NCBI RefSeq assembly: GCF_013266755.1 | Contig: NZ_JABRWJ010000001.1 | Span: 744,001-808,000 of the forward strand | DNA length: 64,000 nt | Source of the DNA: Pseudaquabacterium terrae | GTDB taxonomy: Bacteria > Pseudomonadota > Gammaproteobacteria > Burkholderiales > Burkholderiaceae_C | Direction of reading: 5' to 3' | Shown: piece after piece, positions 1 through 64,000 of the stretch | Layout of the letters: each line of letters opens with the position of its first letter | How positions within the stretch are numbered: position 1 is the first letter of the stretch | Notes under the pieces: model-generated | Databases searched by the model: none | Seen by the model: the letters and a program-made list of their open reading frames with translations, nothing else | Told to the model about the DNA's origin: nothing | Position numbers and translations under genes: made by a program

Positions 1-1
1 G

Positions 2-1021
2 ACCTATTACTACTCGGCCGACGGCCGCTGGGACTACGAGGCGCTGCGCACGATCGCGCGCAACAACCTGATCGTCGACGCGCGCGAGGCGGCGCTCGAA
101 TTCAGCGGCTGCCAGGACTGCGCCGCCGTCGGCAACACCATCGTCTTCACGGCCGGCTACCAGCCGCCGTCCGACGGCGGCACCATCTTCGGCGGCGATG
201 CGATGCGGCTGCACGACAGCCGCATCCTCGGTGCGGCCGACGGCGCCGGCAGCGACTGCCAGTTCTGGGACGCGGCGCAGCAGGACTACGTGACGGTCGA
301 CCCGTGCTGGGGCGTCGGCGCCAACGCGCCCGCGCCGGTCAACCGCGTGCTGCGCAGCAACAACCTGCTGGTCGCCAACAACGTGTTCGCAGCGGTTGGT
401 GGCAGCTTCGGCCGCGGCACGGGAGGCGTCGTGCCCTGCCCGTTGAACGTCACCGGCGGCACGGCGATGCGCACGCACAACGCCAACTACTGGTGGAACG
501 GCGGCAGCATGCTGCCTTCCGAAGGCTGCAGCGCGCTGAACGAAGGGCCGCGCTCCAGATGGCCCGGCGCCGGCGCGACGCTGTCGCCGATCGCCGGCAG
601 CAGCATCGACTCAACGAGCCTCGGCCGGCTCGGCGGCAGCATCGTCGCGGCGCTGCTGCCGCGCAGCGGCGCGCCGCTGGCCGACATGGCGATCGCCGCG
701 GCACAACAGGCCGCCCACGACCGGCTCGGCGCGCCGCGCGGGCTGGTCGGCGGCGCCAGCGTCGGCGCCATCGTCGGCGTCGAGCCGACCAGCGACCGCC
801 TGTTCAACTTCGCCGAGCGCTTCTACCCCGAGTACTTCCCGACGCACGCCGCCAGCGGCCACGCCATCGGCTACTACTACCGCCACCACGCGGCGACCGA
901 CACCTACATCGGCAGCAAGGACGGGCGGCTTTACGTGCTCGGGCCGGCCTTCGGCGGCCAGATCACCGACCTCGGGCCGCTGGCGAACTGGCTGCCGGCG
1001 GCGCAGGAGGCCGGTTTCTGA
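2..1021 (+). CDS. C-terminal part of an exported beta-helix-like protein ending in a YP-FP module (5' partial)
   Basis: The frame is open from base 2 with no start, so the N-terminus lies outside the window; 339 residues are visible. The first ~180 residues are rich in Asn, Gly and short V/I strands (RNNLIVDAREAALEF, NNLLVANNVF), which fits a right-handed parallel beta-helix such as in polysaccharide lyases or adhesins, but I see no catalytic motif. From about base 788 to the end there is a separate module (LFNFAERFYPEYFP ... YYYRHH ... YIGSKDGRLYVLGPAFGG) that recurs in the proteins at 21004-21744 and 26092-27951. The stop TGA directly abuts the stop of the convergent gene (TGATCA across 1019-1024). 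Export is inferred from the family resemblance; the signal peptide would be upstream. Function unknown. Confidence 0.75.
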   Translation, partial: TYYYSADGRWDYEALRTIARNNLIVDAREAALEFSGCQDCAAVGNTIVFTAGYQPPSDGGTIFGGDAMRLHDSRILGAADGAGSDCQFWDAAQQDYVTVDPCWGVGANAPAPVNRVLRSNNLLVANNVFAAVGGSFGRGTGGVVPCPLNVTGGTAMRTHNANYWWNGGSMLPSEGCSALNEGPRSRWPGAGATLSPIAGSSIDSTSLGRLGGSIVAALLPRSGAPLADMAIAAAQQAAHDRLGAPRGLVGGASVGAIVGVEPTSDRLFNFAERFYPEYFPTHAASGHAIGYYYRHHAATDTYIGSKDGRLYVLGPAFGGQITDLGPLANWLPAAQEAGF

Positions 1022-1450
1022 TCAGGCCTTGTCGACACGCACGCTGACGCGGTACTCGCCGAGCGGGATCGGCTGCGTCGTCATCGGATAGGGATCGACC
1101 GTGATCAGGTTGATCCGGTAGCTGCGGTAGCTGGCGGTGCCCTTGTCGGTCGTGGTCGACAGCGCCAGCGCAGCGGGCGCCTCGCCGTTCTGCACGATGC
1201 CGACCCGCGCGACCGCCTCGCCGGCCCAGATGCACAGCGCCGTGGCAGGGCAGCGCGAGTCATCGACCGCGGTCAGGATCAGGCTCAGGCCTTCGGCGGC
1301 AATCACCGCGGGCGTGCCGGCCTGCAGCGTGACGGTGTAGGGCGCGCTCGACGGTTGGGCGGTCGGACCGCCGGCATCACCGCCGCCGCAGGCGCCCAGC
1401 AGTGCGCAAGCCACGGCAAGCGTCAGGGTCTTCAGGCTCATCACGCTCAT
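1022..1450 (-). CDS. Putative lipoprotein with a CIWAGE motif, coupled to sodC
   Basis: This 142-residue protein begins with a lipoprotein signal (hydrophobic [13 protein letters not shown], lipobox LGAC), so the mature part should be lipid-anchored in the envelope. The body contains [16 protein letters not shown]; similar DSRCP...CxWAG motifs occur in small exported proteins of unknown function, and the two cysteines probably form a disulfide. Its ATG overlaps the sodC stop by four bases (ATGA at 1447-1450), so it is probably translated together with sodC. A second in-frame ATG three codons later is also possible. The link to sodC suggests a role under oxidative or envelope stress, but that is inference only. 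Confidence 0.8.
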
Positions 1451-1983
1451 CCTCCGATCACGCCGCACACCACGCGCGCGCCGCCGCCGCCGAGCGGCGC
1501 CGGATGGTCGGCGTGGTTGTCGCCGCCGGCATGGATCATCAGCGAGCGGTTGCGCACGTCGGCCAGCTTCAGCCTCGGCGCGAGCACGGGATTGTCCGCA
1601 CCCCCGCCCGCCGCGACGTACAGCGCCGGCAGGTCGCCGAGGTGGCCGTCGCCCCAGGGCTCGCCATGGCGCTTGGTGCCGGCCGGATCGAAATGGCCGC
1701 CGGCGGCCAGCGCGGCGACCGGGCTGCCGCCGGCCGGTGTCGCCGGCTGGCACGACGGGTTCTCGTGGATGTGGAAGCCGTGCAGCCCGGGCGGCAGGCC
1801 CTTCAGCGACGGATGGAATACCAGCCCGTACGGCGATTCGGCGATGCGCACCGTGCCGGTGGACGCACCGGTGCCCGAGGCGTCGACCAGGTGCATCGTC
1901 ACCGTGATCTCGGCCGATGCGGCCGGGGCGGCGAAGCCGGCGATGCCGGCGGAGAGGGCGAGCAGCGAAATGGCGCGTTTCAT
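1447..1983 (-). CDS. sodC: Periplasmic Cu/Zn superoxide dismutase
   Basis: The 178-residue product converts superoxide to oxygen and hydrogen peroxide in the periplasm. A signal peptide (about residues 1-23, ending AASA) is followed by a complete SodC fold. Copper ligands are H71 and H73 in GFHIHE, with H151 near GGDNH; H97 (GGHFDP) bridges the metals; zinc ligands are H106, H114 and D117. C78 and C173 are placed for the conserved disulfide. These spacings match E. coli SodC with a constant offset. An upstream in-frame ATG exists at 2040, but 1983 is chosen because it gives a clean signal peptide and has AGGAG about 10 bases upstream. First gene of a two-gene unit with the lipoprotein gene downstream. 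Confidence 0.95.
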
Positions 1984-2060
1984 CGAGGTCGGTCTCCTGG
2001 TTCGGCGATGGCGCGAAGCATACCCGCGCCCGGGGGGCATGCCCGGGCCGCGTCAGCCGC

Positions 2061-2840
2061 TCACAATGCGAGATAGGCCTCGCGCACCGCCGCTTCGCCA
2101 TGGCGCCGCTCGAGCCGGCGCACCGTGAAGTGGCCGCGGCTGATGTCCTGGAAGTGGTCGATGAACAGCAGGTTGATCAGCGCGCCGCCGGCCGCACCGA
2201 TCACCGGCACCGCCTGCGCCGCCGCCTTCTCCGACACCTGCACGTTGAAGCGTGCGGCGACGACGCTGATCAGGCGCAGCAGCGCCGGCGCGCCGTCCTG
2301 CAGCATGGCGTGCCTGAGCAGGTGGCCGCCGGCATCGCTGACCGCGCGCGCCAGCGCCGAGCGCATCGCGAAATAGCCGGTCTCGCTGGCATCGTCGCCC
2401 TTCGACGGTCCGCCGAGCGCGAAGACCTCGATGCAGGCCAGCTTGGCCGGCAGCGTGTCGAGCGCTTCGCCGTTGGCACGCGCGATGTCGGCGATCGAGC
2501 GGCAGATGATCGTCGTCGACACCGGCAGCTCGATGATCAGCGCCGGCAGCCCGAAGGCGCCGCCGGCCGCACCGCTGACGGTGGCGGCCAGCTTGTGCCA
2601 GCGTGGGCTCGACGCGGCGGCCGACTGCGGCTGCATCGTCAGCAGCGCACCCTTCAGCGCCGCGAGCAGCGCCTCGCGCGTGGCCTGGCCGAGCTTGTCG
2701 CGCCAGCCGGCGGGCAGCAGATCGAAGCCGCGCTCGATCGGCCGGCCGAGCACGTTGGCTGCCTTGGCCGCCAGCCCCGGCGTTTCCAGCAGCGCCTTGG
2801 CGGCGGCCAGCTCGGCGAGGTCTTCGGCAGACAAGCCCAT
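2061..2840 (-). CDS. EcsC family protein
   Basis: A 259-residue protein resembling the EcsC family (PF12787), whose biochemical role is not settled. Visible family features are the Gly/Ala-rich segment AAGGAFGLPALIIELPVSTTIICRSI, the central FALGG, and the C-terminal PVIGAAGGALINLLFIDHF ... GHFTVRRLERRHG. The hydrophobic Ala/Gly stretches suggest membrane association rather than classical transmembrane helices. Its ATG overlaps the upstream gene's stop by one base (TGATG), so the two are probably translated together. The name comes from the Bacillus ecs locus; in proteobacteria the family is only described. Confidence 0.85.
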   Translation of the reverse strand: MGLSAEDLAELAAAKALLETPGLAAKAANVLGRPIERGFDLLPAGWRDKLGQATREALLAALKGALLTMQPQSAAASSPRWHKLAATVSGAAGGAFGLPALIIELPVSTTIICRSIADIARANGEALDTLPAKLACIEVFALGGPSKGDDASETGYFAMRSALARAVSDAGGHLLRHAMLQDGAPALLRLISVVAARFNVQVSEKAAAQAVPVIGAAGGALINLLFIDHFQDISRGHFTVRRLERRHGEAAVREAYLAL

Positions 2841-3547
2841 CAATCGCCTCCCCCGCTGCTGCAACCGCCGCCGCCACCGTCGCTCGAGCCGCCGTCGCCG
2901 TCGGATCCACCGTGGCTGGCGTCGCCGAAGCCATCGGTGCCGCCGTCGAAGCGGTCGCTGTGGAAATCGGTCGCGCAATGGGTGCTGCCACCACCGCCGG
3001 CGACCGTGTCCGTGCGGCGCGGGCCGCCGCAGTCGGGCACGTAGCGAAAACCGCCGGCGATGCCGAGCTTCGTGTCCAGCGCGAACAGCAGCGGCAGCCG
3101 GGTCGGCTTGCGCGGATCGATGTGCTCCTCGCGGCAGACATGCCACCAGCAGCGCCGCAGCCCGGCATTGCCCGCGCGCTGCGGCCCGAGCACGATGGCC
3201 GGCGTGTGGTGCAGGAAGCGGCCGAAGGCGTGGCGGCAGAAGTCCTGGTAGTGGCGGGTGTAGACGATGAACTCGTGCCACAGGTCGTCGGCCGCCTGCG
3301 AGGGCATCGCCACCGGCTGCCGGCCGCTCTTCAGGCAGGCCAGGAAGAACTGGCGCAACCCGTGCGCGACGAGCTGGCAGTCCTTGGCCGTCAGTTGCGG
3401 ATGGTGGCCGCGCAGGCGGTCGAACAGGCCCTTGGGCAGTGCAAATTCACGGATGTGTGCCTCGCGGCGCAGGACACGCTGGCGCCGCCACATCCAGGTC
3501 GCGGCAATCAGGACCAGCAGCAAGGCGATCAGCGGCAGGACGGTCAT
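2840..3547 (-). CDS. Membrane-anchored glycine-rich-domain protein
   Basis: A 235-residue protein with one N-terminal membrane segment (TVLPLIALLLVLIAATWMW) followed by RRQR, so the bulk should face the cytoplasm. The middle part (ADDLWHEFIVYTRHYQDFCRHAFGRFLHHTP) resembles the glycine-rich-domain-containing (GRDP/PF07173-like) family, with conserved Trp, His and Cys. The last ~50 residues are almost entirely Gly, Ser and Asp with one Cys (DGGGGGCSSGGGD), a disordered tail seen in such proteins. The start at 3547 is preferred over the in-frame codon at 3610 because it gives the membrane helix directly. Couples by TGATG to the EcsC gene. Function unknown. Confidence 0.75.
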   Translation of the reverse strand: MTVLPLIALLLVLIAATWMWRRQRVLRREAHIREFALPKGLFDRLRGHHPQLTAKDCQLVAHGLRQFFLACLKSGRQPVAMPSQAADDLWHEFIVYTRHYQDFCRHAFGRFLHHTPAIVLGPQRAGNAGLRRCWWHVCREEHIDPRKPTRLPLLFALDTKLGIAGGFRYVPDCGGPRRTDTVAGGGGSTHCATDFHSDRFDGGTDGFGDASHGGSDGDGGSSDGGGGGCSSGGGD

Positions 3548-3591
3548 CGTTGGCAGCAGGCGGTCAGCAGCACGCGGGTATTCTGCGGCCG

Positions 3592-4410
3592 ATGAACACG
3601 TCTGCACCATCAGCGGCCACGGCCATCCGCGTCGGCGTCGGCGGCTGGACCTTCGAACCCTGGCGCAACAACTTCTACCCCGCCGGCTGGCCGGCGAGCC
3701 GCGAGCTCGAATACGCGAGCCGCCAGCTGACGGCGATCGAGGTCAACGGCACCTACTACAGCACGCAGAAGCCGGCGACCTTCGCGAAGTGGCACGACGA
3801 GACGCCCGAGGGCTTCGTGTTCTCGCTGAAGGCCTCGCGCTTCTCGACCAACCGCCGCGTGCTGGCCGAAGCGGGCGACTCGATCCGCCACTTCGTGGGC
3901 AGCGGCATCGCCGAGCTGCGCAGCAAGCTCGGGCCGATCGTCTGGCAGTTCGCGCCGACCAAGCGTTTCGACGCCGCCGACTTCGAGTCCTTCCTGAAGC
4001 TGCTGCCGCCCGAAGTGAGCGGCCGAGCGCTGCGCCACGCACTCGACGTGCGGCACGAGAGCTTCCGCTGCGCCGAGTACCTGGCGCTCGCGCGCCGCTA
4101 CGGCGCGGCGACGGTGTTCACCGATGCGGACGATTACCCGCCGATTCCCGACCTCACCGGGCCCTTCGTCTACACGCGGATGATGCGCACCGACGCCGCC
4201 CTGCCCGACGGCTGCCCGCCCGAGGTGTTTCCCGACCTGGCCGCCTGCGCCCGGCGCTGGCGCGACGGCGGCGAGCCGGATGGCCTGCCGCGCATCGAGC
4301 CGGCGCCCGCCGGCAGCGCCGCGCCGCGCGACGTCTTCATGTACTTCATCAGCGGCGCGAAGGAGAAGGCGCCGGCCGCGGCGATGGCGCTGATCCGCGC
4401 GCTCGGCTGA
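3592..4410 (+). CDS. DUF72 domain protein
   Basis: 272 residues of the DUF72 (YecE-like, PF01904) family, a TIM-barrel fold of unknown reaction. The typical opening is present (VGVGGWTFEPWRNNFYP), then EVNGTYYSTQKPATFAKW, the FSLKASRF segment and WQFAPTKRFD. The ATG at 3592 is the first that aligns with the family start; longer upstream in-frame sequence is antisense to the glycine-rich gene. Transcribed away from 3547 with only 44 bp between the start codons. A second, diverged DUF72 gene lies at 37910. Its 3' end overlaps the convergent AlkD-like gene by 62 bases. Confidence 0.85.
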   Translation: MNTSAPSAATAIRVGVGGWTFEPWRNNFYPAGWPASRELEYASRQLTAIEVNGTYYSTQKPATFAKWHDETPEGFVFSLKASRFSTNRRVLAEAGDSIRHFVGSGIAELRSKLGPIVWQFAPTKRFDAADFESFLKLLPPEVSGRALRHALDVRHESFRCAEYLALARRYGAATVFTDADDYPPIPDLTGPFVYTRMMRTDAALPDGCPPEVFPDLAACARRWRDGGEPDGLPRIEPAPAGSAAPRDVFMYFISGAKEKAPAAAMALIRALG

Positions 4411-5389
4411 CCCGCTCCACGACCGACTGGCTGGCCAGCTCGCGCGCCGCGTCCTTGCCGATCCAGCGCGTCGCCGGGTTGCTCGATTCGGCCAGCCGCG
4501 CGGCCAGCGCGACCGCCGCCGCATGCAGCGCCGGATTGCGCTTGCCGATGCCGCGCAGCGCCATGTTGACGGCCTTCTTGACGAAGTGGCGCTCGTCGCC
4601 GGCGGCTTGCTCGATGCGCTTCAACGCGTCGAGAAACAAGCGGTCGGGCGCTTGTTTGTCGTGCACCGACAGCCCCCAGGCCAGCGCGAACGCCGCGCGG
4701 CGCACGTACTCCTCGTCGCGCGCGGCCCAGGCCTGCAGCCGGTCCCACGCATGCGGCGTGCGGTCGAACAACGCGAAGCACAGCGTGTCGCAGATCGCCC
4801 AGTTGTCGAAATCGGCGCACCAGCGGTCCATCTGCGCCACCGTCACCTGGGCCGGATCGTCGACGTAGGCGGCCAGCATCCGCGACTCGTAGCCGCCGTG
4901 GCGCCACAGCTGTTCGGCCAGCGCATGCGACCTGGCCCAGCGCTTGGCGATCGCCTGGATTGCCGCCATCGGCACGCCGATCGCGTGCTCGATCGGGATC
5001 GCAAAACGGGTCAGGCCCTGGCGATGCGATTCGCTGGCCGCGGCCTGCAGTGCGGCCAGCGCTTCGGCGAGGCGATCGTCGGCTGCCGGCTGCGCGGGCG
5101 CACGCAGCGCCCGTGGCTTGCGCGGCGCGCTCGCCGCGCCGAGGCATTGCTCCACCGCTGCCAGCAGCTTGCGCTGCTCGGCCTGCGTGCTGACGCGCAG
5201 CCGTTCGAACTCGGGGCCCTGCAGCTTGACGTCGGCGAACAGCCCGCTCGGATCCTCGTGAAAGTGCAGGAACGCACTGGACTTGCGATAGAACGAGCCC
5301 GGCGTGCGCTCGCTCAGCGCCGGCTGCTCGCGCAGCCGCTGCAGCAGCGGCTCGAGTGTCGCGAGGGCACCCGGCCCGGCATGCTTCAT
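4349..5389 (-). CDS. DNA alkylation repair (AlkD-like) protein with an extra N-terminal domain
   Basis: 346 residues. The C-terminal two thirds (from about residue 115) are the HEAT-repeat AlkD-like DNA glycosylase family (PF08713): RFAIPIEHAIGVPM, MLAAYVDDPAQVTVAQMDRWCADFDNWAICD, and FVKKAVNMALRGIGKRN. AlkD-type enzymes excise bulky cationic alkylated bases. The first ~95 residues (FYRKSSAFLHFHEDPSGLFADVKL) look like a small MmcQ/YjbR-like or DUF1801-like alpha/beta domain, so this is a two-domain form. The last ~20 residues are low-complexity Pro/Ser/Arg and are antisense to the DUF72 gene, probably an extension after loss of an earlier stop. Lies 10 bp downstream of a GST gene, probably the same transcript. 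Confidence 0.82.
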   Translation of the reverse strand: MKHAGPGALATLEPLLQRLREQPALSERTPGSFYRKSSAFLHFHEDPSGLFADVKLQGPEFERLRVSTQAEQRKLLAAVEQCLGAASAPRKPRALRAPAQPAADDRLAEALAALQAAASESHRQGLTRFAIPIEHAIGVPMAAIQAIAKRWARSHALAEQLWRHGGYESRMLAAYVDDPAQVTVAQMDRWCADFDNWAICDTLCFALFDRTPHAWDRLQAWAARDEEYVRRAAFALAWGLSVHDKQAPDRLFLDALKRIEQAAGDERHFVKKAVNMALRGIGKRNPALHAAAVALAARLAESSNPATRWIGKDAARELASQSVVERVSRARGSAPSPRPAPSPSRR

Positions 5390-5399
5390 CGCGCGACGC

Positions 5400-6065
5400 T
5401 CAAGCCAGCGGCGCGGGCGTCAGCGGCACGCCTTGTTCGATCGCCGCGCGGTCTTGCGCCGCAAGCGCACGCTGGTAGGCGGCACGGGCCTGCACGCGCT
5501 GCCCATACGCCGCCACGGCGGGCGTGAAGCGATCGGCCAGGTCCAGGTAGCCGGCGAGCACCAGCGCATAACCCACCGACACGTCGGCGGCGGTGAAGCG
5601 CCCGGCGCACAGCCACTCGTTCGCAGCGAGCCGCGGCTCGAGCGTGCGCAGCCGCGCCAGGAACCACGTCGCATAGTCATCGGCCACCTGCGGCTGCTTG
5701 CGCTCGTCGGGCTCGAAGCGGCGATACCGCAGCACCAGCGTCTGCGGGAAGGTCAGCGTCGCCTCGCCGAAGTGCAGCAGGTTCAGGTACTCGCCGAAGG
5801 CCGGCTCGTCCGGCGCCACGTCGAGCGCGCGCGGCGAATGGCGCTGCGCCAGGTACTGGCAGATCGCCGCCGATTCGGTCATCCGCAGTGCACCGTCGAC
5901 GAACGCCGGCACCGTGCCGAGCGCGTTGTGCTCGAAGTAGCGCTTGTCCTTCACGCGCGGCGGGAACGGCCAGACGCGCAACTCATAGGGCAGGCCGATC
6001 TCCTCGAGCATCCACAGCGGGCGAAAGGAGCGTGCGCTGATGCAGTGGTGCAGTGTGATCGTCAT
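5400..6065 (-). CDS. Glutathione S-transferase family protein
   Basis: 221 residues with the two-domain GST layout: an N-terminal thioredoxin-like domain (about 1-80; start TITLHHCISARSFRPLWMLEEIGLPYELR, cis-Pro in GTVPAFVD, then the TESAAICQYLA glutathione-contact segment) and an alpha-helical C-terminal domain (WLCAGRFTAADVSVGYAL). The early Ser residues are candidates for the catalytic position of beta or zeta-like GSTs. Cytosolic; substrate unknown. It precedes the AlkD-like gene by 10 bp, suggesting a small unit for detoxification and repair of electrophile damage (inference). Confidence 0.88.
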   Translation of the reverse strand: MTITLHHCISARSFRPLWMLEEIGLPYELRVWPFPPRVKDKRYFEHNALGTVPAFVDGALRMTESAAICQYLAQRHSPRALDVAPDEPAFGEYLNLLHFGEATLTFPQTLVLRYRRFEPDERKQPQVADDYATWFLARLRTLEPRLAANEWLCAGRFTAADVSVGYALVLAGYLDLADRFTPAVAAYGQRVQARAAYQRALAAQDRAAIEQGVPLTPAPLA

Positions 6066-6131
6066 GCGTCAGGTGGTGATGGCAGGTGGGCGTCGGGATT
6101 GTGATCGCCGACGAGGGTGCCCTCCTCGAGC

Positions 6132-6563
6132 TCAGGTCTCGTCGAGGTAGCCGCGCTCGAACGCCTGCGCCTGGTCATCGAAGATTGCCATCGCGGTGCG
6201 CATGCGGCGGAAGCCCAGGCGCTTGTAGAACGGCTCGCGGCCCGGTACCGCGTAGAGGATGATCTTGCGGTGCCCGCGCGAGCGCTCGACGAGCCGCTCG
6301 ACGATCTGCTTGCCCAGCCCCGTGCCCTGGTGGCTGGGCATCACGGCGATGTCGCAGAGGTACGAGCAGTCGACGCCATCGGCCAGCGCGCGGCCGGCGC
6401 CGACGAGCCGGCCGTCTTTGCGCACGAAGCAGCGGAACATGCTGTTGCCGAAGGCCTGTTGCAGCCACGCGGGCGCCTTGTTGCCCAGCGGCGCCGCGCG
6501 GTACAGCGCGGACAGCTCTTCCCAATCGAGGTCGTCGAGGCGGTCGGACCAGTCGAGCGGCAC
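6132..6563 (-). CDS. GNAT family N-acetyltransferase (GTG start)
   Basis: 143 residues of the GNAT acetyl-CoA-dependent acetyltransferase fold. Visible landmarks are YLCDIAVMPSHQGTGLGKQIVERLV (motif A, Q/RxxGxG/A binding acetyl-CoA) and LYAVPGREPFYKRLGFRRM at the end of the fold. The start is taken as GTG at 6563, because AAGGAG sits seven bases upstream and the family sequence begins there; the in-frame ATG at 6749 would add residues antisense to the VOC gene. Substrate unknown. Lies 40 bp after the VOC gene on the same strand. Confidence 0.87.
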   Translation of the reverse strand: MPLDWSDRLDDLDWEELSALYRAAPLGNKAPAWLQQAFGNSMFRCFVRKDGRLVGAGRALADGVDCSYLCDIAVMPSHQGTGLGKQIVERLVERSRGHRKIILYAVPGREPFYKRLGFRRMRTAMAIFDDQAQAFERGYLDET

Positions 6564-6603
6564 GGGTGGTCTCCTTGTCGGTGAAGCTGCGAGTTTGTCG
6601 CTT

Positions 6604-6993
6604 TCAGCGCGCGGGCCCGAGGTAGGTCGACACCCACCAGGTGTTGCCGCCGGCGTCGACGAAGCCGCATTGGCGCTCGTGGTACGGCTTGTCCTCGGGC
6701 GCGGCCAGGCTGCGCGCGCCCTGCGCGATGGCGCGCTGATAAACCGCATTCACATCGGCCACGTAGACGTAGACCGCACCGACCCACGGCGTGATCGCGG
6801 GCGGCAGCTCGCCGGCCTCGACCCAGACGTAGGAGTCGCCGATCTGCAGCAGGATCGGCCCTTCGTCGTTGCGCTCGAGCACCGTGGCGCCGAAGGTCTT
6901 CTCGAGAAACGCCGGCAGCGTGTCGGGTCCGTGCAGATACGGCCGGACCGAGCCGGCACCGCGGTGCACGTGGGCGAGTGGCGTGGGGTTCAT
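6604..6993 (-). CDS. VOC (glyoxalase/bleomycin-resistance-like) family protein
   Basis: 129 residues with the paired beta-alpha-beta-beta-beta layout of the vicinal oxygen chelate superfamily: VRPYLHGPDTLPAFLEKTFGATVLER ... GDSYVWVEAGE ... VYVYVADVNAVYQRAIAQGAR ... ERQCGFVDAGGNTWWVSTYLG. This is the PhnB-like/YycE-like subgroup used for many unrelated small reactions, so no substrate is assigned. The start at 6993 is backed by AGGGAGC just upstream. Probably cotranscribed with the GNAT gene that follows. Confidence 0.87.
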   Translation of the reverse strand: MNPTPLAHVHRGAGSVRPYLHGPDTLPAFLEKTFGATVLERNDEGPILLQIGDSYVWVEAGELPPAITPWVGAVYVYVADVNAVYQRAIAQGARSLAAPEDKPYHERQCGFVDAGGNTWWVSTYLGPAR

Positions 6994-7043
6994 GTCTTGC
7001 TCCCTGCGTGATTCGACTGAATGGGGTTCGAGCCGCGACCTGA

Positions 7044-8981
7044 TCAGCGATGAAGGGCCTGCAACTCCTCGAACGATACGACCTCGCCGGCGATGGCACT
7101 GGCCGCGACGGTGGGCGGGCTGGCGAGCCACACCTGTCCCGGGCCGGAGCGGCCGGGGAAGTTGCGGTTGATCGCGCTGATCGTCACCTCGTCGCTGCGT
7201 GTCGACGAGCCCGGCCCGCAATTGGCGCAGGCGCCGCAGGCCGGTTGCAGCAGCTCGGCGCCGACGGCCTCGAACGCGGCCAGGTAACCGCGCGCGATGC
7301 AGTGCTCACGCACGTCGACGGTGCCGAACTGCAGGTACAGCTTCGTCGTCGGCGCGACGTGCAGGCCGCGCGCGGCGGCCCAGGCGAGCACCGCGTGGTA
7401 GTGGTCGAAGTCTTCGCGCTTGCCGGCTGTGCACGAGCCGCCGTAGGCGATGTCGACGCGCGGCCGTTCGGTGAGCGCGGCCAGCGGCCGGCCGAGGCCG
7501 GGATCGCCGGGCGCCGCGACCATCGGCGTCAGGTCGCTGCAATCCAGCGTGATGGTGTCGGCGTAGCTCGAACCGGCGTCGCTGCGCATCCACGCCTCGA
7601 TCGTGAGCTCCACGCCGCGCCGCTCGCGCAGGAAACGCACCGTCTCGTCGTCGGGCGCGACGATGCCGCTGAAGCCGCCCAGCTCGGCCGTCATGTTGGT
7701 CAGCGTCGCGCGCTCGTCGATGCCGAGCGCGCGCACGACCGGGCCGCAGAACTCGAACACCTTGCCCAGACCCGAGCCGGCGCGGATCGCCGGCAGCGCC
7801 AGCAGGTGCAGCACGATGTCCTTGGCCGTCAGCCCGACCGGCAGCGTGCCGAGAAGCTCGATGCGCAGCGAGGCCGGCACCGTCAGCCGCACCGCGCCGG
7901 TGACCAGGCTGTTGGCCAGGTCGGTCGTGCCGACACCGAAGGCCAGGCAGCCGAGCGCGCCGGAGTGCGGCGTGTGCGAATCGGTGCCGGCGACCACCTG
8001 GCCCGGCAGCGCGTAGCGCTCGGCCATCAGCGCATGCGAGATGCCCTCGGAGCCGCCTTCGGGCAGGTAACCATGGTCGTGCAGACCGAAGCGCGCGGCA
8101 AAGTCGCGGTGCGCGCGCGACAGCGACAACACGCCGTCCACCAAGCCGCCCTGCTGGTGCAGCGGGCTGCGCCCGGCATACGACAGGTGGTCCTCGAACA
8201 TCAGCACGCTGGCCGGCTCGTGCAGCGCCAGCTCGGCGCCGAACTCCTGACCCAACAGGTGAGCGGCCATGCCGGTGTAGTACTCGTGGATGAAGCGCCA
8301 GTCGGCGCGCACGAAGGCGCCGCCGCCGGGCTGCAGCGTCGGCGGCGCGTCGGGCGTTTGCAGCAGGTGGCGCGCGAGGATCTTCTCGGTCAGCGTCAGC
8401 GGCCGGTCGGTCGCGGGTGATGCCGGCTGCAGCACCGTCATGCGGCTGCGCCCGTAGCGCAGCAGGCCGCCCGCACGCAGGATCGCGGCGGCCAGCGCGT
8501 CGCGGCCGGCGACCAGCTCGTCGATGGTGATCGCCTCACCGCGGCGAATGCGCTCGATCAGGCCGAAGTCGGTGCTGGTGAACAACCCCACGTTGTCGGC
8601 GTTCTGCCGGTAGATGCGCTCGAAGCGCTCGGCGATCACCAGCCGGATGCCGGCCTCGCGCTCGGCCACCGGGCTGTGCTCGCGCGACGAGCCCTTGCCG
8701 TAGCGGCTGCCGGCGACCGTGACGCTGAAGCCGCCCGCGCGCACGGCATCGGTGCCGATGGGGCAGCGGTCGCCGGCCTTGAAGCCGACGTAGGGGCAGC
8801 GGCCGAGGCGCTCGTCGAACAGCGTCAGCACGCGGATCGGCGTGATCTCGTCGGTCGAGATGTCGTCGCGCAGCGGACGCGCCGCGTCCAGCGCGAGGTC
8901 CGCGCCGGCGAGCTGGCGCTCGACCAGCAGCGGGTCGGCGCTGAGAAAGAGGATGCGGCCGGGCAGCTCGAGCGTGTGCAT
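7044..8981 (-). CDS. Aconitase-superfamily hydro-lyase, single chain with N-terminal swivel domain
   Basis: 645 residues. Residues about 20-165 are a LeuD/aconitase swivel domain (ISTDEITPIRVL, GSRYGKGSSREHSPVAE, IYRQNADNVGLF). From about 210 onward is the LeuC-like catalytic domain (VVAGTDSHTPHSGALG, NMTAELGGFSGIVAPD, GGSCTAGKREDF, PACGACANCGPG). Cysteines at about 517, 582 and 585 have the spacing that holds a [4Fe-4S] cluster, so it should isomerise a hydroxy-acid by dehydration and rehydration. Domain order is swivel then catalytic, as in AcnB but without the HEAT domain, and unlike AcnA. Whether the substrate is isopropylmalate, homocitrate, methylcitrate or another acid cannot be read here; there is no leuB or prp gene nearby. 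No clear ribosome site before 8981. Confidence 0.85.
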   Translation of the reverse strand: MHTLELPGRILFLSADPLLVERQLAGADLALDAARPLRDDISTDEITPIRVLTLFDERLGRCPYVGFKAGDRCPIGTDAVRAGGFSVTVAGSRYGKGSSREHSPVAEREAGIRLVIAERFERIYRQNADNVGLFTSTDFGLIERIRRGEAITIDELVAGRDALAAAILRAGGLLRYGRSRMTVLQPASPATDRPLTLTEKILARHLLQTPDAPPTLQPGGGAFVRADWRFIHEYYTGMAAHLLGQEFGAELALHEPASVLMFEDHLSYAGRSPLHQQGGLVDGVLSLSRAHRDFAARFGLHDHGYLPEGGSEGISHALMAERYALPGQVVAGTDSHTPHSGALGCLAFGVGTTDLANSLVTGAVRLTVPASLRIELLGTLPVGLTAKDIVLHLLALPAIRAGSGLGKVFEFCGPVVRALGIDERATLTNMTAELGGFSGIVAPDDETVRFLRERRGVELTIEAWMRSDAGSSYADTITLDCSDLTPMVAAPGDPGLGRPLAALTERPRVDIAYGGSCTAGKREDFDHYHAVLAWAAARGLHVAPTTKLYLQFGTVDVREHCIARGYLAAFEAVGAELLQPACGACANCGPGSSTRSDEVTISAINRNFPGRSGPGQVWLASPPTVAASAIAGEVVSFEELQALHR

Positions 8982-9072
8982 CGGCGCAGTCTGCACGCGG
9001 CTGCACGGGCGAGGTAGTGCCCTGCCGGCAACGAGGTCATCGCGGGGGACGAAGGCTGTGGCGGCCGACGAC

Positions 9073-9486
9073 TCAGGACATGTCCGGCGGCCGCCAGCCG
9101 CTGTCGACCAGGCTTTGCAGCGGCGCAAACACCGGCTGCGGCAGCGCATCCCACTCGCACCACTGCCAGCCGAGGCACTTGTCGGGCTCGCAGCGCACCG
9201 GTTCGCCGCTGACCGCGTGCGCCAGCACGAAGAGCGTCAGGTAGTGCCGTGGCGGTGATCCGAAGACATCGCTGGTGTAGGGCCCGCGCGCGAAACGCGC
9301 GGCGGCGAGGCCGGTTTCCTCGGCGAGCTCGCGCGCCGCACAGGCCTCGATCGCCTCGCCGAATTCCAGGTGGCCGCCGGGCAGCGCCCAGTGGCCGGCG
9401 CCGTGCGAACCCTGGCGCTGCCCGAGCAGCACGCGGCCCGCGCGCACCACGATGACGCCGATGCCGACGCGCACCGCTTCGTTCAT
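9073..9486 (-). CDS. Nudix hydrolase
   Basis: 137 residues with a complete Nudix box (GX5EX7REUXEEXGU) in [23 protein letters not shown] at about residues 38-60, which binds Mg2+ and cleaves nucleoside-diphosphate-linked substrates. The rest ([52 protein letters not shown]) resembles NUDT15/MutT-like nucleotide pyrophosphatases. Lies 91 bp upstream of the aconitase-like gene on the same strand. Substrate not determinable. Confidence 0.92.
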
Positions 9487-9518
9487 TCAAGCTCCCCCGC
9501 GCCAGGTGGTCGCGCCCA

Positions 9519-10091
9519 TCAGGGCTTCGCCTGCTGACGCACGAAGTCAGCGGCCATCTCCTGCGCCAGCACGTCCGGCGCCAGCCGGTCGAAGCTGCGC
9601 AGGTCCAGCGTCATTTCGCGCTGCGTGCTGAAGCTCGGCGCACCGATCGACAGCAGCGCGCCGCCGCCGGCGAGATTGCGCACGCGCAGGATCGGCTGCG
9701 CGCGCAGCCGCACGGTCAGCGTGCGCGCCGCCTCGTCGGCGAAGATCGTCGTCTCCAGCAGGCGGTCGCAGCCGGCGTCCTGCGCCCGGTCGAGGATGGA
9801 TTGCACGTTGGCCGGCAGGTCGCGCGATTCGACCGCCAGCGGCAGCCGCACGATGCGCAGCCCGGCCTGCTGCAGCCGGCCGGCGACCTGCGCGTTGAAG
9901 CGGTTGTTGAGCTGGTTCCACGCGGTGTTGGCCTCGTGGTCCTGCAGCGACAGGTTGCGGCCATGGCCGACGACGACGGTGCAGGCCGGCTCGTCCGCCA
10001 CGGCCGGCGCCGCCGGCCATGCGGCCATGCCCGGCGCCGCCGGTAGCGCGGCCAGGGTGAGCATCCAACAGAGCGACACAATCGCGCGCAT
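9519..10091 (-). CDS. Exported protein of unknown function
   Basis: 190 residues starting with a signal-like sequence (MRAIVSLCWMLTLAALPAAPGMAAW, cleavage probably after the Ala-rich VADE region). The mature part has regular alternating strands and helices (ACTVVVGHGRNLSLQDHEANTAWNQLNNRFNAQVAGRL, CDRLLETTIFADEAARTLTVRLRAQPIL) with two cysteines. I do not recognise the family. The ATG at 10091 overlaps the start codon of the divergent oxidoreductase (shared CATG at 10089-10092), so the 5' regions of both genes lie inside each other; a later ATG at 10064 is an alternative start. Confidence 0.75.
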   Translation of the reverse strand: MRAIVSLCWMLTLAALPAAPGMAAWPAAPAVADEPACTVVVGHGRNLSLQDHEANTAWNQLNNRFNAQVAGRLQQAGLRIVRLPLAVESRDLPANVQSILDRAQDAGCDRLLETTIFADEAARTLTVRLRAQPILRVRNLAGGGALLSIGAPSFSTQREMTLDLRSFDRLAPDVLAQEMAADFVRQQAKP

Positions 10092-11109
10092 GGGCGAACA
10101 TTTTGCATGGGGCCTGATCGGCCCGGGCGGCATCGCGCAGCGTTTTGCCGATGCGGTGCAACGGCTGCCGGACAGCCGGCTGGCGATGGTGCAGGGCCGC
10201 GATGCGGCGCGTGCCGCGGCCTTCGCGGCGCAGTGGGTGCGCGAAGACAAGCCCAGCGTGCGCAGCACCGATTCGATCGCCGCGCTGCTCGCCGAGCCCG
10301 GGCTCGACGCGGTGTACATCGCGACACCGCATGCCTTCCACGCCGCGGCGATCGAACAGTGCCTGGCTGCCGGCAAGCCGGTGCTGTGCGAGAAGCCGCT
10401 GGTCACCGATGCGGCCACCGCGGCGCGGCTGGCCGCGCTGGCGCGCGAGCGCGGCGTCTTCCTGATGGAGGCGCTGTGGTCGCGCTTCCTGCCGGCGTAT
10501 CAAACCGTCGGCCAGTGGCTGCGCGAACAGGCGATCGGCCCGCTGCGCGCCATCCAGTCGAGCTTCTGCTTTCACACGCCGTTCGACGCCACGTCGCGCG
10601 CGCACGATCCGGCGCAGGCCGGCGGCGCGCTGCTCGACATCGGGGTCTACAACCTGAGCCTCACGCGCTGGGCGCTGCAACAGGCGGGCATCGACGTCGA
10701 CGAAGCGCCGACCCTGCACGCCCGCGCGCTGAAAGGCCCGACCGGCGTCGACCAGCGCCTGGCGGTGATGCTCGGCTTCGCCGACGGCATCGCCGCGCAG
10801 TTCGTCTGCGGCTTCGACGGCAGCGCCGACAACGGCATGCGCATCTTCGGCCGCGACGGCGTCATCACGCTGCCCGAGCACTTCTGGGAAGCGCGGCGCG
10901 CGCTGCTGCAGCGCAGCGGCGAATCGCCGACGGTGATCGACGCGCCGTTCGGCATCAACGGCTTCGAGTACGAAGTCATCGAGGCGATGCGCTGCATCCG
11001 CGCCGGGGCGATCGAGAGCCCGCTGATGCCGCTGGACGAAACGATCGCGACCCTGCGCTGGATGGATGCGCTGCGCGCGCAGATTGGCGTGCGCTATCCG
11101 TTCGAGTGA
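10090..11109 (+). CDS. Gfo/Idh/MocA family oxidoreductase
   Basis: 339 residues. The N-terminal Rossmann fold begins WGLIGPGGIAQRFADAV, followed by AVYIATPHAFHAAAIEQCLAAGKPVLCEKPLV, where EKP is the family's nicotinamide-binding motif and its Lys takes part in catalysis. The C-terminal alpha/beta domain contains GGALLDIGVYNLSLTRWAL. The closest recognisable type is the dihydrodiol-dehydrogenase-like group acting on sugars or dihydrodiols with NAD(P). Divergent from the exported protein at 10091 with overlapping start codons; convergent with the asparaginase gene, 6 bp away. Confidence 0.9.
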   Translation: MGEHFAWGLIGPGGIAQRFADAVQRLPDSRLAMVQGRDAARAAAFAAQWVREDKPSVRSTDSIAALLAEPGLDAVYIATPHAFHAAAIEQCLAAGKPVLCEKPLVTDAATAARLAALARERGVFLMEALWSRFLPAYQTVGQWLREQAIGPLRAIQSSFCFHTPFDATSRAHDPAQAGGALLDIGVYNLSLTRWALQQAGIDVDEAPTLHARALKGPTGVDQRLAVMLGFADGIAAQFVCGFDGSADNGMRIFGRDGVITLPEHFWEARRALLQRSGESPTVIDAPFGINGFEYEVIEAMRCIRAGAIESPLMPLDETIATLRWMDALRAQIGVRYPFE

Positions 11110-11115
11110 CGGTTG

Positions 11116-12168
11116 TCAGGCCAGCGCCGCCCGCAAGCCCTCGCTCGCCCGCAGCGCACCAACCTCGATGCCGTTCCAGTTCGTCAGCACCGGCGCGCTG
11201 AAGTCCTGCATGAAGGCCCGTTCACCCTCGTCCAGCCGCACCAGCGCCTCGATCACCGCGGCCATCACGACCTCGGCGCCGCGGGCGTTGTTGCCGTCGT
11301 CCATCTTGATCGCTAGCCCCAAGCCCTGCTCGGGCAGCGCGGCGCAGTACATGCCTTCGGCGCCGACCTTGCAGAAGACCCGTTCGCCCAGGCGCTCCAT
11401 CACCCGCGTGTCGAAGCGGCCGCTGCCGGAGACGAAGAACGGCGCGGCCGCCACCGCGGCGCGCAGCCGGCGCGCGGCCGCCGCATGGCCGGGCGCGAGG
11501 CCGTGGCCGGTGGCGATGCGTGCGAAGGCCAGCGCCTGCGCGCGCAGCGGGATCGCGTAGGTCGGGATCGAGCAGCCGTCGGTGCCGGCCGGCGTGGCCG
11601 CCAGGTCCCAGCCGGTGGCCGCCTGCAGCGCGGCGCCGACCTCGCGCATCACCGGGTGCCCGGGCTTCACATAACCACGGAGGTACGCGGCCGGCTCGAC
11701 GCCGGCGGCGCGCGCCATCAGGCAACCGACGCAGACGAAGCCCGAGTGCTTGCCGGAGCAGTTGTTGTGCAGCGCGCTCGGCGTCTCGCCGCGAGCGGCG
11801 AGCGCCCGTGTGGCCGCCTCGTCGTAGGGCCAGTGCGCACCGCACTCCAGTGCGCCGGCGTCCAGCCCGGCCTTGTTCAGCATGCTCCGCGCCGTCTCGG
11901 CATGGCGCGGCTCGCCGCGGTGCGAGGCACAGGCCAGTGCGAGCTCCTCGTCGGACAGGCCGAAGGTGTCGGCCGCGCCGCTGGCCACCAGCGGCAGTGC
12001 CTGCAGCACCTTGACCGCCGAGCGCGGGAACACCGGCCGCTCGATGTCGCCGAGCGCGCAGCGCAGCGTGCCGTCGGCATCGACCACCGCCAGCGCGCCG
12101 CGGTGGAAGGATTCGATCGCGCCGCCGCGCAGCACGTGGACCAGGTCGGGGTTCGTCGTGAAGCTCAT
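11116..12168 (-). CDS. L-asparaginase, type II thermolabile (AnsA/Rhizobium-type) family
   Basis: 350 residues of the PF06089 asparaginase family, distinct from the E. coli AnsA/AnsB fold. It hydrolyses L-asparagine to aspartate and ammonia. The candidate SxxK catalytic pair is FPRSAVKVLQ at about residues 49-58, and the conserved NNCSGKHSGF and KMDDGNNARGAEV segments are present, with VKPGHPVMREV between them. No signal peptide, so cytosolic. ATG at 12168 fits the family start. Nothing nearby indicates a dedicated asparagine uptake system. Confidence 0.9.
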   Translation of the reverse strand: MSFTTNPDLVHVLRGGAIESFHRGALAVVDADGTLRCALGDIERPVFPRSAVKVLQALPLVASGAADTFGLSDEELALACASHRGEPRHAETARSMLNKAGLDAGALECGAHWPYDEAATRALAARGETPSALHNNCSGKHSGFVCVGCLMARAAGVEPAAYLRGYVKPGHPVMREVGAALQAATGWDLAATPAGTDGCSIPTYAIPLRAQALAFARIATGHGLAPGHAAAARRLRAAVAAAPFFVSGSGRFDTRVMERLGERVFCKVGAEGMYCAALPEQGLGLAIKMDDGNNARGAEVVMAAVIEALVRLDEGERAFMQDFSAPVLTNWNGIEVGALRASEGLRAALA

Positions 12169-12211
12169 GGACCGACTGTAGTCGCGGCGGGCGGCTGGCG
12201 AGAATGCGCCG

Positions 12212-13093
12212 ATGCCCTTGACCGCCCTCGCACTGGTGCTCGTCGCCGCGCTGCTGCACGCCGCCTGGAACATCGTCGCGAAGAAGATCAACGCCGGTCC
12301 GCACTTTCCGCTGCTGAGCTCGGTGTTCATCGTGCTGCTGTGGTCGCCGCTCGGGCTGTGGCTCGCGATCGACGCGCTGCCGCGCTGGGGCCTCGCCGAG
12401 TGGTCGCTGCTGCTGGCCAGCGCGGTCGCGAACCTGGTGTACATCCGGGCGCTGCTGGCCGGCTACCGGGCCGCCGAGTTGACCGTCGTCTACCCGGTGG
12501 CGCGCGGCACCGGGCCGCTGGTCAGCAGTTTCGCGGCGGTGCTGGTGCTCGGCGAGACGCTGGGCGCGCAGGGCATCGCCGGCGTGCTCGGTATCACCGC
12601 CGGCGTGTTCCTGATTGCCGGGGGCCCCAGGCTGTGGAGCGCGGCGCACGATCCGGCGCAGCGACAGCGCGTGCGCGCGGGCCTGGCCTGGGGCGGCTTC
12701 ACCGGCCTGGCGATCGCCACCTACACGGTGATCGACGCCTATGCGGTCAAGGTGCTGCTGATCTCGCCGATGCTGGTCTGCTGGATCGGCAACCTGTTGC
12801 GGATCCACCTGCTGCTGCCCACCGCGTGGGCCGACCGGGCGGGCCTGGCGCGCGAGACGCGGGCCTCCTGGCGGGCCGTGCTGCTGGTGGCCGCGCTCAG
12901 CCCGCTGAGCTACCTGCTGGTGCTGTATGCCGTGCAGCAGGCGCCGCTGTCGCTCGTCGCGCCGGCGCGCGAGGTGTCGATGCTGTTCGCCGCGCTGATC
13001 GGCGGCCGCCTGCTCGGCGAGAGCGACCGCGGGCTGCGCCTGCTCGGCGCCGCCTGCATCGCCGGCGGCGTGATCGCGCTGGCGACGGCCTGA
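12212..13093 (+). CDS. DMT/EamA family transporter
   Basis: 293 residues with ten predicted membrane helices in two EamA repeats. The first begins LTALALVLVAALLHAAWNIVAKK; conserved features include YPVARGTGPLVSSFAAVLVLGETL at the end of repeat one and APAREVSMLFAALIGGRLLGE in repeat two. Inner-membrane exporter of the drug/metabolite superfamily with no assignable substrate. Divergent from the asparaginase gene (43 bp) and convergent with the gene at 13097 (3 bp). Confidence 0.9.
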   Translation: MPLTALALVLVAALLHAAWNIVAKKINAGPHFPLLSSVFIVLLWSPLGLWLAIDALPRWGLAEWSLLLASAVANLVYIRALLAGYRAAELTVVYPVARGTGPLVSSFAAVLVLGETLGAQGIAGVLGITAGVFLIAGGPRLWSAAHDPAQRQRVRAGLAWGGFTGLAIATYTVIDAYAVKVLLISPMLVCWIGNLLRIHLLLPTAWADRAGLARETRASWRAVLLVAALSPLSYLLVLYAVQQAPLSLVAPAREVSMLFAALIGGRLLGESDRGLRLLGAACIAGGVIALATA

Positions 13094-13096
13094 GCG

Positions 13097-13534
13097 TCAG
13101 TCCTCGGCCTGCAGCCGCAACGAGCGCCCGGCAACGACGAAGCGATAACGCCCGCGCCCGGTGCGCTCGATGCGCAGCGCACCGCCCCGCTCGGCCAGGC
13201 GCCGCTGCAGCAGCAGCAGGCGCACGTCGACGTTGTCCTTGACGTCGGGCAGGCCGAGCTCGTCGGCGGCCAGCCGCAGCTCACGCGTCGTGAAGTCGGC
13301 TTGGGCCGTGTCGGCGTGGCGGCGCGCGAGCTTCCAGCAAATCGCGCCGGCGACACCCTTGATCAAGTACTCGCCGTCGATGAAGACGCTGCGGTCGCGG
13401 GCGAAGAAGCGCAGGCTCAGCGGCGGGGGCGGGGCCGGCGGCGGCGCGGTCGGGATGCGGATCTGCCAGGCGGTGGTCGGCAGCACCACCGGCAGCGGCG
13501 CAACGGAGCGGAAGAAGATCGGCAGCGGGTTCAT
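13097..13534 (-). CDS. Hypothetical protein with a likely C-terminal winged-helix domain
   Basis: 145 residues. The first ~40 are proline-rich (IPTAPPPAPPPPL). The rest (RSVFIDGEYLIKGVAGAICWKLARRHADTAQADFTTRELRLAADELGLPDVKDNVDVRLLLLQRRLAERGGALRIERTGRGRYRF) has the helix-helix-helix-hairpin order of an OmpR-like winged helix, which would make it a DNA- or ligand-binding regulator without a receiver domain. This is a fold guess from pattern only. The upstream 136 bp shared with the divergent diguanylate cyclase contains an inverted repeat at 13592-13609 that it might bind. Confidence 0.65.
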   Translation of the reverse strand: MNPLPIFFRSVAPLPVVLPTTAWQIRIPTAPPPAPPPPLSLRFFARDRSVFIDGEYLIKGVAGAICWKLARRHADTAQADFTTRELRLAADELGLPDVKDNVDVRLLLLQRRLAERGGALRIERTGRGRYRFVVAGRSLRLQAED

Positions 13535-13591
13535 GCGTCGCAGTGTGCGCGGCGCCGCGCCGCGCGTCATCGCCCGGCTCGAGGTTCGGCC

Positions 13592-13609
13592 ATGGCCCGT
13601 TCGGGCCAT
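13592..13609. promoter_or_regulatory. 18-bp inverted repeat between divergent genes
   Basis: The sequence is ATGGCCCG, then TT, then CGGGCCAT: eight matched pairs around a two-base centre. It lies 57 bp from the start of the winged-helix gene (13534) and 61 bp from the start of the diguanylate cyclase gene (13671), about midway in their shared region. That position suits an operator controlling both. A transcript hairpin is possible but no T-run follows, so a terminator is unlikely. Function inferred from position only. Confidence 0.4.
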
Positions 13610-13670
13610 CCGCGCCGCGGAGGGCATGCGAGACTGCGCGGCGTCCCCCGCCAGACCCCAGCCCGACACC

Positions 13671-15134
13671 ATGCCGACTTCCCCGCTGAACGACCAGGAT
13701 CTGGCCCAGATGTTCGAGCTGGCGCCGGTGTCGTTGTGGCTGGAGGACTTCAGCGGCGTGGCGACCCTGTTCCAGCGCTGGCGCGCCGAGGGCGTGCGCG
13801 ACCTGCGCGCCTTCCTGCGCGCCGACCGCGCCCGGGTGCGCGAGTGCACGCGTGCGATCTTGGTGCTGCAGGTCAACCGCCGCACGCTGGAGCTCTTCGG
13901 CGCCGCCGACCTGGCGCAGCTGATGGGCAGCCTGGATCGCGTGTTCCGCGACGACATGCTCGATCACCATATCGAGGAGCTGGTACAGCTGTGGAACGGG
14001 GCGCTGGCCTACGGCAGCCACACCGTCAACTACTCGCTCGACGGCCGCCGCCTGGACGTCGCGCTGCAGGTGCGCGTGCTGCCCGGTCACGAGCAGGACT
14101 GGCGCCGCGTGCTGCTGTCGCTGGAGGACCTGTCGGCGCGCGAGCAGGCGCGCCGCGCGCTGGAGCGCAGCGAGCGTTATGCGCTGGGCCTGTTCGAGCA
14201 CTCGCCGGTGTCGCTGTGGGTCGAGGACTTCAGCCAGGTCAAGCGCCTGATCGATGAGCTGCGCGAGCGCGGCATCACCGACTTCCGCGTCTTCACCGAC
14301 GTGCATCCCGAGTTCGTCGAGCGCTGCATGGCCGAGATCCGGGTGGTCGACGTCAACCGGCAGACGCTGACGATGTTCCGCGCCCCGGACAAGGCGACGC
14401 TGCTGCAGCGCCTGCCCGACATCTTCCGCGACGAGATGCAGCGGCCCTTCACCGAGCAGCTGATCGAGCTGTGGCAGGGCAAGCTGTTCCAGCAGCGTGA
14501 GACGGTCAACTACGCGCTCGACGGCGAGATGCTGCACGTGCACCTGCAGTTCGCGGTGCTGCCGGGGCACGAGGACGACTGGTCGCTGGTGCAGGTGTCG
14601 CTGACCGACATCACCGCGCGCAAGAAGGCCGAGAGTTACCTCGAGTTCCTCGGCAAGCACGATGCGCTGACCAAGCTGCGCAACCGCTCGTTCTTCGACG
14701 ACGAGCTGAACCGGCTCGAACGCAAGGGCGTGCAGCCGGTGGCGCTGGTGGTGATCGACCTGAACGGGCTGAAGCAGGTCAACGACGAGCGCGGCCACCG
14801 CGCCGGCGACGCGGTGCTGCGCCGCGCCGGCGAGGTGCTGGCCAAGGCGGTCGAGGCGCCGGCCACCGCCGCGCGCATCGGCGGCGATGAATTCGCGCTG
14901 CTGATCCCGGGCGGCGATGCGCACGCGGCGGAGCTGCTGGTCGCGCAGATCCACGAGCTGGTCGAGCTGAACAACCAGTTCCACAGCGGCGAGCCGCTGG
15001 GCCTGTCGATCGGCGTCGCGGTCTCGGAACCGGGTGAACGGCTGGAGGCCGCGCTGCACCGGGCCGACAAGCTGATGTATGCGCAGAAGAAGGACTTTCA
15101 CGCGCAGGCCGAGCACGACCGCCGAAGAAGCTGA
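13671..15134 (+). CDS. Diguanylate cyclase with duplicated N-terminal sensor domains
   Basis: 487 residues. Two tandem PAS-like sensor units of about 140 residues (roughly 10-150 and 155-300) are clear copies: ELAPVSLWLEDFSGV against EHSPVSLWVEDFSQV, then FRDDM against FRDEM, VNYSLDGRRLDV against VNYALDGEMLHV, and VLPGHEQDW against VLPGHEDDW. A GGDEF domain follows with an intact GGDEF signature at about 404-408, so it should make cyclic di-GMP. The product-inhibition I-site (RxxD five residues before GGDEF) is absent: the position reads EAPAT. No transmembrane segment, so the signal is sensed in the cytoplasm. ATG at 13671 is the first codon matching the sensor start. Confidence 0.92.
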   Translation: MPTSPLNDQDLAQMFELAPVSLWLEDFSGVATLFQRWRAEGVRDLRAFLRADRARVRECTRAILVLQVNRRTLELFGAADLAQLMGSLDRVFRDDMLDHHIEELVQLWNGALAYGSHTVNYSLDGRRLDVALQVRVLPGHEQDWRRVLLSLEDLSAREQARRALERSERYALGLFEHSPVSLWVEDFSQVKRLIDELRERGITDFRVFTDVHPEFVERCMAEIRVVDVNRQTLTMFRAPDKATLLQRLPDIFRDEMQRPFTEQLIELWQGKLFQQRETVNYALDGEMLHVHLQFAVLPGHEDDWSLVQVSLTDITARKKAESYLEFLGKHDALTKLRNRSFFDDELNRLERKGVQPVALVVIDLNGLKQVNDERGHRAGDAVLRRAGEVLAKAVEAPATAARIGGDEFALLIPGGDAHAAELLVAQIHELVELNNQFHSGEPLGLSIGVAVSEPGERLEAALHRADKLMYAQKKDFHAQAEHDRRRS

Positions 15135-15140
15135 GCGCCG

Positions 15141-15947
15141 ATGCTGATCGGCGTCGACTTCTCCAGCAGCCCGACGCGCCGCAAGCCGGTGGTCGTGGCG
15201 GTGGGCGCCGCGCGCGGCGCGGTGGTGCAGCTGCAGCGGCTCGAGCGCTTTCGCACGCACGAGGCCTTGGGCGCATGGCTGGCCGCGCAGCCGGCGTGGA
15301 TCGGCGGCTTCGACCTGCCGTTCGGGCTGCCGCGCGAGCTGGTCGAGACGCTCGGCTGGCCGCTGGACTGGCCGGCGTGCATCGATCATTACGCGCAAAT
15401 GACGCGGCCGCTGATCCGCGAGACCTTCGCGGCGTTCTGCGCGCAGCGGCCCGCGGGCGGCAAGTTCGCGCACCGCGCGTGCGACGGGCCGGCCGGGTCG
15501 AGCCCGTCGATGAAGTGGGTCAACCCGCCGGTGGCCTGGATGCTGCATGCGGGCGTGCCGCTGCTGCGCGCCGCGGGCGCGGTCTTTCCGGGGCACCAGC
15601 CGGTGGCGGCCGATGCGGCGCGCATCGCGCTGGAGGCCTACCCGGGCCTGCTCGCGCGCGAGGTCCTCGGCCGGCGCTCGTACAAGAGCGACGAGGCCGC
15701 GAAGCAGACGCCTGAGCGGCTGATCGCGCGCAAGGACCTCGTCGAGGCGCTGGAACAGGGCCGCACGCGGCTCGAGCGGCGGCTGAAGCTGACCCCCGCG
15801 CAGCATGCGGCGCTGGTCGACGATGCCAGCGGCGATGCGCTGGATGCGGCGCTGTGCCTGGTGCAGGCGGCCTGGGCATCGGCGCAGCCGGGCTGGGGCG
15901 TACCGGCGACCGTCGACACGCTCGAAGGCTGGATCGTCAGCGCATGA
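15141..15947 (+). CDS. DUF429 family protein
   Basis: 268 residues of the DUF429 family (PF04250), which has an RNase H-like fold and no established reaction. The start LIGVDFSSSPTRRKPVVVAVG carries the acidic residue after the first strand, and GGFDLPFGLPRELV and SGDALDAALCLVQAAWA near the C-terminus hold further conserved Asp residues, consistent with a metal-dependent fold. Six bp after the diguanylate cyclase and overlapping pabB-pabC by four bases (ATGA at 15944-15947), so translation with the folate gene is likely coupled. Confidence 0.85.
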   Translation: MLIGVDFSSSPTRRKPVVVAVGAARGAVVQLQRLERFRTHEALGAWLAAQPAWIGGFDLPFGLPRELVETLGWPLDWPACIDHYAQMTRPLIRETFAAFCAQRPAGGKFAHRACDGPAGSSPSMKWVNPPVAWMLHAGVPLLRAAGAVFPGHQPVAADAARIALEAYPGLLAREVLGRRSYKSDEAAKQTPERLIARKDLVEALEQGRTRLERRLKLTPAQHAALVDDASGDALDAALCLVQAAWASAQPGWGVPATVDTLEGWIVSA

Positions 15948-17683
15948 GTGACTCGCCCACCTTGCACGCGCTGATCGACTTCGCCGACCCGGCCGTTCAG
16001 CTCGGTTTCGGCGCGCCGCTGCGCGTGCATGCGACGCACACGGTAGGCGGCGTGCGCGGCGTGCTCGATGCGGTGGCCGATGAAGCCGCGCAGGGCCGCT
16101 GGTGCGTCGGTTACCTGCGCTACGAAGCGGCGCCGGCCTTCGATGCGGCGCTGGTCACCCATCCGCATGATTCGAACGCCGGACCGCTGGCCTGGTTCGG
16201 CGTGCACGAGGAGGCGCTGCCGCTGCCGGCGCCGGTTCGCGACGGCGCGCGGGTCGACTGGCAGGACCTGCCGCCGCGCTCACGCTTCGATGCCGACATC
16301 TCGCACATCCTCGCGGCGATCGCCGCCGGCGAGCTGTACCAGGTCAACCACACCGCGACGCTGCAGGGCCGCCTGTGCGCCGGCGATCCGCGGGCGCTCT
16401 TCGATGCCCTGCGCCGTGCCCAGCCGCGCGCATATGCCGCCTTCATCGACGCCGGCCACGAGCAGATCCTGTCGGCCTCGCCCGAGCTGTTCTTCCATTG
16501 GGACGACGGCCGCATCGAATCCCGCCCGATGAAGGGCACCGCGGCGCGCGGCAACACGCCCGACGAGGACGCCGCGCTTGCCGCCGCGCTGCGCGCCTCC
16601 GACAAGGAGCGCGCCGAGAACCTGATGATCGTCGACCTGATCCGCAACGACCTGTCGCGTTTCGCCGAGCCTTTCTCGGTCCACGTGCCGCGGCTGTTCG
16701 CACTGCAGGCCTGGCCGACGGTGTGGCAGATGAGCTCGGTGGTCGAGGCGCGCACGCGGCCGGGCACCACGCTGACCGATGTGTTCGCGGCGCTGTTCCC
16801 CTGCGGCTCGGTCACCGGCGCGCCGAAGGTGCAGGCGATGCGGATGATCCGGCGGCTGGAGCCCGCGCCGCGCGGCGTCTACTGCGGCGCGGTCGGCATC
16901 GTGCAGCCGGGCGGCGCGGCCACCTTCAACGTGCCGATCCGCACGCTGCGCCTGGCCGGCGACCGCGCCACCTGCGGCATCGGCAGCGGCATCACCGCCG
17001 ACGCGCGCGCCGACGGCGAGTGGCAGGAGTGGCGCACCAAGCGCGGATTCGTCGAGCGGGCGAGCGCGCCCTTCGCGCTGCTCGAGACGATGCGGCTGGA
17101 CGGCGGCGTGTTTCGCGAGCGTGATGCGCACCTCGCGCGGCTCGCGCGCGCCGCGGCGCATTTCGGCTTCGCGTGTGATCCGGGTGTGATCGGCGCCGCG
17201 CTGGACGCCCTGGCCGCCGAACGGCCGCAGGGCTGCTGGCGCGTGCGGCTGCTGGTCGATGTCGCCGGGCAGCCGGCGCTCGAGGTGCATGCGCACGAGG
17301 ACTGGCCGGGCCCGCGGCGCGTGCAGCTTGCCGCGTCGGCCTTGGCCGAGGCCGGCGGCGAGTTCGTGCGTTTCAAGACCACGCGCCGCGCGCACTACGA
17401 CGCGCTCGCGCCGCGCGATCCGGGCGCCTTCGACACGCTGCTGTGGAACGCCGCTGGCGAGCTGACCGAATTCACCCGCGGCAACGCCTGCTTCGAGCTC
17501 GCCGACGGCCGCTGGGTCACGCCGCCACTGCACTGCGGGCTGCTCGACGGCATCGGCCGCGCCGCCGCGCTGCGCGAGGGGCGCGTCAGCGAAGCGGTCG
17601 TGCGGGTCGACGAGCTGCCGCAAGTCCGGCGCATCGCCTTCTTCAACAGCCTGCGCGGCTGGATCGACGTGACGCTGGTCTGA
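15944..17683 (+). CDS. pabB: Aminodeoxychorismate synthase component I fused to aminodeoxychorismate lyase (PabB-PabC)
   Basis: 579 residues joining two consecutive steps of 4-aminobenzoate synthesis for folate. The PabB half (about 1-370) has GELYQVNHTATL, SPELFFHW, SRPMKGTAARG (the Lys in PMKGT marks aminodeoxychorismate synthase; anthranilate synthase has Ala there), RAENLMIVDLIRNDLSRF and FPCGSVTGAPKVQAMRMI. The C-terminal half (about 385-579) is a class IV PLP enzyme: LLETMRLDGGVFRERDAHLARL, FKTTRRAHYD carrying the likely PLP Lys, and ELTEFTRGNACFEL. Such fusions are known in proteobacteria. The glutamine amidotransferase PabA is not in the window. Start overlaps DUF429 by ATGA. Confidence 0.93.
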   Translation: MSDSPTLHALIDFADPAVQLGFGAPLRVHATHTVGGVRGVLDAVADEAAQGRWCVGYLRYEAAPAFDAALVTHPHDSNAGPLAWFGVHEEALPLPAPVRDGARVDWQDLPPRSRFDADISHILAAIAAGELYQVNHTATLQGRLCAGDPRALFDALRRAQPRAYAAFIDAGHEQILSASPELFFHWDDGRIESRPMKGTAARGNTPDEDAALAAALRASDKERAENLMIVDLIRNDLSRFAEPFSVHVPRLFALQAWPTVWQMSSVVEARTRPGTTLTDVFAALFPCGSVTGAPKVQAMRMIRRLEPAPRGVYCGAVGIVQPGGAATFNVPIRTLRLAGDRATCGIGSGITADARADGEWQEWRTKRGFVERASAPFALLETMRLDGGVFRERDAHLARLARAAAHFGFACDPGVIGAALDALAAERPQGCWRVRLLVDVAGQPALEVHAHEDWPGPRRVQLAASALAEAGGEFVRFKTTRRAHYDALAPRDPGAFDTLLWNAAGELTEFTRGNACFELADGRWVTPPLHCGLLDGIGRAAALREGRVSEAVVRVDELPQVRRIAFFNSLRGWIDVTLV

Positions 17684-17687
17684 CGCC

Positions 17688-18881
17688 TCAGGCGCGCCGC
17701 GCGATGTCGTGCAGCGCGCCGGTGAGCCGATCGACGTCCTCGTCGCGGTGCGCGGCACTCAGTGTGATGCGCAGCCGCGCGCTGCCCTCGGGCACCGTCG
17801 GCGGGCGGATCGCCGGCACCCACAGGCCGCGTTCGCGCAGGCCCTCCATCACCGCCAGCGCCTCGCGGTTGCCGCCGATGATCAACGGCTGGATGGGGGT
17901 CGGTGAGTCGGTCAGCGTCCACGGCAGGCCGGCCAGGCCGCGCTTCAGGCGCGCGATCAATGCCTGCAGGTGCGTGCGGCGCCAGTCGTCGGCTTCGACG
18001 AGCCGCAAGCTCGCGCGCAGCGACTGCGCCAGCGCCGCCGGCGCGGCAGTGGCGAAGATGTAGCTGCGCGTCTTCTGCAGCAGCCATTCGATCAGCACGT
18101 CATTGCCGGCGACGAAGGCGCCGGCAACGCCGAGCGCCTTGCCCAGCGTCGCCATGTACAACACGCGGCGCGAGGCGTTGGTGCCGGTCAGGCCGGCGGC
18201 GGCGAGCGCGCCGCGGCCCTGGGGGCCGAGCACGCCGAAGCCGTGCGCATCGTCGATCAGCAGCAGCGCGTCGTGGCGCTCGCACAGCGCCAGCAGCGCG
18301 CGCAGGTCGGCCACGTCGCCGTCCATGCTGAAGACCGCGTCGGTGATCACCAGCTGGCGCCGCGCCGGGCGCGCGGCGAGCGCGGCGTCCAGCGCATCGA
18401 GGTCGGCATGCGCATAACGGTGGATCGATGCGCGCGCGAGCCGCGCGCCGTCGATCAGGCAGGCATGGTTCAGCGCATCGGAATGCAGCGCGTCGCCGGC
18501 GCCGACCAGCGCCGGCACGATGCCGATGTTGGTGCCGTAGCCGGCGTAGAAGTACAGCGCGCGCGGCAGGCCGACGAAGGCCGCCAGCTCGCGCTCCAGC
18601 GACGCGTTGGCGGCCGAGTGCCCACTGACCAGCGGCGACGCGCCCGAGCCGACGCCGAACTCGCGCGCACCGGCGCACAGCGCGTCGACCAGCGCCGGAT
18701 GGCCGGCGAGGCCGAGGTAGTCGTTGCTGCAGAAGGCCAGCAGGATTTCGCCGTCGACGATCAGCCGCGTGCTGCTGGCCTCGGCCGGGGCCGCGGGCAA
18801 CACGACGCGGCGGCGCCGTGTCAGGCCAGCGGCGTCGAGCTCGGCCAGGCGGGTGTCGAAATCATCGAGCCAGGAAGTCAT
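17688..18881 (-). CDS. bioF: 8-amino-7-oxononanoate synthase
   Basis: 397 residues. Condenses pimeloyl-thioester with L-alanine, releasing CO2, as the first ring-building step of biotin synthesis; PLP-dependent and cytosolic. Recognisable segments are [77 protein letters not shown] and [14 protein letters not shown], where the Lys forms the internal aldimine with PLP. Start at 18881 overlaps the bioD 3' end by 20 bases, making bioA-bioD-bioF a tightly coupled unit. bioB is not in the window. Confidence 0.96.
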
Positions 18882-19572
18882 CGATCAGCGTCTCGTTGAA
18901 GGGAAGATGGCGCGCATTCAGCGCGCCGTGCGGCACGTCGGCCCACAGCGGCGCGGGCAGGCGGCGCTGGAGCGTCGCGATGTTGTCGTCGACGCACGAC
19001 ATCGCCGGGTCGATCCGGTTGGCGACCCAGCCGGCGAGCACCAGGCCGCGCGCGGCGATCGCCTCGGCCGTCAGCAGCGCGTGGTTCAGGCAGCCCAGGC
19101 GCAGGCCGACGACGAGCAGCAGCGGCAGCCCGAGCGCGCGCGCCAGGTCGGCGCCGGTCGCGTCGTCGGACAGCGGCACCAGCAGGCCGCCGGCGCCTTC
19201 GACGACCACCGCGTCGGCCTGGGCAGCCAGTGCGTGATAACTTTCAACCAGCGCGTCCACCGAAATGCGCTGCCCGGTCCGCGCGGCCGCCAGGTGCGGC
19301 GACAAGGGCTCGGGCAGCAGCACGGGGTTGTCGAGTGCTGCCGAGACCCGTAGCGTCGACGCGGCGCGCAGCGCCAGCGCGTCTTCGCTGGCCCAGCCGT
19401 CCCCCCGAGTGTCAGGATCCGGGACCGCGCCGGCGGCCACCGGCTTCATGCCGACGACGCGCGCGCGGCGCCGCGCGAAGGCATGCAGCAACCCGGCGGC
19501 GATCAATGTCTTGCCGACGCCGGTGTCGGTGCCGACGACGAACACACCGCGGGCGCCTGGCTGCTCAAGCAT
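18862..19572 (-). CDS. bioD: Dethiobiotin synthetase
   Basis: 236 residues. Closes the ureido ring of dethiobiotin from 7,8-diaminopelargonate, CO2 and ATP. The P-loop is [12 protein letters not shown] at about residues 11-22, followed by GMKPVAAG, and [12 protein letters not shown] is the second conserved motif around the active site. Sits between bioA (8-base overlap) and bioF (20-base overlap). Standard length and all key motifs present. Confidence 0.96.
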
Positions 19573-20902
19573 CGGCCAGCGTGGCTTCCAGCGCCACCAG
19601 CGAGCCGCGCGCGAGCAGCGCGATGCCCTCGTCGTCGATCACGTAGGGCGGCATCGTGTAGAGCGTCGGGCCGATCGGGCGCAGCAGCAGGCCCTGGTCC
19701 AGCGCATGGCAGTGGTAGCGGCGCGCGAAGTCGGCCGGCGCATCGGCGACGTCCCAGGCCCAGACCATGCCGCAGCGGCGCGCATGCCGGATGCGCGGAT
19801 GCGCCGACAGCGGCGCGAAGGCCGCGTCGAGCCGCTGCGCGGTGTCGACATTGCGCGCCAGCGCATCGGTCTCATCGAACAGGTCGAGCACCGCCAGCGC
19901 GGCGCGGCAGGCGAGCGGGTTGCCGGTGTACGAATGGGAATGCAGGAAGCCGCGCGCCACCTGATCGTCGTAGAAAGCCTCGTAGATCGATTCGGTGCAC
20001 AGCACGGCCGCGAGCGGCAGCGTGCCGCCGGTCAGCCCCTTGGACAAGCAGATCAGGTCCGGCGTGATGCCGGCCTGCTGGTGCGCGAACAGCGTGCCGG
20101 TGCGGCCGAAGCCGGTCGCTATCTCGTCGACCACCAGGTGCACGTCGTAGCGGTCGCACAGCGCGCGGGCGCGGCGCAGGTACTCGGGGTCGTGCATCGC
20201 GATGCCGGCGGCGCACTGGATCAGCGGCTCGACGATCAGCGCCGCGGTCTCGGCGTGGTGCTCATCGAGCCAGGCCTCCAGCGCCGCGGCGGCGCGCAAC
20301 GCGACCTCGCGCGCGCCCTCACCGGCTTCGGCACCGCGCGCGTCCGGGCTCATCACCGTCGCGGCCAGGCGCACCAGCGGCGCATAGGCTTCGCGGAACA
20401 GCGCGATGTCGGTCACCGCCAGCGCGCCGACCGTCTCGCCGTGGTAGCCGCCGGCCAGGCCGACGAAGCGGCTCTTCGCCGGCCGGCCGCGGTTGCGCCA
20501 GCAATGGGCGCTCATCTTGAGCGCTATTTCCGTCGCCGACGCGCCATCGCTGCCATAGAAGGCATGCCCCAGGCCCGTCAGCACGCCGAGCCGCTCCGAC
20601 AGCTCGATCACCGGCGCATGCGTGCAGCCGGCGAGCATCACGTGGTCCAGCGTCTGCAACTGATCGATCAGCGCCGCGCGGATCGCCGGGTGGCCGTGGC
20701 CGAACAAGTTGACCCACCAGGAGCTGATCGCATCGAGGAAACGCCGACCCTCGTGGTCGTGGAGCCACACGCCCTCGGCGCGCGCCACCGGCAGAAGCGG
20801 TGCGCCGCCCTGCTCGTGCAGCTTCATCTGCGTGCACGGATGCCAGACCGCGCGCAGGCTGCGCGCGCGCCAATCGGCGTTGAGACCGCTGTCGAGGGTC
20901 AT
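19565..20902 (-). CDS. bioA: Adenosylmethionine-8-amino-7-oxononanoate aminotransferase
   Basis: 445 residues. Transfers the amino group of S-adenosylmethionine to 8-amino-7-oxononanoate. Class III aminotransferase motifs are clear: WHPCTQMKLHE, DAISSWWVNLFGHGHP, GSDGASATEIALKMS, LVVDEIATGFGRTGTLFAHQ and CLSKGLTGG with the PLP Lys. First gene of the bioADF unit. Start set at 20902 (MTLDSGLN); an in-frame ATG at 20959 would add 19 residues without family similarity. I see no strong ribosome site at 20902. The 101 bp up to the divergent gene at 21004 must carry the promoter. Confidence 0.95.
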   Translation of the reverse strand: MTLDSGLNADWRARSLRAVWHPCTQMKLHEQGGAPLLPVARAEGVWLHDHEGRRFLDAISSWWVNLFGHGHPAIRAALIDQLQTLDHVMLAGCTHAPVIELSERLGVLTGLGHAFYGSDGASATEIALKMSAHCWRNRGRPAKSRFVGLAGGYHGETVGALAVTDIALFREAYAPLVRLAATVMSPDARGAEAGEGAREVALRAAAALEAWLDEHHAETAALIVEPLIQCAAGIAMHDPEYLRRARALCDRYDVHLVVDEIATGFGRTGTLFAHQQAGITPDLICLSKGLTGGTLPLAAVLCTESIYEAFYDDQVARGFLHSHSYTGNPLACRAALAVLDLFDETDALARNVDTAQRLDAAFAPLSAHPRIRHARRCGMVWAWDVADAPADFARRYHCHALDQGLLLRPIGPTLYTMPPYVIDDEGIALLARGSLVALEATLADA

Positions 20903-21003
20903 GCGGGAGGGTGCGGCGCGCGCTGAAGTGAACGATGGCCGAATTTTGACAGGCGCCATTCCTATACTCGCGCGGCCAATTCAACCGGAGGGAGCGCCCA
21001 CAC

Positions 21004-21744
21004 ATGGCCAAACGCCAGACACTGACGACAAGAATCGCCGCGCCGATCGCGGCCCTGCTGCTGGCCTGCGGCAGCGGCGCCGCGCAGGCGGCGGAGCCCA
21101 CGACCGAGCAGCTGTTCCGCTGGGCACAGATGACCTATCCCGAGCTCTTCCCGGACTCGCCGCCGATCGTGCAGCTGCCGCACGACGGCAAGACTTTCCA
21201 GGTGCGGTCGTACGTCAACGGCAACCACCTCGGCGTCGCCAACGGCGAGGTCTACGGGCTCGGCGCCTTCACCGGCGGCGTGATCCACAACTTCGGCGCG
21301 GTGGCCAACTATGCGAGCGCGGTGTGCGCCAAGCTCGGCTGCGGCACCGGGCCGGACAGCGGAATGGTGTACTCGGCGGTGCAGGTCGGCGCGCCGCAGC
21401 CGGCATCGATCACCGCGCAGGTGCCGAAGAACGGCCGGGTCTCGGCGAGCGGCAGCTACATGATCTCGGGCACGCTGGGCGGCGACCTGTTCAGCTTGGC
21501 CGGCCAGACGCTTTACGTCATCGTCGAGGATCCGTCGTCGCTGTTCGAGAGCAACGCCAGCGTCAACATCGTGCAAGGCAGCAGCTTCAGCTACCAGCTG
21601 GTGCTGCAGCCGCGCACGCTGCCGACGGTGGGCCGCTTCACCGGCACGCTGCGCGCCTTCGCCTGCCTCGATGCCGGCTGCGGCACGCGACTGGGCGGCA
21701 CACCGCTGCTGATTCCGTACGACGTGACGGTGCGAGCCAACTGA
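21004..21744 (+). CDS. Exported protein with an N-terminal YP-FP module
   Basis: 246 residues. The leader (RIAAPIAALLLACGSGAAQAA) could be a Sec signal cut after AQA or a lipoprotein signal using LLAC; the sequence does not decide. Residues about 33-115 (bases 21100-21350) form the module shared with the genes at 2 and 26092: LFRWAQMTYPELFPDS ... FQVRSYVNGNHLGVANGEVYGLGAFTGGVIHNFGAVANY. The rest is beta-rich (VSASGSYMISGTLGGDLFSLAGQTLYVIVEDPSSLFESN) like an Ig-type or jelly-roll domain, with a Cys pair in FACLDAGCG. CCGGAGGGA before the ATG is a good ribosome site. Function unknown. Confidence 0.82.
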   Translation: MAKRQTLTTRIAAPIAALLLACGSGAAQAAEPTTEQLFRWAQMTYPELFPDSPPIVQLPHDGKTFQVRSYVNGNHLGVANGEVYGLGAFTGGVIHNFGAVANYASAVCAKLGCGTGPDSGMVYSAVQVGAPQPASITAQVPKNGRVSASGSYMISGTLGGDLFSLAGQTLYVIVEDPSSLFESNASVNIVQGSSFSYQLVLQPRTLPTVGRFTGTLRAFACLDAGCGTRLGGTPLLIPYDVTVRAN

Positions 21745-21757
21745 GGTCCGGCGGCCT

Positions 21758-22123
21758 TCAGCGGCCCGGGCGATACACGCACCGGTCGCCGCTCGACGGC
21801 CGCGCGACACTGACCTGCACCACCCCTGGCAGCCGCGCCGCGACGAAGGCGTGCATGTAGCGGCACAGGTTCTCGAGCGTCGCCGGCGCCAGGCCGGGCA
21901 CCTCGTCGAGCAGGTGGTGGTCGAGCTGGCCGCGCAGCTCGGCGATCACGCCGCGCAGCAGCGCCAGGTCGGCGACCATGCCGCTGCCCGGATCGGGCTC
22001 GCCGGCCAGCGTGACCTCGGCGTGGTAGCTGTGGCCATGCAGGCGGCGGCTGGAGACGGTCTCGTGCAGGCGCTCGAGCGTGTGGGCAGCGTCGAAGTGG
22101 AACGACTGGCTCAGCTCGAACAT
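21758..22123 (-). CDS. queD: QueD/PTPS-family protein (queuosine pathway), missing the usual Cys
   Basis: 121 residues of the 6-pyruvoyl-tetrahydropterin synthase family. QueD turns 7,8-dihydroneopterin triphosphate into 6-carboxy-tetrahydropterin. Zinc ligands are present: FHFDAAH and LHGHSYH. DHHLLDEVPGLAPATLENLCRYMHAFV is typical of the family. The catalytic Cys that normally lies four residues before LHGH (KCGRLHGH in E. coli) is replaced here by Ser (SSRRLHGH). Next to queE, which acts after QueD, so the pathway call is firm even though the mechanism is in doubt. The start codon is one base from the hairpin repeat at 22125-22198. Confidence 0.85.
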   Translation of the reverse strand: MFELSQSFHFDAAHTLERLHETVSSRRLHGHSYHAEVTLAGEPDPGSGMVADLALLRGVIAELRGQLDHHLLDEVPGLAPATLENLCRYMHAFVAARLPGVVQVSVARPSSGDRCVYRPGR

Positions 22124-22124
22124 G

Positions 22125-22198
22125 TCAGTGCCGCCCGGCCGCCCGAAGGCACTGACGCTCCCCCTCGGGGGGCAGCGAACGGAGTGAGCGTGGGGGCT
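22125..22198 (-). repeat. Intergenic GC-rich hairpin repeat, copy 1
   Basis: This copy fills almost the whole gap between queE and queD. It opens with TCAGTGCC and returns GGCACTGA at 22148-22155, an 8-bp perfect stem, then a second fold CCCCCTCGGGGG and the tail GAACGGAGTGAGCGTGGGGGCT. A copy of about 88% identity is at 58810-58881 in the same orientation. Read on the minus strand, the first stem ends one base before the queD ATG. Similar short repeats are common between genes in Burkholderiales; I infer this is one of those. Confidence 0.8.
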
Positions 22199-22201
22199 GA
22201 T

Positions 22202-22840
22202 TCATCGGATCCCGATCATCTTGTGCGTCTGCAGGCACAAGCGCCAGCGCGGGTGGTCCAGGCACCACTGAACCGCCCAGTCGGTCGCCGCGTCGCGCGC
22301 CGGACCGTCCATCGGCTGCACCATCCAGTGCGCGAAGTCACCTTCGGCTTCGAGCTGCAGCGGGTCGATGCCGGGTTGCGGAACCACCAGCTTCAGCTCG
22401 TCGCCGCGCCGCTGCACCCAGGGTGCGCCGGCCTTCGGGCTGACGCAGATCCAGTCGAGCCCCGGCGGCAGCGGCAGGCTGCCGTTGGTCTCGATCGCGA
22501 TCTGGAAACCTTCCGCATGCAGCGCGTCGATCAGCGGCGTGTCGAGTTGCAGTGCCGGCTCACCGCCCGTCAGCACGACGAAACGGTTGTGGCGCTCGGT
22601 CGTGCCCCAGGCGGCCGCGACCGCCGCCGCCAGCGCCGCGGCATCGGCGAATCGCCCGCCGCCGCTGCCATCGGTGCCGACGAAATCGGTATCGCAGAAG
22701 CGGCACACCGCCTCGGCGCGGTCGGCTTCGCGGCCGCTCCACAGGTTGCAGCCGGCGAAGCGGCAGAACACGGCAACGCGGCCGGCCTGGCGGCCCTCGC
22801 CTTGCAGCGTGCGAAAAATCTCCTTGACCTGGTACGGCAT
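22202..22840 (-). CDS. queE: 7-carboxy-7-deazaguanine synthase
   Basis: 212 residues, a radical SAM enzyme that contracts 6-carboxy-tetrahydropterin into 7-carboxy-7-deazaguanine for queuosine in tRNA. The cluster motif is the QueE-specific CX14CX2C: AGC-NLWSGREADRAEAV-CRFC at about residues 31-49. YQVKEIFRTLQGEGRQAGRVAVFCRF and VLTGGEPALQ are family hallmarks, the latter contacting SAM. ATG at 22840 matches the family start; the longer open frame upstream is antisense to the protease gene. The queD gene follows after the hairpin repeat. Confidence 0.95.
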   Translation of the reverse strand: MPYQVKEIFRTLQGEGRQAGRVAVFCRFAGCNLWSGREADRAEAVCRFCDTDFVGTDGSGGGRFADAAALAAAVAAAWGTTERHNRFVVLTGGEPALQLDTPLIDALHAEGFQIAIETNGSLPLPPGLDWICVSPKAGAPWVQRRGDELKLVVPQPGIDPLQLEAEGDFAHWMVQPMDGPARDAATDWAVQWCLDHPRWRLCLQTHKMIGIR

Positions 22841-22902
22841 CGGTCCACGCCCCGCTCGGGCAAAAGGCGTGGATTTTCGCAGAAGCTGTTTCCCCTTGCC
22901 GG

Positions 22903-25203
22903 CTACAGCGCTGGCTGCAGGACGAGCTTCCAGGCGTTGAGCTTGCCGATGTCGAGCCGGGCCAGGTCGGCGATGCGCAGCTCCCAGTCGCCGGCCATTC
23001 CTTCGCCGGCCAGCGCCGCGAGGCCCGGTGTCGTCGCCGCGGTGTAGGTCTTCACGATGTTGTCGGTCGCCCCGCCGATGCCGTCGTGCAGCACGACCTC
23101 GCTGCCGGCCGGCGAGATCAGCAGCACGCGCAGGTCGCCGATGAAGCTGTGCGCGATGTCCAGCGTGACCTCGATCGCGCCGATCACGCCGGCGGCGGGG
23201 CTGTGCAGCGTGCGGTGGATGCCGACCGCGTCGTCGTCGGGAATGTGGGTGCCGGGCGCTTCCTGCAGCGTCACCGGGCCGGCCGGCGGCGTCGCGGCGG
23301 CGAACTGCAGCGCCCAGCGGTTCAGCCGCCCGTTGTCGGCCGGCGCCAGGTCCTGCACCGTCAGCCGCCAGGTGCCCTGTGCATTGCGGCCGCGCCAGGC
23401 GGCCAGCGCCGGCAGCGTGGCTTCGTCGAAGACCAGCTTCAGGTCGTCGGCATTGCCGCCGACGCCCTTCGGATGCAGCACGATGGTCTCGCCCCAGGGC
23501 GCCATCAGCCGCACGCGCAGGTCGCCGCGGTAGCTGTGGCTGATGTCGACGGCGATCGTCAGGCTCGCGAAAACCACCGACTCGGCGACCTCGATCACGT
23601 CGGTGATACCCAGGCCCTGGTTGTCGGGGACCGCGCGGTCGGGCGCCGAGCTCTTCTGCAGCACCTGCGGCGGGACCACCACGTCGCCGAGCGCCACCCT
23701 GAAGCTCATCTGTCCGCCGGGTGCTGAGATGGCGTGGATGTCCAGCCGCGAGGCACTGCCGTCCCACCACTTGCTCGACGGCGTGGTCGTGTCGGCGAAG
23801 CGCTTGGCAACCTGGCCGAACAGGTCGGTGCCGTCGCCCAGGCCGCCGCGCTGCCGTTCGAGCGCGAAGGCGCCGTCGGCCTGCTCGAGCGACAGCTCGT
23901 AGTGGCTGGCCGGCGTCATCAGCTCGTTGCTGTTGTCGCCGCCCTCGTCGATGTGCCAGATGGCCAGGCCTTCGTCGGGCAGCCCGGCATCGCGCCCGGC
24001 CTTGGCACGGTTCTCGATCAGGAAGTACTCGTCGCTGTTCTTCGCGTACATCGCGAACTGATTGGCACCGGCCTCGAGCGTCAGCTGCTGGCCGTGCTCG
24101 AGGTTGGTGACGCTGCCGGCCCAGCCGGACAAGCGCTTCAGGTAGGCCGAGACGTGCGCCGGGTTCTTCTCGGTGGCGTGGCTACCCGCACACATCAGGC
24201 AATAGGCACCGACACCGCTGGACTCGTTGCCGTAGTCGTACAGGTCGGGGTAGTCGCACAGCATGTGGCCGTTCTCGTGGCAGAAGGTGCCCAGCGCCAG
24301 CTGCTGGCTCATGTCGGTGAACTGGTAGTCGAACGCCGAACGGCCCGGCGCCAGCGGCACCGCGCTGGCCAGGTGCCAGGCGTGCGGCCACAGGCCCTCG
24401 GCCCAGTTGTTGACGACCTCGCCGGCGTAGTAGACGTTCATCGCGTAGACCAGGCCGGCCGAATCGGGGGTCAGCCCGGCGAAATCGAAGCCCTGGCCCT
24501 TCAGGTGGTTCAGCGCCTCGAGGATCAGCTGGCGCGCGCGCACGCCCTGCTCGATGTTGCGGTCGGTGTAGAACGACTTCGGGTGCAGCGCGCGGTAGTA
24601 CGGCGCGACGATGTTGGTGTAGCGGCAGCGGCCGATCGAGTTGTCGAAGAAGTAGTCGCGCACCGAGCCGTGGTTGCCGAAGCCGGAATAGCCCGGCTGG
24701 TTGCAGAAGCGCTCGACCTCCTCGCGCGTGATCGTGCCGGGTTCGTCGGCGAAATCGATCAGCAGGCACAGGCCGACGAAATCGCCGACCGTCGCGCGCT
24801 GCGGCGGCGCGAACACCGGGCCGCCGGCAGCGGCCAGCGCACGCATCGCGCGCCGTTGGGCGCGGCGCTCCTCGCGCCGCTGGTCGCAGCGCCGGCCGCC
24901 CAGGCGCTGCATGCCTTCGATGCCGCGCGCATGCGCCGCATCGCGCCGGATGCGCAGGCCGCGCGGCACCGCGGCCGCCGCGCCGTCGAGGTGGCCGAGC
25001 GGACCGGGCGCGGGCTCGAGCCGCTCGCCGTCATCGGACAACTGCGCGACCTCGTAGAAGCCCGTGGCCGGATTGCGCGTGACGGTGTAGCCGTCCGTGG
25101 TCTCGAACACCGCGTAGTGCTGGTCGCCCCAGCCGCGCAGCTGGATCGTGCTGCCGTCGGGTTGCGTGAAAGTGAACTGCTTACCGCTGAAAGGTGTGGC
25201 CAT
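22903..25203 (-). CDS. M6-like metalloprotease with two C-terminal P-domains
   Basis: 766 residues. An N-terminal propeptide-like region (FTQPDGSTIQLRGWGDQHYAVFETTDGYTV) precedes a gluzincin core with the zinc motif HENGH at 309-313 (FCHENGHMLCDYPDLYDY), preceded by LCLLIDFADEPGTITREEVERFCNQPGYSG. The last ~240 residues hold two proprotein-convertase P-domain-like units (AVPDNQGLGITDVIEVAES ... DISHSYRGDLRVRL, then HIPDDDAVGIHRTL ... DIAHSFIGDLRVLL). No signal peptide is visible from the ATG at 25203, although GGGAGGA just upstream supports that start. A secreted role would need a non-classical or type I route; unresolved. Confidence 0.85.
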   Translation of the reverse strand: MATPFSGKQFTFTQPDGSTIQLRGWGDQHYAVFETTDGYTVTRNPATGFYEVAQLSDDGERLEPAPGPLGHLDGAAAAVPRGLRIRRDAAHARGIEGMQRLGGRRCDQRREERRAQRRAMRALAAAGGPVFAPPQRATVGDFVGLCLLIDFADEPGTITREEVERFCNQPGYSGFGNHGSVRDYFFDNSIGRCRYTNIVAPYYRALHPKSFYTDRNIEQGVRARQLILEALNHLKGQGFDFAGLTPDSAGLVYAMNVYYAGEVVNNWAEGLWPHAWHLASAVPLAPGRSAFDYQFTDMSQQLALGTFCHENGHMLCDYPDLYDYGNESSGVGAYCLMCAGSHATEKNPAHVSAYLKRLSGWAGSVTNLEHGQQLTLEAGANQFAMYAKNSDEYFLIENRAKAGRDAGLPDEGLAIWHIDEGGDNSNELMTPASHYELSLEQADGAFALERQRGGLGDGTDLFGQVAKRFADTTTPSSKWWDGSASRLDIHAISAPGGQMSFRVALGDVVVPPQVLQKSSAPDRAVPDNQGLGITDVIEVAESVVFASLTIAVDISHSYRGDLRVRLMAPWGETIVLHPKGVGGNADDLKLVFDEATLPALAAWRGRNAQGTWRLTVQDLAPADNGRLNRWALQFAAATPPAGPVTLQEAPGTHIPDDDAVGIHRTLHSPAAGVIGAIEVTLDIAHSFIGDLRVLLISPAGSEVVLHDGIGGATDNIVKTYTAATTPGLAALAGEGMAGDWELRIADLARLDIGKLNAWKLVLQPAL

Positions 25204-25298
25204 CGTCGTCCTCCCGGACGCAACCGCGCGCCCTGGTGAGACCGACAGTAGTCCGACGCGGCCGCCTGCGCCATCGTCATCCCGGGGGAAACGCACCC

Positions 25299-25946
25299 CT
25301 AGGATCGTTCGCGGCGGCTGTAATGCACCCGGCGGGTGTGCGTTCCGTGGTGGCGATGATGGTGCCGGTGATGGTGGCGCCGCCACCGACGCCAGGCGAC
25401 CAGCAGGCCGAACGCGGCGCCGGCGGCCACCAGCAGCGACCACGGCAAGGACTTGGGCAGCGCCGGCAATCCGCTGGAGCCGACGGCGGGGTCGACCCGC
25501 TGGGCGTCGCCGAACGCATCCTTGAACAGCCGCGCATCGCTGCGCGTTCCCGGCGCGCGGACATCGGCGAAGCTCAGCGGCGGCAGCCGGACGCTGTCGG
25601 CCAGCGTCGGCAATTGCAATGCGGCCAGGCCCGCGCCATTGACCAGCGACGCCGCGCTCGCCTGCAGGGCACCGGGCTTGTTGAACCAGTCGGCCGGCGT
25701 CAGCACCTCGCCGAGCACCGGGTCGCCGAGCCAGCTGCCGAATTCGAGCGCGCTTGCGGCGACGGACGGCGCATCGTCGGCGATCACCCGCCCGACCTCG
25801 GCCGCCGCGCTGTCATCAGGCCCGCCAGCCACGCGATCGACATGCACCGGCGCGCCGAGCGCGCCCGGCACGCCCACCACGAGCAACAGCGCGATCGCCG
25901 GGAGGCACCGCGCCATGCACATCTCGACACATTCGACCACCCGCAT
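25299..25946 (-). CDS. Exported protein with C-terminal membrane anchor and His-rich tail
   Basis: 215 residues. A signal peptide (ARCLPAIALLLVVGVPGALGA) is followed by ~140 residues without a recognised domain (WFNKPGALQASAASLVNGAGLAALQLP), then a single membrane helix (LPWSLLVAAGAAFGLLVAWRR) and the tail WRRHHHRHHHRHHGTH with nine histidines. The layout of anchor plus basic residues resembles PEP-CTERM-like sorting tails, but the PEP motif is missing. The tail would lie in the cytoplasm and could bind metal. Start at 25946 is chosen for GGAG six bases upstream; ATGs at 25922 and 25916 are alternatives. Confidence 0.65.
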   Translation of the reverse strand: MRVVECVEMCMARCLPAIALLLVVGVPGALGAPVHVDRVAGGPDDSAAAEVGRVIADDAPSVAASALEFGSWLGDPVLGEVLTPADWFNKPGALQASAASLVNGAGLAALQLPTLADSVRLPPLSFADVRAPGTRSDARLFKDAFGDAQRVDPAVGSSGLPALPKSLPWSLLVAAGAAFGLLVAWRRWRRHHHRHHHRHHGTHTRRVHYSRRERS

Positions 25947-26050
25947 GCAACTCTCCACGCGCCGGATCCGCCAGGGGCGGAGGGCGAAGTCATTACTGCA
26001 CTGCAAGTCGTCCCGTTACTTCAGAGCTTAGGCGGCCGCGGCGCATCGGC

Positions 26051-26073
26051 CCAGTTGCAAACTGGGGGGGGGG
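26051..26073. repeat. Inverted repeat next to a run of ten G
   Basis: CCAGTT-GCA-AACTGG at 26051-26065 is followed directly by a homopolymer of ten G at 26064-26073. It sits 18 bases past the stop of the RCC1 lipoprotein gene and 105 bases before the next minus-strand start. Homopolymer runs this long are prone to slippage, but being outside a coding frame any effect would be on transcript ends or on promoter spacing for 25946. Confidence 0.5.
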
Positions 26074-26091
26074 CGGCACATCGCTGCCGGA

Positions 26092-27951
26092 TCAGAACAG
26101 GCCGCGCCGCGCGAGGTTGGGCCAGTAGCTGACCGGGCCGAGGTTCAGCGGCGCGGTGCCGGCTTCGTTCTTCACGACGAGCGGGACGTAGGACAGTGCG
26201 GTGTTCGAGCCGCCCTGGCCGAGGCGGCCGGAGGAGCCAGAACCCCAGGCCAGGAGTCGGCCGTCGGCAGCCAGCGCGAGACCGTGCTCGTAGCCACCGG
26301 CTATGGCGACGATGTCGGATAGCTGGCCGAAGCCCGCAGCATTGACAACCGCCGCCGGCAGTCCCGACTCGTTGACGCGCGGATGGTTGACGCCGTCGCC
26401 GAGCTCGCCGTTTTGCGCGTAGCCCCAGCTAAAGACCTTCCCGGCAGCGTCCAGTGCGAGCGAGAAGTTGCCGCCCGCGGCCACGGCGTTCAGGCCGACC
26501 CACGCCCACTCATCCGTGGGTGAATGGACCTTCGCCGCAGCGCTCTGGTTGCTTCTGTCGTTGCCCAGACCCAACGCGCCCCAGCTGTTCCGACCCCAGG
26601 AGTAGACCTGGCCCGATGAAGTCAGTGCCATGCCGTGCAGGTAGCCGGCCGAAACCGCCACCACGCCTTCGAGCGGCTGCGCGGTCGCGCGATCGAGCAC
26701 GTAGGCCGGCGCGCCACTGCTGATGACGTAGCCATGGCCCGTGTTGCCCGCGCCCGCGCTCTCGTAGCCCCAGCTCGTCACGCGCCCATCAGCCAGCAGC
26801 ACTGCGCTCCAGTTCCAACCGGCTGCGATGGCCACGGCCTTGCCGGGCAGGCTCACCGAAACCGGAAACTTCATGGTCGTCGATCCGTTGATGCCCGTGT
26901 ACGAACCCCAGGCGAAGACGGTGCCGTCGTCGGCCAGCGCCAGCGCGTTGTCGTCACCGACGGCCACCGCGACGATGTGCTTCAAGGGCGCGTTGCCGGT
27001 TGGATCGAGCACCCTGCCCGGGCGCGCATCGCCGTTGTGGTTGGTGCGGCCCAACGCGTCACCGTTACCCCAGGAGTGGACCTCGCCGTCCTCGCTCAGC
27101 GCAAGCGCCGTGGTCTCGCCCGCCGACACCGCGACGATGCCCGCGAGCGCGCCCGAGCCCGTCGCCGACTTCACCGCCGTCGGCAGCAACAGCGAAGCGA
27201 GCTGGCTGGAGAACTGGCCCTGCCCCAGCGCGCCGCCCGAGTTCTCGCCCCAGGCCAGCACACGGCCGTCCGGCGTCGCGACCAGGTTGTAGCCGGCGCG
27301 CATGTTGGTGCCCAGCGGCTGCGGCTGCGGAATCACCTTGATCGTCGCCTTCGCGACCAGGCCGCCCTTCGAGACGGTGATCGTCTGCACGCCGAGCCGC
27401 AGGCCCTTGACCGTCGAGCAGTCGGCCGCCACTTCGAGCGCCACCGCCGCATCGCTGCTGCACGTGAACGGGCCGCCGACCGCGAGGCCGGCGGTGTCGG
27501 TCATCGTGAACTGTGCCGGCGTCGCGACGTTCCACGCGGTCTTCGCCGTGGCCGGCGTGCTGACCGCGGCGATTGCATTGGGCGGCGGATTCAGCAGGTC
27601 ATGCGCCTTGCCGACGTACAGCGCCTGCTCGCCGAACGGCCCGCCGAACACGTAGACCTTGGCGTCGGCGACCACCAGAGAGATGCCGGTCTGCGGATAG
27701 AAGCGGTAGCGCCAGGTGTCGACCGAGCGGTCGGGCTGGTGCGACGGGAAGAACTGCGGGTAGTTCGCCTCGGCGAAGTCGAACAGCTGCGTCGCTTCGC
27801 TGGCATTGGCCTGGGCCGGCAAAGCACCGACCGCGCTGGCGATGCGCTGACGCGCCTGCGCGTCACGCTGCGTCGGTCCGTCGTCGGCACCGCCGCCGCA
27901 GCCGGCGACCAGAAAGAGCAGGAGAGAAGCAGCAAGCAGGCGGCAATGCAT
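26092..27951 (-). CDS. Lipoprotein with YP-FP module and seven-bladed RCC1-type propeller
   Basis: 619 residues. A clear lipoprotein signal (LLLFLVAGCGGG, lipobox VAGC) is followed at residues ~51-121 by the module shared with two other exported proteins here (LFDFAEANYPQFFPSH ... WRYRFYPQTGISLVVADAKVYVFGGPFG). Residues ~125-215 look like an Ig-type domain with one disulfide. From ~220 to 610 seven RCC1-like repeats can be counted by their WG motifs: LAWGENSG, HSWGNGDA, FAWGSYTG, TSWGYESA, YSWGRNSW, FSWGYAQN and LAWGSGSS. A seven-bladed propeller on the outer surface is likely. Binding partner unknown. Confidence 0.87.
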   Translation of the reverse strand: MHCRLLAASLLLFLVAGCGGGADDGPTQRDAQARQRIASAVGALPAQANASEATQLFDFAEANYPQFFPSHQPDRSVDTWRYRFYPQTGISLVVADAKVYVFGGPFGEQALYVGKAHDLLNPPPNAIAAVSTPATAKTAWNVATPAQFTMTDTAGLAVGGPFTCSSDAAVALEVAADCSTVKGLRLGVQTITVSKGGLVAKATIKVIPQPQPLGTNMRAGYNLVATPDGRVLAWGENSGGALGQGQFSSQLASLLLPTAVKSATGSGALAGIVAVSAGETTALALSEDGEVHSWGNGDALGRTNHNGDARPGRVLDPTGNAPLKHIVAVAVGDDNALALADDGTVFAWGSYTGINGSTTMKFPVSVSLPGKAVAIAAGWNWSAVLLADGRVTSWGYESAGAGNTGHGYVISSGAPAYVLDRATAQPLEGVVAVSAGYLHGMALTSSGQVYSWGRNSWGALGLGNDRSNQSAAAKVHSPTDEWAWVGLNAVAAGGNFSLALDAAGKVFSWGYAQNGELGDGVNHPRVNESGLPAAVVNAAGFGQLSDIVAIAGGYEHGLALAADGRLLAWGSGSSGRLGQGGSNTALSYVPLVVKNEAGTAPLNLGPVSYWPNLARRGLF

Positions 27952-28086
27952 GGGTCCGAGGTGCCATCGTCATGAGGCCGGAGAGCCTCCGGCGAGCGGA
28001 CGGCATGCTCGCACGCGGATTCACGCCATTTGCCGCTGCCCCCCGCTCGCACTTAGGGGTTGCGAAGCGCGCAGCGGGCGTGCCGC

Positions 28087-29667
28087 TCACTGCACACGCA
28101 CGAACCTCAGCTCCATCGTGTCGTTCGGCCACTGCACCACCTTGACCTTCTTGGCCATCGCCCAGTTCAGCGAGCGGCGGTACAACGGGATGTAGGGCAG
28201 GTCTTCCTGGATCAACCGCAGCGCAACGCCGACGCGCGCGCGCCGCTTGGTCAGGTCGGGCTCGGTGCGCACCGCGTCGATCAGCTCGTCGAGCTTCGGG
28301 TTGCTGTAGCGGCCGGCGTTGAAGGTGCCGGCACCGGTGCCGTCCCAGCTGCGGAACAGCGCGTTCAGCGTCGCCCACGGGTCGAGCGCCGGCGTCCAGC
28401 CGAACTCGACGAAGCTCGAGGTGGCCTGGCTCAGCTTTGGGAAGAACTGGTTCGTCGGCGAGGCGCGCAGCGAGGCGCGGATGCCCACCTGCTGCAGCAT
28501 CGCGGTCGCCGCCTGGCACACCGCCTCGCGGTAGGCGACGTTGACGCAATCGAGCGTCACCGCGAAGCCCTTCGGATAACCGGCCGCCTTCAGCAGCGCC
28601 TGGGCCTTGGCCGGGTCGTAGGGGATGCGCTTGTCGATCTCGGCGAGGTAGCCGTCGACCAGCGGCGAGATGAACGAGCCGGTCGGCGTCGCCTGCCCGC
28701 GCAGCACCTTTTGCACGATCAGCTCGACGTTCAGCGCATGGGCGATCGCCTGGCGCACGCGGCGGTCCTTGAACGGATTGCGATCCTTGACGTCGCCGTG
28801 CAGCAGCTCGTCGCGCGACTGGTCGAAGGTGAAGTACTGCGTGCCGATGTCGGTGATCGACTCGACCTTCAGCTTGCCCTCGGACTGCAGCCGGCCGACG
28901 TCCTGGAACGGCGGGTCGAGCACCAGGTCGACCTCGCCCGAGGCCAGCGCGGCCAGCCGCGTCGCGTCGCTGCGGATGGCGATGAAGCTGACGTCCTCGA
29001 CGTTGCCCACGCGCTTGTCGGCCGCGCCCCAGTAACCGGGATGGCGCTTCAGCAGCAGCTTGACGTCGGGCTGGTAGCTTTCCAGCCGGTACGGCCCGGT
29101 GCCCATCGCGTTGCGCACGGCATACGTTTCCTGCTTGCCGTTGAAGTCCTGCGCCTTCTCGACGCCGTGCTTCTGCGCCCAGGCCTTGCTCATCATCGCC
29201 ACCAGCCACAGCTTCTCGGGCCACACCGCATCGGGCGTCGAGAGGTGGAAGTCGATCGTCAGCTCATCGACCTTCTTGATCGACTGCAGGCCCTTCAGGC
29301 TGAACGCGCGCTGCGACGTGAGCCCGAGCGCGCGCTCGATCGAGAACACCGCGTCGTCGGCCGTGAACGCCGTGCCGTCGTGGAACTTGACGCCGGGCCG
29401 CAGCTTGAAGCGCCAGCTGGTCGGCGTGGTGTTCTGCCACGACACGGCGAGCGCCGGCTCGAGCCGGAACTGCTCGTCACGGCCGACCAGGCAGTCGTGC
29501 ACCTGGAACGCGATGCGCGAGTGGTACAGCAGCGCCAGCCCGTGCGGATCCATGGTCTGCGGATCGAAGGCGCTGGCGATGCGCAGCGTGGCGGCCTGCA
29601 GCAGCGGCGCTGCGGCAAGCAGCAGCACGCTGAGCGCGCGGGCGAGGAATCGGCTTGTCGGCGGCAT
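28087..29667 (-). CDS. Periplasmic binding protein of a peptide/nickel-type ABC transporter (family 5)
   Basis: 526 residues with a Sec signal peptide (FLARALSVLLLAAAPLLQA) and the family 5 (DppA/OppA/SBP_bac_5) layout: TLRIASAFDPQTMDPHG, RFKLRPGVKFHDGTAFTADDAVFSIERAL, AMGTGPYRLESYQPDVKLLLKRHPGYWG, and QAIAHALNVELIVQKVLRG. It should bind a peptide or similar ligand in the periplasm. No permease or ATPase gene is adjacent, so it is an orphan binding protein whose partners must lie elsewhere. GGAG precedes the ATG. The 135 bp after its stop hold only an imperfect GC-rich fold. Confidence 0.92.
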   Translation of the reverse strand: MPPTSRFLARALSVLLLAAAPLLQAATLRIASAFDPQTMDPHGLALLYHSRIAFQVHDCLVGRDEQFRLEPALAVSWQNTTPTSWRFKLRPGVKFHDGTAFTADDAVFSIERALGLTSQRAFSLKGLQSIKKVDELTIDFHLSTPDAVWPEKLWLVAMMSKAWAQKHGVEKAQDFNGKQETYAVRNAMGTGPYRLESYQPDVKLLLKRHPGYWGAADKRVGNVEDVSFIAIRSDATRLAALASGEVDLVLDPPFQDVGRLQSEGKLKVESITDIGTQYFTFDQSRDELLHGDVKDRNPFKDRRVRQAIAHALNVELIVQKVLRGQATPTGSFISPLVDGYLAEIDKRIPYDPAKAQALLKAAGYPKGFAVTLDCVNVAYREAVCQAATAMLQQVGIRASLRASPTNQFFPKLSQATSSFVEFGWTPALDPWATLNALFRSWDGTGAGTFNAGRYSNPKLDELIDAVRTEPDLTKRRARVGVALRLIQEDLPYIPLYRRSLNWAMAKKVKVVQWPNDTMELRFVRVQ

Positions 29668-29774
29668 CGGTTCTCCGAAGGGTCGGGGGTCGATCGGCAG
29701 CGGGCAAGCAGCAGGCCCAGCGCGCGGGCCATTCTGACCGCCGGGCCGCGGCTGCCGGATGCGGGCTTTCTAGA

Positions 29775-31562
29775 ATGAATCGCACGATGCCGAACGCCCG
29801 CGCCGCCGAACTGCTCGCCCGCGTGCTGGGTCCGTGGGTGCGCGAGGTCGACCGGACGACCTGGCGCGCCGACCTGCTCGCCGGCCTGCTCGGCGCGGTG
29901 CTGGTGCTGCCGCAGGCGATCGCCTTCGCCGCGCTGGTGGGCGTGCCGCCGGCGATGGGGCTGGCCACTGCCGTGCTGCCCTGCCTCGTCGCGGCGCTCG
30001 CCGGGTCGAGCCGGCAGGTGCTGTCCGGGCCGACGAATGCGACCTCGCTGGCGCTGGGCGCGATGCTGCTGCCGCTGGCCGGCGGCGACCCGGCACGCAC
30101 CGTCGCGCTGGCGCTGATGCTGACGCTGCTGGTCGGGCTGATGCAACTGTTGCTGGCGCTGACGCGGCTGGGCGCGATCGCCAACTTCATCTCTCCCTCT
30201 GTGATGCTCGGATTCACCGGCGGCGCGGCGCTGCTGATCGCCTGGACCGCGCTCGGGCAGGTGCTCGGCGCCAGCGGTCGGGCGAGCCCGATCGATGCGC
30301 TGCGCGCGGGGGTCGTGCCGGCCGCGCTGGCGATCGGCGGGGTGACGCTGGCGCTGGCGCTGCTGCTGCGCCGGCTCTGGCCGCGCGGGCCGACCGTGCT
30401 GCTGGCGCTGCTTGGCAGCATCGCGCTGACGGCGCTGATCGAGCAGCGCGGCGGGCTGCTCGGCAGCCATGCCGCACGCCTGGGCGAGCCGCCGATCGCC
30501 TGGCTCGGCCTGCACTGGCCGCCGCTCGATGTGGCGCTGCTGCCGCAACTGCTGCCGATGGCGCTGGCGCTGACGATCATTGCGCTCGGCCAGTCGATCT
30601 CGATCGCCAAGGTGCTGGCCGCGCGCAGCGGCCAGGCGCTCGATGCGAACCGCGAGTGTTTCGGCCAGGGGCTGGCGAACTCGGTCGGCGCCTTCGCCGG
30701 CTGCTTCGTCGCCTGCGGCTCGTTGAACCGCTCGCTGCCGAACCTCGAAGCCGGCGCGCGCACGCCGCTGGCCGGCGCCAGCGCAGCGCTGTGGCTGCTG
30801 GCGCTGGTGGCGCTCGCCGGGCCGCTGCTGGCCTGGGTGCCGCTGGCCGGCGTCGGCGCGCTGCTGCTGGTGGTGGCTTTCGGGCTGGTCGATCGGGCGG
30901 GCTGGCGGCGCTTGTGGCGGCTCGACCGGCCGGAGTTCGGCATCGCCGCCGCCACGCTGCTGGCCACGCTGACCCTGCGGCTGGAGATTGCGATCCTGGC
31001 CGGCGTGATGCTGTCGCTGGTGGCCTACCTCTACCGCAGCGCGCGGCCGGCGCTGCGCACGATGGGCTTCGACCGCCAGGGCCATGGCCGGCCCTTCGTC
31101 GTCATCGACCACGATCCCCCGGATGCCTTGCCCGAATGCCCGCAGCTGAAGCTGCTGCGCATGGAAGGCTCGGTGTGGTTCGGCGCCGTGCCGCACGTGG
31201 CCGAACACCTGCGCGGCCTGCGCGAAGGCCGGCCCGAGCAGCGCCACCTGCTGGTGATGGCCAAGAGCATGAATTCGATCGACCTCGCCGCCGCCGACCT
31301 CTGGGACGACGAGCGCATCCGCCGCCGCGAGGCGCATGGCGACCTGTACTTCCACCGCCCGCGCCCGCAGGTGATCGCGATGTGGCAGCACACCGGCTTC
31401 ACCGGCCGGCTCGGCGCCCACAACGTTTTCGCCGACAAGCACAGCGCGCTTGCGCACATCGTGCTGCACCGGCTCGACGACGCGGTCTGCGCGCAATGCA
31501 GCGTGCGCCTGTTCGACGAGTGCAGCCAGCGCCCGGGTGCACCGCTGGCGCCGACGATCTGA
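29775..31562 (+). CDS. SulP family anion transporter with C-terminal STAS domain
   Basis: 595 residues. The membrane part (about 25-430) begins WRADLLAGLLGAVLVLPQAIAFAALVGVPPAMGL, the SulP/SLC26 signature, with GPTNATSLALGAML and GQSISIAKVLAARSGQALDANRECFGQGLANSVGAFAGCF. The last ~150 residues form the cytoplasmic STAS domain (LKLLRMEGSVWFGAVPHVAEHL). Family members carry sulfate, bicarbonate or carboxylates; the substrate is not evident. The extreme C-terminus has CAQCSVRLFDEC, three Cys that could bind metal. Two nearby ATG codons (29775, 29787) are possible starts. Divergent from the binding protein by 107 bp. Confidence 0.9.
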   Translation: MNRTMPNARAAELLARVLGPWVREVDRTTWRADLLAGLLGAVLVLPQAIAFAALVGVPPAMGLATAVLPCLVAALAGSSRQVLSGPTNATSLALGAMLLPLAGGDPARTVALALMLTLLVGLMQLLLALTRLGAIANFISPSVMLGFTGGAALLIAWTALGQVLGASGRASPIDALRAGVVPAALAIGGVTLALALLLRRLWPRGPTVLLALLGSIALTALIEQRGGLLGSHAARLGEPPIAWLGLHWPPLDVALLPQLLPMALALTIIALGQSISIAKVLAARSGQALDANRECFGQGLANSVGAFAGCFVACGSLNRSLPNLEAGARTPLAGASAALWLLALVALAGPLLAWVPLAGVGALLLVVAFGLVDRAGWRRLWRLDRPEFGIAAATLLATLTLRLEIAILAGVMLSLVAYLYRSARPALRTMGFDRQGHGRPFVVIDHDPPDALPECPQLKLLRMEGSVWFGAVPHVAEHLRGLREGRPEQRHLLVMAKSMNSIDLAAADLWDDERIRRREAHGDLYFHRPRPQVIAMWQHTGFTGRLGAHNVFADKHSALAHIVLHRLDDAVCAQCSVRLFDECSQRPGAPLAPTI

Positions 31563-31637
31563 GCCCCCTACGGCGCTTCGCTGAGCCCAGGACGGCGCCG
31601 TGATGGCACAGTTGCGGGTTCAACGACGGAGGCTCCC

Positions 31638-31778
31638 ATGGCAAAAGGCCAACAGCGCAGCAACAAGGAAACCAAGAAACCGAAGAAGGACCAGTCACCG
31701 GCGAAGCCGATCTCCCCGGACGCGGTGATGCCGACCATCACCACCGTGGTGCCCGAGCGCAGCAAGAAGAAGAAATAG
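31638..31778 (+). CDS. Small lysine-rich protein (46 residues)
   Basis: A short frame with a strong ribosome site (GGAGG about 6 bases before the ATG) and a very basic product: it begins MAKGQQRSNKETKKPKKDQ, has a Pro/Thr/Val middle, and ends PERSKKKK. I recall similar MAKGQ-RSN proteins, unannotated, in many proteobacteria, so it is likely a real conserved gene; that recollection cannot be checked here. With its charge it may bind nucleic acid or ribosomes. It lies 75 bp after the SulP gene and 56 bp before the histidine kinase. Confidence 0.72.
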   Translation: MAKGQQRSNKETKKPKKDQSPAKPISPDAVMPTITTVVPERSKKKK

Positions 31779-31834
31779 CGCTCCTTTCAGTCGACGGTGG
31801 AGGCGATGGCACGCGCCTTGCGCGCGCTCGGTCC

Positions 31835-32983
31835 ATGCGCCCCGCCGCCGACGTCGTGCCCGATGGCATCGATCGACTGACCCTGCTGCTGGAGTCGACC
31901 GGCGAGGGCGTCTTCGGCATCGACCTCGACGGCCGCTGCACCTTCGTGAATCGCGCCGGTGCCCAGATGCTGGGCTGGCGCACCGAAGAGGTGCTCGGCC
32001 GCAACATGCACGCGCTGATCCACCACAGCCGGCCCGACGGCGCGCACTACCCCGAGTGCGAGTGCCCGATCTTCAATGCCTTCCGCCGCGGCCTGCCCTG
32101 CCGCATCGACGACGAGGTGCTGTGGCGCGCCGACGGCAGCGCCTTCTCGGCCGAATATTCGAGCTACCCGATCCTCGACGGCGGCGAGGTGCGCGGCGCG
32201 GTCGTCACCTTCGTCGACATCAGCGAGCGCAAGGCGGCGCAGGCGCTGCTGCAGCGTACCAACGACGAGCTCGAACGCCGCGTCGCCGAGCGCACGCGTG
32301 AGCTGCGCGAGCTGGCCAACCACCTCGAAGCGGTGCGCGAGACCGAGCGCAAGCGCATCGCGCGCGAGATCCACGACGAGCTCGGCAGCCTGCTGGTGGC
32401 GCTGAAGATGGACGTCAACTGGATGGAGCGCCGCGTCGGCCGCCGCGACGAAGCCTCGCGCAATGAGCTGGCCGCCAAGTGCCAGCGCATGGGCGGGCTG
32501 ATCGACACCGCGGTCGACAAGGTCGGCCGCATCATCACCGACCTGCGGCCCAGCATCCTCGACCACCAGGGCCTGTGGGCGGCGCTGGAATGGCAGGCGC
32601 AGGAGTGGCTGCAGGGCGCGGCCGACGAGATCGACGGCAGCGTGCAGCTGCACGTCAGCGCCGGCGTCGCGCCGCCCGAGGGCGGCCTGGCGATCGCCGT
32701 GTTCCGCATCTTCCAGGAGGTGCTGTCCAACGTCGCGCGCCATGCGCAGGCCAAGCACGTGACGATCCGCCTCGACGTCGATGCGCCGCCCGACCCGGTG
32801 CTGTACCTCGAGGTGCGCGACGACGGCATCGGCACCACGCCCGCGGTGCTCGACGATGCACGCAGCTACGGCGTGATGGGCATGCGCGAGCGTGCGGCGC
32901 ATTTCGGCGGCCGCGTGGTGATCGACAGCGCGCCGGGCTTCGGCACGGTGGTGCGGCTGATGATGCCGCTGGGAGGACCGTGA
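31835..32983 (+). CDS. PAS-domain sensor histidine kinase (NarX/DegS type)
   Basis: 382 residues, soluble. A PAS domain (about 10-135; STGEGVFGIDLDGRCTFVNRAG) contains HYPECECPIF, whose Cys-x-Cys could hold a cofactor or sense redox. A coiled linker (NDELERRVAERTRELRELANHL) leads to a HisKA_3 dimerisation segment with the phosphorylated His at about 180 (REIHDELGSLLVAL), then an HATPase domain (EVLSNVARHAQAKHV, LEVRDDGIGTTP, YGVMGMRERA). It overlaps the regulator gene by one base (TGATG), so they are partners. Position directly upstream of the cyanate genes suggests it controls them (inference). Confidence 0.93.
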   Translation: MRPAADVVPDGIDRLTLLLESTGEGVFGIDLDGRCTFVNRAGAQMLGWRTEEVLGRNMHALIHHSRPDGAHYPECECPIFNAFRRGLPCRIDDEVLWRADGSAFSAEYSSYPILDGGEVRGAVVTFVDISERKAAQALLQRTNDELERRVAERTRELRELANHLEAVRETERKRIAREIHDELGSLLVALKMDVNWMERRVGRRDEASRNELAAKCQRMGGLIDTAVDKVGRIITDLRPSILDHQGLWAALEWQAQEWLQGAADEIDGSVQLHVSAGVAPPEGGLAIAVFRIFQEVLSNVARHAQAKHVTIRLDVDAPPDPVLYLEVRDDGIGTTPAVLDDARSYGVMGMRERAAHFGGRVVIDSAPGFGTVVRLMMPLGGP

Positions 32984-33669
32984 TGGCAGCAACGATCCAG
33001 GTGCTGATCTGCGACGACCACAGCATCGTGCGCCAGGGCATCAAGCAGATCCTGGCCGACGCGTCCGACATCACGCTGGCCGGCGAGGCCGGCAGCGGGC
33101 CGGAGGCGATGGCGCTGGTGCGCTCCGGCGCCGCCGAGGGCCGGCTGCCCGACGTCGTGCTGCTGGACATCGCGATGCCGCAACGCGACGGGCTCGATGT
33201 GCTGAAGACGCTGAAGGCCGAGTTCCCGAAGCTGCCGGTGCTGATGCTCAGCACCTACCCGGACCGCCAGTACGCGGTGCGCAGCCTGAAGCTCGGCGCC
33301 GCCGGCTACCTCAACAAGAGCGCCGACAGCGAGCAGATGATCGAGGCGATCCGCAAGGTGGCGCGCGGCCAGCTCTTCATCACGCCCAGCGTCGCCGAGC
33401 AGCTGGCTGGCGCGGTCGGCGCCGGCTCGGGGCTGAAGAAGGGCCAGGGCAACGACGAGGCGCCGCTGCACGAGCGGCTGTCGCACCGCGAGTACCAGGT
33501 GTTCCGCCTGCTCGCCGCGGGCAAGAGCGTCGGCGAGATTGCCGAACAGTTGGTGCTGTCGCCGAACACCGTCAGCACCTACCGTGCGCGCATCCTCGAG
33601 AAGACCGGCGTGCGCAACGACGTCGAGCTGGCGCTGTACGCGGTGCGGCAGGACCTGCTGCAGGTTTAA
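32983..33669 (+). CDS. NarL/LuxR-type response regulator
   Basis: 228 residues. The receiver domain (1-120) has the acidic pair CDDHSIVRQG, the phosphorylated Asp at about 62 (VVLLDIAMPQRDG), a Ser/Thr in VLMLSTYPD and a Lys in GAAGYLNKSA. The C-terminal LuxR helix-turn-helix (about 158-222) reads LSHREYQVFRLLAAGKSVGEIAEQLVLSPNTVSTYRARIL. Ribosome site GGGAGGA. It shares a TGATG junction with the kinase. An inverted repeat just past its stop (33673-33690) and upstream of cynA is a candidate binding site. Confidence 0.95.
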   Translation: MAATIQVLICDDHSIVRQGIKQILADASDITLAGEAGSGPEAMALVRSGAAEGRLPDVVLLDIAMPQRDGLDVLKTLKAEFPKLPVLMLSTYPDRQYAVRSLKLGAAGYLNKSADSEQMIEAIRKVARGQLFITPSVAEQLAGAVGAGSGLKKGQGNDEAPLHERLSHREYQVFRLLAAGKSVGEIAEQLVLSPNTVSTYRARILEKTGVRNDVELALYAVRQDLLQV

Positions 33670-33672
33670 CCC

Positions 33673-33690
33673 TGTAGTGCCTCCCCTACA
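33673..33690. promoter_or_regulatory. Inverted repeat TGTAG-N8-CTACA upstream of the cyanate genes
   Basis: The two five-base arms are exact inverted copies separated by eight bases, and the site lies about 86 bp upstream of the cynA start. NarL-type regulators bind short inverted heptamers in this kind of arrangement, and the regulator gene ends three bases before it. Assignment as its operator is inference. I could not find a convincing -35/-10 pair in the same region. Confidence 0.4.
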
Positions 33691-33775
33691 AAACAAGCCG
33701 GCGCGCAACGATCGCGCGTGAGGGTCGCGCTTCCTAGCATCGGGGACACCTGCTCCCCTGCTGAGGATGGCCGCG

Positions 33776-35176
33776 ATGAACCCGCACGACCTGGACCCCT
33801 ACGACGCTGACCGTCCGCTGCGCCTGGGCTGTGCCTGCGGCCAACACCGCTCGGCGGCCGAACATGCGGCGCAGACGGCGACCACCGAGCTGCGCCGCCG
33901 CACCGAGAGCGCCGCGTTCGAGGCCGAATCGAACGCCTTCGTCGAAGCCTCGCTGATCAAGGCCCTGTTCCCGCACGACGCGCTGCGGCGCCGCTTCCTG
34001 CGTGCGGTCGGCCGGCCGACCGCGATGGCGGCGATCGCCTCGGTGCTGCCGATCGCGCCGCTGCAGGCACTGGCGCAGGACAAGGCGCTGGCACCGGAAA
34101 AGAAGGACCTGAAGATCGGCTTCATCCCGATCACCTGCGCGACGCCGCTGATCATGGCCCACCCGCTGGGCTTCTATGCCAAGCAGGGGCTGAACGTCGA
34201 GGTCGTCAAGACGGCCGGCTGGGCGCTGATCCGCGACAAGATGCTGAACAAGGAGTACGACGCGACGCACTTCCTGTCGCCGATGCCGCTGGCGATTTCG
34301 CTCGGCCTCGGGTCGACCCCGCAGCCGATGCACGTCGCGACGATCCAGAACACCAACGGCCAGGCGATCACGCTGCACGTCAAGCACAAGGACAAGCGCG
34401 ACCCGAAGGACTGGAAGGGCTTCAAGTTCGCGGTGCCCTTCGAGTACTCGATGCACAACTTCCTGCTGCGCTACTACGTGGCCGAGCACGGGCTCGATCC
34501 GGACCGCGACATCCAGATCCGCGTACTGCCGCCGCCGGAGATGGTGGCCAACCTGCGCGCCGGCAACATCGACGGCTACCTTGGGCCAGACCCCTTCAAC
34601 CAGCGCGCGGTGTTCGAGGAGGTCGGCTTCCTGCACCTGCTGACCAAGGAGCTGTGGCCCGGGCATCCCTGTTGTGCATTTGGCACCTCGGCCGAGTTCA
34701 TCGCCAAGCACCCGAACAGTTTCGCCGCGCTGTACCGCGCGGTGCTGACCGCCGCGGCGATGGCGCGTGACGCGAAGAACCGCGAGCTGATCGCCAAGGT
34801 GATCGCGCCGCAGGCGTATCTCAACCAGCCCGAGACGGTGATCGCGCAGGTGCTGACCGGCAAGTTCGCCGATGGCCTGGGCAAGGTGCAGAACGTGCCC
34901 GACCGCGCCGACTTCGACCCGATCCCGTGGCAGAGCATGGCCGTGTGGATCCTGACGCAGATGAAGCGCTGGGGCTACATCAAGGGCGACGTGAACTACA
35001 AGCAGATCGCCGAGAAGGTCTTCCTGCTGACCGACGCGAAGAAGCACATGAAGGCGCTGGACATGAAGGTGCCTGACGGGGCGTATCCGAAGTTCAGCGT
35101 GATGGGCAAGCCCTTCGATCCGGACAAGGCGGCGGCGTACGCCGACAGTTTCGCGATCCGGCGCTCGGCGGCGTGA
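33776..35176 (+). CDS. cynA: Cyanate/nitrate-type ABC transporter substrate-binding protein
   Basis: 466 residues of the NrtA/CmpA/CynA family. The first ~70 residues form an unusual leader with CACGQH (C19, C21, H24). It is followed by a twin-arginine-like motif RRRFLRAVG at 71-79 and a hydrophobic stretch, so export may be by the Tat route. The binding domain follows: LKIGFIPITCATPLIMAHPLGFYAKQGLNVEVVK, HFLSPMPLAISLGLGS, FKFAVPFEYSMHNFLLRYYVAEHGLDPD and GNIDGYLGPDPFNQRAVFEEVG. Cyanate is preferred over nitrate because cyanase is encoded in the same operon. ATG at 33776 has GAGG at the right distance; the ATG nine bases earlier does not. Ends TGATG into cynB. Confidence 0.88.
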   Translation: MNPHDLDPYDADRPLRLGCACGQHRSAAEHAAQTATTELRRRTESAAFEAESNAFVEASLIKALFPHDALRRRFLRAVGRPTAMAAIASVLPIAPLQALAQDKALAPEKKDLKIGFIPITCATPLIMAHPLGFYAKQGLNVEVVKTAGWALIRDKMLNKEYDATHFLSPMPLAISLGLGSTPQPMHVATIQNTNGQAITLHVKHKDKRDPKDWKGFKFAVPFEYSMHNFLLRYYVAEHGLDPDRDIQIRVLPPPEMVANLRAGNIDGYLGPDPFNQRAVFEEVGFLHLLTKELWPGHPCCAFGTSAEFIAKHPNSFAALYRAVLTAAAMARDAKNRELIAKVIAPQAYLNQPETVIAQVLTGKFADGLGKVQNVPDRADFDPIPWQSMAVWILTQMKRWGYIKGDVNYKQIAEKVFLLTDAKKHMKALDMKVPDGAYPKFSVMGKPFDPDKAAAYADSFAIRRSAA

Positions 35177-36060
35177 TGAAGTTGCAGTTCAAGGCGCCGC
35201 TGCTGTCGCTGCTGCTGCTGGCGCTGCTGCTCGGCATCTGGCATCTGGCCACCTTGCAGCCGGTCGCGGTGCCGAAAGCGCCCGGCCCTGCACTGACGGC
35301 CGAGCAGATCGAGTACGCCAAGCTGATGGGCAAGGACCCGACCGCCGGCAGCAGCGACGGCGCCGGCGAGGTCAAGAAGTCCGGCTTCCCGACGCTCGGC
35401 CAGATGGCCGCGACGATCGGCCGCCAGCTCGCCGACCCGTTCTTCGACAACGGCCCGAACGACAAGGGCGTCGGCCTGCAGCTGGCGTATTCGCTCGGCC
35501 GCGTCGCGCTGGGCTACCTGATCGCCGCGGCGGTGGCGATCCCGCTCGGCTTCGTGATCGGCATGAGCCCGCTCGCCTACCGCGCGCTCGATCCGTTCAT
35601 CCAGGTGCTCAAGCCCATCTCGCCGCTGGCCTGGATGCCGCTGGCGCTCTACACGATCAAGGACTCGTCGATCAGCGGCATCTTCGTGATCTTCATCTGC
35701 TCGGTCTGGCCGATGCTGATCAACACCGCGTTCGGTGTCGCGGGCGTCAGGCGCGAGTGGCTCAACGTCGCCCGCACGCTGGAGGTCAAGCCGCTGCGGC
35801 GTGCCTTCGAAGTGATCCTGCCGGCCGCCGCGCCGACCATCCTGACCGGCATGCGCATCAGCATGGGCATCGCCTGGCTGGTGATCGTCGCCGCCGAGAT
35901 GCTGGTCGGCGGCACCGGCATCGGCTACTTCGTGTGGAACGAGTGGAACAACCTGTCGCTGCCGAACGTGATCTTCGCGATCCTCGTCATCGGCATCGTC
36001 GGCATGCTGCTCGATGCGATGTTCGCGCGGCTGCAGAAGGTGGTGACCTATGCCGACTGA
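35176..36060 (+). CDS. cynB: Cyanate/nitrate-type ABC transporter permease
   Basis: 294 residues of the NrtB/TauC permease type. One N-terminal helix (PLLSLLLLALLLGIWHLATL), a periplasmic loop of about 80 residues, then the BPD_transp_1 core (YSLGRVALGYLIAAAVAIPLGFVIG) with the ATPase-contact loop EWLNVARTLEVKPLRRAFEVILPAAAPTILTGMRI. It forms the inner-membrane channel with CynD. ATG at 35176 shares one base with the cynA stop; a GTG three bases earlier is also in frame. Overlaps cynD by 11 bases. Confidence 0.93.
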   Translation: MKLQFKAPLLSLLLLALLLGIWHLATLQPVAVPKAPGPALTAEQIEYAKLMGKDPTAGSSDGAGEVKKSGFPTLGQMAATIGRQLADPFFDNGPNDKGVGLQLAYSLGRVALGYLIAAAVAIPLGFVIGMSPLAYRALDPFIQVLKPISPLAWMPLALYTIKDSSISGIFVIFICSVWPMLINTAFGVAGVRREWLNVARTLEVKPLRRAFEVILPAAAPTILTGMRISMGIAWLVIVAAEMLVGGTGIGYFVWNEWNNLSLPNVIFAILVIGIVGMLLDAMFARLQKVVTYAD

Positions 36061-36961
36061 TGCAACTCCGTTCCTGAAGGTCGAGCAGCTCGGCAAGACC
36101 TATCCGGGCGCTTCGGAGCCCGTCTTCGACCGCGTCAACTTTCAGATCGGCGAGGGCGAATTCGTCTGCATCATCGGCCACAGCGGCTGCGGCAAGACGA
36201 CGATCCTCAACGTGCTGGCCGGCCTGGAAACGGCCAGCAGCGGCCACGTCTTCATGGACCGGCGCGAAGTGGCGGGCCCCGGGCTCGAGCGCGGCGTCGT
36301 CTTCCAGGGTCATGCGCTGATGCCGTGGTTGAGCGTGCGCAGCAACATCGCCTTCGCGGTGCGCAGCAAGTGGCCGGACTGGACGCGCGCGCAGGTGGAC
36401 GCGCATGTCGAACGTTATGTCGAGATGGTCGGCCTCGCCGCGGCGATCGACAAGAAACCGCAGGCGCTGTCCGGCGGCATGAAGCAGCGCGTCGGCATCG
36501 CGCGCGCGTTTGCGATCCAGCCCCGCATGCTGCTGCTCGACGAACCCTTCGGCGCGCTCGACGCGCTGACGCGCGGCACGATCCAGGACGAGCTGCTGCG
36601 CATCTGCGCCGAGACGCACCAGACGGTGTTCATGATCACGCACGACGTCGACGAGGCGATCCTGCTCGCCGACCGCATCCTCTTGATGAGCAACGGCCCG
36701 CAGGCGCGCATCGGCGAGATCGTCGTCAACACGATGGCGCGCGACCGCCAGCGCGCGACCTTGCACCACGACCCGCAGTACTACCGCATCCGCAACCACC
36801 TGGTCGACTTCCTCGTCGCGCGCAGCCAGCACCTGTCGCATGGCCGCGCGCCCGAGGTTCCGCCGACCGTCCGCCCCGGCTTGAACGACGTCAGCGACGG
36901 CAACGACGCGCCCGACGACGACGCCGAGGTGATCCCCTTCCATCCGAGGAGAAGCGCATGA
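36050..36961 (+). CDS. cynD: Cyanate/nitrate-type ABC transporter ATP-binding protein
   Basis: 303 residues. Walker A is GHSGCGKTT at about 43-51, the signature LSGGMKQR at about 141-148, and Walker [13 protein letters not shown]. The family is NrtD/TauB type. The C-terminal ~50 residues are rich in Asp and Asn ([14 protein letters not shown]), a non-catalytic tail. It overlaps cynS by four bases (ATGA), so the transporter and cyanase are translationally linked. Standard length and motifs. Confidence 0.94.
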
Positions 36962-37401
36962 ACCGTCTGGACGTCACCGAGAAGATCATCACCACGCGTG
37001 TCGCGAAGGGCCTGAAGTGGTCCGACGTCGCCGCGAAGGTCGGCCTGAGCAAGGAGTGGGTGACCGCGGCCTGCCTGGGCCAGATGACGCTGAACGAGGA
37101 GCAGGCCGGCATCGTTGCCGAGCTGTTCGGCCTGAGCGCCGAGGAGAAGCGCTGGCTGATGGTCGTGCCCTACAAGGGGTCGCTGCCGACCGCCGTGCCG
37201 ACCGATCCGCTGATCTACCGCTTCTACGAGCTGGTCAGCGTCTACGGCATGACCTTCAAGGAGCTGATCCACGAGGAGTTCGGCGACGGCATCATGAGCG
37301 CGATCGACTTCAAGATGGACCTGCAGCGCGAACCCGATCCGAAGGGCGACCGCGTCAGCATCACGATGTCGGGCAAGTTCCTTCCCTACAAGACCTACTG
37401 A
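36958..37401 (+). CDS. cynS: Cyanate hydratase (cyanase)
   Basis: 147 residues. Catalyses cyanate plus bicarbonate to ammonia and two CO2, freeing nitrogen from cyanate. The N-terminal helical domain ([22 protein letters not shown]) is followed by the decamer-forming active-site domain with the catalytic Arg and Glu in [13 protein letters not shown] and the Ser in [11 protein letters not shown]-terminal GKFLPYKTY is typical. GAGGAG precedes the ATG. It overlaps cynD and joins the next gene by TGATG. The bicarbonate it needs could be supplied by the carbonic anhydrase at 53675, though that gene is far away. Confidence 0.97.
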
Positions 37402-37871
37402 TGTCGAGCCCCCCGCCGCTGGTGCCGCCGTTCACCGAGGAGACGGCACGCCTGAAGGTGCGCCTGGCCGAGGACGCGTGGAATACGCGCGACCCGGACC
37501 GCGTGGCCAAGGTCTACACCGAGGACACGCGCTGGCGCAACCGCGCGGAGTTCCCGGTCGGCCGCGAGGCGGTGCGTGCCTTCCTGCGCCGCAAGTGGGA
37601 CCGCGAGCTCGACTACCGGCTGATCAAGGAGCTGTGGGCGTTCGGCGCCGACCGGCTCGCGGTGCGCTTCGCCTACGAGTGGCACGACGACGCGGGCCAG
37701 TGGTACCGCTCGTACGGCAACGAGAACTGGGAATTCGACGCTGCCGGATTGATGCGCGCGCGCCACGCCAGCATCAACGACAAGCCTATCGCCGAAAGCG
37801 AGCGGCTCTACCGCTGGCCGATCGGCCGCCGGCCCGACGAGCATCCGGGCCTGAGCGCACTCGGGCTGTAG
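37401..37871 (+). CDS. DUF1348 (NTF2-like) protein in the cyanate operon
   Basis: 156 residues of the DUF1348/SnoaL-like family with an NTF2 cone fold. Visible are [52 protein letters not shown] and [23 protein letters not shown], where the repeated Trp, Tyr and Asp line the family's pocket. It begins at the last base of cynS (TGATG), so it is probably part of the same operon. The family has no established reaction; a role in cyanate or thiocyanate use is inferred from position only. Confidence 0.88.
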
Positions 37872-37909
37872 CTATCATCGCCGCTCCCCACCGCGCAAGG
37901 GAGCTGGCG

Positions 37910-38632
37910 ATGAGTTCTTCGACGGAACAGATGCGCCTGCTGGCCGGTGCCAGCGGCTTCTCGTACAAGGAATGGTGCGGCAGCTTCTATCCCGAGAAGC
38001 TGGCGGCCGACGCGATGCTCGGCTTCTACGCCGAGCGGCTGCCGACGGTCGAGATCAACAACACCTTCTACCGCATGCCCAAACGCGAGCTGCTCGCCGA
38101 CTGGGCGCAGACGACGCCGGCGGGCTTCCGCTTCGCGATCAAGGCCTCGCGCCGCATCACGCACGATGGCCGGCTGAAGGCCGAGCAGGTCGCCGAGTCG
38201 GTCGAGTACCTGTACCGCAACCTCGAATCGCTGGGCGACAAGCGCGGTCCGGTGCTGTTCCAGCTGCCGCCGAACCTGAAGCGCGACCTGCCGCGGCTGA
38301 CCGCCTTCCTCGCGCTGCTGCCGCCGGACCACCGCGCGGTGTTCGAATTCCGCGAGCCGAGCTGGTTCGACGACGCGGTCTACGACGCGCTGAAGTCCGC
38401 CGGCGCCGTGCTGTGCCTGTCGGAGCGCGAGAACAACGAGCCGCCGCCGCTGGTGTCCACGGCTTCCTGGGGTTATCTGCGGCTGCGGCTGGAGCAGTAC
38501 AGCGATGCTGATCTCGCTGCCTGGGCCGAGCGCATTGCCGCCACCGGGTGGGGCGAGAGCTTCGCCTACTTCATGCACGAGCCGACCGCGCCGGCCTACG
38601 CGCAGGCGCTGATGGCCGCAGCGGCGCGCTGA
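37910..38632 (+). CDS. DUF72 domain protein (second copy)
   Basis: 240 residues of the same family as the gene at 3592 but clearly diverged: GASGFSYKEWCGSFYPEKLAADAMLGFYAERLPTVEINNTFYRMPKRELLADW, FAIKASRRITHD, GPVLFQLPPNLKRD and FEFREPSWFDD. This is the more typical, shorter form. AGGGAG is well placed before the ATG at 37910. It lies 38 bp after the DUF1348 gene and may be a further member of the cyanate transcript or stand alone. Role unknown. Confidence 0.9.
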   Translation: MSSSTEQMRLLAGASGFSYKEWCGSFYPEKLAADAMLGFYAERLPTVEINNTFYRMPKRELLADWAQTTPAGFRFAIKASRRITHDGRLKAEQVAESVEYLYRNLESLGDKRGPVLFQLPPNLKRDLPRLTAFLALLPPDHRAVFEFREPSWFDDAVYDALKSAGAVLCLSERENNEPPPLVSTASWGYLRLRLEQYSDADLAAWAERIAATGWGESFAYFMHEPTAPAYAQALMAAAAR

Positions 38633-38651
38633 GCGCCGCTGGGCGGCCGAA

Positions 38652-39698
38652 TCACTCGTCCGCGACCTTCAGCACCAGCTTGCCGAAGTTCTCGCCGTCG
38701 AACAGCTTGTTCAGCGTCTGCGGGAACACGGCGATGCCACCGTCGACGACGTCTTCCTTGCTCTTCATCGTGCCGGCCTTGAGATACCCGGCCATCTCGG
38801 CGATCGCCACGCCGTAGCGGTCGGCGTAGTCGAACACCACCATGCCCTGCATGCGTGCGCGATTGACCAGCAGCGACAGGTAGTTCTTCGGCCCCTGCAC
38901 GACGCCGCCCTCGTTGTTGTACTGGCTGATCGCGCCGCAGATCACGATGCGCGCGTGGCGGGTGATGCGCGCCAGCACCGCATCGAGGATCTCGCCGCCG
39001 ACGTTGTCGAAGTAGACGTCGACGCCCTTCGGGCAGTGTTCCTTCAGGCCGTCTTTCACCGAGCCGGCCTTGTAGTCGATGCAGGCGTCGAAACCGAGCT
39101 CCTTGACGACCCACTCGCACTTCTCCGGCCCGCCGGCGATGCCGACCGCGCGGCAGCCCTTGAGCTTGGCGAGCTGGCCCACCGTCTGGCCGACCGCACC
39201 GGCGGCACCCGAGACGACCACCGTCTCGCCCGGCTTCGGCTCGCCGACCTCGAGCAGGCCGAAGTAGCCGGTCATGCCGGGCATGCCGAGCACGTTGAGC
39301 CACTGCGTGACGCTGCCATAGCGCAGGTCGATCTTCGTCAGGCCCGAGCGCTTGACCTGCTCGGGCGTGTAGCTGGCGTACTCCTGCACGCCGGGGCCGC
39401 CGGTGACGATGTCGCCGACCGCAAAGCCGGCATGCTTCGAGGCGATCACGCGGCCGATGCCGCCGGCGCGCATCACCTCGCCGATGCCGACCGGCGGGAT
39501 GTAGCTCTTGGCATCGTTGAGCCAGCCGCGCATCGCCGGGTCCAACGACAGCGCCAGCGTCTTGACCAGCACGCCGCCATCGGCCGGCTCGGCGACCGGC
39601 TCCTCGGTGAACTGCCAGTTCTCCGGACCGGTGCGGCCGGTCGGGCGCGCGGCAAGGCGGACCTGGTGGTTGACGAGCGAAGCGAGCGTGCTGGACAT
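38652..39698 (-). CDS. NADPH-dependent MDR oxidoreductase (leukotriene B4 12-hydroxydehydrogenase/CurA-like)
   Basis: 348 residues of the zinc-free medium-chain reductase group that reduces alpha,beta-unsaturated ketones. Substrate-side features are SLDPAMRGWLNDAKSYIPPVGIGEVMRAGG and MTGYFGLLEVGEPKPGETVVVSGAAGAVG, the NADPH-binding loop. VDVYFDNVGGEILDAVL and GAISQYNN complete the signature. Start 39698 is supported by GGAGG; the in-frame ATG at 39740 is not. Cytosolic; probably detoxifies reactive carbonyls. Confidence 0.93.
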   Translation of the reverse strand: MSSTLASLVNHQVRLAARPTGRTGPENWQFTEEPVAEPADGGVLVKTLALSLDPAMRGWLNDAKSYIPPVGIGEVMRAGGIGRVIASKHAGFAVGDIVTGGPGVQEYASYTPEQVKRSGLTKIDLRYGSVTQWLNVLGMPGMTGYFGLLEVGEPKPGETVVVSGAAGAVGQTVGQLAKLKGCRAVGIAGGPEKCEWVVKELGFDACIDYKAGSVKDGLKEHCPKGVDVYFDNVGGEILDAVLARITRHARIVICGAISQYNNEGGVVQGPKNYLSLLVNRARMQGMVVFDYADRYGVAIAEMAGYLKAGTMKSKEDVVDGGIAVFPQTLNKLFDGENFGKLVLKVADE

Positions 39699-39767
39699 GG
39701 CGGACCTCCGGAAAACGGGCAAATGCGTTCGAGCCGGCATGCTAGGGCCGCGCTCGCGCGGGGCTTG

Positions 39768-40352
39768 TCACCCCCGCGACGGCGGCAGCAGCGGGCCGTA
39801 AACAGCGACCTCACGCCAACCCAGCGCAGCCATGTCAGGTTCGCGCAGATGGCCCTCGCTGGGCAGCATGAATTCGTCGATCTGCGGCGGCGCGATGCGC
39901 GTGCCGGCGAGCATCGCGTGCACCTGGCCGCGGTGGTGCACCTGGTGGTTCAGCAGGTGCGCAAGCACATGGCCGGCGCGGTCGCGCTGCACGTGGTCGC
40001 GGCGTTGCATGCGCACCTCGGCATCCAGCCCGGCGGCATCGAGGGCCTCGCAGAAAGTGATCAGCCGGTGGTCAGCCACCGCCTGCGCGGCCGCCAGCGG
40101 TGGCAGCGTGTCGTGCTGCGGCACCTCATCGGCTTGCTTGACCATGTCGGCCTCGCCGTGCAGCGCGGCGAGGTAGTAGACGTCGACCATCAGGATGTGG
40201 TTCAGCGTCTCGATCAGGCTGGGGAAGAAGCTGGTGCGCGGGGCGTGCAGTTCGTCGCGCGTCAGCGGCGCCATCGCCGTGTGCAGCCGGTGATTGGCGA
40301 GCCGGTTCGCATGCGCCTGGATGCGCAGGTAGTGCAGCAGGTCCAGCGCCAT
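39768..40352 (-). CDS. DinB-family protein
   Basis: 194 residues forming the four-helix DinB/YfiT metal-binding bundle. The likely metal ligands are His in LIETLNHILMVDVYYL and the pair in HVLAHLLNHQVHHRGQVHAML (HxxxH). Family members are thiol transferases or damage-inducible proteins of unclear role. Shortly upstream of the MDR reductase on the same strand. GGGAGA precedes the ATG. Confidence 0.9.
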   Translation of the reverse strand: MALDLLHYLRIQAHANRLANHRLHTAMAPLTRDELHAPRTSFFPSLIETLNHILMVDVYYLAALHGEADMVKQADEVPQHDTLPPLAAAQAVADHRLITFCEALDAAGLDAEVRMQRRDHVQRDRAGHVLAHLLNHQVHHRGQVHAMLAGTRIAPPQIDEFMLPSEGHLREPDMAALGWREVAVYGPLLPPSRG

Positions 40353-40421
40353 CGTCTGGTCTCCCGGGGGTTGAGCGCCGAGTATCCCGCTGCCGGATTG
40401 ACCCGCCGGCGACCGGCGTTT

Positions 40422-40907
40422 TCAGCGCGCCGGGCGGCCGCGCTTGGTGCGGAACGCCGCCAGCCCCTGCGCCGCCTGGCCGCGCACCTTTCCGCGCATC
40501 AGCGGCGTCCAGCCGAGCAGCACGCCGGCCGCGCCGAGCGCCTGGCGCGACCAGGCCCAGAAATCGAAGCGGTCGCGCTGCTCGACGATCAGCCCGTCGC
40601 GGAAGCGGAATTCGGAAGCGATCGGGTTGGCCACCGGCCGGCCGGTCGGGCTGAAGGTGTAGTGCGCGACGCAGTCGGCGCGGCCCTCGCCCGCGACCAT
40701 CACGCGGCCGCCCGGCTGGAGCCGGAAGTCCTGGGCACGAACGGCCATCATGCGCCACATGTCGCCGACCTCGTCGCCTTCGAGCGCCGGGAACACCGGG
40801 TCGGAAAAGCGCGCCTGCGGGTGGTAGCAGGCGGCCATCGCCTCGGCGTCGAATCGGGCGAACGCGGCATAGAAGCGTTCGAGCAGCGCGGCTTCGGGGG
40901 TGCTCAT
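40422..40907 (-). CDS. NTF2-like (SnoaL) protein
   Basis: 161 residues with the SnoaL-like polyketide-cyclase fold: ALLERFYAAFARFDAEAMAACYHPQARFSDPVFPALEGDEVGDMWRMM, then VAHYTFSPTGRPVANPIASEFRFRDGLIVEQRDRFDFWAWSRQALG. The C-terminal ~35 residues are basic and outside the domain (KVRGQAAQGLAAFRTKRGRPAR). No substrate can be assigned. It is divergent from the AraC-type regulator (113 bp), which may control it. Confidence 0.88.
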   Translation of the reverse strand: MSTPEAALLERFYAAFARFDAEAMAACYHPQARFSDPVFPALEGDEVGDMWRMMAVRAQDFRLQPGGRVMVAGEGRADCVAHYTFSPTGRPVANPIASEFRFRDGLIVEQRDRFDFWAWSRQALGAAGVLLGWTPLMRGKVRGQAAQGLAAFRTKRGRPAR

Positions 40908-41020
40908 CGTGATCTCTCGGCGAGGGGTTCGGTGCAGCGCATTGTTGGCGCTACAGTGCGCTCGGGCTGTTGGCGAGATCGACAGTTCCGTGTCCGATCA
41001 CGCCAAGCGAGCCCCCCCCG

Positions 41021-41989
41021 ATGCTGACCATTGCCCTGGCGATCACGCCGCACACCGTGCCCTCCAGCCTGGCGATGGCGCTCGACGTGCTGCGCCTGGG
41101 CAACCGCCACGCCGCACCGCGCCCGCTGGCGAAGCTGCTGCGCCTGTCTGCCGACGGCCGCGGCGTCGATTCACCGCTCGGCCGCTGGAGCGTCGACGGC
41201 GCGCTCGATGCGGCCGAGCGCGCCGACCTGCTGCTGTTCCCGGCCATCGGCGTGCCGGAGCCGGCGGTGCTGCAGGACCTCGCGCCGTGGATCGAGTGGT
41301 TGCGCACGCGCCGGCCGCGTCGCGGCGCGGCGACGCTGCCGCGCTTCGCCAGCATCTGCAGCGCGGCCTTCGTGCTCGGCGACGCCGGCCTGCTCGACGG
41401 CCGCCGCGCGACGACGCACTGGTCGCTCGAGCAGCCGTTCCGCCGCCGCTACCCGAACGCGCGGCTGGCGATCGACCAGATGATCACGCACGACGGCGAC
41501 ATCGCCTGCTCGGGCGGCGCTTATGCCGGCGTCGACCTCTGCCTGCACCTGCTGCGGCTGGCCGGCGGCGAAACGCTGGCGCGCCGCGTCGCCAACGAGC
41601 TGGTGTTCGACGAGCAACGCGGCCCGCAGCGCCGCCATGCGCCGCGGCTGCCGGCGCCGGACCACGAGGACGCGGCGATCGGCCGGCTGCAGCGCTGGCT
41701 CGACAGCCGCTACGCCGAGCCGTTGACGCTGGCGGCGATGGCCGAGCAGCTGCACTGCTCGCCGCGCAGCCTGCTGCGGCGCTTCAAGCAGGCGACCGGG
41801 CTGACGCCGATCGACTACCTGCAGCGCGTGCGGGTCAGCGCCGCCGAGGCGCAATTGGCCGATCCGCAGCGCACAGTCGAGGCGGTGGCCTGGGCCGTCG
41901 GCTACGAGGACCGCGCGGCGTTTGCGAAGGTCTTCAAGCGCATCACCGGGGCCAGCCCGGCCTCGGTGCGGCGCCGACCGGATCAGTGA
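41021..41989 (+). CDS. GlxA-type AraC-family transcriptional regulator
   Basis: 322 residues. The N-terminal DJ-1/PfpI-like domain (about 1-190; LTIALAITPHTVPSSLAMALDVLRL) has a Cys at the nucleophile elbow (FASICSAAFVLGDAGLLDGRRATTHW), the sensor form of this fold. The C-terminal AraC domain (about 220-322) contains two helix-turn-helices (LTLAAMAEQLHCSPRSLLRRFKQATGLTPIDYLQRVR and TVEAVAWAVGYEDRAAFAKVFKRITG). ATG at 41021 is used rather than a TTG 51 bases upstream. Its stop overlaps the convergent GDPD gene by seven bases. Confidence 0.92.
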   Translation: MLTIALAITPHTVPSSLAMALDVLRLGNRHAAPRPLAKLLRLSADGRGVDSPLGRWSVDGALDAAERADLLLFPAIGVPEPAVLQDLAPWIEWLRTRRPRRGAATLPRFASICSAAFVLGDAGLLDGRRATTHWSLEQPFRRRYPNARLAIDQMITHDGDIACSGGAYAGVDLCLHLLRLAGGETLARRVANELVFDEQRGPQRRHAPRLPAPDHEDAAIGRLQRWLDSRYAEPLTLAAMAEQLHCSPRSLLRRFKQATGLTPIDYLQRVRVSAAEAQLADPQRTVEAVAWAVGYEDRAAFAKVFKRITGASPASVRRRPDQ

Positions 41990-43170
41990 CCGAGCTCTTT
42001 CGCGTACGCAGCGCGCGCGGCGATGGCGGTGTCCGGGAAGTCCGAGAACAGCCCGTCGAGGCCGAGCCGGTAGTACTGCAGGTACTCGGCCTTCGGATCG
42101 CCCTTGTGGTCGAAGGCCAGGCGCTTGCCTTCGTTGCGGAAGGTGTAGGCATGCACGAAGAGGCCGGCCTTGTGCGCATCGGCGATCAGCGTCGTCGCCG
42201 GCTGCGAGCTGGCATCGCGCAGGTCGGCGACGCCGTCGCCGTTCAGGTCCTTCATGTTGCCGGCGGCGTCGTATTCGCCCTTCATCGGGATGATGTACGG
42301 CTTCCACGGGCCGATGCCGTCGGCATAGGTCTTGATCTCGGCGAGACCTGCCGGCGTGACCATCACGCTGTACAGCCGCGTATCGCCGGCCTTGGTCCAG
42401 TCGTACGGCCGGTCCCAGGGCGCGGCGTAGCTCAGCTTGCCGGTCTTGTAGTCGTACCAGTCGGCATCGATCAGCTGCACCATGCGCACGTTGAGGCCCA
42501 GCGTGCGCATCTGCTTCAGGCTGCTCGGCTCGAAGCTCTGCACGAAGACCGGCGCGGTCTTGCTGTTCCAGCCGGCGGCGTTGAGCGTCGCCGCGAGCTT
42601 GGGCTCCAGCGCCAGGCCGAGGTCGCGGTGGAAGGTCGGGTTCTTGGTCTCGGGGTAGATCGCGATTCCGCGGCCGAGCTTCGTGCTCTGCGTCTTCGCC
42701 AGGTCGACGATCTCCTGGAAGGTCGGCACCTTGTACTGGCCGTTGTACTGCTGCGGCCGGTCGGCGTCGGTGGCGATCGCGCCGAGCTCGCGGATCTCCG
42801 CCAGCGTGAAGTCGTGGGCGAACCAGCCGGTCTGCTTCTCGCCGTCGACCAGGTAGTCGGTGCGCTTGCGGTCGGCGAACTTCGCGATGCTGGCGACGTT
42901 GGTGCTGTAGGCCAGGTTCGGATCGTGGCGCGCGATCAGCACGCCGTCCTTGGTGGCGATCAGGTCGGGCTCGATCGCATCGGCGCCCTGGTCGATCGCG
43001 CGCTGGTAGGCCTCCAGCGTGTGCTCGGGCAGGGTGCCCGACGCGCCGCGGTGGCCGACGACCATCGTCTGGTTGCCGTCGAGCGTCTGGTAAGGGTCGG
43101 GATCGTCGTTGCAGGCGGCGAGCACGCCGGCGCACAGGACCGCGAGCAGCGGGCGCAGGAAAGGGGTCAT
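41983..43170 (-). CDS. Glycerophosphodiester phosphodiesterase lipoprotein (GlpQ-like)
   Basis: 395 residues. The lipoprotein signal ends LAAC. The GDPD core begins VVGHRGASGTLPEHTLEAYQRAIDQGADAIEPDLIATKDGVLIARHD, giving the catalytic His (HRG), metal-binding Glu/Asp (EPD) and second His (ARHD). It hydrolyses glycerophosphodiesters to glycerol-3-phosphate in the periplasm. A DLNGDGVADLRD loop at ~325 is an EF-hand/dockerin-like Ca2+ site, inserted relative to the shorter family members. AAGGA upstream of the ATG. Confidence 0.94.
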   Translation of the reverse strand: MTPFLRPLLAVLCAGVLAACNDDPDPYQTLDGNQTMVVGHRGASGTLPEHTLEAYQRAIDQGADAIEPDLIATKDGVLIARHDPNLAYSTNVASIAKFADRKRTDYLVDGEKQTGWFAHDFTLAEIRELGAIATDADRPQQYNGQYKVPTFQEIVDLAKTQSTKLGRGIAIYPETKNPTFHRDLGLALEPKLAATLNAAGWNSKTAPVFVQSFEPSSLKQMRTLGLNVRMVQLIDADWYDYKTGKLSYAAPWDRPYDWTKAGDTRLYSVMVTPAGLAEIKTYADGIGPWKPYIIPMKGEYDAAGNMKDLNGDGVADLRDASSQPATTLIADAHKAGLFVHAYTFRNEGKRLAFDHKGDPKAEYLQYYRLGLDGLFSDFPDTAIAARAAYAKELGH

Positions 43171-43252
43171 CGGTCGTCCTTGTCGGATCGGGGATTCGAA
43201 GGCCGGCGATCATCCCCGGCGCCGATGACGGCGGCGTGACCGGATGTAGCAG

Positions 43253-44404
43253 CTAACCCGCAGGTGAATCGGCCGCGGCGAGCCGCCACAGCGAGGTCAC
43301 CTCGGCCGCCCGCGCCGCGTGCAGTGGATCGCTCGGATCCTGTGTGCGGCGGTGCTGCGGCCGCGTGTCGATGCGGCCGGCGACCGTCAGCCCGGCATCG
43401 GCGATCCAGCCGAGCAGCTGCTCGCGGCTGCGCAGCCCCAGGTGCTCGGCCAGATCCGACAGGATCAGCCAGCCCTCGCCGGCCGGCGCCAGATGCTCGC
43501 GCAGGCCGCCCAGGTAGCCGCGCAGCATGCGGCTGTCGGGGTCGTAGACGGCGGCTTCGAGCGCCGAGCTCGGCTGCGCCGGCACCCACGGCGGGTTGCA
43601 GACCACCAGGCCGGCGCGGCCGTCGGGAAACAGGTCGGCGCGCTGCAGCGCGATGCGATCGGCCACGCCGAGGCGCTGGAAGTTGTCGGCGGCGCAGGCC
43701 AGCGCACGGGCGTCGAGGTCGGTGGCGATCATCCGCTTGACACCGCGCCGCGCCAGCACGGCGGCCAGCACGCCGGTGCCGGTGCCGATGTCGAAGCCGC
43801 CGGCACTCGCCGCCGCGGCCGGCAACGGCGCGCGCGCGACCAGGTCCACGTACTCGCCGCGCACCGGCGAGAACACGCCGTGGTGCGGATGGATCGCACC
43901 GCGCAGTGCGGCGATCGGCACGCCCTTCTTGCGCCACTCGTGCGCGCCGATGGCCCCTTGCAGCTCGCGCAGCGACGCGACGTAGGGTTCGCCCACCGCG
44001 CCGAAGGCTTCGCTCGCCGCGGCACGCACGTCCGGCGCGCGACGCAGCGGGATGCGGTGGTCGGCATCGAAGGGCAGCAGCAGCCGGCCCAGGATCTGCG
44101 CGCGCTGCGCCTGCAGGCGGCGCTGCGCGGCGAAGGCCTCGGCCGGCGACTTCGGCACCGGCGCGTTGCGCGCGAGCCGGCGCTCGAGCCGCCGCCCCAG
44201 CGCCTGCAGCAGCTGGCGCGCGTTGTGGAAGTCGCCGCGCCACAGCAGGCCGACGCCCTGCTCGGCCAGGCGATAGGCGGCGTTGGCATCGACGCGGTCG
44301 TCGACCGGCTCGATGCGCTCGGGCGCCGGATGGCCGGCGAGAGAACACCAGCGCGCCGATTGCGGCCGGCCCTCGGCGTCGGTCCAGTGGATGTGCGGGC
44401 TCAT
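43253..44404 (-). CDS. Class I SAM-dependent methyltransferase (NPPW type)
   Basis: 383 residues. The N-terminal ~180 residues are helical and Arg-rich (LLQALGRRLERRLARNAPVPKSPAEAFAAQRRLQAQRAQIL), and the Rossmann domain follows with FDIGTGTGVLAAVLARRGVKRMIATDLDARALACA and VVCNPPWVPAQ. NPP[YW] is the motif for N-methylation of nucleobases or protein glutamine, so it is related to PrmC/RlmF-type enzymes. Target unknown. It follows the anti-sigma-like gene by 36 bp. Confidence 0.85.
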   Translation of the reverse strand: MSPHIHWTDAEGRPQSARWCSLAGHPAPERIEPVDDRVDANAAYRLAEQGVGLLWRGDFHNARQLLQALGRRLERRLARNAPVPKSPAEAFAAQRRLQAQRAQILGRLLLPFDADHRIPLRRAPDVRAAASEAFGAVGEPYVASLRELQGAIGAHEWRKKGVPIAALRGAIHPHHGVFSPVRGEYVDLVARAPLPAAAASAGGFDIGTGTGVLAAVLARRGVKRMIATDLDARALACAADNFQRLGVADRIALQRADLFPDGRAGLVVCNPPWVPAQPSSALEAAVYDPDSRMLRGYLGGLREHLAPAGEGWLILSDLAEHLGLRSREQLLGWIADAGLTVAGRIDTRPQHRRTQDPSDPLHAARAAEVTSLWRLAAADSPAG

Positions 44405-44440
44405 GCGGGATTCTCGCCGCCTGCGCCCTCGGGCCCGCCT

Positions 44441-44839
44441 TCAGCGCCGCCGTTGCAGCAGCACCGCGCCCAGCACCACCGAGGCCACCAGCGTGCCGCC
44501 GAGCAGGCGCACGAGCTCCCACGCCGGCATCCCGCTGCCGGCGAAGCCCGCTTGCAGCAGAAGGACGGCACCCAGCGCGATGCCGGCGGCCAGACCCACG
44601 CGACCAAAGCGCGCCTGGTGGCGCTGGCGCTGTTCGCGCACGCGCAAGCGCGCCAGCGCCTCCTGCGGCGGCAGCAGCGGCGGCGCCAGCGCCGGAGACG
44701 GCGGCAGCGCCTGCAGCACGCGCGCACTGAAGCCGTCGTCGGGCAGCGGCTCGGCCAGCGCGGCGAGCGCCGCCGTCAGCCGGCGCTCCAGCGCAGCCTG
44801 CTGCGGCGACAGCGCGCCGGGGTCGATCGGATCGTTCAT
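44441..44839 (-). CDS. Small two-helix membrane protein in an ECF sigma locus (anti-sigma candidate)
   Basis: 132 residues. A soluble N-terminal half (SPQQAALERRLTAALAALAEPLPDDGFSARVLQAL) is followed by a basic stretch and two membrane helices (GLAAGIALGAVLLLQAG and LLGGTLVASVVLGAVLL). It overlaps the sigma factor stop by ATGA, which is the usual spot for an anti-sigma factor, but the zinc motif HxxxCxxC is absent, so it is not a ZAS-type factor. An ATG six bases upstream is an alternative start. Role inferred from position. Confidence 0.75.
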   Translation of the reverse strand: MNDPIDPGALSPQQAALERRLTAALAALAEPLPDDGFSARVLQALPPSPALAPPLLPPQEALARLRVREQRQRHQARFGRVGLAAGIALGAVLLLQAGFAGSGMPAWELVRLLGGTLVASVVLGAVLLQRRR

Positions 44840-45384
44840 GCACATGTCTCCGCCTGCCAGGCCGCCAGGTCGATGCGCAGCCGGGCCTTGGCGCGGGCGA
44901 CCTGCGACTTCAGCGTGCCCAGCGGCAGGCCGAGCACGCTTGCGGCCTCCTCGTGCGTCAGCTCGAGCACGCCGCAGTGGATGATCGCGATGCGCTCGGG
45001 CTCGGGCAGCCGCGCCAGCGCACGTTCGAGGTCGATGCGCAGCGCATCGGAGGAGACGTGCGCCGCATCGGCCGGCCCGGCGGCCGCGTCGCCGAGCGGC
45101 TGCAGCGGCGGCTCCGCGCGGCACTGCATCAGGAAGCGGTGGTAGGCAATGCGGTAGAGCCATGTCGCGAAGCGGGCGTCGCCGCGAAACCCGGGCAGCG
45201 CGCGCCAGGCCTGCACGAAGGTCTCCTGCGCCAGGTCATCGGCCAGCGCAGGGTCGCCGCGGGTCAGCCGGCGCAGCTGCTGGCGCACGCGCGACTGGTG
45301 CCGCGTGACGAGCGTGTTGAAGGCCTGCACGTCGCCGGCGCGGGCTCGCGCCAGCGCCACCGCCTCGTCCTCGTCGAGCGGCAC
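44836..45384 (-). CDS. ECF-family RNA polymerase sigma factor (GTG start)
   Basis: 182 residues. Region 2 reads FNTLVTRHQSRVRQQLRRLTRGDPALADDLAQETFVQAWRALPGFRGDARFATWLYRIAYH and region 4 LARLPEPERIAIIHCGVLELTHEEAASVLGLPLGTLKSQVARAKARLR, the -35 reader helix-turn-helix. GTG at 45384 lies one base after the upstream stop (TGA-C-GTG), consistent with coupled translation; the longer in-frame extension upstream is antisense-like. The membrane proteins on either side are likely to sense and restrain it. Confidence 0.92.
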   Translation of the reverse strand: MPLDEDEAVALARARAGDVQAFNTLVTRHQSRVRQQLRRLTRGDPALADDLAQETFVQAWRALPGFRGDARFATWLYRIAYHRFLMQCRAEPPLQPLGDAAAGPADAAHVSSDALRIDLERALARLPEPERIAIIHCGVLELTHEEAASVLGLPLGTLKSQVARAKARLRIDLAAWQAETCA

Positions 45385-45385
45385 G

Positions 45386-45808
45386 TCAGGGCTCGCGCAC
45401 CGCCGCGGCCGCCGTTGCGCCTGGCGCCGGCCGGCGGCGCTCGATCCACAGCGCGACCAGCTGCGCCGCACCGATGCACATCACCATCAGCCCGACGCCG
45501 ATCAGGAAGTGCATGCCCATCAGCCAGAACAGCAGCACCAGCCCGAGCCCGACACCGACCAGCGTGATCGCCCGGAACAGCGGCGAGCCGCCGCGGCCTT
45601 CCTGCTCCGACGGCGGGTCGATCAGCTCGCGCGGCACCGGCAGGCCCCGCTCGGCGAGATGGCGCACCGTGGCGAACAGCTGTTCGTCGCGCTGGCGCCG
45701 AAAGTGCAGCACCACCCAGACGATCAGCGCCGGCAGCAGCAGCGCGACCGCGCCGATCAGCATCGCGACCACGGGAATCAGGGTTTCTTTGTCCAGCAGC
45801 ATGTCCAT
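45386..45808 (-). CDS. DUF6249-like membrane protein
   Basis: 140 residues with three predicted membrane helices: LIPVVAMLIGAVALLLPALIVWVVL, then FRAITLVGVGLGLVLLFWLMGMHFLIGVGLMVMCIGAAQLVALW as two helices. The loop between them (RHLAERGLPVPRELIDPPSEQ) is the most conserved part of the DUF6249-type family. First gene of the sigma locus, immediately before the ECF gene, so it is likely part of the same signal-transducing unit. Function unknown. Confidence 0.78.
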   Translation of the reverse strand: MDMLLDKETLIPVVAMLIGAVALLLPALIVWVVLHFRRQRDEQLFATVRHLAERGLPVPRELIDPPSEQEGRGGSPLFRAITLVGVGLGLVLLFWLMGMHFLIGVGLMVMCIGAAQLVALWIERRRPAPGATAAAAVREP

Positions 45809-45885
45809 CGGCGGCAGCCTCGCAAGCAGGTTGATTGGTTTGAGCGCTTGGATGCGCGGCAGCTGCGCGGCGGATGTCGCTGGCG

Positions 45886-45894
45886 AAAAAAAAA
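45886..45894 (-). terminator. T9 run with weak stem after the isomerase gene
   Basis: On the minus strand the stop of the isomerase is followed by GGGCGGCGC and nine T. The preceding stem (GCCG...CGGC, 4 bp with an 11-base loop) is weak, so this is only a possible intrinsic terminator. It is the only long T-run I noticed next to a gene end in the window. Confidence 0.35.
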
Positions 45895-45905
45895 GCGCCG
45901 CCCGG

Positions 45906-46511
45906 TCAGAACGGCCCGCTGGCCAGCACGCGCTCGATCTGCGGCTTGCGATCGTTGCCCCAGAAGGGCTCGCCGTCGACGATGAAGAAGGGCGCGCCGA
46001 AGACGCCGGCCGTGATCGCCTGGTCGCTGGCGCGCTTCAGGCGATCCTTCCACAGCGGATCGGTCCACGCCGCTTCGGCGCCGGTGGCGTCGAGCCCGGA
46101 CTCGGCGGCCAGCGCCTTCAGCGCGGCCGCGTCGTTCAGCGGTATGCCGCGCACGAAGAAACCGCGGAAGGCGCTGCGCGCCCACTGCGCGGCCTCCGCC
46201 GGGCCGCGCTCGTCGTGCAGCCACCAGTACACTCGCGCCGCGTTCTGCGTCGGAATGGGAAACGCGTCGGGCATCACGAAGGGCACGCCTTCGTAGCGCG
46301 CCGAGCGGGCGAAATCACGCAAGCTGTACTCGCGCTTGATCGGATGCGCCACCGGGCTCCTCAGCTCCGCCGCCTGGAACGTGACTCCCAGCAGGATCGC
46401 GTGCCGGCTCACCGTGCGCCCGTGGCGGGCGGCCAGCGCGTCGATCCACTCGTTGGCGATGTAGGAGTACGGGGACGAAAAGTCGAAATAGAAATCGATC
46501 GGCGGTCGCAT
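45906..46511 (-). CDS. 2-hydroxychromene-2-carboxylate isomerase/DsbA-family protein
   Basis: 201 residues of the thioredoxin-fold kappa-GST/HCCA isomerase family. The start IDFYFDFSSPYSYIANEWIDALAARHG carries the catalytic Ser (FSSPYSY) in place of the Dsb CxxC motif. The end has AGVFGAPFFIVDGEPFWGNDRKPQIER, the cis-Pro loop and family signature. In naphthalene degradation such enzymes isomerise 2-hydroxychromene-2-carboxylate with glutathione; with no catabolic genes nearby, that specific role is not claimed. Confidence 0.88.
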   Translation of the reverse strand: MRPPIDFYFDFSSPYSYIANEWIDALAARHGRTVSRHAILLGVTFQAAELRSPVAHPIKREYSLRDFARSARYEGVPFVMPDAFPIPTQNAARVYWWLHDERGPAEAAQWARSAFRGFFVRGIPLNDAAALKALAAESGLDATGAEAAWTDPLWKDRLKRASDQAITAGVFGAPFFIVDGEPFWGNDRKPQIERVLASGPF

Positions 46512-46656
46512 CCGACGCACCGTATCGCCGGCCGCCGAGCGTGTCCATCGGTAACGGCGCGGTGATATTCGGCGCGGCCGGCCCGAAACCACCCTGGCGC
46601 CCGATCGACAATCAAGCCATGCACCACCGCAGCGTTCCCGTCCCCGCCGCCTGCCG

Positions 46657-47802
46657 ATGACCGAGCCGGCCTTCGCTCCGCTGCAGTGGCTGGTGGCCTG
46701 CCAGATGGGTTTGTACGGCCTGGTCTGGGCCTTCGTCGGGCTGCTGCTGCGTGACACCCGGCGCCCGCTGATGCACTGGGGGGCGTTCTTCGCGATGCTC
46801 GGTTTTGGCCTGGCGCTGGCCAGCGGCCGCGACGAGCCGCGCCACTGGCTGTACTACAACGGCGCCAACGTCGTCAGCATCGTCGCCTTCGCGCTGATGC
46901 GGCGCGGCACCGAGATGTTCATGAAGGTCGAGCGGCACGACCGCGAGCAGCTCGCGATGCTGGCGCCGGTGATCGCGCTGATCGTCGCCGCCGGCCCCGC
47001 CGATCATTGGGCGACGCTGCGCATCGTGCTGTCGTACGCCGCGCAGGCCTACACCGTGTTGCGCACGATGGTGACGATCCGCGAGGCGCTGGCGACCGAG
47101 TTCGGGCGGCCGACGATGCTGGCGATCGTCGTGCCGGGCGGGTTGATCGGCGTGGTGCTGGCGCTGCTGGGCCTGAACCAGGCGCTGCAATGGGCGCAGC
47201 CGATCGAGATGCTGCGCGGCTTCCCGAGCGCCCTGGTGCTGATGGGTACCTACCTGGGCGGCTGCGCGCTGTTGACCTTCAGCTTCATGGTGATGATCAT
47301 GCAGCGGCTGATCGCGACGCTGCGCGAAGCCTCGGTGCGCGACGCGCTGACCGGCCTGCACAACCGCCGCGCGATGACCGAAGCGCTCGGCCGCCAGTGG
47401 CAGCGCCACCGCCGCACGCAGTCGCCGCTGGCGGTGGTGGCGATCGACCTCGACCACTTCAAGCGCATCAACGACACGCTCGGCCAGACCGCCGGCGACA
47501 GCGTGCTGGTGCATCTGTCGAACCTGCTGCAGAACCACGTGCGCGCGGAAGACATCGTCGGCCGCGTCGGCGGCGAGGAATTCCTGCTGCTGCTGCCCGA
47601 CACCGAGCCGCAGCAGGCCACCGCGCTGGCCGAACGGTTGCGCGTGCTGGTGCGCGCCGAGGCGCTGGGCACGACGATCAGCGTCGGCGTTGCGCTGGCG
47701 CACTCGGTCGACAAGGATCCGGAGAGCCTGATCGCGCGCGCCGACGCGGCGCTGTACCGCGCCAAGGAAGCCGGGCGCAACCGGGTCGAAGTGGCCGACT
47801 GA
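46657..47802 (+). CDS. Membrane-bound diguanylate cyclase
   Basis: 381 residues. About six N-terminal membrane helices (1-215; LVACQMGLYGLVWAFVGLLL, HWGAFFAMLGFGLALASG) are followed by a GGDEF domain (220-381) with signature GGEEF at about 305-309 and an intact inhibitory I-site RAED five residues before it. It should make cyclic di-GMP with product feedback, in contrast to the enzyme at 13671. The membrane part is of no named sensor class I recognise. Convergent with the homocysteine methyltransferase; one base between stops. Confidence 0.93.
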   Translation: MTEPAFAPLQWLVACQMGLYGLVWAFVGLLLRDTRRPLMHWGAFFAMLGFGLALASGRDEPRHWLYYNGANVVSIVAFALMRRGTEMFMKVERHDREQLAMLAPVIALIVAAGPADHWATLRIVLSYAAQAYTVLRTMVTIREALATEFGRPTMLAIVVPGGLIGVVLALLGLNQALQWAQPIEMLRGFPSALVLMGTYLGGCALLTFSFMVMIMQRLIATLREASVRDALTGLHNRRAMTEALGRQWQRHRRTQSPLAVVAIDLDHFKRINDTLGQTAGDSVLVHLSNLLQNHVRAEDIVGRVGGEEFLLLLPDTEPQQATALAERLRVLVRAEALGTTISVGVALAHSVDKDPESLIARADAALYRAKEAGRNRVEVAD

Positions 47803-47803
47803 G

Positions 47804-48745
47804 TCAGGCCCAGGCCCGCGTGATCGCGCGCAGGTGCCGCTCGTCGGTGCCGCAGCAGCCGCCCAGCACGTTGAGCTTCGGCAGCGGCGCCCGCAGCCGA
47901 AGGTAGCGCTGCGCCAGGTCGTCCGGGTCGCCGCTGTCGAGCTCGGTCGCCGCGTCGAGCTCGGCGTGGCTGCGGGTCGACGCGTTGGCACGCAGGCCGT
48001 GGATGCGCTCGCGCCAGGCGCCGCCTTGTGCGACCGCGGCCTCGAAGTGGCTCGGATGCGCGCAATTGATCTGGAAGTACGCCGGCGCATGGCCGTCGGC
48101 GTCGACGCGCTGAATCGCCTCGCCCAGGGATTCGCCGCTCGGCAGCCGGCCGTCGGTTTCGAGCGTGAACGAGACGGCGCACGGCAACCCGACCGCCGCG
48201 GCCGCGCGCGCGACGCCGCAGGCCTCGGCGCTGCCGGTCATCGTCACCGCGGCCAGCATGTCGACGCCGCCTTCGCGCAGCGCCTCGGCTTGCGCACGGT
48301 GGTAGCGCGCGGCCTCGTCGATGCTGCCGGGCTGCTCGGCGATGTAGCCGTCGCCACGCGGGCCGATGACGCCGCTGGTGACGATCTCGCCTTCGAGGCG
48401 CGGCGCCCAGGTCTTCTGCAGCTGGCGCACGAAGGCCGCCGCATCGCGGTTCACCGCGGCCAGCGCCGGCGCATCGAAGCCGAGCTTCGCGCCCCAGTCG
48501 GCATTGGCACGCCAGGTCGGCGTCTCCAGCACGAAGCCGGCACCGGCGGTGCGGGCAGCGAGCGCGAGGTAGGGCTTGTAGTACTCGGCCAGGGTCTGGC
48601 GCCCCGGCGCATCGCCGAGCAGCACGAAGGCTGCGAAGTGCGGCAGCGCAATGCCGCGCTGGTAGACCAGCGAGGTCTCCAGGCCACCATCGCTCAGGAA
48701 GAGTCCGCCGCGCAGTTGCGGCAGGTCGGAAACCAGCGTCGCCAT
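47804..48745 (-). CDS. mmuM: Homocysteine S-methyltransferase
   Basis: 313 residues of the Zn-dependent family that makes methionine from homocysteine using S-methylmethionine or SAM. Zinc ligands are Cys in INCAHPSHF and the pair in LGGCCGTDERHLRAI. The start LSDGGLETSLVYQRGIALPHFAAFVLL and GSAEACGVARAAAAVGLPCAVSFTLETDGRLPSG are typical. GGAGG precedes the ATG. It is the last gene of the long minus-strand block from liuR, 78 bp after the acyl-CoA dehydrogenase, so it may be cotranscribed. MmuM is the nearest functional name; the substrate is not certain. Confidence 0.88.
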   Translation of the reverse strand: MATLVSDLPQLRGGLFLSDGGLETSLVYQRGIALPHFAAFVLLGDAPGRQTLAEYYKPYLALAARTAGAGFVLETPTWRANADWGAKLGFDAPALAAVNRDAAAFVRQLQKTWAPRLEGEIVTSGVIGPRGDGYIAEQPGSIDEAARYHRAQAEALREGGVDMLAAVTMTGSAEACGVARAAAAVGLPCAVSFTLETDGRLPSGESLGEAIQRVDADGHAPAYFQINCAHPSHFEAAVAQGGAWRERIHGLRANASTRSHAELDAATELDSGDPDDLAQRYLRLRAPLPKLNVLGGCCGTDERHLRAITRAWA

Positions 48746-48823
48746 CGTGCACCTCCGGTTCGATGCGCTGGCAACGATAGGCCGACGCGGCTGGCTGTCA
48801 AGCGGGCCAGCCGAGGTTTCGGA

Positions 48824-49954
48824 TCACGCCAGCGCGCGCCCGATCAGGATCTTCTGCACTTCCGACGTGCCTTCGTAGATCTGCGTCACGCGCACGTCAC
48901 GGTAGATGCGCTCTACGGGAAAGTCGCTGACGTAGCCGTAGCCGCCGAAGACCTGGATCGCCGCCGAGCACACCTGTTCGGCCATCTCGCTGGCATTGAG
49001 CTTGGCCATCGCGGCTTCCTTCAGGCAGGGCCGGCCGGCGTCCTTCAGGCTCGCCGCGTGCCAGATCAGCTGGCGCGCGGCTTCGATCTGGGTCGCCATC
49101 TCGGCGAGCTTGAACTGGATCGCCTGGTGCGCGAACAGCGGCTGGCCGAAGGCCGTGCGTTCCTTGCTGTAGGCCAGCGCCGCCTCGAAAGCCGCGCGCG
49201 CCATGCCGACCGACTGGCTGGCGATGCCGATGCGCCCGCCTTCGAGCCCCGACAGCGCGATCTTCAACCCCATGCCTTCTTCGGCCAGCAAGTTCGCGGC
49301 CGGCACGCGGCAGTTGTCGAAATTGATCTGCGCGGTGTCGCTGGCGTGCTGGCCCATCTTGTCCTCGATGCGCGCGACCGAGTAGCCCGGCGTCGTGGTC
49401 GGCACCAGGAAGGCGCTGATGCCCTTCTTGCCGGCGGCCTTGTCGGTCACCGCCATCACGATCGCGAGGTCGCCGTTCTTGCCGCTGGTGATGAACTGCT
49501 TGACGCCGTTGAGCACGTAGTCATTGCCGTCACGAACCGCCGTCGTGCGCAGGCCGTCGGCCTGCGAGCCGACGTGCGGCTCGGTCAGGCAGAAGGCGCC
49601 CAGCATGTCGCCACGCGCCAGCGGCTTCAGGAAGCGCTGCTTCTGGTCCTCGTTGCCGAAGGCCATCAGGATCGAGCAGACGGGGCAGTTGTTGACGCTG
49701 ACGACCGTGCTGGTCGCGCCGTCGCCGGCGCCGATCTCCTCGAGGATCAATGCCAGCGACAGGTAGTCGAGGCCCGCGCCGTCGTACTCGGACGGCACCG
49801 CGACGCCATAACAGCCGAGCCCGGCCAGGCCCTTCAGCTCCTCGGCCGGGAAGTGGTGGCTCTTGTCCCAGGCCGCGGCCTTCGGCGCGATTTCGGCCTG
49901 CACGAAATCGCGCACCGCCTCCTGCACCGCGCGGTGGTCGTCGCTCAACAGCAT
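48824..49954 (-). CDS. Acyl-CoA dehydrogenase
   Basis: 376 residues. FAD-dependent enzyme with GAFCLTEPHVGSQADGLRTTAVRDGNDYVLNGVKQFITSG (flavin and acyl contact) and the catalytic Glu in the normal short/medium-chain position (QIYEGTSEVQKILI). This makes it a butyryl- or medium-chain type, unlike LiuA nearby. Third member of a run with SDR and acetyl-CoA acetyltransferase, consistent with acyl-CoA oxidation downstream of leucine or fatty acid breakdown. Start 49954 matches the family N-terminus. Confidence 0.94.
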   Translation of the reverse strand: MLLSDDHRAVQEAVRDFVQAEIAPKAAAWDKSHHFPAEELKGLAGLGCYGVAVPSEYDGAGLDYLSLALILEEIGAGDGATSTVVSVNNCPVCSILMAFGNEDQKQRFLKPLARGDMLGAFCLTEPHVGSQADGLRTTAVRDGNDYVLNGVKQFITSGKNGDLAIVMAVTDKAAGKKGISAFLVPTTTPGYSVARIEDKMGQHASDTAQINFDNCRVPAANLLAEEGMGLKIALSGLEGGRIGIASQSVGMARAAFEAALAYSKERTAFGQPLFAHQAIQFKLAEMATQIEAARQLIWHAASLKDAGRPCLKEAAMAKLNASEMAEQVCSAAIQVFGGYGYVSDFPVERIYRDVRVTQIYEGTSEVQKILIGRALA

Positions 49955-49985
49955 CGATGTCTCCGTGATTCTCGTGGCAAGCCGC

Positions 49986-50651
49986 TCACCAGTCGATGTG
50001 ATGGCCGTCGTGATTGAGGAAGCTGCCGCTGTCGGCCAGCGCCAGGCCGGCGACGGTGGAACGCAGATCGGCGACGCTTTGCTCGACGGCGAGCTCGGCG
50101 CCCTCGCCGCCCATGTCGGTGCGCACCCATCCGGGATGCAATACCACGCAAATGGCGCGGCCCTCGAGCGCCAGCGAAGCATCCATCACGACCGAGTTCA
50201 GCGCCGCCTTCGATGCGCGGTACAGCCAGCCGCTCGGGTTGCTGCGCAGGCCGATCGAGCCCATGCGCGACGACAGCACCGCAATGCGCGCTTCCGGCGC
50301 CAGCGCCTCGGCCAGCGCCGGCAGCAGGCGCATCGTGGCCAGCACGTTGGTGTGCATCACCTCGTCGAACTGGCTTTCGGTCGGCGGCTGCAGGCCGGTG
50401 CTGCGCGGGCCGTAGACGCCGGCGACGAGCCAGATCGTGTCGAAGGCCTCGCCGTCGATCTGCCAGGCGAGGCCCGCGTTGCTCGAGGTGTCGGTGACGT
50501 CGAGTCGCAGCGGCTTGGCGCCGAGCGTACTCAGCCGCGCCAGGCCTTCTTCGCTGCGCGCGCTGGCGACGACGCGGTCGCCGGCGGCGCGGTGCTGGCG
50601 CACGAGCTCGAGGCCGATGCCACGCGAGGCGCCGATGACGAGGACGTTCAT
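49986..50651 (-). CDS. Short-chain dehydrogenase/reductase
   Basis: 221 residues of the SDR fold, in the short CsgA/sniffer-like group. The dinucleotide motif is VIGASRGIGLELVRQH, the catalytic Tyr/Lys are in YRASKAALNS with an upstream Ser in VLSSRMGSI, and HPGWVRTDMGG follows. NAD(P)-dependent; substrate unknown. Sits between acetyl-CoA acetyltransferase (10 bp) and acyl-CoA dehydrogenase (31 bp), so a role in acyl-CoA metabolism is plausible, but the sniffer-like subgroup often acts on other carbonyls. Confidence 0.9.
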   Translation of the reverse strand: MNVLVIGASRGIGLELVRQHRAAGDRVVASARSEEGLARLSTLGAKPLRLDVTDTSSNAGLAWQIDGEAFDTIWLVAGVYGPRSTGLQPPTESQFDEVMHTNVLATMRLLPALAEALAPEARIAVLSSRMGSIGLRSNPSGWLYRASKAALNSVVMDASLALEGRAICVVLHPGWVRTDMGGEGAELAVEQSVADLRSTVAGLALADSGSFLNHDGHHIDW

Positions 50652-50661
50652 GGCCTGGGCT

Positions 50662-51840
50662 TTACAACAGCTCGACCGCCATCGCCGTGGCTTCGCCGCC
50701 GCCGATGCACAGCGCGGCGACGCCGCGCTTGAGGCCGCGCTTGCGCAGCGCGCCCAGCAGCGTGACGACGATGCGCGCGCCCGAGGCGCCGATCGGATGG
50801 CCCAGCGCCACCGCGCCGCCATGCACGTTGACGATCTCGTGCGGCAGCTTGAATTCGGCCATCGCCGCCATCGTCACCGCGGCGAAGGCCTCGTTGACCT
50901 CCCACAGGTTGACGCTCTTGGCATCCCAGCCGGCCTTCTTCAGCGCCTTCTCGATCGCGCCCGCCGGCGCGGTGCTGAACCATTCCGGCGCCTGCGCATG
51001 CACCGCGTGCGCGGCGATGCGGGCGATCGGCGTCAGGCCGAGCTGCTTCGCGGTCGATTCACGCACCATCACGAGCGCCGCGGCGCCATCAGAGATCGAC
51101 GACGAGGTGGCCGCGGTGATCGTGCCGTCCTTCTTGAACGCCGGCTTCAGGCCCGGAATCTTGTCGAGCTTGGCCTTGAACGGCTGCTCGTCCCACTTGA
51201 TCACCGTGTCGCCGCTCTTGCCGGGCAGCGTGACCGGCGCGATCTCCCAGTCGAAGCTGCCGTCCTCGTTGGCGGCCTTCGCACGCGTGGTCGAGGCGAT
51301 CGCGAACTGGTCCTGCGCCTCGCGCGTGAAGCCGTACTTGGCGACGCACTGTTCGGCGAACACGCCCATCGCCTTGCCGCGCTCGTAGGCGTCTTCCAGG
51401 CCGTCGAGCGCCATGTGGTCGTACATCTGGGCCACGCCGTACTTGACGCCCTTGCGCGCGAACATCAGGTGCGGCGCGTTGGTCATGCTCTCCATGCCGC
51501 CGGCGACCATCACGTTGGCGGTGCCGGCGGCGAGCATGTCGTGCGCGAACATCATCGCGCGCATGCCCGAGCCGCACATCTTGCTCAGCGTCACCGCGCC
51601 ACTCGAATCGGGCAGGCCGGCGCGGCGCAGCGCCTGGCGTGCCGGCGCCTGGCCCTGGCCGGCCATCAGGCAGTTGCCGAACAGCACCTCGTCGATCGCA
51701 TCGGCCGGCACCTTGGCGCGCTCGACCGCGGCCTTGATCGCCACGGCACCGAGCTCCCACGCGGCGAGCGACGAAAAATCACCCAGCAGGCCGCCGATCG
51801 GCGTGCGGGCAGCGGAAACGATGACGACGGGATCGGCCAT
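50662..51840 (-). CDS. Acetyl-CoA acetyltransferase (thiolase)
   Basis: 392 residues, the complete thiolase length. The acyl-carrying Cys is in SKMCGSGMRA, the catalytic His in GHPIGASGARI and the second Cys in LCIGGGEATAMAVE. VIVSAARTPIGG opens the protein. It converts two acetyl-CoA to acetoacetyl-CoA or the reverse; following LiuA in the leucine route, the cleavage direction yields acetyl-CoA from acetoacetate-derived acetoacetyl-CoA. Starts 24 bp after aceK in the liu block. Confidence 0.95.
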   Translation of the reverse strand: MADPVVIVSAARTPIGGLLGDFSSLAAWELGAVAIKAAVERAKVPADAIDEVLFGNCLMAGQGQAPARQALRRAGLPDSSGAVTLSKMCGSGMRAMMFAHDMLAAGTANVMVAGGMESMTNAPHLMFARKGVKYGVAQMYDHMALDGLEDAYERGKAMGVFAEQCVAKYGFTREAQDQFAIASTTRAKAANEDGSFDWEIAPVTLPGKSGDTVIKWDEQPFKAKLDKIPGLKPAFKKDGTITAATSSSISDGAAALVMVRESTAKQLGLTPIARIAAHAVHAQAPEWFSTAPAGAIEKALKKAGWDAKSVNLWEVNEAFAAVTMAAMAEFKLPHEIVNVHGGAVALGHPIGASGARIVVTLLGALRKRGLKRGVAALCIGGGEATAMAVELL

Positions 51841-51864
51841 GGCGAGCTCCTTGTGGGACGGGAT

Positions 51865-53664
51865 TCAGGCGGGGGTCAGCGACTTGGCGGCAGGCTGCTG
51901 TTGATGCGACAGCTGCCGCTGGTGGAGGAAGCGGCGGTTCGCTTCGTAGGGGAAGACATCATGCACATGCCCGGCCTTGATGCGGTCCTTGTGGACTTGC
52001 CAGAAGGCCGGATCGAGCAGGTCGCCGTGGTGCTTCATGAACACCTCGCGCACCGACGGGTTGCCGAGCAGGAACGGACCGAAGGTCTCCGGGAATATGT
52101 CCTTCGGCCCGACGTGGTACCAGACCTCGCCGGACAGCTCTTCCTCCTCGTTGCGCGCCTCGGGCACGCGGCGGAAGTTGCAGTCCGTCAGGTACTCGAT
52201 CTCGTCGTAGTCGTAGAACACGACCTTGCCGTGGCGCGTGACGCCGAAGTTCTTCCACAGCATGTCGCCGGGGAAGATGTTGGCCGCCACCAGGTCCTTG
52301 ATCGCGTTGCCGTACTCGATCACCGCGTGCTCGATCTGCTCGCGGTTGGCATCCTGCAGGTAGATGTTCAGCGGGATCATGCGGCGCTCGATGTACAGGT
52401 GCTTGATGATCAGCGCGTCGCCGTCTTCCTCGATCTGACTCGGCGCGAAGTGCATCAGCTCGGCGACCAGCTCGTCGCTGACGCGCGAGCGCGGGAACGC
52501 GACGCTGGTGTACTCCAGCGTGTCGGCCATGCGGCCGACGCGATCGTGCGACTTCACCAGCAGGTACTTGCCCTTGATCTGCTCGCGCGTGGTGTCCTTC
52601 TGCGGCGGATAGAAGTCCTTGATGACCTTGAAGACATACGGGAACGACGGCAGGTCGAACACCAGCATCACCATGCCCTTGATGCCGGGCGCGATGCCGA
52701 ACTTGTCGCTCGAGTGGCGCAGGTGGTAGAGGAAGTCGCGGTAGAAGGCGTTCTTGCCCTGCTTCTGCAGCCCGAGCGCCGAATAGATCTCCGAACGGGG
52801 CTTCCTCGGCATCAGGCTGCGCAGGAACTGCACGTAGGCGCTCGGCACCGCCATGTCGACCATGAAGTACGCCCGCGCGAAGCTGAACAGCATCAGCAGG
52901 TCGTCCTGCGAGAACAGCGCGCTGTCGATGACCAGCTGGCCGTGATCGTTGTGCAGGATCGGCAGCACCAGCGGCGTCTCGTTGAAGCCGTTGACGATGC
53001 GGCCGATCAGGTACGCGCCCTTGTTGCGATAGAACAGCGACGACAGCACCTGGATCTGGAAATTCGCGCGCAGCCGCACGGTGCCGGTGTGGCGCTGCAG
53101 CGCCGCCATCACCTGGTCGATGTCGCGGCCGAGGTCCTCGAACTCGCGCTTGAGCTGGAAGTTGTCGACGATGCGCAGCAGCGTGTCGCGCATCGTGTCG
53201 CGCGTCGGGTAATAGGCGCGGTAGGTCGGCAGCGAGGCCGGCTCGTCGTTCTCGATGTATTCGGTCGACACCGCCGGCCGCACGAAGATGAAGTCGTTGC
53301 GGAAGTAGCTGTGGTGCAGGATCTTCGTCGTCACCGAGTTGAAGAAGGTCTCGGCGAGCTCGGGCTGCTGGTGGTTCGTCAGCAGGCCGATGTAGTGCAG
53401 CTTGGTCTGCTGCCAGGTGTCATCGGACAGCGATGCGACGTCGAACTCCCCCTGCAGCCGCTCGACGCACTCGTCGACGCGCTTGTCGTAGAACTCGATG
53501 CGCTCGCGCTGCGCATGCTGCTGGCCGTGCCAGTCGGCGGCTTCGAAGCGCGCTTTCGCGGCACGGTTGGTCTCGCTGAAGAGGCGGTAGTGGCGGTTGA
53601 AGCCCTCGACGATCGCCAGCGCGACGTCGTAGGCCCGCGTATCCGTCAGTCGATGCGGAAACAT
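51865..53664 (-). CDS. aceK: Isocitrate dehydrogenase kinase/phosphatase
   Basis: 599 residues, full length for AceK, a bifunctional enzyme that phosphorylates and dephosphorylates isocitrate dehydrogenase and so splits flux between the TCA cycle and the glyoxylate bypass. Recognisable are [23 protein letters not shown] at the N-terminus, [34 protein letters not shown] (nucleotide-binding loop and Lys) and [28 protein letters not shown] (catalytic Asp region). It is not next to aceA or aceB, as in E. coli, but in a leucine-degradation block, 10 bp after a carbonic anhydrase gene. That puts the bypass switch where acetyl-CoA is produced. Confidence 0.96.
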
Positions 53665-53674
53665 CGCGGCCCCT

Positions 53675-54358
53675 TCAGACGCCGACCACTTGCGCCTGCC
53701 GCTGGCGCCAGCGCTGCTTCAGCTGCGCGAGCCCGGTGTCGTAGGCCAGGCCGACATCGTCGAGGCTCGTCGCGGTGATCTGCAGGTCTTCGAGCAGGCC
53801 GTTGTGCAGGCCGTAGACCCAGCCGTGCACGACGACCGATTGGCCACGCTGCCAGGCATCCCCCACGACGGTAGTGCGGCAGACGTTGCGCGCCTGCTCC
53901 AGCACGTTCAGCTCGACCAGCGCATCGACGCGCAGCGACTCGTGCAGCCCGGCGAGGAAGCCGTCGTGCAGGTCGCGCACGTCCTGCACGTGGCGCAGCC
54001 AGTTGTCGACCAGCCCGGCGCGGCGGTTCTCCATCGCCGCACGCACGCCGCCGCAATTCGAGTGGCCGACGACGATGATGTGCCTGACCTGCAACGCATC
54101 GACGGCGTACTGGATCACCGACAGCGCGTTGAGGTCCGAATGCACCAGCAGGTTGGCGACGTTGCGGTGCACGAACAGCTCGCCCGGCAGCAACCCGACC
54201 AGCTCGTTGGCCGGCACGCGGCTGTCGGCGCAGCCGATCCACAGGTACTGCGGCGTCTGCTGTTGCAGCAACCGGGTGAAGAAGCCCGGCTCACGCGCCT
54301 CGGTGGCGGCCGCCCAATCGCGGTTCTTGCCGAAGAGTTCTTGCAGATCGTCCGTCAT
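53675..54358 (-). CDS. can: Beta-class carbonic anhydrase
   Basis: 227 residues. Interconverts CO2 and bicarbonate. Zinc ligands are Cys and the Asp-Arg dyad in [12 protein letters not shown], then His and Cys in [26 protein letters not shown] and [13 protein letters not shown] are typical of the Can type. The bicarbonate may feed methylcrotonyl-CoA carboxylase, the step after LiuA, though the carboxylase genes are not in the window. Start 54358 fits the family. Confidence 0.96.
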
Positions 54359-54398
54359 CGCTGGGGTGCCCGTTCGTCGGTATGTTGCAGTGCACAGT

Positions 54399-55091
54399 TT
54401 ACGAAGCGGGCAGCAGGCGCGTCGGCAGCGCTGCCGGCGCGGCGGCATCGGTACGGCGCACGGCCTGTCGTTCATCGATCGACGTCACGGCTTCGGCGAA
54501 TGCGCCGTCGGCGAAGTGCAGCATCACGCCGTCGGGTGCGCCATGGGCCGGCAGGCCGGGCACCTCGGCCAGCATCGGCTGCCGCCACGCTTCGCTGTCC
54601 AGGTGAGGGCAGAAGGTGCCGGGCAGGAAGCCGAGGCCGGGGCGTACGCCGCCGCCGGGCACGCTGTCGGTGATGTAGTGCTCGAACCAGCAGTTGGCGC
54701 CGGCCGAGATGCCGGCCAGCACGGTGCCGTCGTTCCACGCTTCGCGCAGCACGGCATCGAAGCCGAACTCGCGCCACACGGCGATCATCGCCGGCGTGTT
54801 GCCCCCGCCGACGTAGACCAGGTCCGCGTCGCGCACCGCCTGGCGGTAGTCGCGCCGCATGTCGTACGGAAAGAACGGCAAGGTCGCCGGTTCGCAGCCG
54901 AGCTTGGTGAACAGAGTCATGAAGCGCAGTTGCCCGCGCTCGCCGTCACCGCCCGCGGTGCCGAGGTACAGCACGCGCGGCCGCGCCGGCGCATTGCGCA
55001 ACAGCGACAGCAGGTAGCGCTCCTGGCGGCCCGATGTGTCGTCCATCAGGAAGCCGCCGCCGCCGATGGCGACGATCGAACCTTCGCTCAT
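54399..55091 (-). CDS. Peptidase E (S51) family protein
   Basis: 230 residues of the S51 dipeptidase E/cyanophycinase fold. The nucleophile Ser is in VLAGISAGANCWFEHY and the N-terminal part reads IVAIGGGGFLMDD ... RVLYLGTAGGD, with VYVGGGNTPAMIAVWREFG. Dipeptidase E cleaves N-terminal Asp dipeptides. ATG overlaps the GNAT gene by ATGA, so it is embedded in the liu transcript. The C-terminal tail (TDAAAPAALPTRLLPAS) is outside the fold. Confidence 0.9.
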   Translation of the reverse strand: MSEGSIVAIGGGGFLMDDTSGRQERYLLSLLRNAPARPRVLYLGTAGGDGERGQLRFMTLFTKLGCEPATLPFFPYDMRRDYRQAVRDADLVYVGGGNTPAMIAVWREFGFDAVLREAWNDGTVLAGISAGANCWFEHYITDSVPGGGVRPGLGFLPGTFCPHLDSEAWRQPMLAEVPGLPAHGAPDGVMLHFADGAFAEAVTSIDERQAVRRTDAAAPAALPTRLLPAS

Positions 55092-55645
55092 GCCCTCTCC
55101 TGCCTGTAGCTCGCGAACTGCACGACATCGATCGCGACGCCGTCCTTGATCATCGACCGCGGCAGCAGCGCTTCCCGCACGTAGCCGGCTTTCTGCACGA
55201 CACGCTGCGACGCCACGTTGCGCGCAAAGATCGGCGCGAAGAGCCGCGTCAGCGCCGGCAGTTCGGCCCAGGCCCACGACGTCGCCACCCGCACGCCGTC
55301 GACGACGATGCCGCGGCCCCAGTGGGCGCGGCCGATCCAGTAGCCGAGCATCGCGTTGCAGGCCAGCGACCCGGTCTGCGGCGTGATGCCGAGGCAGCCG
55401 ATGGCCTCGCCGTCGACATCGATCGCGAAGCTGTGGCCCCACTGCGGCTCGCGATGCTGCGGTCCGCACCAGGCTTCGGCATGCGCGAGCGTGTAGGGAT
55501 GCGGAAAGCCGTCGAACAGGTTGTGCACGACGGCCGCATCGTTGGCATGGCGCGCGATGGCCGGCGCGTCCGACGGCAGCAGCGGGCGCAGCGTGCAGCG
55601 CCCGGCGACGAGCACCGGAATCTCACTGCCGCTCGCGAACGTCAC
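55088..55645 (-). CDS. GNAT family N-acetyltransferase (RimJ type, GTG start)
   Basis: 185 residues of the RimJ/RimL-like acetyltransferase group: [46 protein letters not shown], then [31 protein letters not shown] and [26 protein letters not shown] at 55645 overlaps the liuA stop (GTGA at 55642-55645); a start this tightly coupled is well supported. Its own stop overlaps peptidase E by ATGA. Substrate unknown. Confidence 0.88.
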
Positions 55646-56823
55646 ATCGTCTCCGCGAACAGCTCGCGCCCGATCAGCATGCGGCGGATCTCGCTGGTGC
55701 CAGCGCCGATCTCGTAGAGCTTCGCGTCGCGCCACAGCCGGCCCAGCGGGTACTCGTTGATGTAGCCGTTGCCGCCGAAGACCTGGATGCCTTCGCCGGC
55801 CATCCAGGTGGCCTTCTCGGCGCACCACAGGATCACGCTGGCGCAGTCCTTGCGGACCTGGCGGACGTGGCCCGCGCCGAGCAGGTCCAGGTTCTTGCCC
55901 ACCGTGTAGCAGAACGCGCGCGCGGCCTGCAGCACGGTGTACATGTCGGCGACCTTGCCCTGGATCAGCTGGAATTCGCCGATCGACTGGCCGAACTGCT
56001 TGCGGTCGTGGATGTACGGCACGACGTTGTCCATCACCGCCTGCATGATGCCGATCGGCCCGGCAGCGAGCACCGCACGCTCGTAATCGAGACCCGACAT
56101 CAGCACCTTCGCGCCGCCGCCGACCGCGCCCAGCACGTTCGCCGCCGGCACCTCGACGTCCTGGAACACCAGCTCGCCGGTGTGCGAGCCGCGCATGCCG
56201 AGCTTGTCGAGCTTCTGCGCGATCGAGAAGCCCTTCATGCCCTTCTCGATCAGGAACGCAGTGACGCCCTTGGCACCCATCTCCGGATCGGTCTTCGCGT
56301 AGACCACCAGCGTGTGGGCATCCGGGCCGTTGGTGATCCACATCTTGCTGCCGTTGAGGACGTAATAACCGCCTTTGTCCTCGGCCTTGAGCTTCATGCT
56401 GATGACGTCGGAGCCGGCGCCGGGCTCGCTCATCGCCAACGCGCCGACGTGCTCGCCGCTGATCAGCTTGGGCAGGTACTTCTGCTTCTGTTCCGCGCTG
56501 CCGTTGCGCTTGATCTGGTTGACGCAGAGGTTCGAATGCGCGCCGTACGACAGCCCGACCGAGGCCGACGCGCGGCTGATCTCCTCCATCGCCACCATGT
56601 GCGCGAGGTAGCCCATCGCCGCGCCGCCGTACTCCTCCGGCACCGTGATGCCGAGCACGCCGATCTCGCCCATCTTGCGCCACAGGTCCATCGGGAACTG
56701 GTCGGAGGCGTCGATCTCGGCCGCGCGCGGCGCGATCTCGGATTGGGCGAAGGCGCGCACCGCGTCGCGCAGTGCATCGATGTCCTCGCCGAGCTGGAAG
56801 TCGAGTCCGGGCAGGTTGCTCAT
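55642..56823 (-). CDS. liuA: Isovaleryl-CoA dehydrogenase
   Basis: 393 residues. Oxidises isovaleryl-CoA to 3-methylcrotonyl-CoA, the third step of leucine breakdown. Unlike most acyl-CoA dehydrogenases the base Glu is in [14 protein letters not shown] (the isovaleryl-type position), and the usual position reads [16 protein letters not shown] with Gly in place of Glu. [22 protein letters not shown] and [30 protein letters not shown] are also diagnostic. It lies 31 bp after the thioesterase gene, in a unit headed by a LiuR operator. liuB, liuC, liuD and liuE are not in the window. Confidence 0.95.
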
Positions 56824-56854
56824 GGGTTGTCTCCGTGCAATGAATCAGTGCGGA

Positions 56855-57313
56855 TCAGTGCTTCAGGCCTTCGCGGCCGCGCACCGTCATCACGGTCGCG
56901 GTCATCGTCGCGATGCGGCTCTCGCGCCCCTGTTCGTCGGTCTGCCAGGCGCTGCCGTCGACGACGCTGATGGTACGGCCGGCTTTGGTCACTTCGGCCA
57001 AGAAGCGGAAGTCCGGCCCGCGCGCCGGCGCGAGCAGGTTGACCTTGAATTCGATCGTCAAGACTGCAGCGTCAGCGGGCATCAGCGAGAAGGCGGCGTA
57101 GCCGCAGGCCGAGTCGAGCGCCGTCGAGACGATGCCGGCATGCACGAAGCCGTGCTGCTGCGTCAGCTCGGGCCGGTGGCGCATCGTGATCACGACGTGG
57201 CCGGGCTCGATCGCCTCGAGCCGCGCGGCGAGCGTCGCCATGACCGCCTGGCGCGCGAAGGAATCGCGCACGCGCTGCTCGAACCCCGGTTCCGCCTCGA
57301 ACGCTGTCGTCAT
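56855..57313 (-). CDS. PaaI-type hotdog thioesterase
   Basis: 152 residues of the single hotdog fold: HRPELTQQHGFVHAGIVSTALDSACGYAAFSLMP (the HGG-like loop here HGFVHAG) with Asp in LDSA as the catalytic acid, followed by VLTIEFKVNLLAPARG. It hydrolyses acyl-CoA and probably clears excess intermediates of leucine degradation. ATG at 57313 is preferred; the in-frame codons upstream translate the palindrome. First gene after the perfect operator and 31 bp before liuA. Confidence 0.9.
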   Translation of the reverse strand: MTTAFEAEPGFEQRVRDSFARQAVMATLAARLEAIEPGHVVITMRHRPELTQQHGFVHAGIVSTALDSACGYAAFSLMPADAAVLTIEFKVNLLAPARGPDFRFLAEVTKAGRTISVVDGSAWQTDEQGRESRIATMTATVMTVRGREGLKH

Positions 57314-57325
57314 GCCCACTCCGCA

Positions 57326-57349
57326 ATTGACGTTTACGTAAACGTCAAT
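57326..57349. promoter_or_regulatory. Perfect 24-bp palindrome, likely LiuR operator for the thioesterase-liuA unit
   Basis: The half-site ATTGACGTTTAC is mirrored exactly in the second half, giving 24 symmetric bases with no mismatch. It lies 13 bases upstream of the thioesterase ATG. On the minus strand TATGAT, a possible -10, lies just upstream, so the site would cover the start of transcription. MerR-family LiuR proteins are known to bind palindromes with an ACGT core in front of branched-chain degradation genes, and liuR is the adjacent gene. Confidence 0.85.
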
Positions 57350-57369
57350 CATACAAGGCCGAGGCACGT

Positions 57370-57390
57370 GCCCGAGCGAAGTGCTCGGGC
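57370..57390 (-). terminator. Hairpin just after liuR
   Basis: GCCCGAGC and GCTCGGGC pair around a five-base loop, an 8-bp perfect stem that begins three bases after the liuR stop on the minus strand. No T-run follows, so it could be a Rho-type pause or a transcript stabiliser rather than an intrinsic terminator. It would separate liuR from the downstream unit that carries its own operator. Confidence 0.45.
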
Positions 57391-57392
57391 TT

Positions 57393-57854
57393 TCAGCGCG
57401 TGACGGCGGTGGCGCGGCGGCGCCTTTGGGCAGCGGGCGGCGAAGCGGCCGCGCGCTGCTCGCAGAGCAGGCGCTCGCAGCGCCCTTCGTGCTGGGCGAT
57501 CTCGGTCAGCGTGATCTGCAGGTCCTCGAGCTGCTGCTCGAGCTGCTGGCGATGCTTGGCCAGCGCCTCGCGGAAGGCTTCGAGCTGCGGCCCGGTGTCG
57601 GCGGGCGATTCGTACATCGTCACCAGCTGGCGGATCTCGGTCAGCGAGAAGCCGAGCCGCTTGCCGCGCAGCGTCAGCTTCAGGCGCGTGCGGTCGCGCT
57701 GGCTGTAGACGCGGTTGCGGCCGGCGCGCTCGGGGGCGAGCAGGCCGACATCCTCGTAGAAGCGGATCGCGCGCGGCGTGATGTCGAACTCCTGCGCGAG
57801 CTCGGTGATCGTGTAGCTGCGGTCGTCCTTCGGGCGGGCGGCGGAGGCATTCAT
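57393..57854 (-). CDS. liuR: MerR-family regulator of leucine degradation
   Basis: 153 residues. The MerR helix-turn-helix and wing (SYTITELAQEFDITPRAIRFYEDVGLLAPERAGRNRVYSQRDRTRLKLTLRGKRLGFSLTEIRQLV) are followed by a coiled-coil dimerisation helix (EAFREALAKHRQQLEQQLEDLQITLTEIAQHEGRCERLL) and a basic tail. No metal-binding loop is seen, as expected for LiuR. It is identified by the match of fold, adjacency to liuA and flanking ACGT palindromes. ATG at 57854; an in-frame TTG at 57869 would begin inside the operator. No ribosome site is evident, so a leaderless or very short leader transcript is possible. Confidence 0.92.
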   Translation of the reverse strand: MNASAARPKDDRSYTITELAQEFDITPRAIRFYEDVGLLAPERAGRNRVYSQRDRTRLKLTLRGKRLGFSLTEIRQLVTMYESPADTGPQLEAFREALAKHRQQLEQQLEDLQITLTEIAQHEGRCERLLCEQRAAASPPAAQRRRRATAVTR

Positions 57855-57868
57855 GACGACGGGGTTCA

Positions 57869-57892
57869 ATTGACGTTTACGTCAATGTAAAC
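57869..57892. promoter_or_regulatory. Degenerate LiuR operator upstream of liuR
   Basis: The left half ATTGACGTTTAC is identical to the perfect operator at 57326; the right half GTCAATGTAAAC has diverged. The distance to the liuR ATG is 14 bases, suiting autoregulation. The weaker symmetry predicts weaker binding than at the downstream site. Confidence 0.7.
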
Positions 57893-57910
57893 CACCGGGC
57901 TCTGGCAGGG

Positions 57911-58810
57911 TCAGTCGAAGGCCGGCAGCAGCTCCGTGCGCAGCAGGCCGCGCCGCTGCTCGAAATCCGGCAGCACCGAGCGCACGACCTCCCAGAACGC
58001 CGCGCTGTGGTTCATCTCGCGCAGGTGGGCGAGCTCGTGCGTGACAACGTAGTCGATCACCGGCAGCCCGAAGTGAACCAGCCGCCAGTTGAGCCGCACC
58101 GAGCCGTCGACGCTCGCCGAGCCCCAGCGCGTCGACGCCGAGCTCAGGCTGAGCCGCTTCATGCGCACGCCCAGCCGCGGCGCGAACAGCGCGCAGCGCT
58201 CCTCGAAGATGCGCCGCGCCTGGCGCTGCAGCCAGCTCTGCACCGCCTCGCGGATCTGCGCCTCGCTGGCCGACTGCGGCAGGCCGACGTGCAGCGTCAG
58301 CTTCGGCACGCCGGGCAGCGCCTCGGCGTCGCTGTGCAGCACCGCGCCGGTCACCCGCGGATCGAGCACGACGATCACCGTCTCGCCGAGGAAAGGCAGG
58401 CTGGTGCCGTCGTGCCAGCGCACGCGGTTGGCCTGCATGCGCTCGGCGCGCTGCTGCTGCTCGTGCAGCTTGCGCAGGATCCAGTCGGCTTTCGATTGCA
58501 GCGCCTGCTCGACCTCGCCGACGCCGACCCAGCGCGGCGCGCTGACCGACAGCCCCTCGGCACTGACGACGAAGCCGATGCTGCGCCGCCGCCCGCGGCG
58601 GAATTCGTAGGCGACGCGGTGCTCGCCAAGGTCGATGTGGCGCTGCGCGCGCGGGTGCTGGAAACGGGGCATGGGTGCGGGAGTGGCCGGAGGCGGCGGC
58701 GCCGCGGCGCCGTCGACCCGGCGCTCGGGCGGCAGCGCCGGCGCGGGCGACGCTCCATCGAACAGCGACAGCTGCTCCGGATGTTCAGGCGGATGGGAGG
58801 GCCACGCCAT
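57911..58810 (-). CDS. YgjP-like M48-family metal-dependent hydrolase with an N-terminal QLSLF motif
   Basis: 299 residues. The zinc motif HELAH is in VIDYVVTHELAHLREMNHSAAFWEVV with a third His after six residues, the YgjP/DUF45 (WLM-related) signature; LSLSSASTRWGSASVDGSVRLNWRLVHFG precedes it. The first ~60 residues are Pro/Ala-rich and contain QLSLFD at about residues 13-18, an exact match to the QLxLF consensus for binding the DNA polymerase sliding clamp. The repeat at 58810 overlaps the first base of the ATG. Substrate unknown. Confidence 0.88.
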   Translation of the reverse strand: MAWPSHPPEHPEQLSLFDGASPAPALPPERRVDGAAAPPPPATPAPMPRFQHPRAQRHIDLGEHRVAYEFRRGRRRSIGFVVSAEGLSVSAPRWVGVGEVEQALQSKADWILRKLHEQQQRAERMQANRVRWHDGTSLPFLGETVIVVLDPRVTGAVLHSDAEALPGVPKLTLHVGLPQSASEAQIREAVQSWLQRQARRIFEERCALFAPRLGVRMKRLSLSSASTRWGSASVDGSVRLNWRLVHFGLPVIDYVVTHELAHLREMNHSAAFWEVVRSVLPDFEQRRGLLRTELLPAFD

Positions 58811-58881
58811 CAGTGCCTGCCCGGCCGCCCGAAAGGCACTGAGCGCCCCTCGGGGGCCGCGAACGAAGTGAGCTGGGGGCT
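58810..58881 (-). repeat. Intergenic GC-rich hairpin repeat, copy 2
   Basis: Same element as at 22125-22198, same orientation. TCAGTGCC (58810-58817) pairs with GGCACTGA (58835-58842), then CCCCTCGGGGG and GAACGAAGTGAGC-TGGGGGCT follow. The first stem base is the A of the YgjP gene's ATG. It is flanked by genes on the minus strand and fills about half of the 156-bp gap. Confidence 0.8.
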
Positions 58882-58966
58882 CATGTTGCAGCAGATTCTA
58901 CGGACCACACGCCCGACCTGCCGCACCTCGGCCGGGTTAGCGCGCCGCGCCAGCCGGCCAGGACGC

Positions 58967-59836
58967 TCAGCGGCTCGCCCGCGCGCGGCTGGCCAGCACC
59001 AGCGCGATGCCGCCGAGGATCACGATCGATGCGCCGGCCAGCCGCGCCGTGATCAGCTCACCGAGCAGCAGCACCCCCCCGAAGGCAGCGATCGGCGGCA
59101 CCGACAGCTGCACCGTCGCCGCGCGCAGCGCCGACAGGTCCTTCAGCGCCGCATACCAGATCACGTAGCCGATGCCCGAGGTCAGCGCACCCGAGGTCAC
59201 CGCCAGCGCCAGCCCTGCCGGTGTGGCCCGCGCGTTCGCCACCAGCAGCACGCTGAGCAGCAGCGCCATCGGCGTGGCGCGCAGGAAGTTGCCGGCGCTC
59301 GCCGCCAGCGGATCGCCGGCGCCGCGGCCCAGCAGCGAGTAGCCGCCCCAGGCCACGCCGGCACCGGCCATCAGCGTCGCGCCCAGCAGCGGCGGCGCCG
59401 CGAGCCCGGGCGACACCAGCCAGACCAGGCCGGCCACCGCCAGCACGAAGCCCAGCCAGGCCAGTGGCGAGAAGCGCTCCCCGGCGCGCAGGCCGGCGCC
59501 GAACATGGTCAATTGCACGGCGCCGAAGAGGATCAGCGCCCCGGTGCCGGCGCCCAGCGAGCGGTAGGCGAACGAGAACAGCACGACGTAGGCGAACAGC
59601 ATCGCCGCGGCAACCCAGCCCGGGCGCGCCGGCCGCGACGGGCCGCGCCGCAGCCGCACGATCGCGGCCAGCGCCAGCGCCCCCGAAGCCAGCCGCACGC
59701 TGGAAAAACTCGCGGCGTCGATGCTGTCGTGCTGCAGCGCCATCCGGCACAGCAGCGAATTGGCCGCGAAGGCCAGCATCGCGATGCCGGTCAGCGCGGC
59801 GGTGCGCCACGCGCTCGGCGTGCCGTGGGCGCTCAT
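58967..59836 (-). CDS. DMT/EamA family transporter (second copy)
   Basis: 289 residues with ten predicted helices. The start ALTGIAMLAFAANSLLCRMALQHDSIDAASFSSVRLASGALAL differs clearly from the protein at 12212, and SGALTSGIGYVIWYAALKDLSALRAATVQLSVPPIAAFGGVLLLGE is the EamA repeat-two signature. Substrate unknown. ATG overlaps the DUF2182 stop by ATGA, linking it to that pair. Confidence 0.92.
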   Translation of the reverse strand: MSAHGTPSAWRTAALTGIAMLAFAANSLLCRMALQHDSIDAASFSSVRLASGALALAAIVRLRRGPSRPARPGWVAAAMLFAYVVLFSFAYRSLGAGTGALILFGAVQLTMFGAGLRAGERFSPLAWLGFVLAVAGLVWLVSPGLAAPPLLGATLMAGAGVAWGGYSLLGRGAGDPLAASAGNFLRATPMALLLSVLLVANARATPAGLALAVTSGALTSGIGYVIWYAALKDLSALRAATVQLSVPPIAAFGGVLLLGELITARLAGASIVILGGIALVLASRARASR

Positions 59837-60624
59837 CGGGCGAAGAACGCTATCCACGCGCCCCAGGCCAGCAGGGCCACCCCCAGGGGCGCGCTCAGGT
59901 GCCGGCCCCAGGCGAAGTTCTTCTCCACCGCCATCAACACCGCCAGCAGCAGCATCCAGCCCAGGCTGCCGGTGCCGACGACGAACATCAGCAGCATCAG
60001 CGCCCAGCAGCAGCCGACGCAGAACAGGCCATGGTTCCAGCCGAGCAGGAAGGCCTGGGCGCCGTGCGCGCGACCGCGCCAGTGCTCGATCACGAAGCTC
60101 ATCGGCGTGCGGCACTTGTCGAGGCAGCGATGCTTGAGCCGGCTGAACTGGAACGCGCCGGCCAGCACGACCGTGGCCGCGCCGATCAGCGAGGCATGCC
60201 AGGCCAGCCATGGCAGTGCCGCCACCGCCGCCAGCACCAGCGCATGCAGCCCATGCGCGAGCACGCCGAACGCGCCCCAGGCCGCCGTGTAGCCCAGCCC
60301 CAGCAGCCATAACAGGCGGCTACGGTCGGCCCGTGCCGACGCGACACGCTCGAACGCGCTGAACAACGGATAGCTGCTCGGCAGCATCATCGCCGCGACC
60401 ATCAGCACCCAGGCCGCCGCCGTCAGCGCCGCCGGCACCAGCCAGACCCCCCCGGGAATGCTGCGGCACAGCTGCGCCGCGGGGCCGGACAGTGTCCAGT
60501 CGCCGTGGTCGAGGTAGCGGCCCCACGGGCTGCCGGCCCAGGCCCACAGCAGGCCCCAGGCGAGCAGCACCATGGAGCCCAGCAGCGGCGCCAGCAGGCG
60601 CCGCCGTTGCACGCGCAGGGCCAC
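59833..60624 (-). CDS. DUF2182 membrane protein (start uncertain)
   Basis: About 263 residues from GTG at 60624; GTG at 60612 and ATG at 60573 are alternatives. Several membrane helices. The family signature is VLMVAAMMLPSSYPLFSAFERV, then LKHRCLDKCRTPMSFVIEHW and NHGLFCVGCCWALMLLMFVVG, with Met, Cys and His placed for metal binding. It is paired with DUF1326, as in many other genomes, and joins EamA by ATGA. The two DUFs probably form a metal-related membrane complex; function is unknown. Confidence 0.82.
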   Translation of the reverse strand: MALRVQRRRLLAPLLGSMVLLAWGLLWAWAGSPWGRYLDHGDWTLSGPAAQLCRSIPGGVWLVPAALTAAAWVLMVAAMMLPSSYPLFSAFERVASARADRSRLLWLLGLGYTAAWGAFGVLAHGLHALVLAAVAALPWLAWHASLIGAATVVLAGAFQFSRLKHRCLDKCRTPMSFVIEHWRGRAHGAQAFLLGWNHGLFCVGCCWALMLLMFVVGTGSLGWMLLLAVLMAVEKNFAWGRHLSAPLGVALLAWGAWIAFFAR

Positions 60625-60638
60625 CGCCGGACGCCGCG

Positions 60639-61241
60639 TCAGGCGTCGAAGACGAAGGTGCTCTGCAACGCGTTGTGGTTCTTGATGTCGACGTCGATGC
60701 CGATCTTCGGATTCTTCGAGCGGTACACCGGCGCCTTGCCGACGAACACCGGCGCGCCCGGCACGGTCGAGAACACGGTGTCCGACAAGGTGGTCTGGCC
60801 GCCGGTCGCGCCCCGGTACGGCTCGAGCTCGGCGTAGTAGTCCTTGCCGATCTCCAGCGTGCCCTTGCCGCCCTGCACCGTGAAGGTGATCGGCGCGCGC
60901 TCGACCGAGACCACCGTGCCGATCAGCTTGGCCAGATCGGCCACCGGGCCGCCGGCCTGGCCGGTGAAGACCTTCAGCAGCGCATCCTCTTGCGCCTTCG
61001 AGGCCTGGTCGTCGACGTAGATCGCCGCGGTCCAGTTGCCCAGCAGGATGTTGCCCGGCACGTGCGCGACGGCGGCAATCGTGTTGCCGCCGACTTCCAC
61101 CCCATCGACCGAGCCCTTGTCGATGCGCCACGCGATGATCGTGTCGCAGGTGCCGTTGTCCGGGTCCTCGCCGATCCAGCACGGGCACAGCACCCGGCAG
61201 TTGCAGACTTCGAGCAGACGGCCTTCGAGGTGGTAGCTCAT
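60639..61241 (-). CDS. DUF1326 protein
   Basis: 200 residues. The signature CNCRVLCPC (LLEVCNCRVLCPCWIGEDPDNGTCD) carries four Cys near the N-terminus, suggesting a metal site. The rest is beta-rich (GNTIAAVAHVPGNILLGNWTAAIYVDD, NPKIGIDVDIKNHNALQSTFVFDA). No signal peptide. The only close neighbours are DUF2182 and EamA; the pair DUF1326-DUF2182 recurs widely, so they probably work together. Confidence 0.9.
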   Translation of the reverse strand: MSYHLEGRLLEVCNCRVLCPCWIGEDPDNGTCDTIIAWRIDKGSVDGVEVGGNTIAAVAHVPGNILLGNWTAAIYVDDQASKAQEDALLKVFTGQAGGPVADLAKLIGTVVSVERAPITFTVQGGKGTLEIGKDYYAELEPYRGATGGQTTLSDTVFSTVPGAPVFVGKAPVYRSKNPKIGIDVDIKNHNALQSTFVFDA

Positions 61242-61332
61242 CCGTTCCTCCGATCGTTCGCTGGGAGAGGGGCGAAGATGCTACTCCCGGCGGTGCGGGC
61301 AAGGGCAGCGACCCTACGCGCCGCGCGGAGCT

Positions 61333-62118
61333 TTAGGCTTCGGATTGCCGCGCCGCGGCCACCGGCGGCACCTGCCCGGCGTAAGCCTCGGGGTCGATGC
61401 GCCGCATCTCGGCCTCGATCCAGGCCTCGACTTCGCGCATCAGCTCGTCCGGCTGGCGGCCCTCGACCGGGATCGGCCTGCCGATCGAGATGTCGATCAC
61501 CCCGGGCTTCAGCAGGAAGCTCTTGCGCGGCCAGCAGCGCGCCGAGTTGACGGCGATCGGCACGATCGGCGTGCCGGTGGTGATCGCCAGCCGGCTGGCG
61601 CCGCTCTTGTAGGTGCCCTGTTGGCCGCGCTCGCTGCGCGTGCCTTCGGGGAACATGATGACCCACAGCCCCTGCGCCATCAGCGCCTTGCCCTGCTCGG
61701 CGACCTTGTTCCAGGCTTCGGTGCGCTTGCTGCGATCGATGTGGATCATGTCGAGGCGGGCCATCGCCCAGCCGAAGAACGGGATGTAGAGCAGCTCGCG
61801 CTTGAAGACGTAGCACAGCGGGTGCGGCATCAGCGCCGGGAATGCGAAGGTCTCCCAGGTCGACTGGTGCTTCGGTGCCAGCAGCACGGCGGCCTTCTCG
61901 TCCTGCGCGGTCGGCAGGTGCTCCATTCCGGAGATGCGGTGGCGCACGCCGCAGATCACGCGCGCGCCCCAGATCGCCACCCGCAGCCAGCCGGCGCACA
62001 TCCAGTACACCGGGCGGCCGCGCACGAAGATCGAGAACACCAGCACCGACAGCGCCCAGGGCACGACGGTGACCGCCAGCCACAGCACGAAGAGCATCGA
62101 ACGAACGGCGGACAGCAT
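61333..62118 (-). CDS. plsC: 1-acyl-glycerol-3-phosphate acyltransferase family protein
   Basis: 261 residues with an N-terminal membrane segment (MLFVLWLAVTVVPWALSVLVFSIF). Motif I reads KHQSTWE, so the catalytic HX4D is here HX4E; motif III is IMFPEGTRSERG and motif IV GTPIVPIAVNSARCW. It acylates lysophosphatidate or a related lipid. ATG overlaps the gmhB stop by one base (TGATG). Gene order glyS-gmhB-plsC is common in betaproteobacteria. Confidence 0.88.
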   Translation of the reverse strand: MLSAVRSMLFVLWLAVTVVPWALSVLVFSIFVRGRPVYWMCAGWLRVAIWGARVICGVRHRISGMEHLPTAQDEKAAVLLAPKHQSTWETFAFPALMPHPLCYVFKRELLYIPFFGWAMARLDMIHIDRSKRTEAWNKVAEQGKALMAQGLWVIMFPEGTRSERGQQGTYKSGASRLAITTGTPIVPIAVNSARCWPRKSFLLKPGVIDISIGRPIPVEGRQPDELMREVEAWIEAEMRRIDPEAYAGQVPPVAAARQSEA

Positions 62119-62717
62119 CAGTGCAGCTCTCCGGGACCGGAGATCGTGGCGTGGTCACGCCGCAGCAGGTGCTCGGCAAAGGCGCCCAGGCTGGTGTGCA
62201 CTTCGGTACCCGGCACCTGCGCCAGCATGCGCTGGATCTGCGACGCATCGAGCCCGGCCGAGCGGCCCGACAGCACCAGGTGCGCCTCGCAGCCGGCGGC
62301 CCGCGCGGCCTGCAGGTCGCGCAGCGTGTCGGCGACCATCGGCACCAGCTTCAGGTCGATGCCGTAGCGGCGGCCGATCTCGCGCATCAGGCCGGGCAGC
62401 GGCTTGCGGCAATCGCAGCCGTCCTGTGGCGTGTGCGGGCAGAAGAACACCGCGTCGACGCGGCCGCCCACCGTCATCAGCCGCTGCAGCATGTGCGTGT
62501 GCACGGCATTGACCGAGGCCATGTCGATCATGCCGCGACCGATGCCGCTCTGGTTCGTCGCGACGACGCAGTGCCAGCCGGCATGGTTCAGCCGCGCGAC
62601 GGCTTCGAGCGCGCCGTCGATCGGGTGCCACTCCTCGGGCGCCTTGACGTGATCGTCACGGTACTCGTTGAGGATGCCGTCACGGCCCAGGATCACCAGC
62701 TTGACGACCGGTTGCAT
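62118..62717 (-). CDS. gmhB: GmhB-family HAD phosphatase lacking the nucleophilic Asp
   Basis: 199 residues. GmhB removes the 7-phosphate from heptose bisphosphate in lipopolysaccharide core synthesis. Motif I should read DRDG but here is ILGRDGILNE, so the first (nucleophile) Asp is Gly; the second Asp is kept. Other motifs are present: ATNQSGIGRG, the Zn loop CPHTPQDGCDCRKPLPGL, and VADTLRDLQAA. The codon read from the sequence is GGC, not a reading artefact. Either the protein is a pseudo-enzyme, or it uses another residue, or it is a lineage variant. Sits between glyS (26 bp) and plsC. Confidence 0.85.
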   Translation of the reverse strand: MQPVVKLVILGRDGILNEYRDDHVKAPEEWHPIDGALEAVARLNHAGWHCVVATNQSGIGRGMIDMASVNAVHTHMLQRLMTVGGRVDAVFFCPHTPQDGCDCRKPLPGLMREIGRRYGIDLKLVPMVADTLRDLQAARAAGCEAHLVLSGRSAGLDASQIQRMLAQVPGTEVHTSLGAFAEHLLRRDHATISGPGELH

Positions 62718-62743
62718 CGCTCACGCTCCTTGTTCGATCGGCT

Positions 62744-64000
62744 TCAGGATGCCAGCCGGGACAGGTCGGCGACGCGGTTCATCGCCGCATGCAGGCCGGC
62801 CAGCAGCGCGAGCCGGTTGTTGCGCAGCGCCGCGTCGTCGGCATTGACCATCACAGTATCGAAGAAGGCATCGACCGGCGCCTTCAGCGCCGCCAGCGCC
62901 TGCAGCGATGCGCTGTAGTCGCCGCGCGCGAACGCCGCGTCGGCGGCCGGCTGCACCGCTTGCAGCGCCTCGTGCAATGCGGCTTCGGCGGGCTCCCTCA
63001 GCAGCGCGGCCTGCACCGCTACCGGGGCACCGGCCTCGGACTTCTTCAGGATGTTGCCGACGCGCTTGTTCGCCGCCGCCAGCGAGGCCGCCTCGGGCAG
63101 CGCGGCGAAGGCGCGCACGGCGGCCAGCCGCTTCGGAATCTCGGCCCAGCGCTCGGGACGCGCTTCGACGACCGCATCGACTTCCTGCGCGCTGTAGCCC
63201 TGCTCGCGCAGGTAACCGGCGAGGCGTTCGCGCAGGAAGAAGCCGACCTCGGCCTGCGCCTGGCCGTGCGTCGCCGCAAACGCACCGAACGCATTGCCGA
63301 CCAGGCGGTGGATCTCCAGCGGCAGCTCGGCTTCGATGAGCATGCGGATCACGCCGAGCGCATGGCGGCGCAGCGCGAACGGATCCTTGTCACCGGTGGG
63401 GATCTGGCCGATGCCGAACAGGCCCGCCAGCGTCTCGAGCTTGTCGGCCAGCGCGACCGCCAAGCCGACCGGATGGCGCGGCAGCGCATCGCCGGCGAAA
63501 CGCGGCCGGTAGTGGTCCTCGATCGCCAGTGCGATGTCCTCGGTCTCGCCGTCGTGGCGCGCGTAGTAGCCGCCCATCACGCCCTGCAGTTCGGGGAACT
63601 CGCCGACCATGTCGGTCAGCAGGTCGGCCTTGGCGAGCAGCGCCGCACGATCGGCGGCGGCGGCCAGCACCTCGCCGCCCAGCGCCAGGCCGATGCCGCG
63701 CGCGATCGAGCGCACGCGCTGCGACCGTTCGCCCTGCGTGCCGAGCTTGTTGTGATAGACGACCTTGTCGAGGCCGCCGACGCGCTCGGCCAGCGGCTTC
63801 TTGCGGTCCTGGTCGAAGAAGAACTTCGCGTCGGCCAGCCGCGGGCGCACCACGCGCTCGTTGCCGCCGATCACCGCCGACGCATCGGCCGGGCGGATGT
63901 TGCTGACGACGAGGAACTTGTGCGTCAGCCGGCCGGCGGAGTCGAGCAGCGGAAAGTACTTCTGATTGGCCTTCATCGTCAGGATCAGGCACTCCTGCGG
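62744..64000 (-). CDS. glyS: Glycine-tRNA ligase beta subunit (5' partial)
   Basis: The 418 visible residues run to the window end without a start; [20 protein letters not shown] at the edge matches the middle of GlyS. The visible part has [87 protein letters not shown] and, near the C-terminus, the anticodon-binding-like helical region ([20 protein letters not shown]). With GlyQ it charges tRNA-Gly. glyQ should be just upstream, outside the window. Confidence 0.96.

Follow-up and report, generated by a model that had tools for sequence, protein, structure and literature searches.

Three exported proteins encoded in a 64,000-nucleotide stretch of the Pseudaquabacterium terrae genome (hereafter 'the window') appear to carry the same segment of about 70 residues, and the locus thus raises two questions, namely whether this segment is a genuine module and what it might do for its carriers. 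The first-pass annotation of the window, made from sequence alone, had put the segment at the C-terminus of gene 1 and near the N-terminus of genes 2 and 3, and profile (HMM) envelopes and pairwise BLASTP place it in the same proteins at the same ends, in genes 2 and 3 directly behind the signal (Table 1). The three segments align pairwise at E 1e-10, 3e-12, and 9e-7 with 31–36% identity (copy 3 with copy 1 gaplessly over 60 residues); the likeness is therefore beyond chance, and the segments are homologous as judged by these alignments. A profile built from them identifies 24 further copies in the same genome (weakest E 1.5e-4), giving 27 in 8.04 Mb. Chance or composition as the source of the likeness is ruled out by the pairwise BLASTP results and these further copies.

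The annotation had also described three different remainders. The RCC1 propeller of gene 3 is recovered by Pfam, whereas the other two, a beta-helix in gene 1 and a beta-sandwich in gene 2, are not: no Pfam family was found in either protein, gene 1 having been searched at full length (L155). The gene 2 signal peptide contains, in translation, a lipobox-like LLAC, and both a type I and a lipoprotein signal are possible. Two neighbouring observations deserve mention. Beside gene 2, on the minus strand at 22903–25443, lies an exported M6-type peptidase with two proprotein-convertase P domains (Pfam) and without the module; and elsewhere in the genome an RCC1-like carrier (L156) has a module 68% identical to that of gene 3 (26092–27951).

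Table 1. Parts of the three module-bearing genes of the window.
Feature	Position	Strand	Basis
Gene 1, cargo part	1..790	+	Open frame; 5' end upstream of window; full protein is L155
Module copy 1, C-form	791..1000	+	HMM envelope, E 1.7e-27
Gene 1, tail (last six residues AQEAGF, stop)	1001..1021	+	Translation
Gene 2, signal peptide, ends AQA	21004..21090	+	Translation; heuristic signal finder
Module copy 2, N-form	21103..21321	+	HMM envelope, E 2.7e-19
Gene 2, cargo part and stop	21322..21744	+	Translation
Gene 3, RCC1-type propeller cargo and stop	26092..27585	-	Pfam WD40_RLD 1.4e-64, RCC1 2.1e-37
Module copy 3, N-form	27586..27795	-	HMM envelope, E 1.9e-26
Gene 3, lipobox cysteine and linker (CGGGADD...)	27796..27900	-	Translation
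Gene 3, lipoprotein signal, lipobox VAGC	27901..27951	-	Translation

The consensus of the module, over its length of about 70 residues, can be outlined as LFxWAExxYPxxFP ... YxYRYYPxTGxYxGV ... VYVLGP ... VGxL. AlphaFold2 modelling of copy 1 from an alignment of 61 copies gave a pLDDT of 95.1 and a pTM of 0.84, with elements H7-18, E29-32, E35-40, E45-50, E53-57, E66-70, and H75-80. The more distant copy 2, modelled from 38 rows, has the same order of elements (pLDDT 95.4, pTM 0.83). The module is thus confidently predicted to consist of a helix, a five-stranded meander, and a short helix. One fold for all three copies had been anticipated, and copies 1 and 2 agree with this as far as two models compared by the order of their secondary-structure elements can tell. 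The conserved aromatics, R34, and Y36 are each present in 96–98% of both N-terminal and C-terminal copies, and E12, Y15, R34, Y36, and G65 are conserved at 87–100% in both; these residues could equally belong to the core.

Does this domain have a name? Searched against Pfam, the three window modules gave nothing better than E 0.22. Among 50 copies, DUF2716 was matched weakly by four (best E 0.0016), the other 46 having no match to it at E 0.1, which is too weak for a claim of kinship; the remaining Pfam matches were to Kelch_1 in two copies (0.06) and to Glyco_transf_6 (0.0053), Ig_7 (0.084), and GP52 (0.097) in one each. The best NCBIfam result for 61 copies was 0.0017 (Rv3169_fam, in two copies), with five further families matched by one copy each. 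A sequence search of the PDB returned weak matches to ABO glycosyltransferases and matches to 'Cake' proteins, which we take to be designed kelch-type repeats; the latter reach 2.1e-10 but are repeat-driven, with no single stretch passing alone. Membership in a named family was accordingly rejected, the matches in Pfam, NCBIfam, and PDB sequences being weak or repeat-driven. Foldseek found no PDB chain at E 0.001 for the models of copies 1 and 2 (best 0.25 and 0.19) and no match among viral models for copy 1 (best 0.02), and a search of open papers with motif strings of the module gave nothing relevant by title. The description of the module as unnamed therefore stands, in the sense that it is absent from the Pfam and NCBIfam versions searched.

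Where the module sits in its carriers was examined in a census comprising the window, L081–L154, and L155–L194, a subset of all copies found. Its 126 distinct open frames carry the module near the start (73), at the end (47), or alone (1); the other five (L094, L126, L128, and both parts of L154) are either broken or truncated where a contig ends. A rule-based sorting of these frames gave 60 N-terminal, 43 C-terminal, 7 'short or both', and 16 'other'. By eye, 13 of the 16 were N-terminal (including 10 lipoproteins whose hydrophobic part is preceded by an unusually long stretch), five of the seven were C-terminal (the remaining two being L168, alone, and L126, broken), and one of the 43 was half of the broken L154. 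The module of L128, a frame with its start cut, may be truly internal, and the first L150 copy, which was scored as N-terminal, is 32 residues away from its end. All 90 testable proteins (complete at both ends, with a recognized signal and enough room) place the module at most 85 residues from the cleavage site or at most 20 from the stop, against 24.6 expected under uniform placement, albeit with a home-made heuristic signal finder that looks upstream of the module and so somewhat favours a terminal result. The 'varied positions' foreseen by the annotation thus give way to terminal placement, and, as set out below, N- and C-terminal copies form two subfamilies.

A signal was recognized by rule in 102 of the 126 frames and by eye in most of the others, with none seen in one N-terminal carrier (L086), so that almost every carrier whose start is intact has one; a lenient finder scored 94 of the 126 carriers against 223 of 773 other frames. 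By rule, 42 of the 60 N-terminal frames have a lipobox, and the C-terminal frames in which a signal was found mostly have the type I kind (28 of 35). Glycine follows the lipobox cysteine in 52 of 60 lipobox-like matches, some of the other matches being false. Most C-terminal copies close the chain, with AGCQ, AGY, AGF, or similar as the last residues; tandem pairs occur in methanotroph and other loci, and L168 is a lipoprotein that consists of nothing but anchor and module. Some DUF1800-type carriers, L089, L108, L159, and L083 among them, have an unusually long N-terminal stretch ahead of the lipoprotein hydrophobic part.

The two positions correspond to two lineages of the module. A tree of 137 modules (77 columns; broken rows, cut rows, and modules under 55 residues excluded), in which 68 of the 133 inner branches are open, has one clear split with support 98. 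One side holds 66 rows, 58 labelled C and eight N; the other holds 71, of which 69 are labelled N, one alone, and one C. Copy 1 (as L155) falls in the C-form half and copies 2 and 3 in the N-form half. The labels change nine times on the tree versus 45.2 times in shuffles; hence, cargo changes freely and the chain end rarely. In the 58 rows labelled C, cysteines near the start and end of the module are both present in 38, both missing in 16, and represented by the second alone in four and by the first alone in none, counts that are inflated by kinship among rows. This coupling suggests a disulfide tying the two ends of the module together, and such a putative bond would therefore place the module outside the cytoplasm.

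Pfam was run on 26 of the 27 carriers of the window's genome (L156 was left out); nine have no match at E 0.001, and three have only matches below the curated cut-off. The cargo recognized there includes RCC1 propellers (three), cyclophilin, DUF1800, GH53, GH113, DUF5122, BNR/sortilin, beta-helix, HZS-alpha-like, nuclease with Ig, and PKD, the module being N-terminal in one beta-helix carrier (L166) and C-terminal in another (L174). Elsewhere, cargo comprises subtilase, CAP, trypsin, alpha/beta hydrolase, amidohydrolase, DUF3465, Lcl_C, Sel1, and, with a match below cut-off in one stretch, cytochrome c. L063, from a Nitrosomonas-type genome, has the module fused ahead of DUF3465 (Pfam 1.1e-46).

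Cargo also occurs both with and without the module. In each of the genus's six positive genomes, the DUF1800 lipoprotein bears it, and the nearest homologues of this lipoprotein in the negative genomes G009, G007, and G006, at 52–53% identity, lack it and align only from query residues 130, 150, and 152, respectively, that is, past the module. These six module-bearing and three module-free proteins form one tree group with support 99. In two of the module-free proteins (L245 and L247), lipobox and linker lead directly into the cargo; the frame of L246 starts at the cargo, with no signal seen. An HZS-alpha-like protein with a C-terminal module is found in three of 21 genomes, and a paralogue in G003, 57% identical and aligning over 48–736 of 819, is without it. 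No homologue was found in the negative genomes at E 1e-20, and this case is therefore uninformative about them. One carrier (L167:3781-6237) matches the middle domain of the hydrazine synthase alpha subunit at 1.5e-6; we know of no anammox in this genus. Taken on these alignments, the module is a clean add-on, apparently gained or lost beside conserved cargo, and the earlier proposal that it moves as a unit among exported proteins is borne out by both the unrelated cargo and the same cargo with or without it.

How widely is the module distributed? Within the genus, six of 21 genomes have it, in 27, 18, 12, 15, 21, and 15 copies, and the other 15 (61 to 99% complete) do not, so that its role is dispensable. 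With 14 of the 21 genomes placed on an rpoB tree (the positive G413 left out), a single branch with support 1.000 separates five positives from nine negatives; a single gain or a single loss therefore accounts for the genus. Further afield, the module was found in 16 of 399 genomes of the order (including the window's), five of 369 of the class, and two of 398 of the phylum, both already among those found. The module also occurs in 15 of 42 genomes from another family of the class, at one to three copies each, so that a high copy number is not the general state. Scanning named genomes with two peptide patterns yielded 74 loci, including Aquabacterium, Rubrivivax, Polaromonas, Ramlibacter, Inhella, Ideonella, Nitrosomonas, Chitinimonas, Sulfuricella, Thiohalocapsa, Methylococcaceae, and two 'Deltaproteobacteria' MAGs, which extends the module beyond the betaproteobacteria, the group in which the annotation had proposed to search. 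Outside the genus, its occurrence is infrequent and scattered (Chitinimonas, Nitrosomonas, Sulfuricellaceae, and Methylococcaceae). Spread by phage or plasmid was rejected: one query against phages and three against plasmids gave no match, and none of 18 pattern matches in viral contigs was confirmed. Local events are also visible. In a related genome, L193 (G414:C19:35000-54900) groups four module lipoproteins, three of them head to tail, a local duplication of the N-form, and two module genes appear broken, the module stopping partway in L126 and being split over two frames in L154.

We infer that the module is non-catalytic and docks its carriers onto a partner in the envelope or outside the cell, a reading to which we give an even chance. 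It is favoured because the module is small, folded, near a chain end, attached to varied exported cargo, and found in tandem or lipid-anchored alone, and because it is gained or lost without touching the cargo, as binding domains behave. The conserved aromatics, R34, and Y36 of both forms and the coupled cysteines of the C-labelled rows count on the same side. Carriers would leave the cytoplasm through an ordinary Sec or lipoprotein signal, the module would fold outside, and it would attach to a single shared partner, perhaps a glycan of the envelope or matrix or else a protein of the surface, thereby keeping enzymes, propellers, and lipoproteins that are unrelated to one another at one place. 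The N-form would lie between the linker (or the signal cleavage site) and the cargo, the C-form last in the chain. The residue after the lipoprotein cysteine bears on membrane destination (the +2 rule), by which CGGG lipoproteins would go to the outer membrane. Against docking, Foldseek matched neither model to a known binding domain among PDB chains at E 0.001; furthermore, the family mentioned above carries only one to three copies per positive genome, and 15 of the 21 genomes of the genus manage without the module.

Unlikely, in our estimate, is that the module serves as a sorting or secretion signal by which a dedicated machine recognizes, moves, or processes carriers, in the manner of the type IX domain or PEP-CTERM. 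Terminal position and the many unrelated exported carriers speak for such a signal, as do the 12–27 copies or none in one genus, the kind of pattern through which PEP-CTERM was noticed (PMC1569441). The module, however, works from either end, has no membrane helix with basic tail at its own end, and occurs in a stand-alone lipoprotein (L168) that would have no cargo to sort, and the low copy number in that other family likewise disagrees. Nor does either of the two machines searched follow it. The type II secretin GspD (TIGR02517) scores over cut-off in five of six positives and eight of ten negatives searched within the genus, in six of 15 positives from other parts of the order, and in none of eight Nitrosomonas-type positives that are 99–100% complete (lineage taken from carrier likeness); exosortase (PF09721) is present in 17 of 21 positives and in all ten negatives searched. 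Given this uneven occurrence, neither type II secretion nor exosortase can be an obligate partner, and both were rejected as such.

Candidate partners were also sought around the carrier genes. No shared neighbour stands out among the 25 widest clusters listed: the carriers themselves lead (68 loci), followed by what looks by eye like a common signalling family (19 frames, 18 loci), and another cluster of 12 frames in 12 loci looks by eye like DUF1501 beside DUF1800 carriers. The rest of the 25 span at most seven loci each, some being plainly antisense frames or orthologous loci. A shared upstream sigma-54 site, as for PEP-CTERM, was rejected for lack of excess (with two mismatches allowed, five of 38 versus 42 of 248). 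Six of 38 carrier upstream regions (G000 and G003), versus one of 248 others, contain the 8-mer CGCAGCCT; it is the best of many 8-mers, orthologue pairs included, and may be chance. An S-layer link in methanotrophs, raised as an idea only, was dropped, the available text of PMC13274458 mentioning no such domain.

We are similarly doubtful that the module is a cap, stalk, or folding aid that would space cargo from the lipid anchor or protect the chain end, with no partner involved. Its terminal position, small and stable predicted fold, and coupled cysteines would suit such a part, as would the N-forms lying between linker and cargo; yet the conservation of E12, Y15, R34, Y36, and G65 exceeds the apparent need of a spacer (though the core could explain it), and the all-or-none pattern within the genus is unexpected for a plain cap. 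Quite improbable is a cohesin/dockerin-like pairing in which lipoprotein N-forms bind the C-forms of released proteins and build a surface complex: both forms do occur in the window's genome and in G003, and tandem pairs exist, but in the tree rows, to which this point is confined, every one of the four named Nitrosomonas loci is N-form and the Methylococcaceae all lie in the C-form half, so each form may serve alone.

The docking reading can be taken further, with little confidence, to a new localization system of diderms, in which a small folded tag in two forms, the N-form on the lipid side and the C-form at the chain end, would gather unrelated lipoproteins and released enzymes on a common surface partner present in some lineages and missing from close relatives. 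Were this so, a dozen or more proteins would change address together upon gain or loss of the system. Independently of that proposal, the module marks 27 exported proteins in one genome, recurs in ammonia oxidizers, methanotrophs, and Burkholderiales, and is nameless in Pfam and NCBIfam. Its presence in 12–27 copies or none within one genus is a natural experiment for a partner search by gene content, as with PEP-CTERM, and the DUF1800 lipoprotein with and without the module provides a matched pair for bench work.

Among known systems, PEP-CTERM is a terminal region on many exported proteins, with many copies per genome and a patchy distribution (PMC1569441). The module is likewise a patchy, many-copy terminal homology region of otherwise unrelated proteins with N-terminal signal peptides. 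PEP-CTERM as described there is a short motif, a membrane helix, and a basic cluster at the C-terminus, whereas the module is a folded domain at either end: the PEP motif, helix, and basic cluster are absent, the C-form has the chain ends given above, and the model is a soluble alpha/beta fold. GlyGly-CTERM, the rhombosortase system, is also a C-terminal homology region on otherwise unrelated carriers, with up to 13 per genome (PMC3237569), but it too consists of motif, membrane helix, and basic cluster, which the module lacks in its model and C-terminal ends. PEP-CTERM further leads one to expect exosortase, which does not follow the module. We therefore refuse both identifications; in distribution the module resembles these systems, and in structure it does not. 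The C-terminal domain of type IX secretion is folded, of similar size, and found at the end of many kinds of exported proteins, and NCBIfam contains models of it; none of these appears in the matches listed for the 61 copies scanned at E 0.1, and that domain is C-terminal, whereas the module also has an N-terminal form. CBM, LysM, and SPOR are small non-catalytic domains that exported proteins carry at either terminus, in some cases as tandem copies. No Pfam family of these types was matched by the 50 copies at E 0.1; by analogy, the module probably works as such terminal binding domains do.
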